A DNA stretch of 64,000 nucleotides, from NCBI RefSeq assembly GCF_011007365.1, contig NZ_WFKM01000013.1:1-64000 (forward strand). Reading direction: 5' to 3'. The translations under genes were made by a program, and so were the position numbers. Every line of letters starts with the position of its first letter. The first letter of the stretch is position 1. Shown piece by piece: positions 1-64,000 of this stretch. This stretch comes from Sphingobacterium sp. xlx-96 (GTDB lineage: Bacteria > Bacteroidota > Bacteroidia > Sphingobacteriales > Sphingobacteriaceae). Below the pieces are notes generated by a model. The model had not been told where the DNA came from. It did no database searches and saw nothing but the letters and a program-made list of their open reading frames with translations.

Positions 1-67
1 GGGTTTTCGAGCGCGCTGTAGGGCTTTCGGGAGCAAAGTGGAGTCTATGATCGTCGGTAGTAAAATA

Positions 68-433
68 ATGCAGGAGAAAAGCTTAAAATGGCTTAAACAA
101 AGAACGTATGGCCGAGGGCCTATGGCAAGTGGGGTGTCTGCAAAGACAAAGCTGGTGCCAGTAGGCGAGCGACCTCTCCACTACGGCCGAGGGGACGAAC
201 AAAGAGGGGTGTGGCTCCCGGGAGCTATCAGCCATAAGCTATCCGCTTGTTTAATAATATTTTGTGTTGTGTTTAGTAGTCCCGCCACAAGCGGGGCGGT
301 CGCTCAGACGCAGCCGGGGTCGGTACTCCAAGGTGAGGTACGCTCGGCTGCCGATGGGGCGATCATCGAAGGGGCGACGGTCACGAACGGCAAAAATACC
401 GTACATACAGATGCAAAAGGCGGCACGTTCTAG
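68..433 (+). pseudogene. 5' fragment of a SusC/RagA-like TonB-dependent receptor
   Basis: The reading frame encodes an N-terminal extension, a hydrophobic export segment (KLSACLIIFCVVFSSPATSG, ending near AVAQT) and then the start of a CarboxypepD_reg-like domain (LQGEVRSAADGAIIEGATV, followed by a TDAKG turn). That order is how SusC/RagA outer-membrane receptors begin, but the frame stops straight after the TDAKG turn, where a normal protein would continue for about 900 residues. No plug or barrel sequence follows in any frame. Composition here is more GC-rich than the following 900 bases, so the break at about 433 looks like a deletion or rearrangement edge. The start at 68 (M-Q-E-K) is one choice; another ATG lies at 122. 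Alternatively it is a decayed domain of another exported protein. Confidence 0.5.
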
Positions 434-1354
434 CCTTTTGTCGTTAATGTGTTCTTGTAGGCTTTGCTGGTGTAGCTTTTACCTTTTAGTCCCATCCTGC
501 TCTATATTGTATCATTACTTTATATTTTCAGTAATAAGATTCTAGTTTAGTGTTGATATCACGAAATAGTTTACATAGAGGCGATGGTTTATCCATTTTT
601 AGAAAGTCAAAAAAACGAAAGATTTTTAAAAGAAATTACAAGGGCTTATTCACGAAAAGTAAGAAGTGTAATCGGCTCGTGCTGGCGTAACGCGGATTAT
701 CTCCTCCGGAGTGATTGGGATTCTATATCCGTGTTGATAAATTTTGTTATGTTAAATAGAGGGTCTTGGAAATGTTTCGGCCCGTTATTGCATTTTTAAG
801 TAGTATTGTGCTTTTTTACGGTATTGGAGCAACTGGGAGAGCGGTTTTAAACCGTTGATCTTTATTTGTAACGATGAAGAGAGGATATCATGCCGAAAGA
901 CTAACGGTAATGCTATTACCAAAGCCGGATAGAGGAGTCGTCACTTTGAGGGGAATCAACAATTATCAATTTTTAAACAGGGGACTATTCACTGCTCCAC
1001 AGGATGTACAATGCCTTAATGTTTAAAGCAGCAGATGTCGTGCAAGGGAGGAATCAAATTTGAGTTTTAAAGTTGGGGTAAGAGAGCGGAGTGGCTAGAT
1101 AAAATTAGTGGAAATAGTCATTTTTTGCCATTGCGAATTTTGCAATAGTTTAAATTCTGTTATTTCTTTAAAGTAAAACAACGTTATTAATCAGTGTTAT
1201 TATTGATTTTATATGATGTTTTAGTATAAGTTAAGTAATACTTTATATACGGTCTTGACTTAAGCTTCCGCTGACCCACTCCGCTCTTGTTTTTGCGACA
1301 GAAGAAGTGGGAAGTTATGCTAGTGAATTAAGAGATGTCGTATAACTTATTCTC
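434..1354. other. Gene-poor, probably degraded stretch
   Basis: About 920 bases with no convincing gene. The longest frame (584-799, +, 71 codons) gives an unrecognised basic protein with no signal peptide or known motif, possibly only the front of a lost gene. A short frame around 930-1026 (RGVVTLRGINNYQF) also matches nothing I recognise. Base composition changes abruptly from GC-rich before 433 to AT-rich after it. A 12-base inverted repeat lies at 1083-1094 and 1276-1287. The most economical reading is the remains of a receptor gene and of whatever replaced its body. Confidence 0.45.
1083..1287. repeat. 12-bp perfect inverted repeat around ~180 bp
   Basis: AGAGCGGAGTGG at 1083-1094 is matched exactly in inverse orientation at 1276-1287. 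The enclosed AT-rich segment has no reading frame of note. The arms are GC-rich against an AT-rich surround, so chance is less likely, but no flanking target duplication is evident. It could be the ends of a small non-autonomous element or one large hairpin. Confidence 0.3.
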
Positions 1355-2548
1355 TCAAATGAAATCAAGTGTTTTGAAGTCTCTGCCCAGTATATCTGGG
1401 GCGCTGCTGTTTAACCATTTATCTAAGATGGTCGCATATACATTTTTAAAGTCTACGCTGTACTGAAGGTCACCACTGCTCAGGTTGGATAGGTCGGGCA
1501 ACGCATTGATAATTCCTTTTTGTCGTAGTGCGCCGCTGATGAAAAACATATTGTTTGCTGTCCCGTGGTCAGTGCCTGCGCTTGCATTTTGGGCGACGCG
1601 ACGACCGAACTCGGAGAAGGTCATAATGAGTGTGTCTTTGAAGCGATTTTCCTTTTTTAAATCCTTGATAAACACTTCTAATCCGGCATTCAGTTCTTTG
1701 AAAAGTTCAGTTTGTCTACCGACTTGTCGTACGTGGGTATCAAAGCTACCCAATGAAACGTAATACACGCTGGTATTGATATCACTTCGGATCAATGAAG
1801 CGATATGTTTGAGATTATTGCCAAATGCGGTCGAGGGATAGTCTGCCGTACTGGGGTTTGTTCTTGATTTTTCTAAGATATAGTTGGTGCTATTGATCGT
1901 GTCTCCCAATATTTTGTACAGATAGTCGGCCATCTCGTGTTCATGATGGTGTACCTGCCCGATATTTTTGTAGAACTGTTCCTGCGATTTTGTATATAGT
2001 TTTCGTGGATCTCGAAAGGTGATACCTTGGTACTGTTCTCCTTTAAGCGCCAGGCTTAAAATGTCGTCGGTCTCGATAAGCTGAACAGGCAGGTCGCAGT
2101 CTTTGCATTGATGGTCCAGATAGCGACCTAGCCAACCTGTTGACAGGTATTCGTCGGGGTTGCTGGCTGTATGCCAGATATCCATACTCCTGAAGTGCGA
2201 ACGGTTGGGCTCGGGATAGCCAACATTGTTGAGCACAGCCAGACACCCTTCGTCATGTAATGTCTTCAATATCGGGAGATGGGGATTGAGCCCCGCATCA
2301 TCGTTTATCCGTAAAGCCTGATTTTTGCCGATAGCTATCGCTGGCCTACTGCTATAGTAAAGGTCATTGGTATAGGGTATAAGGGTGTTTAATCCATCAT
2401 TACCTCCGGTCAGCTGTATGACTATCAATACTTTTTGCCTGCCATCAGGTAGGGTGTTTCCTGCCATGGCATTCAAAAATTTGGGGAGAAATAAGCTTGC
2501 TGAGGCAAGTGCTGTCGTTTGTAAAAACGTTCTTCTTTTGATTAACAT
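1355..2548 (-). CDS. DUF1501 domain protein, Tat-exported
   Basis: A 397-residue protein of the DUF1501 family, which is related to the alkaline phosphatase/sulfatase fold. The N-terminus carries a twin-arginine signal (K-R-R-T-F-L-Q at residues 4-10, then a hydrophobic stretch ending near NAMAG), so it is expected to be folded before export. The family hallmarks QLTGGNDGLNTLIPY (about residue 46) and, near the C-terminus, SEFGRR and GTDHGTANNMFF are present. No enzymatic activity has been settled for the family. The DUF1800 gene lies 12 bases upstream on the same strand; this pairing is widespread in Bacteroidota, Planctomycetota and Proteobacteria and suggests one secreted or cell-surface complex. 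Family call is secure; function is unknown. Confidence 0.93.
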   Translation of the reverse strand: MLIKRRTFLQTTALASASLFLPKFLNAMAGNTLPDGRQKVLIVIQLTGGNDGLNTLIPYTNDLYYSSRPAIAIGKNQALRINDDAGLNPHLPILKTLHDEGCLAVLNNVGYPEPNRSHFRSMDIWHTASNPDEYLSTGWLGRYLDHQCKDCDLPVQLIETDDILSLALKGEQYQGITFRDPRKLYTKSQEQFYKNIGQVHHHEHEMADYLYKILGDTINSTNYILEKSRTNPSTADYPSTAFGNNLKHIASLIRSDINTSVYYVSLGSFDTHVRQVGRQTELFKELNAGLEVFIKDLKKENRFKDTLIMTFSEFGRRVAQNASAGTDHGTANNMFFISGALRQKGIINALPDLSNLSSGDLQYSVDFKNVYATILDKWLNSSAPDILGRDFKTLDFI

Positions 2549-2560
2549 GATGCTTGAGGT

Positions 2561-3958
2561 TTAACAGAGTTGATATTCGGGTAGATTCATCAGGGCCTGT
2601 GCATATTCATTTTTATCACCGCCACTTTTGCGCTGTAACAACGATCGGGTCTCCTGCGGGATTGCTGCCGCACTGATGGATGTGGTAATGGTGGATTCAT
2701 TTTGCTGGGACAACCAGAGATTCCACGCGGGGTTGGAGACAATCCTGCCACGCTGCTGAAGACGTACGATATCATCTGGATTGGATAGACCCATATTGGT
2801 ATCGTCGTCACTTTTGGTTCTTAAATTGGCTGTTACTGCCCCTGCGATAATCTGTGGTAGCTGCAACCGTACCATTAGCGTGCTGCTGTCCAACCAGTTT
2901 TTGCCGGATGGCCAGCCAGCAATACTGGGCGGATTAAATAAAACCTGACCCAACTGCTTTTGGGTCCGATACTGTAATTGTTCTTCTATGGCGGCAACAG
3001 GGGATAATCGCTGCATACCGACCAATAACTCGATCGGGGATTTTACCCGGTTGCCTGTATATTGCGATGCATAAAACCACTCGCTATCAAAGATACTATC
3101 CAATAACTGCCGGATATTATAGTCTTTGCGAAATGCTGCAGCCAACACTTGGACTCTATGTTGGTCTACCGTCTCACTGACAAAATAGCGGTATACCTTT
3201 GTGACAATAAAAACCGGAGTCTGGGGATGGTCTAGGATGATGTCGATTACATCATCGCCATTGAAGCGGCCTGTCTTACCAAGTATCTGCTTAATACCGT
3301 CATCATGCAATCTGCGATGGAATACAAATCTTCCATCTTTGCCAACTCCCCAACCTGTAAACGCTCGGGCCGCTTCCTTGATGTCTTGCTCGGTGTAGTG
3401 GCCGATCCCCATGGTAAAAAGTTCCATGATCTCGCGTGCAAAATTTTCATTGGGTGAGCTTTTTCGATTCTGTTGGTTATTGAGCGAGAGTACCATGGCG
3501 CCTGATTTGCTTACTTCGCTTAAAAGATCACGGAAATTGCCTAAAGCGTTGCGCCTGATACTATTGACGGCGTCCTGTTGTAGAAAACTATTCGGGTGGC
3601 GTATAGCAAAGTGATGATGCCAGAAGAAGCTTACTTTTTCGCCAAGTTGATTGGTGCTGTTTACCATTGAACGTATCCATTGCTGATTAAATTCTTTGAT
3701 ATCCTTGGCGCTTTGTTGCCTTATCTTTCTGTTCCACGCCTCTTTTTCTGCTTTGCTAAGATCTGCGCCTGCACTCTTGTCGTAATTATCCTGGACGAAG
3801 GAACTGGAGGGGCTGATATCGGGTAGGACTGTCAAACTATTGCTTTTTATGTTTTGCCATAATTGTCTAGTAGTCAGTTTGTCTAATTTCTGAATATCTG
3901 AAAGAGCTGGGCCAAAGCCACTACGCCATAGTAGGTGCAGGTTTTTACTTTTCTCCAT
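2561..3958 (-). CDS. DUF1800 domain protein
   Basis: A 465-residue DUF1800 protein. Seen motifs are an N-terminal LLWRSGFGP, the helical KVSFFWHHHF segment around residue 110, and REIMELFTMGIGHY with EAARAFTGWGVG around residues 170-205, which are the usual landmarks of the family. No signal peptide is visible at the chosen start, unlike its DUF1501 partner, so it may be exported with the partner or stay cytoplasmic. It is the first gene of a two-gene operon with DUF1501. The family has no established biochemical role. Confidence 0.92.
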   Translation of the reverse strand: MEKSKNLHLLWRSGFGPALSDIQKLDKLTTRQLWQNIKSNSLTVLPDISPSSSFVQDNYDKSAGADLSKAEKEAWNRKIRQQSAKDIKEFNQQWIRSMVNSTNQLGEKVSFFWHHHFAIRHPNSFLQQDAVNSIRRNALGNFRDLLSEVSKSGAMVLSLNNQQNRKSSPNENFAREIMELFTMGIGHYTEQDIKEAARAFTGWGVGKDGRFVFHRRLHDDGIKQILGKTGRFNGDDVIDIILDHPQTPVFIVTKVYRYFVSETVDQHRVQVLAAAFRKDYNIRQLLDSIFDSEWFYASQYTGNRVKSPIELLVGMQRLSPVAAIEEQLQYRTQKQLGQVLFNPPSIAGWPSGKNWLDSSTLMVRLQLPQIIAGAVTANLRTKSDDDTNMGLSNPDDIVRLQQRGRIVSNPAWNLWLSQQNESTITTSISAAAIPQETRSLLQRKSGGDKNEYAQALMNLPEYQLC

Positions 3959-4224
3959 GATAAGGCCTATTTAAAGTAAGATAATTGCGTGTTACGATTC
4001 TTTAGATATAAATAACAGTAAAAGGTTCAATCTGTTCTAATTTTTTTTACCCAGAACATTGAAAGTTCCCAGGAAGGTCGGGGTAAACTGGTAATGGAGG
4101 AAAACTGCAAAAATCGCTTTTAAAATACCACATAATTATATTGCGCGTAAAGGCTAATTTATGTAGGTTTGATACCGATCACTTATATACACCAAATACA
4201 AACCATATAAACAAACAGAACACG

Positions 4225-5634
4225 ATGACAACTTTCAGAATTGAACATGATTTCTTGGGGGAAAAGGAAATTAGCAACGACTGCTACTATGGGGTGCAGA
4301 CGATGCGCGCCAAAGAGAATTTTGATATTACAGGAATACCGATCGGTAGTGAACCGCTTTTTATTAAAGCCTTTGGTTATGTCAAGAAGGCCGCAGCCTT
4401 GGCCAATAGAGATTTGGGTATCCTGGATCTGAAGAAAGCTGAAGCAATTGCTTATGCCTGTGACCGTCTGATTGCGGGTGAATTTGCCGATCAGTTTGTG
4501 AGCGATCTTATTCAGGGGGGTGCCGGCACCTCTACGAATATGAATGCAAATGAGGTGATCGCCAACCTAGGGCTCGAATACTTAGGCCATAAAAAGGGAG
4601 AGTACCAATACCTCCACCCCAATAACGATGTCAATCTATCCCAAAGTACGAATGACGCCTATCCCTCCGCTTTTCGAATTGCGGTCTATCTTAAGATAGC
4701 TTCATTTTCGCAGGCGCTGGAAGAGCTTCAGATGGCATTCTATTCGAAAGGAAAGGAATTTGAAGGGGTCTTGAAGATGGGGCGTACCCAATTGCAGGAT
4801 GCCGTACCGATGACACTGGGACAGGAATTTAACGCCTTTGCGACGACTTTGGGTGAGGACGTGTTGCGTATACGGGAGGCTTCTCTTTTGATCACGGAGG
4901 TGAATATGGGGGCTACGGCGATCGGTACAGGAGTGAATGCCCCTGAAGGGTACGCACAACTATGTGTCAACTACCTCGCAGAGATCAGTCAGGTGCCGGT
5001 GACGCTCGCGGCAGATCTTATCGAAGCGACTTATGATACAGGAGCTCTGGTACAGCTGAGTGGTACGTTAAAGCGGAATGCTATAAAACTAAGTAAGATA
5101 TGTAATGATCTGCGGTTGCTGAGCAGTGGGCCAAGGTGCGGTCTTAATGAAATTAATCTGCCTGCTATGCAGCCGGGATCGTCGATCATGCCGGGCAAAG
5201 TGAATCCGGTCATCCCTGAATTAATGAATCAGACCTGTTATTACGTAATCGGTGCTGATCTGACAGTGACTATGGCTGCGGAGGCCGGACAACTGCAGCT
5301 TAATGTTATGGAGCCTGTCATGGGGATGGCACTATTCACCTCTTTACAGTACCTGACCAAGGCATGCCGCACACTAAAAGATAAGTGTGTAGTGGGGATC
5401 ACTGCTAATGTGGAGCATAGCAAAAATATGGTAATGCAAAGTATCGGTATCGTGACGCAACTGAACCCGATATTGGGGTATGAGGAGTGTTCGTCTATCG
5501 CTAAGGAGGCTCTTAGCTCGGGCAAGTCTATATACGAAATAGTCGTGATCGAACGGAAATTAATAAGTCAGGCGAAGTGGGAAGAGATCTATTCGATTGA
5601 AAACCTGATCCATCCCAAATTTATTGCCCGATGA
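4225..5634 (+). CDS. aspA: Aspartate ammonia-lyase
   Basis: Catalyses reversible deamination of L-aspartate to fumarate and ammonia in the cytoplasm. The 469-residue protein is close to the usual length. The fumarase/aspartase signature GSSIMPGKVNP starts at residue 318, the serine loop of the superfamily; GAGTSTNMNANEV and GRTQLQDAVPMTLGQEF are the other two conserved regions. The open frame reaches back to 4141, but the ATG at 4225 begins the family's normal N-terminus (MTTFRIEHDFLG) and is preferred. The stop overlaps the start of the downstream C4-dicarboxylate transporter, so lyase and antiporter are co-translated: aspartate in, fumarate or succinate out. Confidence 0.94.
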   Translation: MTTFRIEHDFLGEKEISNDCYYGVQTMRAKENFDITGIPIGSEPLFIKAFGYVKKAAALANRDLGILDLKKAEAIAYACDRLIAGEFADQFVSDLIQGGAGTSTNMNANEVIANLGLEYLGHKKGEYQYLHPNNDVNLSQSTNDAYPSAFRIAVYLKIASFSQALEELQMAFYSKGKEFEGVLKMGRTQLQDAVPMTLGQEFNAFATTLGEDVLRIREASLLITEVNMGATAIGTGVNAPEGYAQLCVNYLAEISQVPVTLAADLIEATYDTGALVQLSGTLKRNAIKLSKICNDLRLLSSGPRCGLNEINLPAMQPGSSIMPGKVNPVIPELMNQTCYYVIGADLTVTMAAEAGQLQLNVMEPVMGMALFTSLQYLTKACRTLKDKCVVGITANVEHSKNMVMQSIGIVTQLNPILGYEECSSIAKEALSSGKSIYEIVVIERKLISQAKWEEIYSIENLIHPKFIAR

Positions 5635-6980
5635 TATTTGTGCAGTTAGCAATCTTACTGGGGATGATATTGATCGGATCCCGGATGAAAGGAATAGGTC
5701 TGGGGGTGATGGGGATGGTCGGTCTATTGATTTTTGTGTTTGTATTTGGTATGACTCCTGCTGAGCCTCCGATCGCGGTACTATTGATTATTCTGGCTAT
5801 AGTGACTACGGCCGCTACTTTGCAGGCTGCAGGTGGACTGGATTATCTGGTTAGTATCGCCGAACGTATCATCCGTAAAAATCCAAGCCGAATAACGTTT
5901 ATTGCGCCGTTTACGACTTATTTTTTATGTCTATTTGCAGGCACCGCCCATATCGTGTATTCGCTGCTGCCTATTATTTCGGAGGTGGCTGCCAAACAGC
6001 GTGTGAGACCCGAGAGGCCACTTTCTGTATCGGTAATAGCATCGCATTTAGCGATCACCGGAAGCCCTATGAGTGCGGCCAGCGCATCTTTGGCTTCTAT
6101 ACTGGCGTATTCATCTGCATCTATTCATATCATGATGATCTGTATACCGGCCGCGATCTGTGGAATATTGGCCAGTATATTAGCGGTATGGAAGAAAGGG
6201 GTAGAACTGGATAGGGATCCCGTATTTTTGGAAAAAATGAAAGATCCTGAGTTTGCGCGCTCAATGGATCCGATGGAAGTTGATGAAGGAAAGAAGGTGC
6301 ATTATGAACCGAAGCCGGGAGCAAAGACAGCGGTAGCTATCTTTGCCTTCGCTATTCTTCTGATTGTGATTTTTGGTGCTTTTCCGGGGTTGGTACCTCA
6401 TGTGGGCGGTAATCCTAGTTTTAGCGTAAATGCAAACGGTAATATCAACCTTACCACACTGATCATGATCATCACGCTATCGGCGTCGGCGATGATCATG
6501 TTGGTCACCAAGACTTCGACTGCCGAGGTAGCGAAGATGAGCCTATTTACATCGATGGCGACAGCTGTCGTATCGATACTCGGGGTGGTGTGGATGAGTG
6601 CTACGTTTATGTTGGCCAATGAGGCGGCGATCGAACATACTTTTAAGGGTATCGTCACAGCGCAGCCTTGGACATTTGCGATAGCATTATTTCTGATGGG
6701 TGCGTTGACATTCAGCCAAGCAGCCACCACACGTACAATCATGCCTATGGGCGTAGCGCTAGGAATCACTAATCCGCACCTACTGGCCATGTTTCCAGCT
6801 GTAAATGGTGACTTTCTACTCCCGGGCTATCCGACTCTGCTGGCAGCCATAGATTTTGATCGAACGGGAACAACCAAAATCGGAAAGTTTGTCGTAAATC
6901 ATAGCTTTATGCTGCCTGGTATAGTGGCCATCGTCGTGACCATACTGGTCGGCTTTGCATTAACGGGGATATTGCTTTAA
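5631..6980 (+). CDS. dcuB: Anaerobic C4-dicarboxylate antiporter, Dcu family
   Basis: A 449-residue, very hydrophobic protein with about 10-12 membrane segments and a hydrophilic loop near residues 190-230. Conserved Dcu features include MIGS-like turns in the first helix, GTAHIVYSLLPIISEVA in the middle and FSQAATTRTIMPMG near the C-terminus. Dcu carriers exchange aspartate, fumarate, malate and succinate across the inner membrane. It overlaps aspA by four bases (ATGA), a classical translational coupling, and the pair probably serves aspartate-to-fumarate metabolism under oxygen limitation. DcuA and DcuB cannot be separated reliably by eye, so the symbol is the less certain part. Confidence 0.9.
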   Translation: MIFVQLAILLGMILIGSRMKGIGLGVMGMVGLLIFVFVFGMTPAEPPIAVLLIILAIVTTAATLQAAGGLDYLVSIAERIIRKNPSRITFIAPFTTYFLCLFAGTAHIVYSLLPIISEVAAKQRVRPERPLSVSVIASHLAITGSPMSAASASLASILAYSSASIHIMMICIPAAICGILASILAVWKKGVELDRDPVFLEKMKDPEFARSMDPMEVDEGKKVHYEPKPGAKTAVAIFAFAILLIVIFGAFPGLVPHVGGNPSFSVNANGNINLTTLIMIITLSASAMIMLVTKTSTAEVAKMSLFTSMATAVVSILGVVWMSATFMLANEAAIEHTFKGIVTAQPWTFAIALFLMGALTFSQAATTRTIMPMGVALGITNPHLLAMFPAVNGDFLLPGYPTLLAAIDFDRTGTTKIGKFVVNHSFMLPGIVAIVVTILVGFALTGILL

Positions 6981-6982
6981 GT

Positions 6983-7012
6983 AGAAAGACCTGCACACCT
7001 GCAGGTCTTTCT
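6983..7012. terminator. Hairpin after the aspA-dcu operon
   Basis: A perfect 13-bp stem (AGAAAGACCTGCA at 6983-6995 and its complement at 7000-7012) with a 4-base loop begins three bases after the antiporter stop codon. The T-run on the plus strand is short, but on either strand this is the obvious transcription stop between the convergent neighbours. Confidence 0.75.
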
Positions 7013-7013
7013 A

Positions 7014-7106
7014 TTACTTGGCCGATTCTCCATTTAAAAACGAGCGAACGAACTCGTCATCCTGGAGATCGGGATAGTCGCGGTGTACGCGGTCAATCTC
7101 TTGCAT
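7014..7106 (-). CDS. Possible small protein after the LuxR gene
   Basis: A 30-codon frame (MQEIDRVHRDYPDLQDDEF...) follows the LuxR regulator on the same strand. The frame is open for another 15 codons upstream (IDRSDFFRNTGASE), reaching into the end of the LuxR gene. Its composition, rich in Asp, Glu, Arg and aromatic residues, looks protein-like, more like the C-terminal tail of a gene than a random frame. It could be a remnant of a longer C-terminus of the regulator after a frameshift, or a small independent protein. No family recognised. Confidence 0.25.
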   Translation of the reverse strand: MQEIDRVHRDYPDLQDDEFVRSFLNGESAK

Positions 7107-7143
7107 TTCACTTGCACCAGTATTACGGAAAAAATCACTACGA

Positions 7144-8403
7144 TCAATCTCCTAAGTCGGTGAACCTAGTTTTATCCTTAAGCAAAGCTGAACGATTGTC
7201 GATGTCCAATATTTCGTAAATAGCTTTTAGATGATACTTAACCGTGTTTTCGGATATAAATAACTCTGTCCCAATTTCTTTATTGGTCTTGCCTTGTCTA
7301 ACGAGTTCAATTACTTCAATTTGTCTGGCCTTTAATTTAGTGTTCTTTAGTTTTTTGCTTATATCGTCTTTTACTTCTTCCGAAGTACGGTTGATATATT
7401 GTTCTAGTCTAATGCGCATCTGATCCATTTCTTTTTCCATCAGGATTCGACGGTGCTTGTTTGATTGATAGAGTTTGAACAGCACAAAAATAAGAGTACA
7501 TAGAAGAATAATAATACAGGAAAATAGCCACATAAGATTTTTCCGGTTTACGATTTCTATCTCATTGCGTTGTTGTAATAGCTCTTTTTCAAGTAGGTTA
7601 AGTTTACCACTTCTATTGGCAGCATCGTATTGACGACGGGCCTCGCTAACGGTTTTTTGCGCCAGATAGGCTTTTTCATACTCTTTATTGGACGTATAAT
7701 AATAGATGATGGTCTCGTACATCATGATTTTATAAATGTCGATATCATACATGTTTGCATATTCAAGTCCCTTTTCAAATGCCGCTAAAGCCTCCTTTTT
7801 AAGGCCCATATTGTTATAAAGCTCTACTTTGACTTTATAGATAATAGGAAGGTGTTTGGGGGATTCTTTCTCCAAAAGCTGGATACAGTCATCGAAGTGT
7901 TGATCAGCCTCTTTATAGTTGCCTTTGTGAAGTTCGAGGTGGCCAAGGATACACTGATAGAATGCGCGGGTCTCTTTTTTGACATATTGAAGATTTTCGG
8001 GCTTTACTTGTTTTAGCAGTTCTAGGTACTCCTTTTCATTCTTAAGGTCAAAATGAATGAGTATGCGCTCAATAATGACCCGGATGTTTAGCTGATCTTC
8101 TTTGTCTGTATTTTTAATTTCCTGAGCGGCCAGCTCTAGATTCTTTAAGGCACCAGAGTAATTATACAGCTGTTTGTAGGTTAGTGATTTTTCTAAGTAT
8201 GCATAATAACGGTCATAAACGGTAGAACGGGGATCACTTATGATTTTTTCTAAAATAAGGATAGACTTTTCGTTTTGATTGTTATCATTTAAGGCTGAAA
8301 TCTCTTCATGCAACTGAAGGGGGTCAATCTGTTGGCAATATGATGTGACGGTAAGAAATAATATTTGTGCTAATAAGAAGATGAATTTTGAATTTGTAAA
8401 CAT
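7144..8403 (-). CDS. Membrane-anchored TPR sensor with LuxR-type HTH
   Basis: A 419-residue one-piece sensor-regulator. From the N-terminus: a signal sequence (MFTNSKFIFLLAQILFL, cleavage near YCQQ), a periplasmic helical region with TPR-like repeats (about residues 25-300), one transmembrane helix (LMWLFSCIIILLCTLIFVLF), a short coiled coil, and a C-terminal LuxR/FixJ helix-turn-helix (RQIEVIELVRQGKTNKEIG followed by ISENTVKYHLKAIYEIL). It should read a periplasmic cue and bind DNA while still in the membrane. The frame is open back to 8544, but the start at 8403 begins the signal peptide and lies just downstream of a good -7 promoter element at 8471-8478. No cognate target is obvious; the neighbouring beta-helix gene is possible. 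Confidence 0.9.
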   Translation of the reverse strand: MFTNSKFIFLLAQILFLTVTSYCQQIDPLQLHEEISALNDNNQNEKSILILEKIISDPRSTVYDRYYAYLEKSLTYKQLYNYSGALKNLELAAQEIKNTDKEDQLNIRVIIERILIHFDLKNEKEYLELLKQVKPENLQYVKKETRAFYQCILGHLELHKGNYKEADQHFDDCIQLLEKESPKHLPIIYKVKVELYNNMGLKKEALAAFEKGLEYANMYDIDIYKIMMYETIIYYYTSNKEYEKAYLAQKTVSEARRQYDAANRSGKLNLLEKELLQQRNEIEIVNRKNLMWLFSCIIILLCTLIFVLFKLYQSNKHRRILMEKEMDQMRIRLEQYINRTSEEVKDDISKKLKNTKLKARQIEVIELVRQGKTNKEIGTELFISENTVKYHLKAIYEILDIDNRSALLKDKTRFTDLGD

Positions 8404-9097
8404 AACTTTCGTCTGCAAATATTGCGTGTAAATGTAATAATCGAATCGTTTGGCCTGCGCAAAATGAATACAAAGGTACGTTTTTTTTATCCTAAGAAGT
8501 ACTCCGGTGTGTTTCTTTTGGGGAATCAAGGTTTCCAAATTCATGTCGGCGATTAGGAGATTATCGGTATATAGACCTTCTTTGGATGTAAAAGTCTCAC
8601 CGATATACTTGATATATAAGGTTTCTTAATTGTTTATAATGCCTTTTCGAGAACCAACACCTTGACGTCAAAAAAAACCTATTATAGCTGTGATAGCCTT
8701 TTTTTCCGATGTCGATTACAAAGAATACGTATGGAGCTGCCCTTGACAAAAGAAACTCTAGAGGTGCTAAAGTAAAAACAACTGAAAAAGGTATGTTTTT
8801 TCTTTCCGGCTTAGTTTCATATGGTTGATAATCAGATTTTTTTGACTTCTTTATTGTAAAACAAGAAGGATGTGGTGTTGAAAAAAAATTAGCGACAAGG
8901 AAATATAGGGTTTCTTTAATCGGTAATAAATTGCTATTTTAGTTTTGTTTTTTAAGCCTGAGTATCTCAGATAGGACTTGAAAATTTGCATAAACTCACC
9001 TTTGAAACTGGGACTATGTGAAAGAAAACTGATTCGGAACTGAATAATAGCGTGAATTGTAATCTGGAAAATATGTGACGCAGGAAGGAGGAATATC
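8404..9097. other. Long gap upstream of the LuxR sensor
   Basis: About 690 bases. It contains the LuxR -7 element at 8471-8478 and a short plus-strand frame at 8709-8828 (39 codons, starting MSITKNTYGAALDKRNSRG) that looks faintly protein-like but matches nothing I recognise. A purine-rich AGGAAGGAGG lies just before the next gene at 9082-9091. Nothing else could be supported on either strand. Confidence 0.45.
8471..8478 (-). promoter_or_regulatory. -7 element of the LuxR sensor gene
   Basis: TACCTTTG on the minus strand matches the Bacteroidota -7 consensus TAnnTTTG at every fixed position. No clear -33 TTG is found at the usual spacing. Transcription from here begins downstream of the most upstream in-frame start and so supports the start codon at 8403. 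Confidence 0.45.
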
Positions 9098-10534
9098 TTG
9101 GAAATAGATGAAAATAGTAGCGGTGCTCTTCGTAGGCTCAAAAGAGTCCCAAATAGAGGAGCTTATGAAGTGAAAAGTTGTTTAGATAGAAAACATATAT
9201 CACCATATGGGCGCATCTTGTATGTAAATAAAGCCGCGCGCGATGGAAATGGCTCGGGTAAGAATTGGGAAAATGCCATAGTTGAACTCGCTGATGCATT
9301 GAGATGGGCTTATGAAAATAAAGATAAAGGCCTATGGTCGGAGGCCGAACCATTGCAGATATGGGTAGCTGAGGGAACTTATCGGCCGATGTACAGCCCT
9401 GAAGATGGTAAGCACTTTAGTACCCCCATTAAGGAGCCGAGAGATCGAAGTTTTTTGCTGGTCAAGAATGTGCAATTGTATGGTGGTTTTCCGATGTCGG
9501 GTAATCCAGGGATGTCTGACCGCCTGTTAAAACTTAGGGGTGGTAGTGCAACTATTCTGAGTGGAGACTATAAGGGAGATGATAGTATTGTCGGCAAAGG
9601 AAAGGGGCTAAAAATGACAGATAGAACGGATAAAGCTTTTCATGTGGTGTTATTGGCCGGGGATATGGGCGAAAAGTGTAGGCTGGATGGATTTTCTATA
9701 GTGGGAGGTGGAAGCGACAACCAAGGATCATCAATTCGGGTGGCTGGGCATCGTTTTTGCAGGGCTTATGGTGGAGGGATATATAATATGGTGACGGCTG
9801 GATCTCCAACGTTTAAAAATCTGGAAATCTGTGATAATATGGCTTCTTCTACTTCTGCATATGCTTACGGAGGTGGTGTTTATACGGAATATAGTGGTGA
9901 AGGTGTAATGACTTGGCACAACAACAACATCCATAACAATACTGTTTTGTCATCATCGGTCGCTTCGGCTGCTTTTGGAGGAGCTGTTTATAACTGGAAC
10001 TATGGTAAGGGGACAATGATATGGACGAATAATTATTTCAGTGATAATGCCGCCACATCAACATCATTGACTTACGGTGGAGCTATCTATAATGCGAATG
10101 AAGGTGTCATGACATGGACCAATACGGTCGTAAAAGATAATCATGCTACTTCGAGTTCATTAGCTTATGGTGGCGGAATATTTAATAGTAATAGTGGCGC
10201 TATAGCATGGATTAATAACCAAATTGTCGGAAATAGGGTCTGTTCTTCTCATTCTTCGGCTTATGGAGGCGGTGTTTATAATAAAAATACAGAATCTGGC
10301 ACGATGACTTGGATCAATAGTAGTATCGTAGGGAATACTATTGTCGGAAATCCTAATTCGGTAACAGCGGGGATGTATAATAAATCAGGTACACGCATCA
10401 AAGTCTATAACAGTGTAGTTTATGGCAATGAAGGTGTGAGAAGTCTAGATGAGGACGCTAGCTTGGCAGTTCCGTTTTCAATTGATTTTTACTATACCAA
10501 CTTTTTCATCGAAATCGACAGCGAACGTATGTAA
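9098..10534 (+). CDS. Right-handed parallel beta-helix repeat protein, probably truncated
   Basis: A 478-residue protein of the Bacteroidota surface family with a parallel beta-helix. It opens with the family's usual first domain (ILYVNKAARDGNGSGKNW, then IWVAEGTYRPMYSPEDG and LVKNVQLYGGFP), continues with LDGFSIVGGGS, and carries at least five coils of the form AYGGGVYN...GxMTWxNNxIxxN. Relatives normally start with a signal peptide and end with a long C-terminal part bearing a type IX sorting domain. Here a 40-residue charged leader replaces the signal peptide and the protein stops soon after the last coil, so both ends look eroded. The proposed TTG start has an unusually strong AGGAAGGAGG 6 bases upstream, odd for this phylum. 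Coding nature is clear; functionality is doubtful. Confidence 0.7.
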   Translation: MEIDENSSGALRRLKRVPNRGAYEVKSCLDRKHISPYGRILYVNKAARDGNGSGKNWENAIVELADALRWAYENKDKGLWSEAEPLQIWVAEGTYRPMYSPEDGKHFSTPIKEPRDRSFLLVKNVQLYGGFPMSGNPGMSDRLLKLRGGSATILSGDYKGDDSIVGKGKGLKMTDRTDKAFHVVLLAGDMGEKCRLDGFSIVGGGSDNQGSSIRVAGHRFCRAYGGGIYNMVTAGSPTFKNLEICDNMASSTSAYAYGGGVYTEYSGEGVMTWHNNNIHNNTVLSSSVASAAFGGAVYNWNYGKGTMIWTNNYFSDNAATSTSLTYGGAIYNANEGVMTWTNTVVKDNHATSSSLAYGGGIFNSNSGAIAWINNQIVGNRVCSSHSSAYGGGVYNKNTESGTMTWINSSIVGNTIVGNPNSVTAGMYNKSGTRIKVYNSVVYGNEGVRSLDEDASLAVPFSIDFYYTNFFIEIDSERM

Positions 10535-10602
10535 TGCGGGGAATTGCCATGCTGGAAGAGGTTAATCAATCCATTGCGGATATACGTTTTGGAAGCGGTC
10601 CA

Positions 10603-10950
10603 CTACTTCTCGTCAAATAGTTCTTGAAAGGTTTTTCCGGTACGTGATAGGATAATGGAATCTGCAAATTGATTATATACTGCATAGTGTTGGTTGGGGA
10701 TGTCAATATTATTTATCAACAAAATATTGTGTTCGCGTAAACGGTTAAATAGACGAGAGGGGGCTGCAGCGATCCCGAAATAATAATATTTGAGACTATC
10801 TTTGTCTAGATCGGATTCTGCGACCATAAAAACAGAGTCTCGTAGGGTGAGACCACCTGCATACGTTGCTTTACCACCTATAGGTGCTGAAGAATTACAG
10901 GAATAGGTGGATATAGCTAAACCTATAATAAATAATATATTGTTTTTCAT
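10603..10950 (-). CDS. Small hypothetical lipoprotein
   Basis: A 115-residue protein with an N-terminal hydrophobic stretch and lipobox (STYSC, Cys18), so it should be lipid-anchored in the periplasm or outer membrane. The mature part (RDSVFMVAESDLDKDSLKYY, later a PNQHYAVYNQFADSI segment) matches no family I recognise. It stands alone between convergent neighbours. Family unknown. Confidence 0.65.
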   Translation of the reverse strand: MKNNILFIIGLAISTYSCNSSAPIGGKATYAGGLTLRDSVFMVAESDLDKDSLKYYYFGIAAAPSRLFNRLREHNILLINNIDIPNQHYAVYNQFADSIILSRTGKTFQELFDEK

Positions 10951-11052
10951 ATTTAGTTAGAATTGGTAAGCTTTGCTAAAAAGAGCAAGATAACAAGATA
11001 AAGTAAAGATACCAAAAAAATAAAAGAGCTAACTTAAGAGATAATACGTGAT

Positions 11053-12705
11053 TTACGCTGTTTTTGCTTTTCGAATCCAACCAATGATCAACAAAGTGAA
11101 ACTTAGGATAAACAATGTCCATGTGATCCATGGTAAACCCAAAAGTGCGGGCTGTTGGGTATCTGCCAGCAAGCAGGCACCAAGGAATGTAGCACAGGCA
11201 AGATATAGATGTCTGTTGACACTGTGATCTTTGCGTTGTTGTCGCTGAAATGTTTCGAGATCTTTGCTGTCCAACCGTATTTTTAGTTCGCCCTGTTCGA
11301 CTTTATGGAGTAAATCTGTCATGGATTGGGGGGCTGTTGTCAGTGTACCTTGCAGTTGCTGTAGGGATTGCAGTATATTCTCGATGACATATGGAGGGGA
11401 TAGTCGTTTGGCCATAATTTTAGCAACATAGGGTTTTACTTTGTCTATAATGTTTAAATCGGGTAGAAGGGATCTTCCTATTCCCTCGATAAGTACGATG
11501 CCACGAACCAAAAGATAAATATAATCTGGCATGAGGATGTCATTTTTATTGAGAATATTGGAGAATCTGGAAAATATGTCTTTGATATCGAGTTCTTTTA
11601 GGGTCTGTGAATCAATCATTGTAAACAATTGCTGGAGATCACGCACAAGGATCTTTTCGTTTGTGATATTGATACGTATTGACATCTTTTTGATGGATCG
11701 TATCAGGTTGTCGATATCTTTGTTTACAAAGTAGAGAATAAAGTTTTCGAGATATTCTTTGTCTTTGGGGAGTAGCTTGGCCATAGCGCCCAGGTCGATA
11801 AAGGCAATCTGACCGGAGGGTGTGACCAAGAGATTGCCCGGATGGGGGTCTGCATGAAAGAAACCATGCTCTAACACTTGAGTAAGATAAAGATCAAGTC
11901 CTGTGTCTACAATGTGCTCGGTGTCTAGCTGTTGCAACCGCAGTGCCTCAATATCTGTAATACGTACGCCGTCAATCCAGGAAATGCAGAGCAGATTGTC
12001 GGACGAGAGGTTTGCGTATACCTGCATGCGTTTGATTCGACGCTCCTCAGAAAAATTACGTGCAAACTGCTGGATATTTTTGAGCTCGTTGAGAAAAGAA
12101 AGCTCTTCCATAATATTCTTTTCGAATGCTTCGAAAACCTGGGGTAGATTGATCTCTCGTATGAGTGGATAATAGCTCATTAATACGTTGATTATATCTT
12201 TGATTAGGAGCAGATCGGCCGTGACCATTTCGCGTATTGCGGTTCTTTTTACTTTAAGGATTACGGTGTCGCCGTTGGCCAACGTAGCTTTATAGACCTG
12301 GGCAATGGAGGCTGAGGCAAAAGGCTCTTTTTCGATATGAAGGAATGTTTCCGTTATGTCTATTGGTAATTCGCTTTCTAACCATTCATGGATATTGATG
12401 TTTTCGGGGGCTACATTGTCTTGAAGCTTCTTTAATTCGAGAATGAGTTCGGCAGGTAATAAGTCTTCACGTGTAGATAGGGCTTGGCCAAACTTGACAT
12501 AGGTGGGGCCGAGTTCTTCAATCACCTTGCGTATCCGCTCATAAAAGAGGGGCTGGTGATTGGAGGTTTCTGTCGGATTATTGGAATTGCTAGCTGTGTT
12601 ACTGATCTTTGATTTAAGGTCTTCAAAGCCATATTTTCCCAATATACTGATAAGCTTGGCAGCTCTCTTTAGCTTGTTTTTTTGCTTAACTATAGGATTT
12701 TCCAT
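11053..12705 (-). CDS. ABC1/UbiB family atypical kinase
   Basis: A 550-residue protein of the ABC1 (AarF/UbiB/ADCK) family. Landmarks in order: LGPTYVKFGQALSTR with the family-specific KxGQ motif (about residue 70), the alanine-rich nucleotide loop ASIAQVYKA (about residue 135), ILKVKR with the ATP-contacting lysine, the catalytic HADPHPGNLLV and the metal-binding IDLGAM (about residues 285-310). Two membrane helices lie at the C-terminus (ACATFLGACLLA and ITWTLFILSFTLLIIGW). UbiB members support quinone biosynthesis or membrane lipid handling; a menaquinone-using Bacteroidota cell probably uses it for membrane lipid or quinone homeostasis. Closeness to rpoN is probably incidental. Confidence 0.93.
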   Translation of the reverse strand: MENPIVKQKNKLKRAAKLISILGKYGFEDLKSKISNTASNSNNPTETSNHQPLFYERIRKVIEELGPTYVKFGQALSTREDLLPAELILELKKLQDNVAPENINIHEWLESELPIDITETFLHIEKEPFASASIAQVYKATLANGDTVILKVKRTAIREMVTADLLLIKDIINVLMSYYPLIREINLPQVFEAFEKNIMEELSFLNELKNIQQFARNFSEERRIKRMQVYANLSSDNLLCISWIDGVRITDIEALRLQQLDTEHIVDTGLDLYLTQVLEHGFFHADPHPGNLLVTPSGQIAFIDLGAMAKLLPKDKEYLENFILYFVNKDIDNLIRSIKKMSIRINITNEKILVRDLQQLFTMIDSQTLKELDIKDIFSRFSNILNKNDILMPDYIYLLVRGIVLIEGIGRSLLPDLNIIDKVKPYVAKIMAKRLSPPYVIENILQSLQQLQGTLTTAPQSMTDLLHKVEQGELKIRLDSKDLETFQRQQRKDHSVNRHLYLACATFLGACLLADTQQPALLGLPWITWTLFILSFTLLIIGWIRKAKTA

Positions 12706-12774
12706 GGATTATGGGGTTATCGTTAGACATTGTACAAGATAGTGTTTTTTTGTGAGGGAAGTTTTTTTACGGAT

Positions 12775-12808
12775 ACTTTCCTTCTGCAGGTCAAAACAGA
12801 AGGAAAGT
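12775..12808 (-). terminator. Hairpin downstream of rpoN
   Basis: A perfect 12-bp stem (ACTTTCCTTCTG at 12775-12786 and its complement at 12797-12808) with a 10-base loop lies between the rpoN stop and the ABC1 kinase start. On the minus strand the U-rich tract is displaced by about five bases, so it is a weaker terminator than others in the window. Confidence 0.5.
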
Positions 12809-12829
12809 TAAATAGGATTCGCCAAAGGA

Positions 12830-14290
12830 CTAGAGTTCCTTACGTAATCGGGCAACCGGAATATTAAGTGCCTCACGGTATTTGGCTACTGTTCTTCTAG
12901 CGATGGTGTAACCTTTTTCTTTTAAAATATCGGTAAGTTTCTCGTCTGCTAGCGGTTTACGCTTATCTTCGTTGGCGATACATTCTTCGAGTATTTTTTT
13001 TACTTCTTTATTCGATACTTCTTCACCAGAATCTGTTTGAATAGCCTCAGAAAAGAATGATTTTAATAAAAATGTCCCAAACTCTGTCTGTACATATTTG
13101 GAATTGGCGACACGGGAGACGGTGGATATATCCATTTCGATCTCTTCGGCGATATCTTTTAGGATCATGGGTTTGAGCATACGGTCATCCCCGGTCAGGA
13201 AATAATCATACTGAAACTCCATAATTGCATTCATTGTCTTAAGCAGGGTCTGCTGGCGTTGTTTGATGGCATCAATAAACCATTTGGCCGAATCCAATTT
13301 TTGTTTGACAAACTGTACGGCCTCTTTCATTTTTTTGTCGCCTTTCTCTGCTTTTTCATAGTGTTCGAACATATCTTGATACGAACGGGATACACGTAGC
13401 TCGGGGGCATTTCGGCCATTGAGTGTGAGATGTAAGACGCCATCATCATTACTGATGTGAAAATCGGGGATGATCTGCAACTGCTTGCCGGCTACTGCAG
13501 CAGAATCTCCAGGTTTGGGGTTTAATTTTAATATCTCATTAACAATATCCTTCAGCTGCTCAGAGTTGACGTCAAGTTGCTTTTCGATTTTATCATAATG
13601 CTTTTTTGTAAACTCCTCAAGATAGTTTTGGACGACACGTATTGCCTGTCGAACGGTAGGGTTATTCTGGTCTTTTTTCTTGAGTTGGATCAAAAGACAT
13701 TCCTGTAAGTCACGTGCGCCGATGCCCGCAGGCTCAAAGGACTGGATGACATGAAGCATCTCTTCGACTTCTGCCTCTTCTGTGATTACATTCTGTGAAA
13801 ATGCAAGATCGTCGATAAGCGAAAGTATCTGCCGTCTTAAGTATCCATCGTCATCAAGACTTCCTATTATTTGATTTCCAATTAGATATTGCTTATCACT
13901 TAAAGCTAGTAAATCGAGCTGGCTCTGTAACTTTTCAAAAAAGGAATCTTGAATAGCAATCGGGATTTCCTTTTGCTCGTCCTCATCATCGCTAGAATAG
14001 TTACTGCCGTAGTCTTTGTAATCGTCTTCTTGTATATAGTCTTCTACACTGAATTCTTCGTCGAAAGAATCTTCACCGTTTTCATATTCTTCGGGGTCTT
14101 TGTCCGGGTATTCTTCTACAGGGTCATTCATATTGGCCAAACTGCCATCCTCTAATGCAGGGTTTTCTTCCAGCTCTTCTTTGATTCGTGTATCTAGAGA
14201 TGCTGTAGGTACCTGCAACAGTTTTATAAACTGAATCTGTTGCGGAGAAAGTTTTTGTAATAATTTTTGCTGTAATGTCTGTTTTAGCAT
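12830..14290 (-). CDS. rpoN: RNA polymerase sigma-54 factor
   Basis: A 486-residue sigma-54. Region I is the Gln/Leu-rich LQQKLLQKLSPQQIQF (residues 5-22), region II is a long acidic stretch (residues 60-105), and the C-terminus has the core-binding and HTH regions followed by the RpoN box ARRTVAKYRE (about residue 465), which contacts the -24 promoter element. It needs AAA+ activators to open promoters; none is encoded in the window. The gene is divergent from the class A PBP with 227 bases between the start codons. Confidence 0.97.
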   Translation of the reverse strand: MLKQTLQQKLLQKLSPQQIQFIKLLQVPTASLDTRIKEELEENPALEDGSLANMNDPVEEYPDKDPEEYENGEDSFDEEFSVEDYIQEDDYKDYGSNYSSDDEDEQKEIPIAIQDSFFEKLQSQLDLLALSDKQYLIGNQIIGSLDDDGYLRRQILSLIDDLAFSQNVITEEAEVEEMLHVIQSFEPAGIGARDLQECLLIQLKKKDQNNPTVRQAIRVVQNYLEEFTKKHYDKIEKQLDVNSEQLKDIVNEILKLNPKPGDSAAVAGKQLQIIPDFHISNDDGVLHLTLNGRNAPELRVSRSYQDMFEHYEKAEKGDKKMKEAVQFVKQKLDSAKWFIDAIKQRQQTLLKTMNAIMEFQYDYFLTGDDRMLKPMILKDIAEEIEMDISTVSRVANSKYVQTEFGTFLLKSFFSEAIQTDSGEEVSNKEVKKILEECIANEDKRKPLADEKLTDILKEKGYTIARRTVAKYREALNIPVARLRKEL

Positions 14291-14517
14291 ATCTAAGTTA
14301 ATTACATGGGTAAAAATAATGATTTAAACCGATATTAGATATTGGATCTCATTTTAATTAAAACGGATGAACATATTTTAATAGAAAATACGGTAGTTAA
14401 AATATCGTGTTTCAGTAGATTATTAGAGTTTGTTAAAATTCGTTAATTTTATTGTGCGTAGTTTATTTTTGTTTTGTAAAATATCAGATTTCAAAACATT
14501 TTATTCATATTTACCGC

Positions 14518-16851
14518 ATGTTTAGACGTGTTAAAAATAGATTTTTACGATATATACTTATTGTCATTTATAGTATCATATTGTTTACCTGTGCCGTACA
14601 ACTTAATTTTTTAGGTCTATTTGGCTATTCGCCTACAAAAAAGGATATTGTGATGCCAACTTTGAACGTCGCATCTGAGCTGTATACAGCGGATTCAGTC
14701 CTTATTGGACGTTATTTTGAAGAAGATCGTGATCCGGTTCCTTTTGATAGTATTTCTAAACATGTACTCGATGCGCTGATCGCGACGGAGGATATCCGTT
14801 TTTATAAACATAATGGCGTTGACTTCTTGGGATTGGTTTCTGGAGCTGTATCTACCTTGAAAGGCGATCCAAGAGGAGCCAGTACCATCACGCAACAATT
14901 GGCTAAGAATCTTTTCAAAACACGATATGCGCATGCCCAAGGCTATCTCAACAAGATACCAGGCATAAATATTCTGGTGACTAAGTTCAAAGAATGGATG
15001 ACCGCGTACAAGCTGGAAAATAAGTATAGTAAGAACGAGATCATTACGATGTACTTGAATACGGTGTCTTTTAGCAATAATGCTTACGGTATCAAATCCG
15101 CCTCATTGCGCTATTTTAATAAGCAACCTAGTAAACTGGATATCAAAGAAAGTGCTCTCTTGGTGGGTATGCTCAAAGGGACGACAATTTATAATCCAAT
15201 ACGTAATCCGAAAAATGCTATGCAACGCCGTAATGTGGTGTTGGTTCAAATGGAAAAGTCGGGTTATCTAACGCAGGCTCAGGTGACTGATTTTTCAAAA
15301 GATTCGTTGAACTTAAATTTGAATTATAAAGATTCTATTGATGGTAATGACTCTTATATCCGTTCGGCAGTAGCTAGATGGCTGGATAAATGGAGTCAGG
15401 ACAACGAAATTGATATTAACAAGGCTGGGTTAAAGATCTACACAACGATCGACTCGAGGATGCAGAAAATTGCAGAAAAGGTAGTCGCTGATCGAATGGA
15501 GGAATTGCAACGCCGCCTAAAGAATACCTGGGGCAGTGAAGAGCCTTGGCGGGATAAAGAAGGTAATGTGATTCCTGAATTTTTGGAAAATCATGCGCGT
15601 AAACTACCTTCCTATGCAGGGTTAATGCAAAAGTACAAGAACAATGAGGACAGTGTGTTTGTAGCGATGAAGGAAAAGCGGGAGATGGAGGTTTTTACCT
15701 GGAAAGGAATGGAAAAAGTAAACTATTCCACAATGGATTCATTAAAACACTATCTCATGATGCTGAATACAGGTATGATGGCCATGGATCCGTATAACGG
15801 TGAAATTAAAGTGTGGGTAGGTGGTATCAATCACAATTATTATAAATTTGATCACGTCAATCAAGCAAAGCGTCAGGCTGGATCTACTTTTAAGCCTTTC
15901 GCCTATATGGCGGCTCTGGAGTCTGGAATGACTCCCTGCGATAAATTTACGGATAAACCTGTGAAGATAGAATTCATCAATAAGAAGGGGGAGAATGAAG
16001 TATGGGAACCGAAAAATGCAGATTGGAGCGTGTCTTATCAGGAAATGTCACTCCGTTGGGCGATGGCGAGATCGCTTAATACAATAACAGCTCAGGTGAC
16101 TGAGGCTGTTGGTTGGGATAAAGTAGTCGATGTAGCACATCAGTGTGGTATAGAAAGTAAGTTGGAGTCTGTACCTTCTGTGGGATTGGGATCGAACGAT
16201 GTATCGGTGTTTGAGATGGTTCGTGCTTATGGTACCTTTATGAATGGAGGAAAGAAGACTGACCCTGTATTGGTGTCTAAGATTGTAGACATGGACGGTA
16301 ATACAATCGCTACCTTTAAATCTGAGCAGAAGAAAGTGATCGATCCAGAAAACGCTTGGTTGATGACTTATATGCTAAGAGGTACTGTAGAGGAACCTCG
16401 AGGCACTTCACAGGCGTTATGGGAGTGGGACTTGTTTAGAGACGGTAATGAAATTGGGGGAAAAACAGGTACATCTTCGGATTATGTAGATGGATGGTAC
16501 ATGGGGGTGACAAAGGATCTTGTAGCGGGGGTGTGGGTCGGCTGCGACGAACAAAGTATACACTTTAAGAATTCTGCTACAGGCGAAGGATCCAAAACGG
16601 CACTGCCTATTTATGCACTGTTCATGGAAGAATTGTATAAACATCCTGAACTGGGGGTAACATTTGGAAAGTTTCCTGAATCTACAGTAGAGATAAAAAA
16701 AGAATATAGGTGTCCAAGCCCGCGTATTCGGGTGGAGCAACCTAGTGACAGTACGGATACAACAACAGATACTGAAAATTTAGAGGAGTTGGTACTACCA
16801 GAACTAGAGGAGTTGGGGCCAACTGGAGCAGGACAGGGCAACGTGAACTAA
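14518..16851 (+). CDS. Class A penicillin-binding protein (PBP1A type)
   Basis: Bifunctional peptidoglycan glycosyltransferase/transpeptidase of 777 residues, anchored by one N-terminal membrane helix (LIVIYSIILFTCAVQLNF). The GT51 domain shows the catalytic-Glu motif ATEDIRFYKHNGVD and GASTITQQLAKNLF; the transpeptidase domain shows the SxxK motif STFKPF, an SLN motif and KTGTS. The C-terminus is a short acidic Ser/Thr-rich tail. The frame extends upstream to 14452, but the ATG at 14518 gives the normal short basic cytoplasmic N-terminus (MFRRVKNRF). It may share transcripts with the large TolB-like gene 78 bases downstream. Confidence 0.95.
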   Translation: MFRRVKNRFLRYILIVIYSIILFTCAVQLNFLGLFGYSPTKKDIVMPTLNVASELYTADSVLIGRYFEEDRDPVPFDSISKHVLDALIATEDIRFYKHNGVDFLGLVSGAVSTLKGDPRGASTITQQLAKNLFKTRYAHAQGYLNKIPGINILVTKFKEWMTAYKLENKYSKNEIITMYLNTVSFSNNAYGIKSASLRYFNKQPSKLDIKESALLVGMLKGTTIYNPIRNPKNAMQRRNVVLVQMEKSGYLTQAQVTDFSKDSLNLNLNYKDSIDGNDSYIRSAVARWLDKWSQDNEIDINKAGLKIYTTIDSRMQKIAEKVVADRMEELQRRLKNTWGSEEPWRDKEGNVIPEFLENHARKLPSYAGLMQKYKNNEDSVFVAMKEKREMEVFTWKGMEKVNYSTMDSLKHYLMMLNTGMMAMDPYNGEIKVWVGGINHNYYKFDHVNQAKRQAGSTFKPFAYMAALESGMTPCDKFTDKPVKIEFINKKGENEVWEPKNADWSVSYQEMSLRWAMARSLNTITAQVTEAVGWDKVVDVAHQCGIESKLESVPSVGLGSNDVSVFEMVRAYGTFMNGGKKTDPVLVSKIVDMDGNTIATFKSEQKKVIDPENAWLMTYMLRGTVEEPRGTSQALWEWDLFRDGNEIGGKTGTSSDYVDGWYMGVTKDLVAGVWVGCDEQSIHFKNSATGEGSKTALPIYALFMEELYKHPELGVTFGKFPESTVEIKKEYRCPSPRIRVEQPSDSTDTTTDTENLEELVLPELEELGPTGAGQGNVN

Positions 16852-16929
16852 TTGATGAAACGGTGCTATGATTATGAGTTTTTTACGCTAATTATTGATA
16901 GATTTATTGAATTATAAATTACGACAATT

Positions 16930-19900
16930 ATGACTAACGGAATGATCCAGTGGGTGACTAAAATAGCTTTAGCTTTTTTATTTTTGATAGTATTGGGCGA
17001 GGCTGCACAAGCGCAATACTTTGGGCAGAATAAAATGCGCTATAAGAAGTTGAATTTTAGGGTGTATGACACACCTCATTTTAACCTTTACTATTATTCA
17101 AAAAATGATAGTTTGGTCCGTTGGCTTGCCAAAGAGTCTGAGGTGTGGTATGAGCTACATCAACAGGTCTTTCAAGATACATTCTCCCGAAAAAATCCCA
17201 TAATCGTCTATAATAACCATCCCGAGTTTCAACAGACTACTGCAATATCAGGAGAGATCAGTGTGGGGACCGGTGGTGTGACCGAGGCCTTCAAACAACG
17301 GGTAGTGATGCCTATTATGCAGATCAACCAACAGACGCGACATGTATTGGGGCACGAGCTGGTACACGCATTCCAGTACAGGGTGATCATGGAGGGAGGT
17401 GATTCTACTCGTCTGGAAAATCTGGGAAACATCCCTCTTTGGATGGTGGAAGGGATGGCCGAGTATTTTTCGATCGGCAAGAAGGATGCTTTTACATCGA
17501 TGTGGATGCGGGATGCGTATGTAAATAATGATATCCCTTCACTAAAGCAGATGACGGAGCAGTCCTATAACTACTTTCCTTATCGATACGGACAGGCGTT
17601 CTGGTCTTATATCGGCTCTACATATGGTGATACCGTGATTATGCCATTATTTATAGAGACGGCGAAATATGGATATGATTACGCTATGCGAAGGGTATTT
17701 GGCTATGATTCGCAGACTGTCTCTACACTATGGAAGAATAGTATGGAAAGTATGTATCGTGGATTGGGAAAGGATACAGCATCACGACCAATTGGTGTAT
17801 CGTTAATTAACCCCTCGAATGGAGGAAGTATGAATGTGTCTCCTACGATATCTCCCGATGGTAAATATGTGGCTTATCTGTCGGAAAAGGATATGTTCAG
17901 TATTGATCTGTATCTCGCAGACGCCTATACAGGAAAGATGATCCGTAAGTTAGGAAGTAAATTGACGAATAAAGATATTGACGAGTTTAGTTTTTTAGAG
18001 TCTGCGGGTTCATTTTCTCCAGATAGTAAGAAATTTGCATTTTCTGTGTTTAGTGAGGGAAAAAGCAAGTTGATGACAGTGGACGTGGAGACAGGCAAGA
18101 CTCTATCTGTGCAATCGATGGGGGATATTGTGGAGTTTGCGAATATAACCTGGGCTCCGGATGGTGAAACACTGGCTTTTTCTGGATTGAGCAATGGACA
18201 TTCGGATCTGTATACCTACAACTTGAAAACGAACAAAGTGACACAGTTGACGAATGATGTGTATTCGGATTTTCAACCAAGCTATTCGAAAGATGGCAAG
18301 TATATTGTGTTTAGTACAGATAGATTGGCGTTGCAAAGTGACAACAGAGAGGTGGATATTCCGATGAACTTAGCGGTATTGACAGTGTCTACGGGAGAGA
18401 TTCGGAATATTAATGTCTTTCCTGGAGCGAATAACTTAAATCCACACTTTTCCTCCAATGGACAGGAAATCTATTTCTTGTCGAATGGAGACGGCTACCG
18501 TAATATGTACCGGTATTTGATTGCTTCAGGTACGGTAGAACGCTTGACGGACTATTTCACAGGAATATCAGGGATTACAGAGTATTCTCCAGCGATGAGC
18601 ATTTCCAATAACGACGAAATAGTGTACTCTTATTTTAAAAAAAATAAATATAATGTCTATAAAGCGAAAAGTTCTGAATTTGAAGCGGTGGTCGTAGACG
18701 GAAGTAAAAGTGACTTTACAGCGGCAATGTTGCCTCCATTGATGAGCAGAGGAGTTAACGTGGTCAATACTAACCTGCGTAATTTTAATGTATTCGGTCG
18801 TATCGGTGATGAACAGATTAATAATATCGCCTACACGCCAAAATTTAAATTGGACTACCTAGCCAATAGTGGTATTGGGATGTCTGTAGGTTCGCGATAT
18901 GGTGCGGGGATCTCGAGTGGTGTGCAGGGTATGTTTTCGGATATCTTAGGTTATAATCAGATTTTTGCTGCCTTGAATATTAATGGAGAGATTTACGATT
19001 TCGGTGGACAACTGGCTTACATTAACCAACGTAGTCGTATCAACTGGGGAGGAGCGCTGTCTCATATTCCGTATATGTCGGGATATAATATGTATGAGAC
19101 AGAGGATTTTGGTAACGGGCCGGAGTTGTCGTTGAATACTTATCTGATTCGTACTTTTCAAACGCAGGCGGAAGGATTTGTAGCTTTTCCATTTAACCGT
19201 CATCATCGTGTCGAAGCCGGTGCGGCAATATCGCGCTATAGTTATCGCGTGGATAAATGGCGTCAAAGCTATTATTGGGGATATGGTGATCGGCAAAAGA
19301 TATCGAATGAGGAGGCAGAAGAGGTGCTAGGAATTAGAAGTATGAAGCCTTTTACGCTGCAGCAGGTGAATGCCGGTTTTGTTGGTGACAATGCGGTATT
19401 TGGTATAGCAGCGCCACTGCAGGGGTACAGATACCGATTCGGTGTAGAGCAATATTTTGGAGATTATAGTTTTACCGCGCTGAATGTAGACTTGAGAAAA
19501 TACCACAGGCTTAAACCTGTGACGATAGCAGGGCGTGTATATTCGTATATGCGTACCGGAAAAGATGAGAAAGCTCTAAACCCGTTGTACATCGGGTATC
19601 CGTACCTGATAAGAGGTTACGAAACGGGAAATTTTGACGCACAGGGTAAAGTGAATTTTTCGGATCTGATCGGAACACGTATGGCTATAGCGAACCTTGA
19701 GGTACGTATTCCATTTACGGGGCCTGAGAAGCTTGCTGTAGTTAAGTCTGGTTTTTTATTTTCGGATCTGAACTTTTTTATTGATGGAGGTCTGGCATGG
19801 CGCGGCGGCGATCAGATTAAATGGGACAAAACGGATGCAGATAAGGTACCTGCAGTTGATGGACAGGGAAAACCTATTATAGATCCAGAAACCAATCAGC

Positions 19901-20070
19901 AGGTGATGGAATACAGTGAAAATGTCAGAGTGCCAATATTTAGCGCAGGGGTATCATTGCGTGTCAATCTTTTTGGCGCAATGATATTGGAGCCGTATTA
20001 CGCTATCCCATTTCAAAAGACCCGTTCAAAATTTGGTGCTTTTGGATTAAACTTTACGCCGGGATGGTAG
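16930..20070 (+). CDS. Metallopeptidase-like / TolB-type propeller / outer-membrane barrel protein
   Basis: A 1046-residue exported protein with three parts. After a signal peptide (ALAFLFLIVLGEAAQAQ) comes a peptidase MA-like domain with a zinc HExxH motif (LGHELVHAFQYR, about residue 139) and a downstream candidate ligand, WMVEGMAEYFS. Residues about 290-590 are PD40/TolB-like propeller repeats (ISPDGKYVAYLS, SFSPDSKKFAFS, WAPDGETLAFSG, SYSKDGKYIVFS). The rest is beta-rich and ends like an Omp85/D15 surface-antigen barrel (YLIRGYETGNF, ANLEVRIPF, GAFGLNF). This arrangement recurs in Bacteroidota but its task is not established; outer-membrane protein quality control or protein processing would fit. 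The first ATG is used; an ATG four codons later is equally possible. Confidence 0.85.
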   Translation: MTNGMIQWVTKIALAFLFLIVLGEAAQAQYFGQNKMRYKKLNFRVYDTPHFNLYYYSKNDSLVRWLAKESEVWYELHQQVFQDTFSRKNPIIVYNNHPEFQQTTAISGEISVGTGGVTEAFKQRVVMPIMQINQQTRHVLGHELVHAFQYRVIMEGGDSTRLENLGNIPLWMVEGMAEYFSIGKKDAFTSMWMRDAYVNNDIPSLKQMTEQSYNYFPYRYGQAFWSYIGSTYGDTVIMPLFIETAKYGYDYAMRRVFGYDSQTVSTLWKNSMESMYRGLGKDTASRPIGVSLINPSNGGSMNVSPTISPDGKYVAYLSEKDMFSIDLYLADAYTGKMIRKLGSKLTNKDIDEFSFLESAGSFSPDSKKFAFSVFSEGKSKLMTVDVETGKTLSVQSMGDIVEFANITWAPDGETLAFSGLSNGHSDLYTYNLKTNKVTQLTNDVYSDFQPSYSKDGKYIVFSTDRLALQSDNREVDIPMNLAVLTVSTGEIRNINVFPGANNLNPHFSSNGQEIYFLSNGDGYRNMYRYLIASGTVERLTDYFTGISGITEYSPAMSISNNDEIVYSYFKKNKYNVYKAKSSEFEAVVVDGSKSDFTAAMLPPLMSRGVNVVNTNLRNFNVFGRIGDEQINNIAYTPKFKLDYLANSGIGMSVGSRYGAGISSGVQGMFSDILGYNQIFAALNINGEIYDFGGQLAYINQRSRINWGGALSHIPYMSGYNMYETEDFGNGPELSLNTYLIRTFQTQAEGFVAFPFNRHHRVEAGAAISRYSYRVDKWRQSYYWGYGDRQKISNEEAEEVLGIRSMKPFTLQQVNAGFVGDNAVFGIAAPLQGYRYRFGVEQYFGDYSFTALNVDLRKYHRLKPVTIAGRVYSYMRTGKDEKALNPLYIGYPYLIRGYETGNFDAQGKVNFSDLIGTRMAIANLEVRIPFTGPEKLAVVKSGFLFSDLNFFIDGGLAWRGGDQIKWDKTDADKVPAVDGQGKPIIDPETNQQVMEYSENVRVPIFSAGVSLRVNLFGAMILEPYYAIPFQKTRSKFGAFGLNFTPGW

Positions 20071-20113
20071 TCTATACCTAAAACATATGCGATATATGTT
20101 GAGGTTGTTAAGG

Positions 20114-20152
20114 GTCGTTGTTTAGACTAAGGTTTAAACAACGACTTTTTTT
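20114..20152 (+). terminator. Rho-independent terminator
   Basis: A perfect 11-bp stem (GTCGTTGTTTA at 20114-20124, complement at 20135-20145) followed by seven T residues ends transcription 44 bases after the preceding stop codon. Confidence 0.88.
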
Positions 20153-20235
20153 ATGAATATTATAATGTCCTTAAATAGAATTGAGGACTTTTTTATACAA
20201 CTTATTCTAGTATATCACAACGGAATCAAATTGGC

Positions 20236-20577
20236 TTAGTAAGCGGACACAAGAGTCTGTGAAAGATGTATTGTTGCGGGGTTGGTCATACCAGCGTTTA
20301 ACGATGTTATATTTAGCCAATTCGGATTGTGTCTTCTGATTAATCGTTCTTTCTGCATGCGTGTAAAGCGGGTCAGTTCTATCAGACGTTTTTGTGCGAT
20401 ATCAAAAGACGAAAATTCTTCTACGTGTACAATACGATTAAATTTAGGTGACCTACCTGAGCTGTGGATAGAGTGGAATTGCAGATCGGATGATTGTGTC
20501 ATTAAATCTTGTGTATATCCAGCTTCAACAGATACTCTGTTAGGGTCTGTAGCGATGTAAATTAGGTGTTTTTTCAT
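20236..20577 (-). CDS. GIY-YIG-related protein with degenerate active site
   Basis: A 113-residue protein whose plan follows small stand-alone GIY-YIG nucleases: an opening beta strand (HLIYIATDPNR), a central KFNRIVHVEEFSS strand and a C-terminal ERLIRRHNPNW, equivalent to the family's LIxxxNPxW. The active site is not conserved: the YIG half of the motif reads VEAGYT, the usual catalytic arginine position is lost, and the Glu of the REKQ segment aligns with Lys in AQKRL. It is therefore probably a DNA-binding or structural relative without nuclease activity. It is transcribed divergently from the S24 repressor at 20682, with two repressor-like operators between them, suggesting co-regulation. 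The alignment was made by eye. Confidence 0.6.
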   Translation of the reverse strand: MKKHLIYIATDPNRVSVEAGYTQDLMTQSSDLQFHSIHSSGRSPKFNRIVHVEEFSSFDIAQKRLIELTRFTRMQKERLIRRHNPNWLNITSLNAGMTNPATIHLSQTLVSAY

Positions 20578-20615
20578 GTGATATACTAAATTATTTGGTT
20601 GTAGTTTTATTTTTT

Positions 20616-20653
20616 ACTAATTTTATTGGCACAATGTTACTAATAAAATTAGT
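20616..20653. promoter_or_regulatory. Tandem palindromic operator between divergent genes
   Basis: Two related 15-bp sites occupy the 104-base gap between the divergent start codons. The right site (20639-20653) is a perfect palindrome, ACTAAT-AAA-ATTAGT. The left site (20616-20630) reads ACTAAT-TTT-ATTGGC, one perfect half and one degraded half. Centres are 23 bp apart, about two helical turns, so dimers would sit on the same face. Together the outer 12 bases also form a perfect inverted repeat. The right site lies near the expected -7 region of the repressor gene. Autoregulation by the S24 protein is inferred. Confidence 0.6.
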
Positions 20654-20681
20654 TTTTGAAAAATATATTTTAAAATAATTT

Positions 20682-21464
20682 ATGTCAAACATAGCATCAA
20701 ACCTGAAGTTCTTAAGAAAAAGGGCTAAACTAACACAGCAACAATTTGCTGATGTAATGGATATTAAGCGTGCATCGGTAGGAGCGTACGAAGAAGATCG
20801 TGCTGAGCCTAAATATAGTTTGCTAAAAAAAATAGCTTCTTATTATGATCTATCAATGGACGAATTGGCAAATGATCATATTGACGAGAATTGGAAGCCC
20901 GTGCCAAAGAGTAATGCCTCTAACTTACGGGTGCTGAGTGTTACTGTGGATGGGGAAGATCGTGAAAATATAGAATTGGTGCCTACTAAGGCCAGCGCCG
21001 GTTATTTAAATGGTTATGGGGATCCTGAGTTCGTGAAGGATCTTCCAAGGTTTTCTCTGCCGATATTTAGACAAGGGACCTATCGGGCTTTTGAGATTAA
21101 AGGTGATTCGATGTTGCCAATGCCAAGCGGTACTATAGTGGTAGGCGAGTATGTGGAAAATTGGCACGATATAAAACCTGGACAGACTTATATCGTAGTC
21201 TCTAATAATGAAGGTGTCGTTTATAAGCGTATTGCATTTAAATATAAAGACGAAAAAGGGCTGAAGCTACTTTCGGATAATAAAGTGTATGAACCCTATT
21301 GGGTTCCTGCAGAGGAAATTCTTGAAGTATGGAAAGCTAAAGCTTATATTTCGACGGAGTTTCCGGAACCGAATGTGGAGCCTACTATGGAATCCTTGAC
21401 ATCCATGATGGCACAGATGCAAAAAACAATAAATGCTGTAGTGGATACAAAAAAGATTTCCTAG
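20682..21464 (+). CDS. LexA/CI-like repressor: XRE helix-turn-helix plus S24 peptidase
   Basis: A 260-residue transcription regulator. Residues 5-62 are an XRE/Cro-type helix-turn-helix (LKFLRKRAKLTQQQFADVM...RASVGAYEEDRAEP). The C-terminal half is an S24 self-cleaving domain: the scissile Ala-Gly is A106-G107 (in KASAGYLN), the nucleophile is S143 (GDSMLP) and the general base is K182 (VVYKRI); spacings of 37 and 39 residues are close to those of LexA. It should therefore cleave itself under an inducing signal such as a RecA filament. The C-terminus has a short extension. No bona fide LexA is present in the window. The neighbour is the divergent GIY-YIG-like gene; operators lie between them. 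Confidence 0.9.
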   Translation: MSNIASNLKFLRKRAKLTQQQFADVMDIKRASVGAYEEDRAEPKYSLLKKIASYYDLSMDELANDHIDENWKPVPKSNASNLRVLSVTVDGEDRENIELVPTKASAGYLNGYGDPEFVKDLPRFSLPIFRQGTYRAFEIKGDSMLPMPSGTIVVGEYVENWHDIKPGQTYIVVSNNEGVVYKRIAFKYKDEKGLKLLSDNKVYEPYWVPAEEILEVWKAKAYISTEFPEPNVEPTMESLTSMMAQMQKTINAVVDTKKIS

Positions 21465-21555
21465 TAAGGTTTGTAATGAAAGGGATGTTTTTTGTTTCCA
21501 AAATCAATAGTATAAATGGAAATGAATAGCTTCTGTAAAAATATATGCTTATGGG

Positions 21556-21586
21556 TTGTTTTTTTGAAAAAAAACACCTACTTTTG
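21556..21586 (+). promoter_or_regulatory. Promoter of the rimP-nusA-infB operon
   Basis: A -33 TTG at 21556-21558 and a fully matching -7 element TACTTTTG at 21579-21586 are separated by 20 bases, the spacing of Bacteroidota sigma-A promoters. The predicted start site, about 21591-21594, lies some 10 bases before the hairpin at 21603. Confidence 0.7.
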
Positions 21587-21602
21587 TAATATCTGAAAGG
21601 AA

Positions 21603-21627
21603 GGGGGCATGGTTTGCCCCCTTTTTT
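21603..21627 (+). terminator. Terminator-like hairpin in the rimP leader
   Basis: GGGGGCA (21603-21609), a five-base loop and TGCCCCC (21615-21621) followed by six T residues form a strong intrinsic terminator. It is 139 bases after the repressor stop codon and could end that transcript, but it also lies downstream of the promoter at 21556-21586, so every rimP transcript from that promoter must read through it. That makes it a candidate attenuator. Confidence 0.8.
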
Positions 21628-21648
21628 AATTGAATTTTTAATAAGCTT

Positions 21649-22113
21649 ATGCAGGTTGAACAACGTGTTAAAGAATTGGTAGAGGAAAAGATTGCGGATC
21701 GAGCAGATCTTTTTATCGTTTCTATAAAGATGTTAAAAAATGGAGTTCTGGAAATTCTATTGGACGGAGATAATGGAATCTCAATTGAAGATTGCGTAGG
21801 GGTAAGTAAGCATGTTGGTTTTCATCTAGAGGAGGAAAACGTTATTGAGAATGCGTATCGCCTTGAAGTGTCCTCTCCTGGAATAGACGGCGGCCTAATG
21901 TCACTTAGGCAATACGCTAAAAATATAGGGCGGAATGTTCGTGTTAAACTGGTTGATGGAGTTAAGCACGAGGGTAAGCTGTTAAAGGCGTCGGAGTCCG
22001 AGATAGTCATAGCAGAGACAACAAAAGAAAAAGGGAAAAAGGCTGAAGTAAAAGAAGTCATGCTTCCAATGGATCAAATAAAAGAAACAAAGGTGTTAAT
22101 TTCATTTAGTTAA
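21649..22113 (+). CDS. rimP: Ribosome maturation factor RimP
   Basis: A 154-residue RimP, needed for maturation of the 30S subunit. The N-terminal alpha/beta domain has VKELVEEKIADRADLFIV, the LEILLDGDNGISIEDC strand-turn and the highly conserved LEVSSPGIDGGL around residue 75; the C-terminal part is the SH3-like domain. First gene of rimP-nusA-infB, with a two-base gap to nusA. Confidence 0.95.
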   Translation: MQVEQRVKELVEEKIADRADLFIVSIKMLKNGVLEILLDGDNGISIEDCVGVSKHVGFHLEEENVIENAYRLEVSSPGIDGGLMSLRQYAKNIGRNVRVKLVDGVKHEGKLLKASESEIVIAETTKEKGKKAEVKEVMLPMDQIKETKVLISFS

Positions 22114-22115
22114 AA

Positions 22116-23354
22116 ATGAGCAGCAATATTAATTTAATTGACTCTTTTCAGGAGTTTAAAGAGTTCAAAAATATCGACCGTCCGACGGTAATAACCGTAT
22201 TAGAAGAAGTGTTCCGTAGCATGATTCGTAAACGTTTTGGTACAGACGAAAATGTTGACGTTATTGTGAATCCGGATAATGGGGATTTGGAAATGTGGAG
22301 AACGCGTGTTGTGATGGAAGATGGGTTTTCGGAAGACGATGATTTGGAGATTGAATTAGCTGAAGCACATCAGTTTGATCCTGATTTAGAAGTCGGAGAC
22401 GACTATATCGAACAGATTACTTTGGAAAGTTTTGGCCGTCGTGCTATTCTGGCTGCACGCCAGACTTTGGTTTCTAAAGTGTTGGAATTGGAAAAAGATG
22501 AGGTCTTTAAAAAATATAAAGATCGTGAAGGTGAACTTGTGATCGGTGAAGTTTATCAAATATGGAAAAAGGAGATTCTTGTGCTTGATGAGGATGGCAA
22601 TGAATTGATTTTGCCAAAAACAGAACAGATTCCTGCCGATTACTTTAAAAAGGGTGATAGTATCCGTGCCGTAGTATACAAGGTGGATATGATGAATAGT
22701 AATCCTAAGATTATTATTTCTCGTACTGCACCGGAATTTTTACAGCGTTTGTTTGAATTGGAGGTTCCTGAGATTTTTGATGGTTTAATTACGATTAAGA
22801 AGATTGTACGCGAACCCGGAGAGCGCGCTAAAGTAGCGGTTGAGTCTTACGACGATCGTATCGATCCAGTAGGAGCATGTGTGGGTATGAAAGGATCCCG
22901 TATCCACGGTATCGTACGGGAGTTGCGTAATGAGAATATTGACGTGATTAATTTCACAACGAATCATTCTTTATATATCACGCGTGCACTGAGCCCTGCT
23001 CGTATCTCCTCAATAAAAATTGATGAGGACGAGAAGACGGCTGCTGTTTATTTAAAACCAGATCAGGTATCATTAGCTATCGGCCGTGGAGGACACAATA
23101 TTAAGTTGGCAGGCAAATTGACCGGATACGAGATTGATGTATATAGAGAGAATGATGAGGTAGAGGAGGATGTGGATATTGAAGAATTCGCAGATGAAAT
23201 CGACAGCTGGATCATCGATGAGTTAAAACGCGTTGGTCTGGATAGTGCGAAGTCTGTGTTGTCATTGTCATTAGAAGAATTGACACGACGTACAGATTTA
23301 GAAGAAGATACTATTCAAGAGATAGTACGCATTTTGCAGTCGGAGTTTGAATAA
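22116..23354 (+). CDS. nusA: Transcription termination/antitermination factor NusA
   Basis: A 412-residue NusA binding RNA polymerase and nascent RNA to control pausing and termination. The N-terminal domain has LEEVFRSMIRKRFG; an S1 domain occupies about residues 130-200; KH domains follow with DPVGACVGMKGSRI and SLAIGRGGHNIKLA. The C-terminus ends with an acidic linker and a short helical segment, without the two acidic repeats of the enterobacterial protein, as usual in this phylum. If the hairpin in the operon leader is an attenuator, NusA could regulate its own synthesis there; this is inference. Confidence 0.96.
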   Translation: MSSNINLIDSFQEFKEFKNIDRPTVITVLEEVFRSMIRKRFGTDENVDVIVNPDNGDLEMWRTRVVMEDGFSEDDDLEIELAEAHQFDPDLEVGDDYIEQITLESFGRRAILAARQTLVSKVLELEKDEVFKKYKDREGELVIGEVYQIWKKEILVLDEDGNELILPKTEQIPADYFKKGDSIRAVVYKVDMMNSNPKIIISRTAPEFLQRLFELEVPEIFDGLITIKKIVREPGERAKVAVESYDDRIDPVGACVGMKGSRIHGIVRELRNENIDVINFTTNHSLYITRALSPARISSIKIDEDEKTAAVYLKPDQVSLAIGRGGHNIKLAGKLTGYEIDVYRENDEVEEDVDIEEFADEIDSWIIDELKRVGLDSAKSVLSLSLEELTRRTDLEEDTIQEIVRILQSEFE

Positions 23355-23397
23355 GCTTCGATTGCCCCTACGGATATTGCATATTAAATGTAAATAT

Positions 23398-23430
23398 TTG
23401 TTAATTGCGAGTAAAAAAAACATATTTTTG
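23398..23430 (+). promoter_or_regulatory. Possible internal promoter before infB
   Basis: TTG at 23398-23400 and TATTTTTG at 23423-23430 match the Bacteroidota elements, with a slightly long spacer of 22 bases. The 107-base nusA-infB gap leaves room for a separate infB promoter. No terminator lies in the gap, so readthrough from rimP is also expected. Confidence 0.35.
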
Positions 23431-23461
23431 TAGTAATAGATTTTTAGAGGTTAATAAATAG

Positions 23462-26400
23462 ATGACAGAAGGTAAAAGCATAAACTTACTCAAAGCAGCA
23501 AAGGAACTTAATATTGGTATAGGTACTGCAGTGGAATTTTTAAGTAAAAAAGGTTTTGACGTAGAAGCAAAGCCTACAACAAAATTAACTGGAGATATGT
23601 ATGGTGTTCTTTCGCGCGAATTTCAAGGTGATAAAATCGCAAAGGATGAAGCTAAGCAAATTGTTATTGGTAAAATCCGCCGTGATGAATCTCCTTTGGG
23701 CGGGAATGCAACCGTGCCTCAAGATTCTACGACCTCTAAAAGAGATGAACATAATGATGATACAGATGGTCTTTTGATTAAGAATGTATCAACATCTGCT
23801 CCTGTAGAAAAGGAAGCTCCTGCTAAACAAGAAAAAGAAGAGGAGCCTGCTGCAGGAGGACACCTTAAGGTTATTGGTAAGATAGATCTTGATAGCCTGA
23901 ATAAGGGTAAGTTTAAAAAGAAAGAAGAAGCGGTTGAAAAACCAGAGGTTAAAGCAGAGCCTAGGATTGAGGTGAAGGCAGAACCAGTTGTAGCGCCTAT
24001 AAAGGAAGAACCTAAAACTGTAGAAACGCCTAAACCTGTAGAAACATCAAAGCCTGTTAAAGAAGAACCTAAAGCGGCAGAGCCAGTAAAACCTGAAGTA
24101 AAGGTAGAAGCTGCTCCTATTGAGAAGCCAGCTGTAGTCAAACCTGTAGAAGAGGTAAAACCTGTGGTAGAAAAACCTGAACAAAAAGTTGAAGTTAAAA
24201 AGGAAGAAATTAAGGTGGAGAATAAACCTGTTGTAGAATCTAAACCAGTAGAGGAACAGAACGAAGTGATTCGTGCGCGCTCCGAAAAACTGGAAGGGCC
24301 AAAAGTAATTGGTAAAATTGAATTGCCAACTTTCAAGCCTAAAGATAAGCCTGTCGCTTCATCATCTAACGCAAATCAAGATAATAAGCGCAAACGTAAA
24401 CGTACAAATAAACCTGGTACACCTATTTCTCCGAATGCACAGGGAGGACAACAAGGGGGAACTCAAGGACAGCATAGACCAGGCGGTTTCCAACAAGGAG
24501 GAGGCCAAGGTCAAGGCCAAGGTCAAAATAGACCAGGAGGCTTCCAACACGGAGGAGGCCCTAGAGGTAACAATAATAACCGTCCAGGTGGAAATGCACC
24601 TGCAGGAAGAGGTAAGTTTGATCCTAGAAATAGAGGTCCGAGACAAGATGCCGCTCCTAAAGGAGAGTTGTCAGAAAAGGAAATCCAAGATCAGATTAAA
24701 GCAACTTTAGCTCGTTTGAGTGGTGCTGGTAAGTCCGGTAAGTTTGCTCAACGTGCCAAATTGCGTAGACAGAAGCGTGATGATGTAGCTTTATCGGCAG
24801 AAGAGGCTGCATTGGAACAAGAAATGATGTCCAAAGTATTGCGTGTTACAGAATTTGTAACAGCAAATGAGTTAGCAAACTTAATGGATGTTCCTGTTAC
24901 GAAAGTTATCGGTACATGTATGAGCTTGGGAATGTTTGTCTCGATCAACCAACGTCTTGACGCTGAAACCTTAGCTATTGTAGCGGATGAATTTGATTAC
25001 AAAATCGAATTTATAAAACCGGAAGATGAGGAAACTACAGAACTAGAAGAAGCTGACAACGAAGATAACTTGATACCTCGTGCTCCGATTGTTACTGTAA
25101 TGGGACACGTCGATCACGGTAAAACATCTTTATTGGATTATGTCCGTAAAGCAAATGTAACTAAAGGTGAAGCAGGTGGTATTACGCAGCACATAGGTGC
25201 ATACGCAGTAACGCTTGACGGAGGTCGGAAGATAACTTTCTTGGATACTCCTGGTCACGAAGCATTTACAGCGATGCGTGCCCGTGGTGCGAAGGTAACG
25301 GATATCGTTATTATCGTAATCGCTGCGGACGACGCCGTGATGCCGCAAACAAAAGAAGCAATTAATCATGCTCAGGCTGCTGGCGCACCTATTGTATTCG
25401 CTTTCACGAAAGTGGACAAACCAGGCGCTAATGCAGACAGAATCCGTGAACAGTTGTCTGCGATGAATATTCTTGTAGAAGACTGGGGCGGAAAATTCCA
25501 AGCGCAAGAAATTTCAGCAAAAACAGGTGAAAATGTGGAGTTGCTATTAGAGAAAGTATTGTTGGAGGCTGAGATGCTTGAGCTTAAGGCTGATCCTACA
25601 AAACGTGCTGTAGGTTCGGTAATCGAAGCTGCTTTGGATAAAGGACGTGGTATTGTAACTACGGTGATGGTACAAGGTGGAACTCTACGTGTTGGAGATG
25701 CTATTTTAGCAGGTTCGCACTCTGGTAAAGTGAAAGCGTTGACTAATGAACGCGGTGAGCGTGTGAAAGAGGCAGGTCCTTCGGTACCGGTTCAGATTCT
25801 TGGTATGTCGGGTGCACCTACCGCGGGAGATAAACTGTACGTGATGGAGAGCGAATCGGAAGCTCGTATAGTTGCGAATAAACGTTTGCAATTGCAACGT
25901 GAACAAGGTATGCGTGCTACGAAACACATTACACTCGATGAGATAGGTCGTCGTTTGGCAATTGGTAACTTTAAAGAACTTAACATCATTGTTAAAGGGG
26001 ATGTGGATGGATCTATCGAAGCTTTATCCGACTCTTTATTGAAGTTATCTACGGATGAGATTCAGGTTAATATCATTCACAAATCGGTGGGCGCTATCTC
26101 GGAGTCTGACGTGTTGTTAGCATCTGCATCGGATGCTGTGATCATCGGTTTCCAAGTAAGACCTACTCAAAATGCACGTAAGCTAGCTGAGGCTGAACAA
26201 ATTGATATCCGTTTATATTCTATCATCTACGATGCTATCGAAGAGCTTAAATCGGCGATGGAAGGTATGTTGGAACCTAAGTTTGAAGAGAAGATTGTTG
26301 CAGAGGTTGAAATCCGTGAGACATTCAAAATCACGAAAGTGGGTACAATTGCTGGATGTATGGTCACTACAGGTAAAATCACTAGAAACAACGATATCCG

Positions 26401-26584
26401 CATAATCCGCGATGGTGTCGTAGTTCATACCGGTAGACTAGCTTCATTGAAACGTTTCAAAGATGACGTAAAAGAGGTTACTCATGGTTATGAATGTGGT
26501 CTTCAAATTGATAAATACAACGATATACAGGTAGGTGACATCGTGGAAGCCTACGAGCAAGTAGAAGTAAAACGTAAATTGTAA
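23462..26584 (+). CDS. infB: Translation initiation factor IF-2
   Basis: GTPase that places initiator tRNA on the 30S subunit. At 1040 residues it is long because of an N-terminal extension: an IF2_N-like helical domain (residues 1-60), then about 250 residues rich in Pro, Glu, Lys and Val, then a basic Gly/Gln/Arg-rich stretch with repeated RPGGFQ units (about residues 325-395). The short motif KVIGKI recurs in the extension. The GTPase domain has [23 protein letters not shown] and FTKVDKPG; the C-terminal domains II-IV follow. Only one start is plausible. Confidence 0.97.
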
Positions 26585-26605
26585 TTTACCGTATTTAATA
26601 TATTT

Positions 26606-26635
26606 AATCCCAACCAATGCGGTTGGGATTTTTTT
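26606..26635. terminator. Terminator after infB
   Basis: AATCCCAACC (26606-26615), a five-base loop, its exact complement (26621-26630) and a run of T residues to 26635 form an intrinsic terminator 22 bases after the infB stop codon. It ends the rimP-nusA-infB operon. Confidence 0.9.
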
Positions 26636-26670
26636 GCTTTAAACGGTTTAAGTTTTCTATCTTTAGCTCT

Positions 26671-27714
26671 ATGTATAAGTTTAGAATCTCGGATATAATA
26701 AAGCACCCAAATCATAATATTTCTATTCGTTTTGAGGATTTGTCGGGAAATTTTCCCACCTATAAAGCTGGACAATTTTTAACACTATGCTTCGAGTTTG
26801 CTGAACGCGAAGTAAGGAGATCGTATTCGTTTAGTAGCTCGCCAGATGTGGAAGAACCCTATGAGGTAACTGTAAAGCGCGTAGACAACGGAGAGATTTC
26901 TAGACTATTGCATCATAGTACTTCTGTCGGCGATGTTATTGAAGTGATGGATCCCCAAGGATTATTTATATATGAACCCGTTAAGGAGGTTCGTAGAACT
27001 GTTTTTCTCTTTGGAGCAGGAGTAGGTATCACTCCACTGTTTTCTATTCTTAAGACCGCACTAACCCGAGAGGACAACAGTAAAGTGATCCTCGTTTATA
27101 GCAATAGTAGCAAGGAAAATACGTTGTTTTATAAAGAGTTGCTTCATTGGAAAGAAATGTATCCCGAACGACTGAAAATAGAATTTATCTGGTCTAATAC
27201 GAAGAATCTTTTGAAAGCCAGATTGAATCGGGAGTATCTTATTGAATTAGTCAAAGACAACTTGGAAGAAGGAACGAAAAGTATATTTTATACCTGCGGA
27301 CCTTTGTTCTATATGGATTTGTGCCGTTTTACGCTCTTGGGGATGGGCTTTCCGGATGAAGATATAAGAAGGGAAACTTTTCATTTTCCGGAAGAGGAGG
27401 AGGATGAAGATGAGAAGGAAGAAGAACCGGTAGACAAAACTTCTTACGACATCACGCTGAAATTTGATGGTCGGCAATACTTATTGACGATTCCTTACAA
27501 TAAAAGTGTGTTGGATGTAGGGTTGGAACATAAGATAAAGTTGCCCTATTCCTGCAAATCCGGTATGTGTAGTACTTGTATATCTCAAGTACAAGAAGGC
27601 GCAGTACGGATGGATTATAATGAAGTATTAACGGATAAAGAGGTTACTAATGGAAAATGTTTGATATGTACCTCGCACCCAATTGAAAACGGAACTGTAA
27701 TTGAAGTATTGTAA
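26671..27714 (+). CDS. FAD/NAD(P) oxidoreductase with C-terminal [2Fe-2S] ferredoxin domain
   Basis: A 347-residue electron-transfer protein with the layout of PaaE and related Class IA reductases. Residues 1-100 are the FAD domain (RRSYSFSSSP), 110-230 the NAD(P) domain (LFGAGVGITPLFSIL, FYTCGPLFYM), and 260-347 a plant-type ferredoxin with cluster ligands in LPYSCKSGMCSTCISQ and a fourth Cys in KCLICTSHP. A very acidic linker of about 20 residues (EEEEDEDEKEEE) separates reductase and ferredoxin. The frame is open upstream to 26617, overlapping the terminator, so the ATG at 26671 is preferred. No phenylacetate genes are nearby, so the partner oxygenase or desaturase is unknown. First gene of the run to 34203. 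Confidence 0.88.
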   Translation: MYKFRISDIIKHPNHNISIRFEDLSGNFPTYKAGQFLTLCFEFAEREVRRSYSFSSSPDVEEPYEVTVKRVDNGEISRLLHHSTSVGDVIEVMDPQGLFIYEPVKEVRRTVFLFGAGVGITPLFSILKTALTREDNSKVILVYSNSSKENTLFYKELLHWKEMYPERLKIEFIWSNTKNLLKARLNREYLIELVKDNLEEGTKSIFYTCGPLFYMDLCRFTLLGMGFPDEDIRRETFHFPEEEEDEDEKEEEPVDKTSYDITLKFDGRQYLLTIPYNKSVLDVGLEHKIKLPYSCKSGMCSTCISQVQEGAVRMDYNEVLTDKEVTNGKCLICTSHPIENGTVIEVL

Positions 27715-27725
27715 ATAGAATAATT

Positions 27726-29393
27726 ATGAAGAAAATAGTCTGGATAATCCTATGTCAGTTGTATGTGATGATAGGTATGGGACAGGATGTATATAAGATA
27801 ACCTATCACTATTTTAGGGATGGCGCTATAACGAAGCAAGACCCGGTAATTGTATACGCTTCCAAAAATAAGACCATAATAACGAAACAGAGTGTGATAG
27901 GCGGAAACGTTAGATATCCTTATGAGGAGTCTTACGTAGATTTCGGGGAAAAGACAATGATTAAGCAATCAGCATTATCTTCGGATAAGAAGATCGCGAC
28001 ACTGGATGAACAGGCGTTTGTACGCTATAGTTATACTATTGCTGACGATAGGAAGAAAGTTCTGGATCGGGAGGTGCGCAAAGCAACAACTTCGGTGAAC
28101 TCGAATGCGATAGAACTTTGGTATAATAAAGATCTTGGAATAAACGCATCCCCGAATGATATGGGACTTGATCTGGGCTTGGTAATGGAGTATCGGCGTA
28201 ACGGCAATTCGGGTCTTGTTGCGACGCATGTGGAGCTGGTAAAATCTTTACCTAGCCTGTTGAAATTTCCAGATAAAAATTTGTTGTTAGATGGATTGAC
28301 CTATAAGGATATTTTATGGAAAAGTCGATTTATACAAGTTCCTATCTTCAAAAACGAACAAATATGCTTTCAACCGGGAATCAAATCGGATTCCATAATG
28401 AGATTTGCAGAAGGTACAGTGATAATGAAGCGAATCCGCATACCGGAGGTATCAGAAAATAGCCAGGCTTTTATCGAGTTGGTCGAGAAATCTAACGGAG
28501 ATGCTTATGATAGAACGGGATCGGTATTTATGATTGCAGAAGATCAAAACCTGAGCTTTCTGGACGGTATGAGAAAGGGTATGAAGACATTGCCTGCTTA
28601 CGAAAATGGGGATGGACAATCTTATCTGGGAATGGTACGTACTGCAGGATATTCGCCGATTTTTGAACTGATGCGTTTCTTTACGCCTTTTGGTGTCTCG
28701 CATTTTAATGGACGATTGTCACTTAAGGATAAAACCTGGCAGGACAGTGTAGTATATAGACAGGATATTTCTGAGTTTTTGAAGGTAATGGCCGGGAAGA
28801 ATGTTTATATTGGCACTTATATAGGAAACTACGATAAGGGAGGACATAAAGTGAGTTTGGAGTTGACAATACACCCGGGAGGCTCAAACTATGCTAAAAG
28901 TGTAGATATGCTCGCTTTATTCAATACGACGAACGTAATGGAGATGGGAGGGCAAGGGTATCCTACATTATTTGGTCAAGAAAAGGGTCTTGAATTTGAG
29001 TTTGTTCTGGATAAGGATGTTAAGAATGCAAAATTACGTTATATAACGACTGGCCATGGTGGATGGGGTAATGGAGATGAGTTTGTCCCTAAAACAAACA
29101 GGGTGTACTTGGACGGACAGTCGATGTTTCAGTTTACTCCGTGGCGTGTTGATTGTGGGAGCTATAGACTGTATAATCCTGTGTCAGGAAATTTTGAAAA
29201 TGGATTGTCTTCTTCTGATCTAAGTAGATCTAATTGGTGCCCCGGTACCATTACCTATCCTATCTTTATTGATTTCGGGGATCTCAAAGCAGGTAAACAC
29301 AAACTTCGTGTGCAAATACCACAGGGGCCGAAAGAGGGAGATAGTATGAGTTTTTGGAATGTAAGTGGAGCTCTGGTATTTGATAAAGAATAA
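27726..29393 (+). CDS. Secreted peptide-N-glycosidase F (PNGase F), two-part form
   Basis: Hydrolyses the bond between Asn and the first GlcNAc of N-glycans. This 555-residue protein has an N-terminal hydrophobic export segment (IVWIILCQLYVMIGMGQ), about 220 residues resembling the extra N-terminal domain of the PNGase F-II subgroup, then the two jelly-roll domains. Candidate catalytic residues by comparison with Elizabethkingia PNGase F: D262 in DAYDRTGSVF (equivalent to D60) and E452 in GNGDEFV (equivalent to E206). The hallmark SSDLSRSNWCPG is near the C-terminus. It sits in a same-strand run with a beta-propeller protein, an esterase, a TonB-dependent receptor and a DUF4249 lipoprotein. 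Confidence 0.85.
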   Translation: MKKIVWIILCQLYVMIGMGQDVYKITYHYFRDGAITKQDPVIVYASKNKTIITKQSVIGGNVRYPYEESYVDFGEKTMIKQSALSSDKKIATLDEQAFVRYSYTIADDRKKVLDREVRKATTSVNSNAIELWYNKDLGINASPNDMGLDLGLVMEYRRNGNSGLVATHVELVKSLPSLLKFPDKNLLLDGLTYKDILWKSRFIQVPIFKNEQICFQPGIKSDSIMRFAEGTVIMKRIRIPEVSENSQAFIELVEKSNGDAYDRTGSVFMIAEDQNLSFLDGMRKGMKTLPAYENGDGQSYLGMVRTAGYSPIFELMRFFTPFGVSHFNGRLSLKDKTWQDSVVYRQDISEFLKVMAGKNVYIGTYIGNYDKGGHKVSLELTIHPGGSNYAKSVDMLALFNTTNVMEMGGQGYPTLFGQEKGLEFEFVLDKDVKNAKLRYITTGHGGWGNGDEFVPKTNRVYLDGQSMFQFTPWRVDCGSYRLYNPVSGNFENGLSSSDLSRSNWCPGTITYPIFIDFGDLKAGKHKLRVQIPQGPKEGDSMSFWNVSGALVFDKE

Positions 29394-29401
29394 ATGTAAT
29401 A

Positions 29402-30262
29402 ATGTGGATAACATATGTCTGGTTGACAGCTTTTTTGCTTGTATTTAGTGCAAGTATTACTGTAGCTCAGGATCCTGTAATAATTGGTAATTTGCGTAGT
29501 TCTGCGCTCACCGAAGTGTCTGGGATTACGGCTTCAGCCTATGGTAGTAAAGTATTCTGGGTACACAATGATAGTGGTGATCGGTCTGCTATTTACGCAA
29601 TCGGTAATGAAGCTGGGCTGATAGCTACTGTCGAACTAGGGGGAGTCACATTGGTAGATGCGGAGGATATTGCCGCCCTGAGCATAGGTGGTATATCCTA
29701 TCTGCTATTAGCTGATATGGGCAACAATCTACGGGACAGGGATACATTGTCTCTGTTTTTATTCAAAGAGCCTATCCTAGAACCAGGTCGTGATAACTAC
29801 CGCATTGAAGCAGATGAAATCCGGGAAATCAAATTTAGATATAAGGATAAAAGACGGGATGCTGAGGCATTATTTGTAGATCCGATAGATAACAGGATAT
29901 ATATCGTCTCAAAGAGAGACTTTAAGTCTACCGTATTTAGCTTATCACTCTCTGCCTTTCAAGAGGAGAGCGTGTACGAATTAGAACCTCAGATGCAATT
30001 GCCTTTTACTTTTGTAACGGCAGCTGATATACGGCAAGATGGTAAATTCATCCTTATTAAAAATTTGAATTCAGTATTCCTGTGGGAACGTAAAAAGGGA
30101 CAAGACATAATTTCTACCTTGAAAGGAGACTTTAAAAACATACCTTACAAAATAGAACCTCAAGGGGAAGCTATTTGTTTTGATCGGGATGATCGTTTCT
30201 TTTATACAATTTCTGAACGACCTTTTGGTCTAGATGCTTATCTTTATAAATATGATTATTGA
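29402..30262 (+). CDS. Secreted beta-propeller protein, unknown function
   Basis: A 286-residue protein with a signal peptide (LTAFLLVFSASITVAQ). The mature part consists of short beta repeats (VFWVHNDSGDRSAIYAI, LLLADMGNNLRDRD, IYIVSKRDFKSTVFSL) like a five- or six-bladed propeller of the SdiA-regulated/esterase-like phytase kind. The HNDSGD and DMGNN loops are typical of metal-binding or ligand-binding tops of such propellers. Eight bases after PNGase F and overlapping upstream leads of the esterase gene, so in the same operon. Exact function unknown. Confidence 0.7.
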   Translation: MWITYVWLTAFLLVFSASITVAQDPVIIGNLRSSALTEVSGITASAYGSKVFWVHNDSGDRSAIYAIGNEAGLIATVELGGVTLVDAEDIAALSIGGISYLLLADMGNNLRDRDTLSLFLFKEPILEPGRDNYRIEADEIREIKFRYKDKRRDAEALFVDPIDNRIYIVSKRDFKSTVFSLSLSAFQEESVYELEPQMQLPFTFVTAADIRQDGKFILIKNLNSVFLWERKKGQDIISTLKGDFKNIPYKIEPQGEAICFDRDDRFFYTISERPFGLDAYLYKYDY

Positions 30263-30266
30263 TACT

Positions 30267-31067
30267 ATGCGTTATTTTTTACTTACGACATTATTCTTTT
30301 TGGGCCTTCAGTTAAAGGCCGCTCAGGTCGATACTGTTGAAGTTTTTTCCGAAAGTATGGGAAAGAAGATTAAAACGGTTGTAATTTTTCCGGAAAACCA
30401 AAGTAAGCCGGTTCCTACTTTATATTTATTGCATGGTTACTCCGGAAACTATTCTAATTGGGTAAATAAAGTGCCTTATATTAAGACACTGGTAGATAGG
30501 TACAATTATGCTGTTGTGTGCCCAGATGGTGGTTACGGTAGCTGGTACTGGGATGTGAAAAATGACAAGAATAATCAGTATGAAACGTTTGTTTCGAAAG
30601 AACTTGTCGCTTATATCGAAAAAGAATATGTGGTGTGTACGACTAGAGAAGGAAGGGGGATTTCCGGATTAAGTATGGGAGGACATGGTGCTATGTATTT
30701 AGGAATAAGACATCAAAACGTCTATGGTGCTATTGGTAGTACGGCAGGAGGGGTTGACTTTAGGCCTTTTCCGAACAACTGGGAAATAATCCAAAGATTA
30801 GGCACTTATGCTGAAAATAAGGAAATATGGGACAGTCATGTGGTTATGGAAATGCTACATTTAATAAAACCCAATAGCTTGAAGTTTTTTATCGACTGTG
30901 GCACAGAAGATTTTTTTTATACGGTTAATAAAAAGTTGCACGAGAGGATGACATACCTGAACATACCTCACACTTTTGTATCCATGCCCGGTAAGCATAA
31001 CTGGGATTATTGGGCGCAATCGGTGCAACTGCAAATGGCTTTTTTTGATCAGTTTTTCAGAAATTAA
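30267..31067 (+). CDS. Secreted esterase D-like alpha/beta hydrolase
   Basis: A 266-residue exported serine hydrolase of the esterase D/S-formylglutathione hydrolase group. The signal peptide is MRYFLLTTLFFLGLQLKAAQ; the lid-forming LLHGYSGNYSNW and the nucleophile elbow GISGLSMGGHGAM (Gly-Leu-Ser-Met-Gly) follow; the Asp is probably in FIDCGTEDFF and the His in MPGKHNWDYW. The frame is open back to 30234, but the ATG at 30267 begins a clean signal peptide. Members act on acyl or feruloyl esters and, in surface contexts, on acetylated glycans. Its place after PNGase F suggests a glycan substrate; that is inference. Confidence 0.85.
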   Translation: MRYFLLTTLFFLGLQLKAAQVDTVEVFSESMGKKIKTVVIFPENQSKPVPTLYLLHGYSGNYSNWVNKVPYIKTLVDRYNYAVVCPDGGYGSWYWDVKNDKNNQYETFVSKELVAYIEKEYVVCTTREGRGISGLSMGGHGAMYLGIRHQNVYGAIGSTAGGVDFRPFPNNWEIIQRLGTYAENKEIWDSHVVMEMLHLIKPNSLKFFIDCGTEDFFYTVNKKLHERMTYLNIPHTFVSMPGKHNWDYWAQSVQLQMAFFDQFFRN

Positions 31068-31090
31068 TCTACCTATCCCTAATTCATTAT

Positions 31091-33409
31091 ATGCGTATAC
31101 TTGTCTTTGTATTTTTAAGCGTATTTACATTTGTTACCGCTATCGCACAAGAGAAAAAAACGATAAGTGGGTACGTGAAGGACGCTTCTTCGGGGGAGCT
31201 TTTGATCGGTGCTGTTGTGCAGGTGAAAAATCAGAACCTAACCGCATCGACCAATAGTTATGGCTATTTTTCTATAGATGTAGCAGAAAGGCAGGCTGAG
31301 ATAATTGTCTCCTTTGTAGGTTATAAACCAATAGTTGTTAAAGTTAGTGTCTCGGAAGGCAAACGGTTATCTTTTGAACTCGATCCTGTAGAGAATGTAT
31401 TGGAAGAAGTCGTTATTTCTGGTAGGAAGAGAAACGATAATGTAACCAATGCCCAAATGGGGGCACTGAATTTCACGATGGAAGAAGTGAAAAATGTTCC
31501 GGTGTTATTTGGGGAACGAGATATCTTAAAGACAATACAGATGCTTCCAGGTGTAGCTAAAGGAGGAGAGGGCTCCTCTAACTTTTACGTGAGGGGTGGT
31601 GGTGGTGACCAGAATTTAATTCTCTTGGACGAAGCTACTGTATATAATGCATCGCATCTAATGGGGTTTTTCTCTACATTTAATTCAGATGCTATTAAAG
31701 ACATCGCCTTGTATAAAGGAGGGATACCTGCTCAGTATGGAGGAAGAGCTTCTTCGGTGTTGGACATACGTATGCTCGATGGTAATAATAAAAAATTCGC
31801 TGCTGAGGGAGGTTTGGGATTGATTGCTTCGCGCTTGAAACTAGAGGGACCAATCGTCAAAGATAAAAGTTCATTTATGATCTCTGGTAGACGTACCTAT
31901 GCCGATTTGTTTCTGAAGTTATCAGATGATGAGACGGTAAATAAGAGTAAGCTATACTTTTATGACCTGAATGCGAAAATGAATTATAGGTTTGATGATA
32001 AAAACACGCTGTATCTATCGGGATATTTTGGAAAAGATGATATGGGATATGGTGATTTGTTTAGTTTTGACTGGGGAAATGCTACTGCTACCGCAAGGTG
32101 GAATCATGTTTTTAACGAAAAGCTATTCAGTAATACTACCTTAATCTATAGTGATTTTACTTATAATGTAAACGTGTCGAATGATGATAGTGACTTTGAA
32201 ATCGCTTCGAAAATAGAGAATGTTAATCTTAAACAGGACTTTTCGTATTACCGGAATAATCTTAATACATTTCGTTTTGGGGTAAATGTATTACGCCAGA
32301 AAATATCACCAGCAAGTCTAAATGCGACTAATAGCTCGTCTGTGAACTCGCTTGATATTGAAAAAAGAAATGGCATAGAACTAGCTGCTTATGGTTCTCA
32401 TGAATGGAAGCCTTTAAATTGGTTGTCCGTGATTTATGGCGTCAGACTAACCGATTTCTTGGTAAAAGGACCTGGGACATTCTATACATTTGATGAAGAT
32501 GGTCAGGCCAGTGATAGCCAGGTGTATGGCAGCACTGTAATAAAGCATCATTTTAATATTGAGCCTCGACTGTCCATGTCCTTGATTTTGAACGCCCGAA
32601 ATAGTATCAAAGCATCATTTAACCGCGTCACGCAAAATCTGCATCAACTTACAAATACCACATCTTCGCTACCTACAGACCAGTTTGTATTGAGCAGTGT
32701 GAATATTAAACCGCAGTATGCTGACCAAGTAGCCTTAGGTTATTTTAGAAATTTTGCGGATAATAGTTTTGAACTGTCCGTAGAATCCTACTACAAATTC
32801 ATGGGCAATCAGATAGACTTTAGAAACGGTGCCGACTTGCAGGCTAATAAATTCTTGGAAGGAGAATTGTTGTTTGGGAAAGGAAGGTCTTATGGAGTGG
32901 AATGGTTATTACGGAAGACGAAAGGTCGTTTCAATGGCTGGATAGGCTATACGCTAGGAAAAAGTGAAAGACAATTTGACCAAATCAATGATGGAAATTG
33001 GTTTAATGCGCGTCAGGATAGAACGCATGACGTTTCAGTTGTTGCCATGTATGAATTAACTAAAAAATGGAGTTTGGGGGCTAATTTCGTGTATTACACG
33101 GGAAATGCCATCACCTTTCCAAGTGGCAAATATAGCGTAAACGGTAATACGATGTTTTATTATACTGAACGGAATGGCTACCGTATGCCTGACTATCATC
33201 GATTAGATATTTCGGCTACATATGAGCCTAAACCACTACACAAACGTTTTCGCTCAAGTTGGTCATTTGGTCTCTACAATGTTTATAACCGAAAGAATGC
33301 CTATATCATTGATTTTAGAGAGAATGAAAATAATGCAAACATTACCGAGGCTTACCGCATAGCTTTGTTTGGAGCTATTCCATCGGTTACCTGGAACTTT
33401 AAATTTTAA
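31091..33409 (+). CDS. TonB-dependent outer-membrane receptor
   Basis: A 772-residue importer energised by TonB. After the signal peptide (VFVFLSVFTFVTAIAQ) comes a CarboxypepD_reg-like domain (residues 22-105: ISGYVKDASSGELLIGAVV), then the plug (LPGVAKGGEGSSNFYVRGG, IALYKGGIPAQYGGRASSV) and a barrel ending NIPSVTWNFKF-like (SVTWNFKF) with terminal Phe. No STN domain is present, so it is unlikely to signal to an anti-sigma factor. The DUF4249 lipoprotein starts two bases later, the usual partner of this receptor subgroup. The substrate is unknown; peptides or glycopeptides would fit the neighbouring PNGase F. Confidence 0.93.
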   Translation: MRILVFVFLSVFTFVTAIAQEKKTISGYVKDASSGELLIGAVVQVKNQNLTASTNSYGYFSIDVAERQAEIIVSFVGYKPIVVKVSVSEGKRLSFELDPVENVLEEVVISGRKRNDNVTNAQMGALNFTMEEVKNVPVLFGERDILKTIQMLPGVAKGGEGSSNFYVRGGGGDQNLILLDEATVYNASHLMGFFSTFNSDAIKDIALYKGGIPAQYGGRASSVLDIRMLDGNNKKFAAEGGLGLIASRLKLEGPIVKDKSSFMISGRRTYADLFLKLSDDETVNKSKLYFYDLNAKMNYRFDDKNTLYLSGYFGKDDMGYGDLFSFDWGNATATARWNHVFNEKLFSNTTLIYSDFTYNVNVSNDDSDFEIASKIENVNLKQDFSYYRNNLNTFRFGVNVLRQKISPASLNATNSSSVNSLDIEKRNGIELAAYGSHEWKPLNWLSVIYGVRLTDFLVKGPGTFYTFDEDGQASDSQVYGSTVIKHHFNIEPRLSMSLILNARNSIKASFNRVTQNLHQLTNTTSSLPTDQFVLSSVNIKPQYADQVALGYFRNFADNSFELSVESYYKFMGNQIDFRNGADLQANKFLEGELLFGKGRSYGVEWLLRKTKGRFNGWIGYTLGKSERQFDQINDGNWFNARQDRTHDVSVVAMYELTKKWSLGANFVYYTGNAITFPSGKYSVNGNTMFYYTERNGYRMPDYHRLDISATYEPKPLHKRFRSSWSFGLYNVYNRKNAYIIDFRENENNANITEAYRIALFGAIPSVTWNFKF

Positions 33410-33411
33410 AG

Positions 33412-34203
33412 ATGAGACTATTTAGATTTAATATATTAATTGTCTTGATCCTTACGCTTGTATCATGTGAGGACTTGGTCGATATAGATTTGAATAAAGC
33501 AAACCCGAAGATTGTGATTGAAGCAGACTTGAATAACCTGAGCTCTGATCAAGTGATTTGGTTGACCCAAACTGTGGCTTTTGATTCGCCTGTGGCTAAC
33601 CAGCCTGTTACCGGTGCGACAGTAGTCGTGAAAGATAGCGAGGGAAGAGAATTTGTTTTTGAAGACCAAGGGAATGGTGCCTATCGACGTAAAAACTTTA
33701 AACCCAAGGAGGAGTTAAGATATGATTTGACAGTGAATGTCAAAGGACAAGTATTTCTATCTTCAACCAAGATGATGCCTTTTGTGCCGATAGACTCATT
33801 GGCCATAAAGGAGGAGATTATTTTTGATGAGACTTACTATTCAGTGGTGCTAAAATTTGAAGATCAAAAAAATATAGCCAATTACTATAAATATAATATT
33901 TCTGTAAACGGATCTTCTTTTAAATTTGCAAGTACTTTTAGTGATAAGTTTAATGATGGTCTTTACGTGTCTCACGGTGTGACAGATAAAGATAACTCAT
34001 TAGCTTTGGGAGATTCTGTTATCGTACGTAGACAGTGTGTAACGAAAGAGGTCTATACATATTGGAATCAAATCCAGATGTTGAACCCCGGTAGTGCAGC
34101 TCCGGCAAATCCAACGTCGAATATTTCGAACGGGGCATTGGGATTTTTCAGTGTCTGTAGTGCGAAAGATTACGGTGTTAGAATAGTATCAATCACCGAT
34201 TAA
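33412..34203 (+). CDS. DUF4249 outer-membrane lipoprotein
   Basis: A 263-residue lipoprotein with lipobox (LTLVSCEDLVDID, Cys19-20 region) and the DUF4249 pattern: an N-terminal beta sandwich (KIVIEADLNNLSS, TGATVVVKDSEG) and a second domain. DUF4249 proteins accompany TonB-dependent receptors and are thought to act as surface-exposed substrate capture partners, parallel to SusD, though without its helical fold. It is the last gene of the run beginning at 26671 and overlaps the convergent deacetylase by four bases. Confidence 0.9.
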   Translation: MRLFRFNILIVLILTLVSCEDLVDIDLNKANPKIVIEADLNNLSSDQVIWLTQTVAFDSPVANQPVTGATVVVKDSEGREFVFEDQGNGAYRRKNFKPKEELRYDLTVNVKGQVFLSSTKMMPFVPIDSLAIKEEIIFDETYYSVVLKFEDQKNIANYYKYNISVNGSSFKFASTFSDKFNDGLYVSHGVTDKDNSLALGDSVIVRRQCVTKEVYTYWNQIQMLNPGSAAPANPTSNISNGALGFFSVCSAKDYGVRIVSITD

Positions 34204-34808
34204 AGAATATCGAAAGTATAACCTAACTGGGAGAAATGTTGGATCATTTTGGGGAGAGCATATTGAACACGCGGAATAGCTTTTAAGTTGTCGTGAAAGA
34301 CGACGATGGATCCATTCTTTGTGTGTTTTAGAACGTTATGGTAGCATGCTTCTGGACTAAGGTTGGTGTCAAAATCTCCCGATAGAACATCCCAATAGAT
34401 CAATTCAAAATCTTTACGTAATAATTTGATCTGAGATCTTTTGGCCCGAGCATAAGGTGGCCTAAAAAGATTGGACAATGTATGTTGCTGGCATAATCTG
34501 ATATTCTCCATATATACGTCATCTGAAGTATCCCAGCCTTTTAGGTGGCTAAAAGTATGGTTGCCTAAACGATGACCTTCATGGAGAAGTCTCTGAAAGA
34601 TCTCTGGATACTTGATTATGTTTTCTCCGACACAGAAAAATGTTGCCTGGATTTTGTGTTGCTTTAAAGTATCCAAAATCCAAGGTGTAATTTCTGGAAT
34701 AGGGCCGTCGTCAAAGGTAAGATATATCTTTTTATCCATTCGTGACCTGTTCCAAGTCACGTCAGGGTACATCCAACGAAGAAAAAAAGGCGCATTGATG
34801 AAATACAT
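34200..34808 (-). CDS. NodB-type polysaccharide deacetylase
   Basis: A 202-residue carbohydrate esterase family 4 protein. The metal and catalytic motifs are TFDDGP (motif 1, about residue 32), HRLGNHTFSH (motif 2), RPPYA (motif 3), WDVLSGDF (motif 4) and IVVFHD (motif 5), so it should be active. No cleavable signal peptide is seen, only a hydrophobic, aromatic N-terminus (MYFINAPFFLRWMYP). CE4 enzymes remove N-acetyl groups from peptidoglycan or exported polysaccharides. It is convergent with the DUF4249 gene and not part of that operon. Confidence 0.92.
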   Translation of the reverse strand: MYFINAPFFLRWMYPDVTWNRSRMDKKIYLTFDDGPIPEITPWILDTLKQHKIQATFFCVGENIIKYPEIFQRLLHEGHRLGNHTFSHLKGWDTSDDVYMENIRLCQQHTLSNLFRPPYARAKRSQIKLLRKDFELIYWDVLSGDFDTNLSPEACYHNVLKHTKNGSIVVFHDNLKAIPRVQYALPKMIQHFSQLGYTFDIL

Positions 34809-34899
34809 TTCAAAATTCCGTATTAATTTCCCAAATTTAAGTAAACATTGTTAACCTGCGGGTCTAAAATATAAAAAGAGATCTATTTATGATAATCTT

Positions 34900-35814
34900 A
34901 TGAAAAGACTTTTTAGTTATTTTGAACTGTCTTTGGCCGAACAAAGAGGGTTTATTACGCTCAGCCTCATAGTTTTGTTTTTGTTATCTATACCATATTT
35001 GTATGACGCTATACGAAAGGATGAATCGTTGGAACATGAAGTGATTCTATTCAATGATTTGAAAAGTGACAGTGTGTATTTTAATAGATTGACGGGCAGT
35101 AGGCCCCGGTTTTTGCAGTCAAAGGAGGTAGATTTGGATGAATTCGATCCCAATGGGCTATCTATAGAGCGGTGGACGAACTTAGGCTTGTCGGTTAAGC
35201 AGGCGCAAGTGATTAAAAATTTTGAGTCAAAAGGTGGGCGTTTCCGGAAGAAAGAAGATTTATCTCGGATCTACGCTATTTCGGAAGAAGATTATAAACG
35301 ATTATTACCTTATATCAAGATTAACTCAATAGCGGATATTGGACATACTAGTTACGAACAAGGGACAGACTTTAAGAAAAAGGATAATGTTGTGTATCCG
35401 ACCAAAGAAAGAAAAGAAGTCTTGGTTGATATCGGGAATGCCGATAGTACGGCGTGGGTGTTATTGAAGGGGATAGGTCCGGTTTTGGCGAAAAGGATTA
35501 TCAAGTATAGGGAAGCATTAGGTGGTTTTCACGATGTCAATCAAATCGCTGAAGTCTATGGCCTGCCTTCAGAAACTTTCGCATTGATCAAAGATAAGCT
35601 CTATCTTCCTGAAGAACCAGTCAAGAAAATAAAAATTAATAAGACGTCCCTAAATGAATTGGCAAAGCATCCTTACATATCGTGGAAACAGGCCCAGTGG
35701 ATTATAAATTATAGAGAGCAGCATGGCTTTTATGAAGACTTGAAAAGTTTGGAATCTATTCGACTATTGAATCAGGATTTTTTCCGTAAAATTGAGCCTT
35801 ACTTAGAGTTTTAA
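34900..35814 (+). CDS. Helix-hairpin-helix (ComEA-like) protein, membrane anchored
   Basis: A 304-residue protein with one N-terminal membrane helix (FITLSLIVLFLLSIPYLY) and at least three helix-hairpin-helix units: around residues 85-130 (LSVKQAQVIKNFESKGG), 190-235 (LLKGIGPVLAKRIIKYREAL) and 255-304 (ISWKQAQWIINYREQHG). HhH pairs bind DNA backbone without sequence preference, and exported ComEA-like proteins pull in DNA during transformation; a role in handling incoming or envelope-associated DNA is plausible, but Bacteroidota homologues are untested. Eight bases upstream of apt. Confidence 0.85.
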   Translation: MKRLFSYFELSLAEQRGFITLSLIVLFLLSIPYLYDAIRKDESLEHEVILFNDLKSDSVYFNRLTGSRPRFLQSKEVDLDEFDPNGLSIERWTNLGLSVKQAQVIKNFESKGGRFRKKEDLSRIYAISEEDYKRLLPYIKINSIADIGHTSYEQGTDFKKKDNVVYPTKERKEVLVDIGNADSTAWVLLKGIGPVLAKRIIKYREALGGFHDVNQIAEVYGLPSETFALIKDKLYLPEEPVKKIKINKTSLNELAKHPYISWKQAQWIINYREQHGFYEDLKSLESIRLLNQDFFRKIEPYLEF

Positions 35815-35821
35815 AATTAAT

Positions 35822-36349
35822 ATGATAGAATCAAAGTTAAAAGCTATTGTTCGGGATATACCGGATTTTCCGAGTCCAGGTGTTTTGTTTAAGGATATAA
35901 CTCCAATTTTAAAAGACGCAAAGCTCTGCTCTGAGATTGTTGAAGAGTTTGTGAAAAGGTTGAATGGATTGGATATTGACGTAATTGCTGGTGTAGAAAG
36001 CAGAGGGTTTCTCTTTGGACTAATGCTCGCCAATAGGTTGGGGATTCCTTTTGTTCCCATACGGAAGCAGGGACGACTACCTTATAAAACCGTGTCAGAG
36101 TCTTACAAACTGGAGTACGGGCAAGCCACCATCGAGGCCCATGAGGATGCTTTCGAAAGCGGAGCGAAAGTGTTGATACACGATGACCTATTGGCTACTG
36201 GTGGTACTGTAGTGGCAACGGCCAAATTGATTGAAAGGCTAGGTGGCGAAGTTGTCGGGTTCTCTTTTATAATAAGTTTAGATTTTCTGAAAGGAGAGGG
36301 GCGACTGTCACGCTTTAGTGATCATATAATTTCTTTGGTCAGGTATTAG
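35822..36349 (+). CDS. apt: Adenine phosphoribosyltransferase
   Basis: Purine salvage: adenine plus PRPP to AMP. The 175-residue length is typical. Seen are the N-terminal DFPSPGVLFKDITP, the flexible-loop and base-binding GVESRGFLFG, IRKQGRLPYKT, and the PRPP-binding signature VLIHDDLLATGGTV near residue 117. Start ATG at 35822 follows the HhH gene stop by seven bases. Confidence 0.96.
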   Translation: MIESKLKAIVRDIPDFPSPGVLFKDITPILKDAKLCSEIVEEFVKRLNGLDIDVIAGVESRGFLFGLMLANRLGIPFVPIRKQGRLPYKTVSESYKLEYGQATIEAHEDAFESGAKVLIHDDLLATGGTVVATAKLIERLGGEVVGFSFIISLDFLKGEGRLSRFSDHIISLVRY

Positions 36350-36399
36350 GATTATTCGTTCTATTTTATATTTTTACGTCTTAAAATTATACTTTATAT

Positions 36400-37158
36400 A
36401 TGGAATGGATTACTGATCCCCAAATTTGGATTTCGTTTTTGACATTGACGGTATTGGAAATTGTCCTAGGGATAGACAATATCGTTTTTATTTCGATTCA
36501 AAGTGCTAAGCTGCCGTTGGAACAACAGAAAAAAGCAAGGCAAATAGGTCTTTTACTTGCTTTGGTAATGCGTGTATTACTGCTTTTTTCTATCAAATGG
36601 GTGATGGGGTTGACTGCTCCTCTTATCAACTTTGCTGAATGGTTTAATATAACTAATGAGAAATATGCACGTTATCTTGTGTTATCTGGACGTGATTTAA
36701 TCCTTTTTATAGGTGGTTTGTTCTTGATCTATAAAAGTACAACTGAGATTCACCATAAAGTAGAGGGCCATGCCGAAACGTCAACCGCGGGTAAAAAAGT
36801 AGTTTCTTTTGCATCTATAATTATGCAGATACTTATCCTTGATTTAGTATTCTCCTTGGATTCGGTAATCACCGCTGTGGGGATGGTCGATCAGATTGGT
36901 GTGATGATCGCTTCAGTTATTGTAGCAATAGGAATTATGCTGGTATCAGCGGAATCAATAAGCCGGTTTGTGAATGATCATCCATCCGTAAAAATGCTAG
37001 CTTTAGCTTTCTTACTTTTGATTGGTGTTTCACTGACGGCAGAAGCGTTTGATCAACATATCCCTAAAGGATACATCTATTTTGCAATGGCTTTCTCTGT
37101 TCTTGTGGAGTATCTTAATCTGAGAGCGCAGAAGAAGGCTGCTGCTCGACATAAGTAA
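36400..37158 (+). CDS. TerC family integral membrane protein
   Basis: A 252-residue membrane protein with about seven helices. The TerC hallmark LEIVLGIDNIVFISI (residues 15-30) carries the conserved Glu and Asp, and a matching internal half-repeat LDLVFSLDSVITAVGM lies around residue 150. TerC/Alx proteins export metals such as manganese or calcium and can help insert exoenzyme loading; the family assignment is secure, the substrate is not. Monocistronic, ended by a strong hairpin. Confidence 0.92.
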   Translation: MEWITDPQIWISFLTLTVLEIVLGIDNIVFISIQSAKLPLEQQKKARQIGLLLALVMRVLLLFSIKWVMGLTAPLINFAEWFNITNEKYARYLVLSGRDLILFIGGLFLIYKSTTEIHHKVEGHAETSTAGKKVVSFASIIMQILILDLVFSLDSVITAVGMVDQIGVMIASVIVAIGIMLVSAESISRFVNDHPSVKMLALAFLLLIGVSLTAEAFDQHIPKGYIYFAMAFSVLVEYLNLRAQKKAAARHK

Positions 37159-37171
37159 AATGTTTCATAAT

Positions 37172-37214
37172 GCAAAAAAGGCATCCTCAGCTGAAATGAG
37201 GATGCCTTTTTTGC
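37172..37214. terminator. Bidirectional terminator, 18-bp stem
   Basis: Perfect inverted repeat of 18 bases (37172-37189 and 37197-37214) with a seven-base loop. The A-run on one side and T-run on the other serve both the TerC gene and the convergent lipoprotein gene. Confidence 0.92.
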
Positions 37215-37230
37215 TTCGTGAAAATCCTAT

Positions 37231-37791
37231 TTAAAAAGGTTTACCGATTTGTTCTTCGATTCTGCCTTTTATCTGATAGTGATGACTTCCTAGGGCTTTA
37301 ACAACTTGCGTTTTGTCAACGCTATAACTCTTTCCTTTGATGTATTCTAAATTTTCCTCTGTGTCATAGAGAAGATTTTTTGTGACTTTTTTAATTGTAA
37401 AAATAGAAGGAATACCATTATCATATACAATTTTTAAAGATGATAGATCTAGAGCAGAATCCTTGAAACTGTAAGTTACCGTATTGCCAATACTGTCTTT
37501 GTGATAGCTACCGCGATAGGCAGCTTTGTTAATATCAATAGAAGTGAAATTGGCGAGTTCTTTTTGCCAATCGGAGACAGTTAGCTGTTTGGTTTCTGAT
37601 ATACTGTCTTTTTTTACAGTCTTTGTAACTGTAGGTCTCTTTGAATTCAACAATGCAATCTCATTTTGAAAAAAAGAAGGTATATCAATCTCTAGGTCAT
37701 TTGAATTATGTGCATTATTAGAAGCAGAAGTACAGGATGAAGTAAAAGCAGTAATGCATAGTATGCTTACTGCTTTTGTAATTCTTATCAT
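37231..37791 (-). CDS. Hypothetical lipoprotein
   Basis: A 186-residue protein with a lipobox (ITAFTSSC, Cys17 counting from the chosen ATG) and a mature part rich in short beta strands (TVTYSFKDSALDLSSLKIVYD). The open frame begins 30 bases earlier inside the gpmI gene; the ATG at 37791 begins the signal peptide and is chosen. No family recognised, but Sphingobacteriaceae carry similar small lipoproteins beside gpmI. Probably co-transcribed with gpmI, 13 bases away. Confidence 0.75.
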   Translation of the reverse strand: MIRITKAVSILCITAFTSSCTSASNNAHNSNDLEIDIPSFFQNEIALLNSKRPTVTKTVKKDSISETKQLTVSDWQKELANFTSIDINKAAYRGSYHKDSIGNTVTYSFKDSALDLSSLKIVYDNGIPSIFTIKKVTKNLLYDTEENLEYIKGKSYSVDKTQVVKALGSHHYQIKGRIEEQIGKPF

Positions 37792-37804
37792 GCGGGATAG
37801 TTTG

Positions 37805-39343
37805 CTAGTATACCAAAACATCTCCGGTCATTTCTTTAGGGATAGTCAACCCCATGATTTTAAGTATTGTTGGAGCAATATCACCTAATTTGCCATCTTT
37901 GATATGCTTATAATCTTCATCAATCAATATACATGGCACTAAATTAGTCGTATGCGCTGTATTTGGAGAGCCGTCCGCATTGCGCATAAATTCAGAATTG
38001 CCATGGTCTGCTAAGATAATGAAAGAATATCCATATGATAAACCAACCTCTACAACTTGTTGTGTACACCGATCTACCGTTTCAACAGCTTTGACTACAG
38101 CATCAAATACACCTGTATGTCCTACCATATCCGGATTAGCAAAATTAAGGCAGATAAAATCAGGTTGATTTTCTCTAATATCATCTGTAATTGCCTGGGT
38201 AATGGCAACAGCACTCATTTCAGGTTGCAGATCATATGTCGCGACTTTTGGTGAAGGAATTAAAAGTCGTCTTTCATTTTCAAACTCAGCTTCTTGGCCA
38301 CCCGAAAAGAAAAAAGTCACATGAGGATATTTTTCGGTTTCGGCTATTCGTACTTGACTTTTTCCCTGTAAAGCTAATGCCTCGCCCAATGTTTTAGAAA
38401 GGTTGTCTTTTTGAAATACTACGTTGATATTTTTGAATGTTTCATCATAGGCTGTCAAAGTAACATAATGTAAATTTAGAGGATGCATACCATATTCTGG
38501 AAAAGCCTCTTGGGTGAGTGCAATGGTGATCTCCCGACCTCGGTCTGTCCGGAAATTAAAACAGATGACAACATCCCCATCAGCGACTGTAGCTATTGGG
38601 GTATTTGTCTCGTCTACAATAACAATAGGTTTTATGAATTCATCGGTAATACCGTCATCATAGGAAGCCTGTACGCTAGCGACTACATCTGTTGAATGTG
38701 TTCCTATACCTTTAGTTAATAAATTGTAAGCTTGCTGAACGCGCTCCCAACGATTATCCCGATCCATCGCATAGTATCTACCTATAGCGGAAGCTATTTT
38801 TCCACAGGAATGTACTAGATGATTTTTAAGATCTTGCAAGTAGGGAACTCCTCCATTAGGATCAGTGTCTCTGCCATCCATAAAGGCATGTATGAAAACT
38901 TGATCATCCCGCAGTCCAAAAAATTGTGCGGCGTCGCATAAAGCTTTTAAATGATCGATATGTGCGTGCACGCCACCGTCAGATAACAAACCTATGAAGT
39001 GTACCTTCTTCTGGTTTGTCTGTGCGTAACTAAATGCATTTTGAATCGTTTGATCACGATTGAACTCTCCGTCGCGAGCAGCCTTATTAATACGGCCTAA
39101 CTCTTGATATACTACCCTGCCTGCACCTAAGTTCATATGGCCGACCTCAGAATTTCCCATCTGTCCTTGCGGAAGTCCCACCGATTCGCCTGATGCTTCT
39201 AACTTAGAGTTAGGATAGCCTGCCAATAGCTTATCAAGAAAGGGCTTTTGAGCGGCTAAGACTGCGTTTGAACTATCTTCTTTGCCATACCCTAATCCAT
39301 CCAGGATAAGTAGGGCTACTTTTTTTTGATTTAAATTGTCCAC
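37805..39343 (-). CDS. gpmI: 2,3-bisphosphoglycerate-independent phosphoglycerate mutase
   Basis: Interconverts 3- and 2-phosphoglycerate in glycolysis using a serine nucleophile and two manganese ions. Motifs: LILDGLGYG (metal Asp), MGNSEVGHMNLGAGR (nucleophile Ser), DGRDTDPNGG and DHGNSEFM near the C-terminus. Length, 512 residues, is standard. GTG at 39343 gives MDNLNQKKVALLILDG; TTG at 39349 is an alternative. A fully matching -7 element (39347-39354) overlaps these starts, so the transcript may have almost no 5' leader. Confidence 0.96.
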   Translation of the reverse strand: MDNLNQKKVALLILDGLGYGKEDSSNAVLAAQKPFLDKLLAGYPNSKLEASGESVGLPQGQMGNSEVGHMNLGAGRVVYQELGRINKAARDGEFNRDQTIQNAFSYAQTNQKKVHFIGLLSDGGVHAHIDHLKALCDAAQFFGLRDDQVFIHAFMDGRDTDPNGGVPYLQDLKNHLVHSCGKIASAIGRYYAMDRDNRWERVQQAYNLLTKGIGTHSTDVVASVQASYDDGITDEFIKPIVIVDETNTPIATVADGDVVICFNFRTDRGREITIALTQEAFPEYGMHPLNLHYVTLTAYDETFKNINVVFQKDNLSKTLGEALALQGKSQVRIAETEKYPHVTFFFSGGQEAEFENERRLLIPSPKVATYDLQPEMSAVAITQAITDDIRENQPDFICLNFANPDMVGHTGVFDAVVKAVETVDRCTQQVVEVGLSYGYSFIILADHGNSEFMRNADGSPNTAHTTNLVPCILIDEDYKHIKDGKLGDIAPTILKIMGLTIPKEMTGDVLVY

Positions 39344-39346
39344 ACA

Positions 39347-39354
39347 CAAATATA
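39347..39354 (-). promoter_or_regulatory. -7 element of gpmI
   Basis: TATATTTG on the minus strand fits TAnnTTTG completely. No good -33 TTG is seen at the expected distance. The predicted transcription start falls at or within a few bases of the GTG start of gpmI. Confidence 0.4.
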
Positions 39355-39447
39355 ATGATTTTAAAAGATAATGTTTTCACTATGCTTGGTTTAAAAAGCA
39401 CATTTGTGGCATACTTTTAGCTTGCTATTTGCCATTTTAAGCTTATT

Positions 39448-39858
39448 ATGCTTCGTTACCTATTGTATCTTATGATGACTAAAAACTTGATTTTCCTTGC
39501 TATTCCGTCTATAATTTTACTATGCTCATTTCAAATTATTAATTTAAATAACAATATAATCCAAGGACTAAAAGCGAATAATGCCAAGGCAGTTGCCAAA
39601 TATTTCTCATCCTCTATTAGTCTCTCTATTGATAAAGAAGAACAAGTCGTAACCCGGTTTCAGGGCGAATTGCTTCTTGCTGATTTTTTTAGACAGCATA
39701 AAGTGACAGAAGTCAAAAGGGTTACTGCCTCTGGTGGTAACCAATCAAACCGCTATTTTATCTATAATGTCAAGACTGCAAATAGAAATTTTCGCGTTCT
39801 AGTGAAAGTCATTGAATTGAAGGGAGCTGCATCAATATCTGAGCTCCGGATAGATTGA
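39448..39858 (+). CDS. DUF4783 domain protein
   Basis: A 136-residue exported protein: hydrophobic N-terminal segment (LIFLAIPSIILLCSFQII), then a small NTF2-like domain (IIQGLKANNAKAVAKYFSS, VTRFQGELLLADFFRQH, FIYNVKTANRNFRVLVK) matching DUF4783, a family found in Bacteroidota with no assigned function and commonly next to nadC. ATGs at 39472 and 39475 are alternative starts. Upstream of nadC by 80 bases. Confidence 0.8.
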   Translation: MLRYLLYLMMTKNLIFLAIPSIILLCSFQIINLNNNIIQGLKANNAKAVAKYFSSSISLSIDKEEQVVTRFQGELLLADFFRQHKVTEVKRVTASGGNQSNRYFIYNVKTANRNFRVLVKVIELKGAASISELRID

Positions 39859-39938
39859 TTTTTGAAGAGTTAATAAACAATAATTTTTTAGAATAAATTT
39901 ATTTTATTCATCTTAGCTTATTATTTGAAACAAATTAA

Positions 39939-40796
39939 ATGGATCGAGAGTATAAGAAAGAGCTTAGTTTTTTTGTACAACAGGCTTTGAGGGAGGATGT
40001 TAGGGACGGAGATCATACCTCTTTAGCAGCTTTGCCCGAGGATAAAATGGGGGAAGCTAAACTGCTAGTGAAAGAAAATGGTATTGTAGCAGGAGTTGAC
40101 GTAGGAGTTGAAATATTGAAAGAAGTAGATCCTACGCTACAAATTGAAGTTTTTATTAAGGACGGTGATAAAGTGAATGTGGGAGATATCGTGTTGACTA
40201 CAAAAGGTAGGATTCATTCTATTCTTAAAGCAGAACGCTTAGTACTTAATGTCATGCAGAGGATGTCAGGGATAGCTAGTAGAACAGCGCAGTATGTCAA
40301 GGAATTAAGTGGCACAAAGGCTAGAGTATTGGACACAAGAAAGACCACGCCTTTACTTCGATTTTTAGAAAAGAGAGCTGTTGTTGTCGGAGGAGGGGTG
40401 AATCACCGTTTTGGCCTGTACGACATGATTTTGATTAAGGATAACCATGTTGATTATGCGGGAAGTGTTTTTCAAGCGGTGTCTAATGCGTTAAAGTACA
40501 AGATAGAAAAGGGAATCGATATACCGATAGAAGTAGAGGTGCGTAATTTTCAGGAACTTGAAGAATTGATGGGCTGCAATGGTGTTGAGCGCGTGATGTT
40601 TGATAATTTCACACCGGAAAATGTAAAAAGAGCCGTAGAATTGGTAAATGGTAAGATGATGACAGAGGCTTCGGGCGGAATTACATTAGAGACAATACGT
40701 AGCTATGCCGTGACTGGTGTAGATTTTATATCAGTAGGAGCGTTGACCCATTCGGTAAAAAGTCTAGATTTAAGTCTTAAAGCCAAACTTATTTAA
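39939..40796 (+). CDS. nadC: Nicotinate-nucleotide pyrophosphorylase (carboxylating)
   Basis: Converts quinolinate and PRPP to nicotinate mononucleotide in NAD synthesis. 285 residues, normal length. Conserved: VQQALREDVRDGDHT at the N-terminus, VMQRMSGIASRT, DTRKTTPLLRFLEKRAV, the GGGVNHRFGLYDMILIKDNH active-site region and EASGGITLETI. Last residues close to plsY, whose start follows within ten bases. Confidence 0.96.
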   Translation: MDREYKKELSFFVQQALREDVRDGDHTSLAALPEDKMGEAKLLVKENGIVAGVDVGVEILKEVDPTLQIEVFIKDGDKVNVGDIVLTTKGRIHSILKAERLVLNVMQRMSGIASRTAQYVKELSGTKARVLDTRKTTPLLRFLEKRAVVVGGGVNHRFGLYDMILIKDNHVDYAGSVFQAVSNALKYKIEKGIDIPIEVEVRNFQELEELMGCNGVERVMFDNFTPENVKRAVELVNGKMMTEASGGITLETIRSYAVTGVDFISVGALTHSVKSLDLSLKAKLI

Positions 40797-40805
40797 TTGG
40801 AATTG

Positions 40806-41456
40806 ATGATTTCTATTTACTTAGTAAGTATCGTAATTCTAGCCTATATATTTGGATCAATACCGACTGCTGTTTGGTTTGGACAAGCATTTTATGGTGT
40901 GGATGTTAGGGAATATGGAAGTGGGAATGCTGGTGCCACCAATACCTTTCGTGTGTTGGGTAAAAAAGCGGGTGCAATCGTGATGTTTGTTGATATATTT
41001 AAGGGATGGACGGCCACTAACCTACCGTACCTATTGGATTCATCCATAGTTGGCGATTATCGATCACCGCATTTTGTGAATTTTCAGCTCGCGTTAGGAG
41101 TTATCGCTGTTTTGGGGCATTTGTTTCCGCTTTTCGCAGGATTCAGAGGAGGAAAGGGCGTTGCGACTTTGTTTGGGATGGTGTTGGCTATTCACTGGCC
41201 TGCCGCGCTATGCTGTGTATCTGTATTTATTTTATGTTTGTTGATTACCCACTATGTATCGTTGAGTTCAATCTCTGCCGGGTTTACCTTTCCGATAACA
41301 TTAGCTTTAATATTTAAGACAACAGTACCCTCGATCATGCTTTACGCTATTGCAATATGCGCGTTAATATTGATTACACATCAGAAAAATATAGAACGTT
41401 TACTGAAGGGGCACGAGTCCAAAATTTATCTATTTAAAAAAAGACGAAACGATTAG
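40806..41456 (+). CDS. plsY: Acyl-phosphate:glycerol-3-phosphate acyltransferase PlsY
   Basis: Inner-membrane enzyme making lysophosphatidic acid from acyl-phosphate and glycerol-3-phosphate. The 216-residue protein has five membrane spans and the three PlsY motifs: EYGSGNAGATNTFR (glycerol-3-phosphate side), the FRGGKGVAT loop, and a third HQKNIERLLKGHESK near the end. ATG at 40806 is preferred over the TTG at 40797, though both fit. Confidence 0.94.
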   Translation: MISIYLVSIVILAYIFGSIPTAVWFGQAFYGVDVREYGSGNAGATNTFRVLGKKAGAIVMFVDIFKGWTATNLPYLLDSSIVGDYRSPHFVNFQLALGVIAVLGHLFPLFAGFRGGKGVATLFGMVLAIHWPAALCCVSVFILCLLITHYVSLSSISAGFTFPITLALIFKTTVPSIMLYAIAICALILITHQKNIERLLKGHESKIYLFKKRRND

Positions 41457-41526
41457 TTTTTTAGGCATAGGAATTGTTAATTATTTCTTGTATTTGGCTT
41501 AGCCATCGCAGATAAAAAATATTTTG

Positions 41527-42330
41527 ATGAAAAAGTTATTTAAATACACAGCTATAGTATTGATGGCGGGAGTGGTCGCCGGCTGTGCAACCTCAGCTAT
41601 CACAGGTCGAAAGTATCTTAAATTGGTCGATAGTAGCGCTATTAATGAACAAGCCGCGTTGGCGTACAAAGAGTTTCTGTCAAATTCTAGTACAAGAGTG
41701 GTTACCGGTACCGCTAATGCCACAGCAGTAAAGCGTGTTGGAAATAACATCGCGGCTGCAACTATGAGATTTCTTAAGGAAAGAGGTATTGCCGATCGAT
41801 ATAATTTTAATTGGGAATTTAATTTAATTGAAAATGATGAAGTAAACGCTTGGTGCATGCCGGGTGGTAAGGTCGCTGTTTTTACGGGTATTTTACCGTT
41901 TACGGGCACGGATGCTGGACTGGCTACAATAATGGGGCATGAGATCGCACATGCTATTGAAGAACATTCAGTAGCACAGGTGTCAAACAAGATCGCTGCT
42001 CAAGGGTTAGGTCAGATCATCGGTGTTGCTTCGCAAACCACTGATAATAAATGGATCGATGCGCTTAATCTAACTTACGGCATCGGTGCTCCTATCGGTA
42101 TGTTGAAATTTTCGCGAGAGGACGAACTAGCTGCCGATAAGGCTGGGCTTATCATAATGGCAATGGCTGGATATGACCCTAATGCTGCAATTAAATTTTG
42201 GGAGCGCATGGCCAGTGCTAAGTCCGGCAATCAACCGGCAGAATGGTTGAGTACTCACCCTAATGATGCTAGAAGAATAACGCAATTGCAGAGTTTGATA
42301 CCCGAAGCTATGAAGTATTATAAAAAATAG
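41527..42330 (+). CDS. M48 family metallopeptidase, lipoprotein
   Basis: A 267-residue zinc protease. The N-terminus is a lipoprotein signal (LMAGVVAGC, Cys20). The active site HEIAH occurs in IMGHEIAHAIEEHS (about residue 140) and the third ligand is the Glu in REDELAADKAGL. It fits the LoiP/BepA-like M48 subgroup that degrades misfolded outer-membrane proteins. No neighbours suggest a substrate. Confidence 0.93.
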   Translation: MKKLFKYTAIVLMAGVVAGCATSAITGRKYLKLVDSSAINEQAALAYKEFLSNSSTRVVTGTANATAVKRVGNNIAAATMRFLKERGIADRYNFNWEFNLIENDEVNAWCMPGGKVAVFTGILPFTGTDAGLATIMGHEIAHAIEEHSVAQVSNKIAAQGLGQIIGVASQTTDNKWIDALNLTYGIGAPIGMLKFSREDELAADKAGLIIMAMAGYDPNAAIKFWERMASAKSGNQPAEWLSTHPNDARRITQLQSLIPEAMKYYKK

Positions 42331-42360
42331 GGTTTTGGAAACTCCTAGGTATATATACGA

Positions 42361-42390
42361 AAACAGCAGCCATTTGGTTGCTGTTTTATT
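42361..42390 (+). terminator. Terminator after the M48 protease
   Basis: AAAACAGCAGCC (42361-42372), four-base loop and the near-complement GGTTGCTGTTTT (42377-42388; one G-T pair) followed by T-rich sequence. Confidence 0.85.
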
Positions 42391-42404
42391 TTTATAGAAA
42401 TAGT

Positions 42405-42412
42405 ATCTTTGC
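42405..42412 (+). promoter_or_regulatory. -7 element of the ureohydrolase gene
   Basis: TATCTTTG fits the Bacteroidota -7 consensus. A TTG at 42379-42381, inside the terminator's right arm, is 23 bases upstream, slightly too far. The start codon follows at 42437. Confidence 0.4.
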
Positions 42413-42436
42413 GCATTGTAGTTAAAAATACATTTT

Positions 42437-43513
42437 ATGTCGACAAAACAAGAAAAGATAGCAAATTTTGATCCATCCCAACCGGGGTTGGCAGATGCAA
42501 GTATTTATGGATTGCCGTTTTCTGCGGATGAGAGTGAAGTTATTATTGTCTCTGTACCATGGGAGGTGACAGTGAGTTATGGAGCAGGAGCATCGGACGG
42601 GCCTGGGGCCATATTTGATGCGTCTTTTCAAGTTGACTTATTGCATCAGGAGTTTCCTGAGTTATGGAAACTAGGTATTTATTTGGATGAAGGGCCAGCA
42701 CATTGGAAACCCAATAGTGACTTATATAAAGCAATGGCACAGCCAATCATCGAGGCGCTTGAAAATGGACAGAATATCGAAGACTTCCCTGCATTAAAAA
42801 CTGATTTGGATAAAATAAATGAAGCTTCGAAGGTATTAAATCGCGAATTAAAGGAACGGGTATCGTCTTGGATAAAGAAGGGTAAAAAAGTGATCCTATT
42901 GGGAGGAGACCATTCTACCCCTTATGGTTATTATGAGGCGTTGGCAGCAAGCTATGGTACTTTTGGGATACTTCATTTCGATGCACATATGGATCTACGT
43001 ATCGCTTATGAAGGATTTACATTTTCACATGCTTCAATTATGTATAATGCCATCCAGCTTCCTGAAGTAACAAAGTTAGTTCAAATTGGAATCCGTGATT
43101 TCTGTGAGCAGGAGGTAGAAGTTGTCAGAGTTTCTGAAAAAGTAAAAGTCTTTACAGATGCTGATTTAAAGAAAGAACAATTTGAAGGCAAGACCTGGAA
43201 AGAGCAGGTCGATGAGGCCATTGCTTTACTGCCTGCCAATGTTGCTGTGAGCTTTGATATAGATGCTTTATATCAATGGTATTGTCCAAATACAGGCACA
43301 CCGGTACCTGGAGGGGTATCCTATGAGCAAGCCGTATATGCTTTAAGTCGTCTAGCAGAATCTGACAGGAAAATAATAGGTATGGATCTTGTAGAGGTCG
43401 CTCCGGGGGAGGATGAATGGGATGGGAATGTTGGTGCGCGCCTATTATACCATATGTGTGGCGTCATAGCCAAGAACAATGGCTTGAAGGTTGGAGATAA
43501 AGTCATATTTTAG
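42437..43513 (+). CDS. Agmatinase/arginase family ureohydrolase
   Basis: A 358-residue dinuclear manganese enzyme. The metal motifs are GGDHSTPYG (residue about 155), HFDAHMDLR and SFDIDALYQW, followed by TGTPVPGGVS. Agmatinases usually have a DP pair shortly after DID; here the loop is replaced by LYQWYCPN, so the substrate pocket differs from classical agmatinase or arginase. Members with this sequence are annotated as agmatinase family in Bacteroidota; guanidine-type or formimino substrates are possible. Bounded by a terminator upstream and icd downstream, it probably has its own promoter. Confidence 0.85.
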   Translation: MSTKQEKIANFDPSQPGLADASIYGLPFSADESEVIIVSVPWEVTVSYGAGASDGPGAIFDASFQVDLLHQEFPELWKLGIYLDEGPAHWKPNSDLYKAMAQPIIEALENGQNIEDFPALKTDLDKINEASKVLNRELKERVSSWIKKGKKVILLGGDHSTPYGYYEALAASYGTFGILHFDAHMDLRIAYEGFTFSHASIMYNAIQLPEVTKLVQIGIRDFCEQEVEVVRVSEKVKVFTDADLKKEQFEGKTWKEQVDEAIALLPANVAVSFDIDALYQWYCPNTGTPVPGGVSYEQAVYALSRLAESDRKIIGMDLVEVAPGEDEWDGNVGARLLYHMCGVIAKNNGLKVGDKVIF

Positions 43514-43564
43514 GCTTTTATGGGGATTTACCCTTTGATTTTGTTATCTTTAGACGAATTTTAA

Positions 43565-45847
<2,283 letters not shown>

Positions 45848-45865
45848 GCAATTCTTAACTTATAA

Positions 45866-45900
45866 AAAAACGCCCTATACCGAATGGTTAGGGCGTTTTT
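45866..45900. terminator. Bidirectional terminator after icd
   Basis: AAAAACGCCCTA (45866-45877) and its exact complement (45889-45900) around an 11-base loop. Serves icd and the convergent nitroreductase. Confidence 0.9.
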
Positions 45901-45918
45901 GATAGAAACTATAAAAAA

Positions 45919-46551
45919 TTAATTAAAATTGATGACGAAGTCTTCCGGTTTTGTTCTCACTTTTTTCAGGTTGACCAACCAATCATTTGACTCATCTCTG
46001 TAACCTAGTGCCAGTATCGTGACCGATTTCAGTCCCAATTTATCCAGGCCTAAAAGTTCATCCAGTTGTACATTCGTAAACCCTTCCATCGGCGTAGCAT
46101 CCACACGTTGCTCTGCTGCGGCGGCTATAGCCATTCCGAAGCCGATGTAGGCTTGTCGGGCAGCATGTGCAAAGTGTTGCTCCTTGGTTTGTTGTGCAAA
46201 CATCCCAAACAATGTATTCTTATAATCGTCTGAAGTTCCTAGCGGTAATTCCCGTTCTATTTCCTGCTGCGCGAATATGGCATCTACACGTTCTTTTGTA
46301 TATTCGTCATAAGCCGCAAAAATCAATAGATGAGAAGAGTCTACAATTTGTGTTTGCCCGAATGCAATAGGTTGAATTTTAGCCTTAAGCTCGTGATTGC
46401 TTATCTGTATAACTTTAAACGGTTGTAATCCGGACGAGGTAGGAGCCATTCTGGCCGCTTCGATAATATAGTCTACTTTTTCTTGTGCTACCGGAGTGCC
46501 GTTCATCTTTTTTGTGGCGTATCTCCAGGATAGATCTTGTAATAAGCTCAT
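45919..46551 (-). CDS. Oxygen-insensitive NAD(P)H nitroreductase-like flavoprotein
   Basis: A 210-residue FMN enzyme of the NfsB/nitroreductase family. The phosphate-binding opening SWRYATKKMNG and FMN-contacting AARMAPTSSGLQPFKVIQIS are present; near the C-terminus GLKSVTILALGYRDE is the usual tail of the fold. It reduces quinones or nitroaromatics. It begins three bases after the TetR gene in the same direction, so the regulator probably controls it. Confidence 0.93.
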   Translation of the reverse strand: MSLLQDLSWRYATKKMNGTPVAQEKVDYIIEAARMAPTSSGLQPFKVIQISNHELKAKIQPIAFGQTQIVDSSHLLIFAAYDEYTKERVDAIFAQQEIERELPLGTSDDYKNTLFGMFAQQTKEQHFAHAARQAYIGFGMAIAAAAEQRVDATPMEGFTNVQLDELLGLDKLGLKSVTILALGYRDESNDWLVNLKKVRTKPEDFVINFN

Positions 46552-46554
46552 TGT

Positions 46555-47160
46555 TTATTTGTTGTTTTTTAATGTAAATATAAAACCTTCAACGGCGTCT
46601 ATTAGTGTTGCTGTAGGTGCTGAGGGAATATTGTCCTCTGATAATAGCGCAATCGCTACAAAACCATGAAGTGTAGACCAGAAGGTTTTGAGCTTCAGAT
46701 GCTTATCTGCGGTGTTGTTTGCCGAGTCAGTTAAGATTTGTTCAATAGCATTATACATATAGTTTGAAGTACGTTGCATTTCTTTCGAGCTATTGATAGT
46801 CTCGCAGGGGGGGATTCCTAATCCAAACATGATTCTATAATGTTGTACGTAAGAAGATGCGAATCTCCAGTATGTATAGGCGATATCACGTAAGCGCTCG
46901 CTGGAATCCATTTTGTATTCAGGAATCAAACTCATCTCGTGCGATAGGATGCTGAACCCTTCTTTTGAGAAATACTCGATAATTGCTTCTTTACTTTCAA
47001 AGTGTTTATAGATTACAGGTGCACTATACTCGATGGCATCCGCAATTCTTCGGATAGAAAGGGCCTGCCAGCCATCCTCCATTATTATCTTCCACGATTG
47101 GGTGATAATTTTATTGCGTAGTTCCTCAATTTCACGTTCTCTTCTGCTTGCTGTACTCAT
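46555..47160 (-). CDS. TetR/AcrR family repressor
   Basis: A 201-residue one-component regulator. Residues 10-55 form the TetR helix-turn-helix (ALSIRRIADAIEYSAPVIYKHF); the remaining helices form the ligand pocket (YKMDSSERLRDIAYTYWRF). It overlaps no gene and precedes the nitroreductase by three bases, suggesting a two-gene stress operon. ATG at 47172 (MFKHMST) is an alternative start. An AT-rich 128-base gap separates it from the divergent patatin gene. Confidence 0.9.
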   Translation of the reverse strand: MSTASRREREIEELRNKIITQSWKIIMEDGWQALSIRRIADAIEYSAPVIYKHFESKEAIIEYFSKEGFSILSHEMSLIPEYKMDSSERLRDIAYTYWRFASSYVQHYRIMFGLGIPPCETINSSKEMQRTSNYMYNAIEQILTDSANNTADKHLKLKTFWSTLHGFVAIALLSEDNIPSAPTATLIDAVEGFIFTLKNNK

Positions 47161-47300
47161 GTGTTTAAACATTTAGTTAACACTGTTAGCAAAAGTAGCA
47201 CCTGTTTTTGTTTTTTGCAAATATGACCAGTTTTTTAGACTTTCCGTTGACAAAAATAAATTTATCTTTTTTTTCATATCTTTAATCAAAACTGTATACA

Positions 47301-48122
47301 ATGCAAAAACAGAAGGTATCTTTGATTTTAGGAAGTGGGGGAGCGCGGGGTATTTCTCAAATAGGTGCTATACAATGGCTCCTCGAGCAAGGAGTCGAAA
47401 TAGATGAAGTAGTAGGGTGTTCCATAGGTTCCCTAGTCGGGGCTGCTTTTGCCGGAGGAAAAATAGGAGAGCTGGGAGAATGGATGAGCAAGCTGACAAA
47501 GCGAGAAGTATTTCGCTTAATGGATTTTTCGGATCCTAGATTTGGGATATTAAAAGGGCAAAAGGTGATGCGTACTTTACAGGAGGTTTTCGAAGATATT
47601 GATATTGAAAATTTACCCATAAGATATACTGCGGTAGCAACAGATCTCGCTAGCGAAAAGGAAGTTATTTTTCGCAGTGGCAGTATTTATTCCGCCATTC
47701 GAGCTTCTATAGCTATACCGGCTGTTTTCCAGGGAATACACCTTAAAAATCAATTTCTCGTAGATGGAGGGGTGTTAAATCCCGTTCCAGTAAATCATGT
47801 GCAAAATACCGATAATATAAAAATCGCCATCAATTTAGATGGATCTCCATGTTCAGCGAATCCAAAGGTCTATAGTAAACTTAATGCCATCGGGATACTA
47901 CAGGAATCTTATATGGCTATGCGTCGACGACTTAGTATGCTTAGTATGCAGCTTTATAAGCCAGATTATATTGTTAACGTACCTTGCGATATTTCTGGAA
48001 TATGGGATTTCGACAGGTCAGCCGATTTAATAAAAGCAGGTTACCAACTGGCTAAAGAGACGCTTTCTGATCCTATAAAAACCATTAAAGAGAGCCAAAT
48101 AGAAATTTCTGGCTCTCTTTAA
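47301..48122 (+). CDS. Patatin-like phospholipase (RssA-like)
   Basis: A 273-residue serine hydrolase. The oxyanion hole GSGGARG is at residue 10, the nucleophile GCSIGSLVGA at about 40 and the catalytic Asp in VDGGVLNPVP at about 157, so the dyad is complete. Cytoplasmic, no signal. Convergent with hisD. Confidence 0.9.
   Translation: MQKQKVSLILGSGGARGISQIGAIQWLLEQGVEIDEVVGCSIGSLVGAAFAGGKIGELGEWMSKLTKREVFRLMDFSDPRFGILKGQKVMRTLQEVFEDIDIENLPIRYTAVATDLASEKEVIFRSGSIYSAIRASIAIPAVFQGIHLKNQFLVDGGVLNPVPVNHVQNTDNIKIAINLDGSPCSANPKVYSKLNAIGILQESYMAMRRRLSMLSMQLYKPDYIVNVPCDISGIWDFDRSADLIKAGYQLAKETLSDPIKTIKESQIEISGSL
48087..48120. terminator. Hairpin overlapping the end of the patatin gene
   Basis: AAAGAGAGCCA (48087-48097) and its complement (48110-48120) form an 11-bp stem within the last codons of the phospholipase gene, next to the hisD stop. 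The flanking A/T runs make it a possible shared terminator. Confidence 0.7.
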
Positions 48123-48126
48123 TAAG

Positions 48127-49419
48127 TTATAGTGATGCTTTACGTATAGTGACCGCATTTTTGTGAGCGTGCAACCCTTCCAGTTCAGCCAGTATTTCTA
48201 CAACGGAACCGATCTGTTCTAGACCTTGTTCATTTATTTGTTGAAAGGTAATTTTTTTGATAAAGGAATCTGTAGAAACCCCCGAATAAGATCGAGCGTA
48301 TCCAGAAGTAGGCAATGTATGGTTCGTTCCTGAAGCATAGTCACCTGCACTTTCAGGAGTTAAGTGTCCTAAAAAAACAGATCCAGCATTGAGTATAAGA
48401 GAGGTGATAGACTGCCACGAATCCGTTTCTAGTATGAGGTGTTCTGGGGCGTATTGATTCGAAAAACTCATGGCTTTTCTTAAATCAGGAGTTAGTATAG
48501 CATATGAATTGGCCAGTGCTGCACTCGCGGTCTCCTTGCGAGGTAGCAGCTGAACCTGAGAGGCCAATTCTCTATTTACTTCTTCAATAAGATTAGCTGA
48601 TGTCGACACTAGAACTGCTTGACTATCGGCCCCATGCTCTGCTTGTGCTAATAAATCGGCAGCAACATAACTAGGATTTGCTGTTTCATCTGCGATAATA
48701 AGAACTTCAGATGGTCCTGCCGGCATATCAATACTAACGTTAGTTTGAGCTTGTATTATACTTTTAGCCTTAGTAACAAACTGATTACCTGGTCCAAATA
48801 TTTTATCAACTTTAGGGATGGTTTCGGTTCCAAACGCCATTGAAGCAATAGCTTGAGCTCCACCGACTAAGTATACACGATCTATTTTTAAAAGAGTAAG
48901 GCAGAATGCAATGAAACCGTTGATTTTACCCGACTTTTGAGGTGGAGAACAAACCACAATCTCTTTACAACCTGCTATTCTTGCCGGAACTCCTAACATG
49001 AGAAGAGTAGAAGGTAGAACTGCTGAGCCTCCAGGTATATACAAACCCACTCGTTCAATAGGGCGGATCTCTCGCCAGCATCTGACCCCAGGCATAGTTT
49101 CTGTTACTCTTTCTCTTTTCAATTGTGTACTATGAAATCGGTGTATGTTTTGAAAAGCAATTTCCAAAGCACGTTGCTGATCCCGGGAAATGGTAAGCGC
49201 TAGTTCTTCTATCTCATCTTTTTCGAGGTATATGTGTTCTAAGTTGACTTTATCAAACTTGGACGTATAGGCTTTCAACGCAATATCTCCATCTTTTTTG
49301 ACCTGATCAATTATACTGTTGACCGTCTCTTGAATGGCATTATTTGGATCGGTGTTGCGCAAGGTTAAACGTTGTACCTCAGTCGGTAGTAGGTTTTCGT
49401 AATTGTATACTTTAAGCAT
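48127..49419 (-). CDS. hisD: Histidinol dehydrogenase
   Basis: Last two steps of histidine synthesis (histidinol to histidine), zinc-dependent. A 430-residue protein with the family's FDKVNLEHI N-terminal segment, GLYIPGGSAVLPSTLLM, DMPAGPSEVLIIADE and the zinc-site region AEHGADSQAVLV with EHLILET. It overlaps hisG by a single base (TAATG). Confidence 0.96.
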   Translation of the reverse strand: MLKVYNYENLLPTEVQRLTLRNTDPNNAIQETVNSIIDQVKKDGDIALKAYTSKFDKVNLEHIYLEKDEIEELALTISRDQQRALEIAFQNIHRFHSTQLKRERVTETMPGVRCWREIRPIERVGLYIPGGSAVLPSTLLMLGVPARIAGCKEIVVCSPPQKSGKINGFIAFCLTLLKIDRVYLVGGAQAIASMAFGTETIPKVDKIFGPGNQFVTKAKSIIQAQTNVSIDMPAGPSEVLIIADETANPSYVAADLLAQAEHGADSQAVLVSTSANLIEEVNRELASQVQLLPRKETASAALANSYAILTPDLRKAMSFSNQYAPEHLILETDSWQSITSLILNAGSVFLGHLTPESAGDYASGTNHTLPTSGYARSYSGVSTDSFIKKITFQQINEQGLEQIGSVVEILAELEGLHAHKNAVTIRKASL

Positions 49420-50270
49420 TATAAAATAATTTTTTCGATTGGCATAACCACTATCCCTTGTGCTCCAGCCGATTTTAACTTATTAATTTTCCCCCAAAAG
49501 TCGTCTTCCGAAATCACCGTATGCACAGCGAACCAACCTTCCTCTGCCAAAGGAACAACAGTAGGGCTCTTTACTCCATGAAGAAGTTTAGTCACTTTTG
49601 GGAGATTTATTTTTTCAACATTTAACACGACATATTTAGTCTCTTTAGCACGAAGTACTGATCGTATACGCTGCAGTAATTCGCATAACACCTCGTTCTC
49701 TTCCAAACCTTCACGACCTATTAGTATAGCTTCGGACTTTCGAACATCAGCAAATGGTTTTAAACCATTGCTCTTCAATGTTCCTCCTGTAGACACTATA
49801 TCACAGATCGCGTCACTCAAACCTAAACCCGGAGCTATTTCGACAGAACCTGATATCGTCTGTATATCAGCGGTGATCTTATATTCCTGAAGAAAATTCC
49901 TTAAAATAACAGGGTATGAAGTAGCAATAGACTTTCCGCTCAGATCTTTAAGATCGGTGATTGTCGAATCTCTTGGAATAGCCAACTTTAGCATGCATTT
50001 TCCGAATCCCAACCTTTGCAGATAAGTAACGCTGGATTCCGTCTCATCGATTACATTTTCACCGACGATACCGATATCTGCTATACCTTCTTCCACGTAG
50101 CCCGGGATGTCATCATCACGGAGGAATAGAATCTCTAGATTGAAGTTAGAAACAGTAGTAATTAGCGAGCTTTTGTAATTTTCGAAATCAAGACCACAGT
50201 TTTTTAAGAGTTGAACTGACTTTTCGTTTAATCTACCCGATTTTTGGATAGCTATCTTTAAATTTTTCAA
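49419..50270 (-). CDS. hisG: ATP phosphoribosyltransferase, long form
   Basis: First and committed step of histidine synthesis (ATP plus PRPP). At 283 residues this is the long, hexameric form with a C-terminal regulatory domain (about residues 210-283) that binds histidine for feedback inhibition; no HisZ is needed. Conserved parts: AIQKSGRLNEKSVQLLKNCG, GIADIGIVGENVI, GLSDAICDIVSTGGTLK. Translation is followed directly by hisD. A histidine-rich leader peptide sits 84 bases upstream. Confidence 0.96.
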   Translation of the reverse strand: MKNLKIAIQKSGRLNEKSVQLLKNCGLDFENYKSSLITTVSNFNLEILFLRDDDIPGYVEEGIADIGIVGENVIDETESSVTYLQRLGFGKCMLKLAIPRDSTITDLKDLSGKSIATSYPVILRNFLQEYKITADIQTISGSVEIAPGLGLSDAICDIVSTGGTLKSNGLKPFADVRKSEAILIGREGLEENEVLCELLQRIRSVLRAKETKYVVLNVEKINLPKVTKLLHGVKSPTVVPLAEEGWFAVHTVISEDDFWGKINKLKSAGAQGIVVMPIEKIIL

Positions 50271-50353
50271 AATGAATTGCTTAGTTGAAATTAAACTATT
50301 ATTAATATTAAAATGAAATCGGAGGGGGATGCTTCACGTAGAAACACATAACA

Positions 50354-50413
50354 TTACATATCGCCAAACTGGCGATGATGCATATGAATGTGATGTGATA
50401 GCGATGTTATCAT
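50354..50413 (-). CDS. hisL: his operon leader peptide
   Basis: A 19-residue frame, MITSLSHHIHMHHRQFGDM, lies in the leader of hisG with five His codons among residues 7-13 (DNA 50375-50395). It starts about 20 bases after a consensus promoter. A 7-bp hairpin (ATCGCCA at 50360-50366, complement at 50370-50376) overlaps its end. Cluster density and placement are those of an attenuation leader peptide: stalling at His codons when charged tRNA-His is low would alter folding downstream. A perfect rho-independent terminator before hisG is not evident; only a weak six-pair stem with a bulge lies near 50310-50330. Confidence 0.7.
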   Translation of the reverse strand: MITSLSHHIHMHHRQFGDM

Positions 50414-50431
50414 TTATTAATAATAATTAGT

Positions 50432-50462
50432 CAAATTTATAGTTTTGTTAGAGAATGTGCAA
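50432..50462 (-). promoter_or_regulatory. Promoter of the his leader
   Basis: On the minus strand TTG (50462-50460), 20 bases, then TAAATTTG (50439-50432) match both Bacteroidota promoter elements with ideal spacing. Transcription is predicted to begin near 50426, about a dozen bases before the leader-peptide ATG. Confidence 0.75.
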
Positions 50463-50599
50463 GCTTTTTTTTCTTAAGATAAAAATTAAACAATCGTTTG
50501 CAATAAGATTCTACTCCTCATATTTGCATTGTCACTTTTTTGTTGCGTTCTTTTGAATCTATTATCTCTTATTTTAGATATTCTTATGAAGTAACAATT

Positions 50600-52198
50600 A
50601 TGAAAAAAATTCTATGTACAGCACTTGCTTTAAATCTACTGACAGTAGGTTTGGACGCGCAGACCACATCTGATCTCAAGACGATCAATAGCAGCTTGTC
50701 TATTTTTAATGATCCTGTCGCTACAGCTCTAAAAACTGGTGTTAATACCAAGGAGGTTAATAATATATTAGATCCTGTTATTAAAGGTGTGGCTTTACAG
50801 ATGTTGAAAGGAACTTATGATAATAGTTTCAAAATTAACACCTACAATGCTTTGCTTTCCCCCACAACATTAGGAAAAGAACTTAGTATCGGAAACGGGT
50901 ACAGTAAATACGAGAATATAACGGGCGTCTATTTACCATTAGGCAGACATGTTGTCTTGGTAGAAGGAATTGATAAGGATAAGAAAGTGAACTTGGTGAT
51001 TCCAAACTGGGAGCGCAAAGCGCCAAACCCTGAGGAGCCAACTAAGGATCCGAAAGGATGGGGAATAGAGAAGCAGACATTCGAACTGCAAAACGGAACC
51101 AATGTGATTGAATTGAAAGAATATGGAAGTTTGGCATATATCGACTATTTCTCGGATACCCCTTCAAAAGAAAAGCCTATCAAAGTCCACTTTATCACTG
51201 GCAAGACTAATGGATATTTCGATATCAAAAGACATAATAATACGGATTGGAATAAGTTAGTTGATAATGCGGTATTCCCGATACTGGATGGTATTGGAGA
51301 GCATATACAGATCGCTTATCCCGTTGAGGCGATCAAAAAGTATGCTTACGGAAAAGGAGTGGAGTTGATTAGTAATTACGACTCTCTTGTTTATCGACAA
51401 CATCGGATATTGGGATTGATTAAGCATGGGAGGGTACCTCAAAATAAAATTTTATCACGGGTAAATTATAATTATTATATGTTTAGAGACGGTGATGGAG
51501 TAGCATACATGGGAGACAAAAAAGGCTATGCAATGAATCTTGTGGTAGATCCTAATCGAGTCGTAAAAGGTGATCCGTGTTGGGGATTCAGCCATGAAGT
51601 CGGTCATGTGCATCAGACACGACCTATGTTTAATTGGGGAGGCCTAGGGGAGGTGAGTAATAATTTGTTTTCATTGTATGTAACACGTTCTTTCGGTAAC
51701 CCCACAAGAATATCCGAACAAGGAAATTATAAGACGGCAAAAGAAAAGATAATTGACGGTAAAATATCATTTCTACAGGATCCGGATGTCTTCAATAGAT
51801 TAGTTCCATTTTGGCAGCTACAGTTATATTTTGAGGGAGCTGGAGCAAATCCCGATTTTTATCCAGATTTGTTCCAAACGTTTCGTGATCAAGCAAACAA
51901 TAAGGATAGCTCTAATCAGGTGAAAAATACGAATTGGGCACAGGAACGTATGCAAGGCGAGCGAAATCCTGCAATTCACCAACTGAATTTTGTAAAAACA
52001 GCTTGTGAAGTTGCTAAAGTGGATTTAAGTGAGTTCTTCGATAAATACGGATTTTTCTATATTGGAGAGTTTGAGATGGATGATTACGGAAAGTATAGAT
52101 ATAAGATGACAGCAGATATGGTGGACGTTTGCAAAAATGAAATAAAGAAAATGGGATTGAAAAAGCCTGTATTGGATATCACATTGTTGAGGGATTAA
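50600..52198 (+). CDS. Secreted M60-family metallopeptidase
   Basis: A 532-residue secreted zinc protease. Signal peptide ILCTALALNLLTVGLDAQ; the active-site motif is GFSHEVGHVHQ with a likely further ligand in LGEVSNN (HExGHxxQ plus downstream Glu, about residue 327 onward). M60 (enhancin/SslE type) enzymes cleave mucin-type glycoproteins; the N-terminal half has a beta-sandwich-like region (GVYLPLGRHVVLVEG). The frame is open back to 50540 but only the ATG at 50600 gives a signal peptide. It stands alone with its own terminator. Confidence 0.88.
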   Translation: MKKILCTALALNLLTVGLDAQTTSDLKTINSSLSIFNDPVATALKTGVNTKEVNNILDPVIKGVALQMLKGTYDNSFKINTYNALLSPTTLGKELSIGNGYSKYENITGVYLPLGRHVVLVEGIDKDKKVNLVIPNWERKAPNPEEPTKDPKGWGIEKQTFELQNGTNVIELKEYGSLAYIDYFSDTPSKEKPIKVHFITGKTNGYFDIKRHNNTDWNKLVDNAVFPILDGIGEHIQIAYPVEAIKKYAYGKGVELISNYDSLVYRQHRILGLIKHGRVPQNKILSRVNYNYYMFRDGDGVAYMGDKKGYAMNLVVDPNRVVKGDPCWGFSHEVGHVHQTRPMFNWGGLGEVSNNLFSLYVTRSFGNPTRISEQGNYKTAKEKIIDGKISFLQDPDVFNRLVPFWQLQLYFEGAGANPDFYPDLFQTFRDQANNKDSSNQVKNTNWAQERMQGERNPAIHQLNFVKTACEVAKVDLSEFFDKYGFFYIGEFEMDDYGKYRYKMTADMVDVCKNEIKKMGLKKPVLDITLLRD

Positions 52199-52220
52199 TA
52201 TACCTGCTACAATTCTATAT

Positions 52221-52251
52221 AAACCCAAACACCTCATAAGTGTTTGGGTTT
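52221..52251 (+). terminator. Terminator after the M60 peptidase
   Basis: AAACCCAAACAC (52221-52232), seven-base loop, exact complement (52240-52251), then T-rich sequence. Confidence 0.85.
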
Positions 52252-52412
52252 ATATTTACCCTAAAAGATCGCAGTTTGTTATCATTTTATATTTAACATA
52301 ATGCAAATTATTAAACTTTTGTGCTTTTGAAAGAAGGTGTTGATCTTAAATATGCCATTTATGGATTCCATAGCCGAAATTTATTTGCTTACTTTGCATA
52401 AATATCTTAAAC

Positions 52413-53300
52413 ATGTCAAAAGCAGATAAAGCAGAAAAAACAATTTATTTTAGTATTTTAGGTAGTTTAGGTTTAGCTTTGATAAAATGGTTCGCCGGAT
52501 TCTTTGGGAATTCATTCGCTCTAATTGCAGACGCCATAGAATCTTCAACAGATATTTTTTCTTCAATCTTAGTATTATTAGGGATCAAATATTCCAAACG
52601 TCCAGCTGATAAGACTCATCCATACGGTCACGGGCGCATCGAGCCTTTAATAACATTTATAGTCGTGTTGTTCTTAGTTATGTCAGCAACCGTAATCGCG
52701 CATCAAAGTGTGATAAATCTACGGACGCCACATGAACCTCCAGCTGCTTGGACACTTATTGTGTTAGGAGGAATTATTTTATGGAAAGAAACAAGCTATC
52801 AAATTGTTAACAGACGTGCAAAAGCGTTAAATAGCAGTTCTTTGAAGGCCGATGCGTGGCATCATCGTAGCGATGCTTTAACTTCAATAGCTGCATTTAT
52901 AGGTGTTTCTATAGCAATATGTCTTGGTGAAGGGTATGAATATGCCGATGATTGGGCTGCTTTATTAGCTGCCGGTTTTATTTTATATAATTGTTATCGT
53001 ATTTTCCGTCCTGCTTTAGGAGAAATTATGGATGAAAATATCTTTGAAGATTTGGTCGATCAGGTCAAAGAAATGGCATTGCTAGTTGATGGTGTTCTTG
53101 CCACGGATAAGTGTTTTGTTCGTAAAGTTGGGATGTTTTATATCATTGACCTTCATGCTGTTGTGGATTCAGATTTGACAGTCAAACAGGGACACGATAT
53201 AGCTCATGCATTAAAGGATTATCTCATGGATAATATGTCCGACATCTCCAATGTTTTTGTGCATATTGAACCCTTTAATCCAGCTATGAAATGTGATTAA
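52413..53300 (+). CDS. Cation diffusion facilitator (CDF) transporter
   Basis: A 295-residue metal-cation exporter with six membrane helices. The metal sites are ADAIESSTDIF in helix 2 and DAWHHRSDALTS in helix 5, and a cytoplasmic C-terminal domain follows (IIDLHAVVDSDLTVKQGHD). Zn2+, Fe2+ or Mn2+ would fit. The TTACTTTG at 52389-52396 may be its -7 element. Convergent with TauE. Confidence 0.94.
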   Translation: MSKADKAEKTIYFSILGSLGLALIKWFAGFFGNSFALIADAIESSTDIFSSILVLLGIKYSKRPADKTHPYGHGRIEPLITFIVVLFLVMSATVIAHQSVINLRTPHEPPAAWTLIVLGGIILWKETSYQIVNRRAKALNSSSLKADAWHHRSDALTSIAAFIGVSIAICLGEGYEYADDWAALLAAGFILYNCYRIFRPALGEIMDENIFEDLVDQVKEMALLVDGVLATDKCFVRKVGMFYIIDLHAVVDSDLTVKQGHDIAHALKDYLMDNMSDISNVFVHIEPFNPAMKCD

Positions 53301-53312
53301 TTATCCACAGAA

Positions 53313-54107
53313 CTAATTTTTCAGAAGGAATTCGTTAATTATTATAAAGATTCCCACAAAAAAAATTAGAAATCCTAGTATTTTTTTTAATTGATTCCCA
53401 GTGAAGAATCGTAATAAATAGAATCCAATAAGCATTCCCAGTATCAAAGCACTTGTATACTGTAATACTAAATTCCAGTCAAATACAGTGAATTTTTCTA
53501 AATCTCCAACAAGTCCGAATAGGGAATTAATGGCAATAATAGCTAATGACGTAGATACGGCCCTTGTCATCGGCATTTTGTAAAAATTAATCAAAGCAGG
53601 TATAATTAAGAAGCCTCCTCCCGCCCCTACTACACCAGTTATAAAACCAACGCCTATACCCTGTCCTATTGTTGTCCCTTTGGAATATTTTTTTTCTATC
53701 TTCCAGTTCTGTTCGATTTTCCTGTTTATCATAGAGAAGGCAGAAAGAATCATAATACAGGCAAAGAAAATCATTAATACCGTATTTTGATGGATGCTCC
53801 AAGGGCCGATATTAAATACCTTCGGCACCAAAGGAAGAATAAATTGCCTTGTTAGGAAAACGGTAATTATGGAAGGAAGCCCAAAATCCAATACTTTCCG
53901 AAATTCTATCGTGCCTTTGGTGAAATTAATCACAGAGCCTATAAATGAAGATACACCAATAGCGAAGAGGGAATAAGTCGTTGATAAATTAGGGTCTACA
54001 TGCAAAATATAGACAAGTACAGGAACAGTTAGAATAGACCCTCCACTCCCCATCATCCCAAGAGTGATACCTATTACAACTGCCAATAGAGAACCGAAAA
54101 TTTCCAT
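53313..54107 (-). CDS. TauE/SafE family sulfite/organosulfur exporter
   Basis: A 264-residue membrane protein with about eight helices in two half-repeats. The paired family segments GITLGMMGSGGSILTVPVLVY and GVGFITGVVGAGGGFLIIPALI are plain. Substrate class is sulfite or organosulfonates; not determinable here. Confidence 0.92.
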   Translation of the reverse strand: MEIFGSLLAVVIGITLGMMGSGGSILTVPVLVYILHVDPNLSTTYSLFAIGVSSFIGSVINFTKGTIEFRKVLDFGLPSIITVFLTRQFILPLVPKVFNIGPWSIHQNTVLMIFFACIMILSAFSMINRKIEQNWKIEKKYSKGTTIGQGIGVGFITGVVGAGGGFLIIPALINFYKMPMTRAVSTSLAIIAINSLFGLVGDLEKFTVFDWNLVLQYTSALILGMLIGFYLLRFFTGNQLKKILGFLIFFVGIFIIINEFLLKN

Positions 54108-54306
54108 GCCTAAACACGGTAAATCTAATCAATTTTAGTATATGTAAGTACTTATTCAGCATAAAAAGTCTGCTTTTATAAAAATTAGTTATTAGGTAGG
54201 TTTAATTAGTAAACTTAATTTGTATTTCGTTTTTTATATTTTATTAAAGTAATTTGATTAAAATTGTTAAATTTGAAAACATCGAAATGTAATATTTATA
54301 ATAATA

Positions 54307-55638
54307 ATGCTAAACCTTAAGAATTTTATAAAACACGTAAAAGATCGGAATCCAAACGAGCCGGAGTTTTTACAAGCTGTAGTTGAAGTGGTTGAGGATC
54401 TTATACCGTATATTAACGAACATCATCCCGAGTTCGAAGAATTGAAAATTTTGGAACGTTTAACTGAACCCGAACGAGTTGTATCTTTTCGGGTAGCTTG
54501 GCTAGATGATGCAAACCAGATTCAAGTTAATAGAGGTTATAGAGTTCAGATGAATAGCGCTATAGGGCCGTACAAGGGAGGTTTGCGTTTTGCTCCAAAT
54601 GTTAATTTAAGTATCCTTAAGTTTTTAGCGTTTGAGCAGGTATTCAAAAATTCACTTACAGGTCTACCAATTGGTGGTGGTAAAGGTGGTTCCGACTTTG
54701 ATCCTAAGGGTAAGTCCGATAATGAAATCATGAGATTTTGTCAGTCTTTTATGACAGAGCTATATCGCCATATTGGGGCTGAGACAGATGTTCCCGCTGG
54801 AGATATCGGCGTTGGCTCTAGAGAAATCGGATATCTTTTTGGTCAATATAAGCGGATACAGAATAATTTTACTGGAGTTCTTACCGGTAAAGGTGTTCAT
54901 TGGGGTGGCTCATATATTCGACCAGAGGCCACGGGTTATGGACTTTTATATTTTGTAGAATGTATATATGATTTTATAAATGAAGATATTGAAGGCAAGA
55001 TTATCACTATTTCTGGAGCTGGGAATGTAGCCCATTTCGCTGCTGAGAAAGCAATCGCTTTAGGTGCAAAGGTAATCACCTTATCAAATAGCTCTGGTAC
55101 TTTGTATGATAAAGAAGGCTTCACTTTAGAGAAATTGTCCTACATTGGTAGTTTAGGACGAGAATTGCACAAATATACAAAGAGATATAAAGTAGCAACA
55201 TTTCATCCTGGAGAGAAGCCTTGGCAATTTAAATGTGATATTGCCCTCCCCTGCGCCACACAGAATGAACTGAACGAAGATGATGCCAAGAGGCTTATTA
55301 AAAATGGGTGCAAATGCGTGGCCGAAGGAGCCAATATGCCATCTACTGCGGAGGCTGTCAAAGTGTTCTTAAAAGCTAAAGTATTCTTCGCTCCAGGTAA
55401 GGCTGCCAATGCAGGTGGTGTAGCCGTTTCAGGCCTGGAGATGTCACAAAATTCTATCGGACAGCAATGGCCTTCAAGTAAAGTTGATGGCAGATTGAAG
55501 GCAATTATGGAAAATATTCATAAAGCATGTGTTCGTTATGGAAAAGAAGAAGGAGGCTATATTAACTATTTAAAAGGTGCAAATATCGGTGGGTTTATAA
55601 AAGTTGCGGAATCAATGAAGTCTCAAGGAGTTTTATAG
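54307..55638 (+). CDS. gdhA: NADP-specific glutamate dehydrogenase
   Basis: Links 2-oxoglutarate and ammonium to glutamate. The 443 residues fit the hexameric short form. Catalytic-site segment LPIGGGKGGSDFDPKGKS (about residue 120, with the active Lys), dinucleotide-binding SGAGNVAHFAAEKA and CKCVAEGANMPST are all present. Long AT-rich leader; preceded by the divergent TauE gene. Confidence 0.96.
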   Translation: MLNLKNFIKHVKDRNPNEPEFLQAVVEVVEDLIPYINEHHPEFEELKILERLTEPERVVSFRVAWLDDANQIQVNRGYRVQMNSAIGPYKGGLRFAPNVNLSILKFLAFEQVFKNSLTGLPIGGGKGGSDFDPKGKSDNEIMRFCQSFMTELYRHIGAETDVPAGDIGVGSREIGYLFGQYKRIQNNFTGVLTGKGVHWGGSYIRPEATGYGLLYFVECIYDFINEDIEGKIITISGAGNVAHFAAEKAIALGAKVITLSNSSGTLYDKEGFTLEKLSYIGSLGRELHKYTKRYKVATFHPGEKPWQFKCDIALPCATQNELNEDDAKRLIKNGCKCVAEGANMPSTAEAVKVFLKAKVFFAPGKAANAGGVAVSGLEMSQNSIGQQWPSSKVDGRLKAIMENIHKACVRYGKEEGGYINYLKGANIGGFIKVAESMKSQGVL

Positions 55639-55713
55639 ATTGTAATCGACTTTAATATTTAGGCATTTAAAAGGATTTTCCTTACTTTGCGAGCTTATAC
55701 AAATCAAAATAAA

Positions 55714-55959
55714 ATGAGGGTATTAGCAGAGCTACCACATCCAGACTGTAAAATTTCGATCTTCGGCATGAATCAGAAATTTATAATAAAATTTGAACAA
55801 GGAAATCTAGAACAGTCCTATAAGATAGCAGAAGCAGATGTTTTAAACGGGGTCAATGGTATATTTGAAATTTTAGATGAGCGTTTTATAAATAAAGTTC
55901 TTGAAAACTTCTCTACGATGAGATTGAGTTTTAACGAAACTTATAATAGATATTATTAA
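55714..55959 (+). CDS. Conserved hypothetical small protein
   Basis: An 81-residue protein (MRVLAELPHPDCKISIFGMN...) with mixed alpha/beta content. Relatives with the same opening (MRVLAELPHPDCKI) are familiar from Sphingobacteriaceae, but no function is known. A TTACTTTG -7-like element at 55682-55689 lies right before the frame start at 55687, so translation must begin downstream, favouring the ATG at 55714. Confidence 0.7.
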   Translation: MRVLAELPHPDCKISIFGMNQKFIIKFEQGNLEQSYKIAEADVLNGVNGIFEILDERFINKVLENFSTMRLSFNETYNRYY

Positions 55960-56010
55960 CATATTAATTTGTGTGTCAATAGAATAAAGGGGGGCATCGG
56001 CTCTCCTTTA

Positions 56011-56521
56011 TTATTTATAAAAAGAATTTTTTTTTCCGAAATTTGTAACTATTCGGGGTAGGGCTACAGATGCTTTCTCTTCAAAAAAACACATGTTTTT
56101 CCGATTTCTATTTATTGGGGGTATATGCGGATCAACAACAATGATTTGGCAATCCGAGTCCGCTTCATAAACTAAATTGGCAGCTGGATAAACTTGCAGG
56201 GAAGTTCCTATAACCAATACTTTTACTACCAGCCCTCTCGTGTAAGTCATCTATGTTTTGTGTTATTATAGATACATCAGCATACTTCTCCAACTCTACC
56301 AATGCAAAATGTGCAGCATTGGGGTGAGCCTCAATACATTTTTTTCTTCTTTCGTTATAGAATCGTTGCACCAGCTCAGGATTCATTCTCCATGCTTCTG
56401 GCGTAGCTACTTCTTCGATATGATACCCTTCCCAAAGTCCGTCATTTCCTCTGAATGTTTGTAGGCCACTTTCTGCTGAGATACCTGCACCAGTTAAGAC
56501 AACTACATTTTTAAGTTTCAT
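56011..56521 (-). pseudogene. cobB: Sir2-type NAD-dependent deacylase, internal deletion
   Basis: Sirtuins remove acyl groups from lysine with NAD. The N-terminal part (56165-56521) is intact: [24 protein letters not shown] and [12 protein letters not shown]. Immediately after, the frame turns to [12 protein letters not shown] and stops, while the C-terminal sirtuin part continues in the next frame ([15 protein letters not shown], to 56011). Between HERAG and LVIGTS about 75-80 residues of a normal protein are missing, including the catalytic His (in LHLHG) and zinc-binding Cys pairs. So a deletion that also shifted the frame lies near 56235-56245. Confidence 0.85.
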
Positions 56522-56580
56522 AGGTTACAAAGATAAAAAAACAATAAAATATGTAGTTTGATTTTATTGCACTACTAATG

Positions 56581-56877
56581 TTATTTGACGAAATAGCGAT
56601 GCTCTATGACCGTTACTTTGTCTTCTTCGTTAGTGATTTTATCAATAGCCGTTTTAATGGTACAATGTCCCGTAATCCCTCGATACATCAGCGCACCTCC
56701 GAGTGAGATCCCGGTAAAGGCTGCAAGAGGCCGTTTAATAATCTGTCTTATCCCTATCCCTAGTATAAATCCGCCCGCTACGACAGACAGTATCCTTTCG
56801 GAAGTCCCCAGATTTCTGTCTATACAATCCTCGTCAACTTTTTGTTTTATCTTCTCCAACGCATAGTTCAATAGCAT
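56581..56877 (-). CDS. YgaP-like (DUF2892) small membrane protein
   Basis: A 98-residue protein with two hydrophobic segments (ILSVVAGGFILGIGIRQI and LAAFTGISLGGALMYRGITG) and the DUF2892 pattern NLGTSERILSVVAGG with a GHC motif. Such domains are membrane anchors in YgaP rhodanese; here the rhodanese part is absent, as is common. Function unknown. Confidence 0.8.
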   Translation of the reverse strand: MLLNYALEKIKQKVDEDCIDRNLGTSERILSVVAGGFILGIGIRQIIKRPLAAFTGISLGGALMYRGITGHCTIKTAIDKITNEEDKVTVIEHRYFVK

Positions 56878-56986
56878 ATTCTTATCGTTTTAGTTTCGTT
56901 TATACAACAATCTATTTGATAATATGTTTTTTAGGACAGGTAATAAATTGTATATTGAAAAGGTATTTTTAATCGTAAATCAGGTA

Positions 56987-57826
56987 ATGCAAGTAAAGAA
57001 ACATTCAGGCGAACTCGTCCCCTTTAAACCGGAAAGCTTAAGATATTCTTTGTCACGATCGGGCGCTAGTCCAGAAGAAGTTGAAGGTGTATTTAATAGT
57101 ATTCGAAGCAAACTTTACGACGGTATCTCTACGCGGGAGCTGTATGAATTAGCCTTTGATTACTTAAAGGCCTGTAGAGACACTTATGCGGCCCGCTACA
57201 GCTTAAAGAAAGCTCTTCGTGATTTAGGGCCTGAAGGATTCTATTTTGAAAAGTGGATCGCCAGGATATTTCAAGAAGAGGGGTATCAAGCTATAACGGG
57301 TCAAACTATACAAGGGCATGCTGTCAGCCATGAAATCGATGTGGTCGCCTGTAAAGGGGATGACCTTTTAGCAATTGAATGTAAGTTCCGGAATGATGTA
57401 GACGCAAAGATATCTGTTACGACACCGATGTACTTTATGTCTAGGGTAAAGGATATATCCGATATTATCTATACTTTTTTCAATAAATCGTTAAAAATAT
57501 CCGGTGGATGGCTTGTCACCAATGCTTACTTAACAACAGATTCGATAAAGTTTGGCGAGTATCACGGTATGAATCTGTTGTCTTGGGATTACCCGAAAAG
57601 TAATAGCCTAAAGTCAAGAGTAGATAGCAATGGCGAGTATCCTATTACTTGTTTGACTTCACTAAATGAACAGGACAAAGCGAGGTTGTTAAAAGCACAG
57701 TGTATTCTCGTTAAAGATATTATTAGGGACCCTAAGTTTTTGCAGATTATAACTATAGGACAAAAGAGAGAAAAACAGGTCTTAGAAGAGGCTGAAAGCT
57801 TAGTAAATAGTCCTTTGGGACATTAG
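56987..57826 (+). CDS. ATP-cone/Mrr-like endonuclease fusion protein
   Basis: A 279-residue protein with an ATP-cone-like N-terminus (residues 1-90: VKKHSGELVPFKPESLRYSL, KLYDGISTRELYELAFDYL) followed by a PD-(D/E)XK nuclease domain. Likely catalytic residues are E116 and D118 in HEIDVVACKG and E131 and K133 in LLAIECKFR, with the typical D-x12-E-x-K spacing. The C-terminal 90 residues are helical. ATP-cones sense ATP/dATP in ribonucleotide reductases and NrdR; no reductase gene is here. The fold pair suggests a nuclease controlled by nucleotides. ATG at 56987 preferred over 56924. Stop is 4 bases from the convergent NUDIX gene. Confidence 0.8.
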   Translation: MQVKKHSGELVPFKPESLRYSLSRSGASPEEVEGVFNSIRSKLYDGISTRELYELAFDYLKACRDTYAARYSLKKALRDLGPEGFYFEKWIARIFQEEGYQAITGQTIQGHAVSHEIDVVACKGDDLLAIECKFRNDVDAKISVTTPMYFMSRVKDISDIIYTFFNKSLKISGGWLVTNAYLTTDSIKFGEYHGMNLLSWDYPKSNSLKSRVDSNGEYPITCLTSLNEQDKARLLKAQCILVKDIIRDPKFLQIITIGQKREKQVLEEAESLVNSPLGH

Positions 57827-57830
57827 GGTA

Positions 57831-58244
57831 CTAATAAAATAGGCCATTTAACCATTTTGGTAAAGCAAACTCTGACAATAAATGGGCAAGTTTATAGTTT
57901 TTGTAATTTAATTTGGATAGCCAAGCAATCTCCTCTATTTCGTTGTAGGGATAGAGAGTTTGGGAAATTGACGTTCTCAGGAGAAAAATATGCCCCTCTA
58001 CAGAAGTGTTTGCTTCATTAGCCGCAATAGTTTTATGCATCCCTAAGAACTCAAAATTAGCCGCGGTCAGTGTAAGGTTAAGTTCTTCTTTTAACTCTCT
58101 TGTCAGCGCCTGAAGAGGAGTTTCTCCTGAGGCTATTTTCCCTCCCGGAAGTGTAAAATATGGAGCGCTTTTTTTTCGAAGAGCTAAAAGATCTCCTTTT
58201 TGGTCGATCACAATAGCTAACGCTACAGTTATAGTCCTATGCAT
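57831..58244 (-). CDS. NUDIX hydrolase
   Basis: A 137-residue enzyme with a complete Nudix box, from GGKIASGETPLQALTREL to KEEL (G-x5-E-x7-R-E-x2-E-E). Resembles MutT/ADP-ribose type proteins that clean damaged or signalling nucleotides. Start ATG at 58244. Confidence 0.92.
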   Translation of the reverse strand: MHRTITVALAIVIDQKGDLLALRKKSAPYFTLPGGKIASGETPLQALTRELKEELNLTLTAANFEFLGMHKTIAANEANTSVEGHIFLLRTSISQTLYPYNEIEEIAWLSKLNYKNYKLAHLLSEFALPKWLNGLFY

Positions 58245-58270
58245 GAAAAACCGATTAATTAGGTGTAATA

Positions 58271-58993
58271 TTAGTTAATTTTTAAAACATATTTAACCCC
58301 ACCTACAATGTGCTTTTGAAAGTTTGGGGAATCAAAAGATTCTTCTGTATGGCCTAGTCCTGTGTAAAAGGATCGGCCTCCGTCAAACTCCTGAAACCAG
58401 GCAATAGGATGAAATTTTCCCATTTTTCCTCCCTTGTAGGAATCTTCGTCCAGTGTCATTAGTATATTTAATCCCTTTTTGACATTTTTAAAGTCGTACC
58501 ATTCGTCTTTATGAAACCATACGCTTTGTAGATGTGCCGTTGAAGGGTGCTTCTGATTCTTAACATCAATCTTAGCTTCTTGTACATTTGGGTGGCTTGA
58601 AAAATATCCGCCCACAAGTTGACCGTACCAAGGCCAGTTGAACTCTGTATCTGAGGCAGCGTGTATTCCCACGTAGCCTTTTCCAGCTCGTATAAAGTTT
58701 TGAAAGGCATTTTTTTGCTCCTCCGTGAAAATATCGCCAGTGGTACTCAAGAATAGTACAGCATCATAATTGTGTAGACTATCTGGACAAAAAAAAGCAG
58801 CATCCTCGGTATGAAAAGATTTAATTCCTTGATCTGCCAAAAGACCAGTCACTACACGTACCCCTTTAGGGATACTACTATGTCTAAATCCTGTTGTTTT
58901 GCTGAAAATTAGTACTTTTTTAGCTTGTTGAGCAAAAGAGTCGACCTTTGTCAAAACGAGAAGAATAACAAGAAAGAAGCTTAAGTTTTTCAA
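58271..58993 (-). CDS. ThuA domain protein, exported
   Basis: A 240-residue protein with a signal peptide (FFLVILLVLTKVDSFAQQ). ThuA features: VLIFSKTTGFRHSSIP, DAVLFLSTTGD, GYVGIHAASDTEFNWPWYGQLVGGYF and SFYTGLGH. The family has a glutamine-amidotransferase-like fold and is tied to trehalose utilisation, but exported forms have no established substrate. Six bases downstream of aroB. Confidence 0.9.
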   Translation of the reverse strand: MKNLSFFLVILLVLTKVDSFAQQAKKVLIFSKTTGFRHSSIPKGVRVVTGLLADQGIKSFHTEDAAFFCPDSLHNYDAVLFLSTTGDIFTEEQKNAFQNFIRAGKGYVGIHAASDTEFNWPWYGQLVGGYFSSHPNVQEAKIDVKNQKHPSTAHLQSVWFHKDEWYDFKNVKKGLNILMTLDEDSYKGGKMGKFHPIAWFQEFDGGRSFYTGLGHTEESFDSPNFQKHIVGGVKYVLKIN

Positions 58994-58999
58994 ATTCTT

Positions 59000-60064
59000 T
59001 TATTTACTAATACTCAAATAGTAACCTAGAGCTAATTTGATATCATCTTCAGTTACAAATACATTATAGGTAGCGCTACCTATCTTTTCTAACAGCGCAA
59101 AGCCTATTTTACCATCTTCATTCTTCTTGTCATTTTTCATCAACACCATCAGTTCGGTGTAAATACTCTTGTCAAAGGAATAAGGCGTATATCGGCGAAG
59201 AAATTCCTGCGTTATATCCTTCAAGTCCACCTCTGACAATCCACTGTACCTTTTCGATAGCCAAGCTTCACAGATCATACCGATCGCGATAGCTTCACCA
59301 TGTAGTAAGGGATTGTTGTCATGAAGTAATGAATAACCTTCTATAGCGTGACCGATGGTGTGTCCAAAATTTAGAATTTTACGAAGCCCCTGTTCTTTCG
59401 GGTCTTCAATGATAACATTGTTCTTAATTTCAACCGACCGGTGGATAACTTCCGGACCTATTTTTGAAATATCCATTAGTTTGCATTTTTCATATAAGTC
59501 ACGGTCTTGGATTAACCCATGTTTTATCACCTCTGCAAAGCCTGAAATCAACTGTCTTTGATCCAATGTCTCTAAGAATCTGGGATTAATAAATACTGCC
59601 TTCGGTTGGGTAAAAGTACCAATAATATTTTTTACGTTATCCATATCGATACCCGTTTTGCCACCTACAGAGGCATCCACTTGTGCTAATAGCGTGGTTG
59701 GAATATGAACAAAATCAATACCTCTTTTATAAGTAGAAGCCGCGAACCCGCCCATATCAGTAACAACACCTCCACCTAGATTTATCATTAAGGCCTTGCG
59801 ATCTGCCCCGAAATCAAGCATAGTTTTCCATACACCGATGCAAAAATCAATGTTTTTGTTCTCTTCGCCAGGGTCAATTTCAATAATATCATAATCAACA
59901 AGATCTGGCAACAGAGATTGCAATAAAGGGAGACAATGATCATTTGTATTTCTATCTACAAAAATTAAAACCTGTGAATAAGCTCCCTGTGAAATAAAAG
60001 ATTCTAATGTCTTTAAATTCTCTTCAAAATAAACTTTATATCCTAAACTATCGATGGTTTGCAT
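59000..60064 (-). CDS. aroB: 3-dehydroquinate synthase
   Basis: Second shikimate step, cyclising DAHP phosphate using NAD and zinc. The 354-residue protein carries LINLGGGVVTDMGGFAAS, DASVGGKTGIDM and NFGHTIGHAIEGYS with metal-binding His residues. The ATG at 60064 (MQTIDSLGYKV) is preferred over the one at 60079. Confidence 0.95.
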   Translation of the reverse strand: MQTIDSLGYKVYFEENLKTLESFISQGAYSQVLIFVDRNTNDHCLPLLQSLLPDLVDYDIIEIDPGEENKNIDFCIGVWKTMLDFGADRKALMINLGGGVVTDMGGFAASTYKRGIDFVHIPTTLLAQVDASVGGKTGIDMDNVKNIIGTFTQPKAVFINPRFLETLDQRQLISGFAEVIKHGLIQDRDLYEKCKLMDISKIGPEVIHRSVEIKNNVIIEDPKEQGLRKILNFGHTIGHAIEGYSLLHDNNPLLHGEAIAIGMICEAWLSKRYSGLSEVDLKDITQEFLRRYTPYSFDKSIYTELMVLMKNDKKNEDGKIGFALLEKIGSATYNVFVTEDDIKLALGYYLSISK

Positions 60065-60097
60065 GCTCTTTGAAATCAAGTAGTAAATATACGTATT

Positions 60098-60304
60098 TTA
60101 AACAACTTGGACCTTTAAATCCTCAAATTCGATGACATCTCCTTTGCGTACTTTAAGTCTTTTTCTTAAGTCTACTTCGCCGTTATATTTTACAAGCCCT
60201 TCCTCTACCACACGTTGTGCCATGCCCCCATGTTCGACCCAGTTTAAGGCTTTTAATAATTGAATCATTGGAATAAATTCTCCCTCTAATGTGAATGTTT
60301 GCAT
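60098..60304 (-). CDS. S4 domain RNA-binding protein
   Basis: A 68-residue protein made of one S4 domain (FIPMIQLLKALNWVEHGG...VKYNGEVDLRKRLKVRKGD), as in YbcJ/HslR-like single-domain proteins that bind RNA. Start ATG at 60304 chosen over 60310. Followed by aroB, 33 bases apart. Confidence 0.88.
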   Translation of the reverse strand: MQTFTLEGEFIPMIQLLKALNWVEHGGMAQRVVEEGLVKYNGEVDLRKRLKVRKGDVIEFEDLKVQVV

Positions 60305-60350
60305 ATGCAAAAGTAATTTAATATCGGCTAAAATAATCTTTTTGCAAAAA

Positions 60351-60376
60351 AAGTAATCATTAATTACTTACTTTTG
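60351..60376 (+). promoter_or_regulatory. Promoter element and inverted repeat before proline dehydrogenase
   Basis: AAGTAAT (60351-60357) and ATTACTT (60363-60369) form a perfect 7-bp inverted repeat whose last base begins a perfect -7 element TACTTTTG (60369-60376). The gene starts at 60397. The repeat may be an operator; -33 is unclear (TTG at 60342 is 24 bases away). Confidence 0.5.
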
Positions 60377-60396
60377 TAAAGAAAAAATAAAATAAA

Positions 60397-61593
60397 ATGA
60401 TTACACAAGAAAGCTCAACTATATTGAATTTCGATAACACAGAGATTGCGTTTCGTAACAAGACAGATAAAGATCTTGAAAGAGCCTATTGGTTATTTAA
60501 AATGGTTGCGTCAAGTACGCTTATTAAGATCGGAACCCCAATTACTAATTTTTCGCTCAGTATAGGGTTGCCTATTCAAGGTATCATACGTAATACAATT
60601 TATAAGCAATTTTGCGGAGGTGAAACGATAAAGGGATGTTCTAAAGCTATAGAAGACCTAGGTAAACGGAACGTAACTACTATCTTAGATTATTCCGTAG
60701 AAGGTGAAGATTCCGAAGAAAGCTTTGATGCCTGTCGGGATGAGGTTTTGGCTACTGTAGAGTTTGCCAAAACTAATAAATTAATCTCCTTCTGTGTTTT
60801 TAAGCCTACTGGTGTTGGGCGATTTGATTTGTTGGCGAAAGTGGACGCCAAAGAAAAGCTAAGTCCGGAAGAAACACAGGAGTTTGCCCGTCTTGTGGAT
60901 CGTTTTGACGAAATCTGTAAAGCCTGTTATGAAGCTGATATCAGGGTTCTTATCGATGCTGAACATTCTTGGATCCAAGACACAATAGACGATATCGCCC
61001 GAGAAATGATGGAGAAGTATAACAAACAAAAACCTATTGTTTACAATACCTATCAATTGTACCGACATGATAAGCTAGCGTCGTTGAAAGCAGATTTTTC
61101 ATACGCACAAGTTCAGAATTTTTACTTAGGAGCTAAAATTGTTAGAGGAGCCTATATGGAAATTGAACGCGAACGTGCAGCTGAAAAAAAATATCCCTCC
61201 CCTATTCAGCCGACAAAATCATCAAGTGATACAGATTACAACGATGCAATCTTGTTCTGTATAGATAATTTGGAGAAGATTGGACTAATGGCCGGTACAC
61301 ATAATGATGTAAGTAGTATGTTGTTGGCTAAAGAAATGGATCGACGTAATATTCCCCATAATCATCCTCACGTATTTTTTGCTCAACTCTTAGGAATGTC
61401 AGATAATCTATCTTTCAATTTAGGGGCTGCAAATTACAATGTCGCAAAATATATGCCTTACGGACCCGTAAAATCTGTTATGCCCTATCTCTTTAGAAGA
61501 GCACAAGAGAATAGTTCCGCAGCTGGCCAAACAGGACGGGAGCTTAGCCTTATTATAAAAGAAAAGCAACGTAGAAAGAGCTTACAAAAGTAA
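60397..61593 (+). CDS. Proline dehydrogenase
   Basis: Oxidises proline to 1-pyrroline-5-carboxylate with FAD. 398 residues, single-domain (PRODH only). Conserved are RNVTTILDYSVEG, VLIDAEHSWIQ, KIVRGAYMEIERERA, GTHNDVSSMLLA and the C-terminal YLFRRAQENSS. No pyrroline-carboxylate dehydrogenase is adjacent. Confidence 0.95.
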   Translation: MITQESSTILNFDNTEIAFRNKTDKDLERAYWLFKMVASSTLIKIGTPITNFSLSIGLPIQGIIRNTIYKQFCGGETIKGCSKAIEDLGKRNVTTILDYSVEGEDSEESFDACRDEVLATVEFAKTNKLISFCVFKPTGVGRFDLLAKVDAKEKLSPEETQEFARLVDRFDEICKACYEADIRVLIDAEHSWIQDTIDDIAREMMEKYNKQKPIVYNTYQLYRHDKLASLKADFSYAQVQNFYLGAKIVRGAYMEIERERAAEKKYPSPIQPTKSSSDTDYNDAILFCIDNLEKIGLMAGTHNDVSSMLLAKEMDRRNIPHNHPHVFFAQLLGMSDNLSFNLGAANYNVAKYMPYGPVKSVMPYLFRRAQENSSAAGQTGRELSLIIKEKQRRKSLQK

Positions 61594-61716
61594 AATCAAA
61601 TATATTTATCTCCGTAAGAGGTATACTTAAAAGTCTTCGTTTTGAAAATGAGATAGGATGTAGATCCATTCTCTTTGATATCCGGAGACTTTTTTAGTGA
61701 AATCAAGATCAATAAG

Positions 61717-62328
61717 ATGAACGAATTAGAATTAGAGAAGTACAATAGGTTAACAAAGCTAGCACAACCTTTTAGTACATTGATTTTTGATGTTGACGGC
61801 ACGCTAGCCAATAACATTTGGGCTCATAAAGCCGCTTATGTTGAGGCCGCTTTGGAATACGGTCTTAATATAGACGACACATTGATTGATGAGACAGCAG
61901 GTTGGCCTACAGTAGCAGTTGCGCAGGAGATCTCCAAGCGATATCAAGTCACTTTAGATCCGATTGAGTTCTCTAAGCGGAAATCTGCTATTTTCATTGA
62001 TAGATTTGTTTATCAAACACAGCCGATCAAGTTTGTTTGTCAGGTTTTATTGGATAATGTCGGGCATAAAAGAATAGGTATCGTTTCTGGAGGTAGCCGC
62101 TCTACCCTAGCAATCACCTTACAAGTAATTGGTCTATCCGACAAATACGAAGTGATGGTATGTGCAGGAGAGACAGAAAGAGGAAAGCCTTTTCCTGATC
62201 CATTTTCACGTTGTGTACAACTACTGGGCGTACCAGAAGAAGAATGCTTGGTTTTCGAGGATGGCGATCCGGGTGTACAAGGAGCCATGGCAGCAGGGAT
62301 GTCTTGGGTTCGGATAGATCAACTCTAA
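61717..62328 (+). CDS. HAD-superfamily phosphatase, beta-phosphoglucomutase-like
   Basis: A 203-residue HAD hydrolase. Nucleophile motif FDVDGTLANN (with the second Asp), motif II VSGGSR, Lys in RGKPFPDPF and the DGDPGV acidic pair. A class-I cap (AAYVEAALEYGLN) follows motif I. Substrate is not determinable. The ATG at 61717 is chosen because the frame's first codons upstream are atypical. Confidence 0.9.
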   Translation: MNELELEKYNRLTKLAQPFSTLIFDVDGTLANNIWAHKAAYVEAALEYGLNIDDTLIDETAGWPTVAVAQEISKRYQVTLDPIEFSKRKSAIFIDRFVYQTQPIKFVCQVLLDNVGHKRIGIVSGGSRSTLAITLQVIGLSDKYEVMVCAGETERGKPFPDPFSRCVQLLGVPEEECLVFEDGDPGVQGAMAAGMSWVRIDQL

Positions 62329-62332
62329 AAAA

Positions 62333-63682
62333 CTAAAAGTTAGTCATAATACGGATCCCCCCATTGGTATAGTCCATATCAGCTCTCCGGTACTCGCCGA
62401 TTGGAATTTTTAGATAAGGCTCTATAGATACACCAAATCTGTTGTTGACGTTAACTTTTTTACCTATCGAAAAGTTAACAAAACCATTGAAACCATCTGT
62501 TGAAACATTTTTTTCTGCAGACTTTACTGTCTTAGTGACAGCCTTTACTGCCGTTTGAATCTGTTTTTCATTTTCCGGAAATCCGTGAGAAAATGTTTCC
62601 GTATTGACATTTTCTACATAGTGCGCATTCCTTTCTTGTCCTATGATGGCCGAATAGGAAACTCCCGCTACAGCATACAGCGATCTACCTACATTATACT
62701 TCATTTCAATAGGCACATCGACAGACTGAACAATACCAGTTACCGCATTTATATTAGGGATGATCATTCTGCTACTTTGCGGTGCTGCCAAACCAGCCAT
62801 ATTTTTACTTGCATCAGAGTTGTTGTTTACTATAACAGCTTCATAACTATTTGGTTCGGTAGGGTTTTTTAGCATACCCATTTCATAGGAATTGTATGAA
62901 GCTCCCGTGCGAACACTAAGTTTATTTGTAAGATTATAGGCGAATGTAAGTCCTCCCCCAACATTCATTTTATCTCCGGTCGAGTATGGAGATACAAACA
63001 AGGCCAAGTCAAATTTATCGCCAAATCGAACCCGTTTATTTTGTGTTATATTTTCGACCTCACGAATCTTTAAGTCAGAATTAGGGTTAGATGATGTTGC
63101 TAGGGCAAGTTGATCCCTATTAATGGAATGCGGATACACTGGATCTGTACCAATAGATGAATATTTTCTATTATCATCGCTTAATGGATTGAGCTCATTA
63201 GACGAAATATTAATTCGTGCATTGATGTTCCGGATTACATCAGATACAACGGAGAGAGCTAAAAATCTGTCTACAGTACTATTTTTATCGGAAGATACTA
63301 TTTTATTTCCAATAGCGTTATCGGCGGCATTAGCTGTGTTTCCTTTCTCAGCTAACGGCGCGGTATGATAACCTTCCTTGTGCATCGGAGTATTTAACGG
63401 GGCTACATTATACTCGTCGATCGGTGTTTGTCTCGTCGAGGCAACTTCACTTTCTCTGGAGACGGTCGGTTTTGTAGTGTCGCTGATATAGTATACCGAT
63501 CCTATTCCAATTAACAGACAAGCAGCGACACTCGCAGCCCAACGTGATATCTGCTGGATTTTTTTCGCACGATTACCATATTGATCGTTAAAGCCTTCCC
63601 AAGCGCCGGGTCTATATGCACGCTCAGGTTGTGACTTAAGCCGATTTACAATTTCATCGATTATTTCTTTCTCAGTTTTCAT
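62333..63682 (-). CDS. Dual membrane-spanning anti-sigma-like protein with outer-membrane barrel
   Basis: A 449-residue protein with an unusual order: a cytoplasmic N-terminal helix region (residues 1-40: EIIDEIVNRLKSQPERAYRPGAWEGF), one membrane helix (WAASVAACLLIGIGSVYYIS, about 48-67), about 150 residues of low-complexity, disordered sequence, and a C-terminal beta-barrel (FDLALFVSPYSTGDKM...RTGASYNSYEMGML, ending TNF). This matches the dual membrane-spanning anti-sigma (Dma) layout described in Bacteroides thetaiotaomicron: sigma-binding region, inner-membrane helix, periplasm-crossing linker, outer-membrane barrel. The ECF sigma gene lies 11 bases upstream. Confidence 0.75.
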   Translation of the reverse strand: MKTEKEIIDEIVNRLKSQPERAYRPGAWEGFNDQYGNRAKKIQQISRWAASVAACLLIGIGSVYYISDTTKPTVSRESEVASTRQTPIDEYNVAPLNTPMHKEGYHTAPLAEKGNTANAADNAIGNKIVSSDKNSTVDRFLALSVVSDVIRNINARINISSNELNPLSDDNRKYSSIGTDPVYPHSINRDQLALATSSNPNSDLKIREVENITQNKRVRFGDKFDLALFVSPYSTGDKMNVGGGLTFAYNLTNKLSVRTGASYNSYEMGMLKNPTEPNSYEAVIVNNNSDASKNMAGLAAPQSSRMIIPNINAVTGIVQSVDVPIEMKYNVGRSLYAVAGVSYSAIIGQERNAHYVENVNTETFSHGFPENEKQIQTAVKAVTKTVKSAEKNVSTDGFNGFVNFSIGKKVNVNNRFGVSIEPYLKIPIGEYRRADMDYTNGGIRIMTNF

Positions 63683-63693
63683 TCTGTCTAATT

Positions 63694-64000
63694 TTAAGAA
63701 TGATTTATATTGTCCAATACAGAAAATTGATCTGTATAAAGTTTTCTTAATCTGGCTTTAGCTCGTGTCAAATAAGTTCTTGAAGTACTTTCCGGTATAT
63801 TCAATAATTGACTGATTTCTTCATGCGAATACCCTTCAATTTCATAAAGGTTGAATATAGAGCGTTGGATTTCTGGAAGTTCATACAACAAGTTCAATAT
63901 ATCATTTTCTTCCAGTCTCGTAGATAAATTTACTGCATGATGTAAGAGTTCCCCGTCATGTACATCGTCCAAAGCATAAGTTTCCTTCTTGGCCCTGATT
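63694..64000 (-). CDS. ECF sigma-70 family factor (partial, start outside the window)
   Basis: The C-terminal 102 residues of an extracytoplasmic-function sigma factor. Region 4 is clear: LLYELPEIQRSIFNLYEIEG, GYSHEEISQLLNIPESTSRTYLTRAKARL. The frame runs without a stop to the window end (visible upstream residues RAKKETYALDDVHDG), so the true start is to the right, and region 2 is outside. It is followed by the anti-sigma-like gene. Confidence 0.93.
   Translation of the reverse strand, partial: IRAKKETYALDDVHDGELLHHAVNLSTRLEENDILNLLYELPEIQRSIFNLYEIEGYSHEEISQLLNIPESTSRTYLTRAKARLRKLYTDQFSVLDNINHS

Follow-up and report, generated by a model that had tools for sequence, protein, structure and literature searches.

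A histidine leader without a compact intrinsic terminator, and a predicted ribosome-dependent RNA switch, upstream of hisG in Sphingobacteriaceae

The hisG leader region and its conservation

The window analysed here comprises 64,000 nucleotides of contig NZ_WFKM01000013.1 from Sphingobacterium sp. xlx-96, and its minus strand carries hisG and hisD behind a short leader region (Table 1). The leader frame MITSLSHHIHMHHRQFGDM, with a run of seven residues that includes five His codons, is present upstream of hisG as the initial annotation had claimed, and it stops shortly before that gene, 83 bases from the hisG start codon rather than the 84 first counted. The hairpin described over the last leader codons is likewise there, and no GC-rich terminator was found before hisG, in line with the earlier remark that a strong one is absent. 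A promoter does lie at 50432-50462; the sequence that had been called a consensus promoter is, however, of the Bacteroidota type, with 19 nt between TTGC and TAAATTTG. To these features we add a second hairpin (P2), a long-range helix (P0) and the TTG start of hisG. The one-base overlap of the hisG stop with the hisD start (TAATG) could pass control of hisG on to hisD.

Table 1. Features of the hisG leader region of Sphingobacterium sp. xlx-96, in positions of the window
Feature	Position	Strand	Basis
Promoter -33-type element, TTGC	50459..50462	-	read directly; aligned TTTG/TTG in relatives
Promoter -7 element, TAAATTTG (TAnnTTTG)	50432..50439	-	family loci compared with shuffles
P0 helix, 5' strand, includes leader AUG (50413-50411)	50410..50428	-	minimum-energy fold; covariation
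Leader ORF MITSLSHHIHMHHRQFGDM, 19 codons, ATG 50413 to TAA 50354	50354..50413	-	read directly; conservation; shuffle test
A' segment, leader codons immediately preceding the His codons; alternative pairing partner for the 3' arm of P2	50395..50402	-	fold; permutation test
P1 hairpin, ATCGCCA-GTT-TGGCGAT; extends to 50392/50345 in free RNA	50360..50376	-	alignment, fold, covariation
P2 hairpin, GTGTTTC-TACGT-GAAGCAT, UACGU-type loop conserved	50329..50347	-	covariation, loop counts
Pyrimidine-rich linker CCCCCTCCGATTTC, without U-tract	50315..50328	-	read directly
P0 helix, 3' strand (50316-50312 and 50307-50294)	50294..50316	-	fold; covariation
hisG, TTG start at 50270	49419..50270	-	matches TIGR00070
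hisD, one-base overlap of its start with the hisG stop	48127..49419	-	matches TIGR00069

The -7 element has the form TAnnTTTG, the consensus of the corresponding element of F. johnsoniae. Of 187 Sphingobacteriaceae loci (hereafter family loci), 155 have such a box no more than 50 nt from the leader ATG, as do 44 of 935 shuffled sequences; the pool of 189 loci behind this count contains 165 distinct ones. TTG is present in the -33 region of 135 of the 155. The -7 promoter element of F. johnsoniae is mentioned in PMC6847099.

Alignment of the hisG upstream regions of Sphingobacterium, Pedobacter and Mucilaginibacter had been set beforehand as a test of the proposed leader. A HisG search gave 226 related loci in named genomes, of which the best 80 were kept, mostly from Sphingobacterium and also from Pedobacter, Mucilaginibacter, Olivibacter, Daejeonella and others; L040 and L044 were left out for want of upstream DNA. 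The His cluster proved to be conserved throughout: a His-rich ORF (at least three His in eight residues) lies upstream of hisG in 78/78 of the relatives with enough DNA among these best 80 of 226 loci. Aligned with the xlx-96 locus, 56 of them display the Bacteroidota promoter, the leader, P1 at the leader end and, as another conserved block, TGTTTCTACGTGAAGCA; the majority of the named relatives outside this alignment were inspected by eye. A second family sample, with 12 loci identical to earlier ones, has the His leader in 105 of 110 loci. By the His criterion L180, L185, L230, L247 and L248 have none; nevertheless, the genomes of the first three (G215, G221 and G260) match the covariance model R1 of the two hairpins described below.

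Such a frame is not a product of chance, since ORFs that open with ATG and have four or more His among eight residues, present within 300 nt upstream in 80 of 84 family loci, appear in none of 840 dinucleotide shuffles; the opposite strand likewise has them in 0/84 regions. With the laxer cut of at least three His in eight the counts are 83/84 for the real sequences, 15/840 for the shuffles and 2/84 for the opposite strand. The 84 loci correspond to 78 distinct ones, and together with the 105 of the second sample they make up 189 loci, 165 of them distinct. The identification of the ORF as a His leader peptide is strongly supported by these sequence comparisons.

Two deviations from the common form were noticed. 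In L048 and L049 the P1 loop is one base shorter and the last leader codons are shifted (HHRHVAIC), while the His cluster and P2 are kept; the peptide tail therefore seems unimportant, and the His codons do not. Genus g124 (L203, L217, L245, L261) has another type of leader, which is longer (for example MITKQHIALHHHTHLHHGHHHHCA) and lacks both P2 and a compact terminator, and its hisG starts with AUG and has an adjoining hairpin-like stretch; these loci were excluded from the P0 and P2 tests.

Hairpins, long-range helix and alternative folds

The second hairpin, P2, is maintained by compensatory change. Both sides have changed in all six counted pairs, in an alignment of 80 chosen sequences (A1: 79 of 99 non-redundant loci plus xlx-96, the 20 omitted including those without a typical P2) as well as in all 100 non-redundant sequences. 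The covariation score of P2 is 0.244 in the chosen set, compared with 0.135 when shuffled and at most 0.086 when slid, and 0.216 in the full set, compared with 0.132 and at most 0.079. For P1, which lies inside the coding sequence, both-side changes were seen in 2/7 pairs with 80 sequences and in 4/7 with 100, and its pairing of 92% in the chosen sequences is lower (82%) in the full set. The P2 loop reads TACGT in 66/84 and 63/105 loci of the two family samples and is otherwise mostly TACTT or TACGC. In the second sample a typical P2 is absent from L225, L228, L255, L256, L263 and L266; L003 and L035, where the P2 finder picked another stem, were dropped in several scripts.

Searched with E <= 0.01 and strict filters, the covariance model R1 of P1-P2 has a single match in the xlx-96 genome and matches 191 of the 201 genomes sampled from the order, each listed genome belonging to Sphingobacteriaceae; there is one match per genome, except for G381 with two among the 201, and in the four genomes compared by eye (G299, G245, G329 and G210) it lies directly upstream of hisG. 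The xlx-96 genome contains one exact copy of the hairpin motif, that at hisG. Five one-mismatch copies in the same genome were rejected as chance-level hits by comparison with a reversed-pattern control (6 hits versus 5). A downstream antiterminator partner was sought for either hairpin in the family loci and none was found (mean z 0.34 to -0.15), nor did P2 pair with the 5'UTR, the His codons or the B segment; the ends of other-family leaders do pair downstream (mean z -1.07, n 52, in a set that included some mis-oriented loci).

P0 joins the leader start region to the stretch before hisG, and its complementarity is kept while the partner sequences vary among genera. In 55 representatives outside Sphingobacterium, one for each 5' sequence type and with identical loci removed, cognate strands pair at -8.73 kcal/mol and non-cognate ones at -5.73 kcal/mol, a difference reached in 0 of 20000 permutations, and in 5 of 20000 when strands were permuted within genera only; in this test and in that of A':D below, near-identical sequences were collapsed, which does not fully remove relatedness. 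The same test in 64 loci of other families gave p 0.097 and a mean z of -0.13. Judged against shuffles, P0 is less uniform, with z below -1.5 in only 47/84 and 28/57 family loci, and none was found in L146, L058 and L060. The 5'UTR upstream of the L146 leader carries an inverted repeat, TAGAGACGCAA..TTGCGTCTCTA.

Some loci have a long spacer before hisG. Eight of them (L014, L017, L018, L063, L198, L202, L208 and L270) carry an inserted stretch between the P0 region and a hisG that starts with ATG, some of these inserts having inverted GCATGAA/TTCATGC ends; in all but L202, P0 stays beside P2 and hisG begins with AUG 80-233 nt further on. In some insert loci the sequence TTGAAACC may be the old hisG start. 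L202, L208 and L270 were scanned against Rfam and gave no credible match. Elsewhere among the long-spacer loci the best P0 partner is 5-74 nt from hisG, or weak.

In the best fold of the xlx-96 leader region (z -3.5, reached by 0 of 200 shuffles) the 3' arm of P2 (D) pairs with A' in place of P2. A weak pairing signal between the 5' part of the leader and P2 (mean z -0.68) was traced to this A':D pairing, which is better between cognate than non-cognate segments (p 5e-5 in 66 representatives, compared with p 0.51 for the control A':C), stands out modestly from shuffles (mean z -0.67) and is not seen with the Mucilaginibacter-like D arm. We then modelled the effect of a ribosome by masking its footprint in the thermodynamic fold; loci lacking an ATG at a distance typical of the leader were dropped from some of these and of the P0 tests. 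In 89 non-redundant loci P2 has a probability of 0.17 in the free leader, which becomes 0.73 when a ribosome stands on the middle His codon and 0.09 when it stands at the stop codon; a ribosome placed on the last His codon gives a lower value than the middle one, 0.56 (166 loci). Shuffled leaders give 0.53, the native value being lower in 75/89 loci. From the masking and the shuffled leaders, the leader seems built to suppress P2 except when a stalled ribosome occupies the His codons. By computation, then, the folds are mutually exclusive and set by the position of the ribosome on these codons, with failures in one g1 locus, g122 and g127. On the other hand, P0 and the hisG start hardly respond in the same model, the pairing index of P0 being 0.96 free and 0.83 stalled and the pairing at the hisG start staying at 0.47-0.48. 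We consider a His sensor with a stall-dependent switch likely.

Terminators, hisG start codons and the output

The class sample consisted of 198 genomes, 87 of them with hisG; of the 84 upstream regions that were read, 79 belong to families other than Sphingobacteriaceae. His leaders occur in 64 of these 79 regions, spread over 28 of 36 families, and in 59 of the 64 hisG is preceded by a hairpin with a folding energy of -10 kcal/mol or better and a U-tract after it, so that the other-family leaders look like ordinary ribosome-mediated transcription attenuators. To judge from its spread, leader plus terminator is probably the ancestral state. Bacteroidota his leaders had been called little described; they are in fact common across the class, and a Bacteroid-trp motif (RF01692) is already listed in PMC2864571. 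Among the literature matches listed, none was, by its title or the start of its abstract, about a his leader of Bacteroidota or Sphingobacteriaceae. Vitreschak et al. (2004, FEMS Microbiol Lett) reportedly predicted some attenuators in Bacteroidetes/Chlorobi.

In Sphingobacteriaceae, a compact intrinsic terminator (-8 kcal/mol or better, hairpin of at most 41 nt) was found before hisG in 0/84 and 0/105 scanned loci, the distances for L119 and L136 being taken to the HMM match and not to the start codon. As first suggested for the xlx-96 locus, hisG might be controlled at its ribosome-binding region or through a non-canonical terminator; this is a live question, as the scans of the family yielded no compact terminator and His leaders of other families in the class usually have one. 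Outside the family, L141, L142, L145 and L160 (families f2, f15 and f32) have His leaders in which no terminator was found and the His codons lie near the stop codon, the first three ending in HHSS followed by a GAGGAA-containing stretch; these are possibly another, independent loss of the terminator.

The start codon of hisG also sets the family apart. It is TTG or GTG in 144 of 145 distinct family loci with a short spacer (<=95 nt), L229 being the exception, and ATG in 17/17 distinct long-spacer loci, the five class-sample loci belonging to Sphingobacteriaceae being omitted from these two counts; in other families it is AUG in 62/64. The -3 context of hisG is not weak, as A is common there (100/169 loci). 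Shine-Dalgarno sequences are lacking in Bacteroidetes mRNAs, on whose structure and A-rich context initiation depends (PMC6847099).

We regard the leader as a ribosome-mediated His attenuator without an ordinary intrinsic terminator, whose output is most likely the translation of hisG; we put the probability of this reading at about 0.5. Control of hisG translation is favoured because of the non-AUG start of hisG and because of P0, and as an output it is the most likely of several guesses. In this scheme a ribosome would translate the leader ORF and, with plentiful histidyl-tRNA, reach the stop codon, whereupon the leader RNA would form a long rod in which P0 holds the leader AUG, A' pairs with D, and P1 is extended; P2 would be held off and hisG-hisD expression would be low. 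With scarce histidyl-tRNA the ribosome would stall on the His codons and cover A' and the 5' side of P1, freeing C and D so that P2 could form. The bulky stalled ribosome, sitting inside the loop closed by P0, would keep open the AU-rich stretch before hisG, on which the weak UUG start would make hisG depend.

Stalling in vivo and the opening of P0 are steps that we infer. P0 does reach the region before hisG, yet the thermodynamic model shows little state-dependent sequestration of the start region, and since P0 and the pairing at the hisG start hardly change in it, the gating would have to rest on the bulk of the ribosome. Nor can direct gating of hisG hold unaltered in the insert loci, where P0 stays at P2 and hisG lies 80-233 nt further on. 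A fuller version, which we put forward tentatively and think rather less probable than not, is that the three-helix RNA replaced an ancestral terminator, that P0 joins the 5' end and the leader AUG to the loading region of the UUG-started hisG, that a stalled ribosome thereby controls translation of the operon, and that the UACGU hairpin, favoured only on stalling, is read by a partner. If so, a stalled leader ribosome would govern translation of the his operon in a phylum without Shine-Dalgarno sequences.

The main rival keeps the same sensor and places the output in Rho-dependent termination in the untranslated RNA that separates the leader from hisG; a ribosome that has finished the leader would expose the linker, and a stalled one together with P2 would hinder Rho. 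Such a mechanism, which has been proposed for terminatorless cys leaders in Mycobacterium (PMC1262725), would agree with the lack of a compact intrinsic terminator in the family loci and with the survival of the P0-P1-P2 unit in loci with inserts before hisG, as expected of an output upstream of that gene; moreover, the linker after P2 is C-rich in xlx-96, and the ten bases after P2 contain on average 6.1 to 8.0 pyrimidines in the larger genera (those with more than 10 loci). However, the free stretch is mostly only about 55-95 nt long, the linker appears equally open in both folded states, and the UUG/GUG starts of hisG would be left unexplained, and we consider Rho unlikely as the output. 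An unusual intrinsic terminator, in which the long OFF-state hairpin from A' to D and a U-rich tract stop transcription and P2 serves as the antiterminator, is improbable. The mutual exclusion of P2 and A':D would suit it, and at least five U in seven positions follow D in 59/182 family loci (18/19 in g2, 13/15 in g4 and 13/64 in the g1 set), 36/182 having in addition an OFF hairpin whose energy is -10 kcal/mol or better; yet the tract is missing from the other 123/182, that of xlx-96 (CCCCCTCC) is C-rich without a U-run, and the hairpin rests on a short A':D base.

We give as little credence to the idea that the fold mainly sets the lifetime of the mRNA, with P0 pairing the 5' end and the access of nucleases being altered by leader ribosomes or by P2. 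P0 includes the likely 5' end of the RNA, as judged from a transcription start placed by the promoter, but mRNA lifetime by itself would leave the His codons, the stall-dependent P2 and the missing terminator unexplained. Finally, the leader ORF might be the decayed relic of a class-wide attenuator whose regulation has been lost, which the absence of the terminator usual in other families would fit; with P2 and P0 maintained by compensatory change across the family and the His codons retained, this is very improbable.

Relation to known leader systems

The his operon attenuator of E. coli and Salmonella (hisL; Rfam his_leader RF00514) is the closest classical counterpart. Both have a short His-rich leader ORF between a promoter and hisG, directly upstream of the his genes, and alternative RNA folds, predicted in our case, that depend on the position of a ribosome; unlike hisL, the Sphingobacteriaceae leader lacks a compact intrinsic terminator between the leader and the first gene and has in addition the P0 helix and the UACGU hairpin. 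An Rfam search of the window found no family at the gathering threshold, including his_leader RF00514 and Bacteroid-trp RF01692, and no credible weak match, and ten selected loci gave the same result. The leaders of other Bacteroidia likewise precede hisG, and differ in their strong terminators (59/64), their AUG-started hisG (62/64) and the lack of a P0 signal (p 0.097).

In the translational attenuators of erm and cat genes, a leader ribosome stalls on a drug and frees a Shine-Dalgarno sequence. The hisG leader would resemble them in that a stalled leader ribosome opens the start region of the next gene, whereas the cue here would be uncharged tRNA-His, and Bacteroidetes mRNAs are without Shine-Dalgarno sequences (PMC6847099). 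Attenuators of Firmicutes, and some attenuators that act on the ribosome-binding site, are treated in PMC9413887, and 5'UTR ORFs reminiscent of leader peptides have been noted in B. thetaiotaomicron (PMC7366714). PMC2965389, PMC4833913 and PMC6429828 were also consulted. In the LEU element of Actinobacteria (PMC1262725), as in our leader, the leader peptide has the relevant codons and a closing stem extends to the stretch ahead of the first gene. That element, however, pairs its Leu codons with the Shine-Dalgarno box of leuA, and a pseudoknot has been proposed for it (PMC1262725). In our case the 5' strand of P0 is the leader start region and not the His codons. Bacteroid-trp (RF01692), which has no match in the window, is named for tryptophan. 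Table 1 of PMC2864571 includes it among the likely cis-regulatory RNAs of Bacteroidetes.

The hisG leader combines a known kind of sensor with an output other than the usual terminator, by a mechanism that is partly resolved. Across the class a single attenuator appears to exist in two versions: most of the sampled leader-bearing families have it with a terminator, and Sphingobacteriaceae, in which no compact one was found, keep the sensor and, by compensatory change, a new hairpin and a long-range helix. With the sensor fixed, a change of output becomes directly testable, in a phylum that lacks Shine-Dalgarno sequences.
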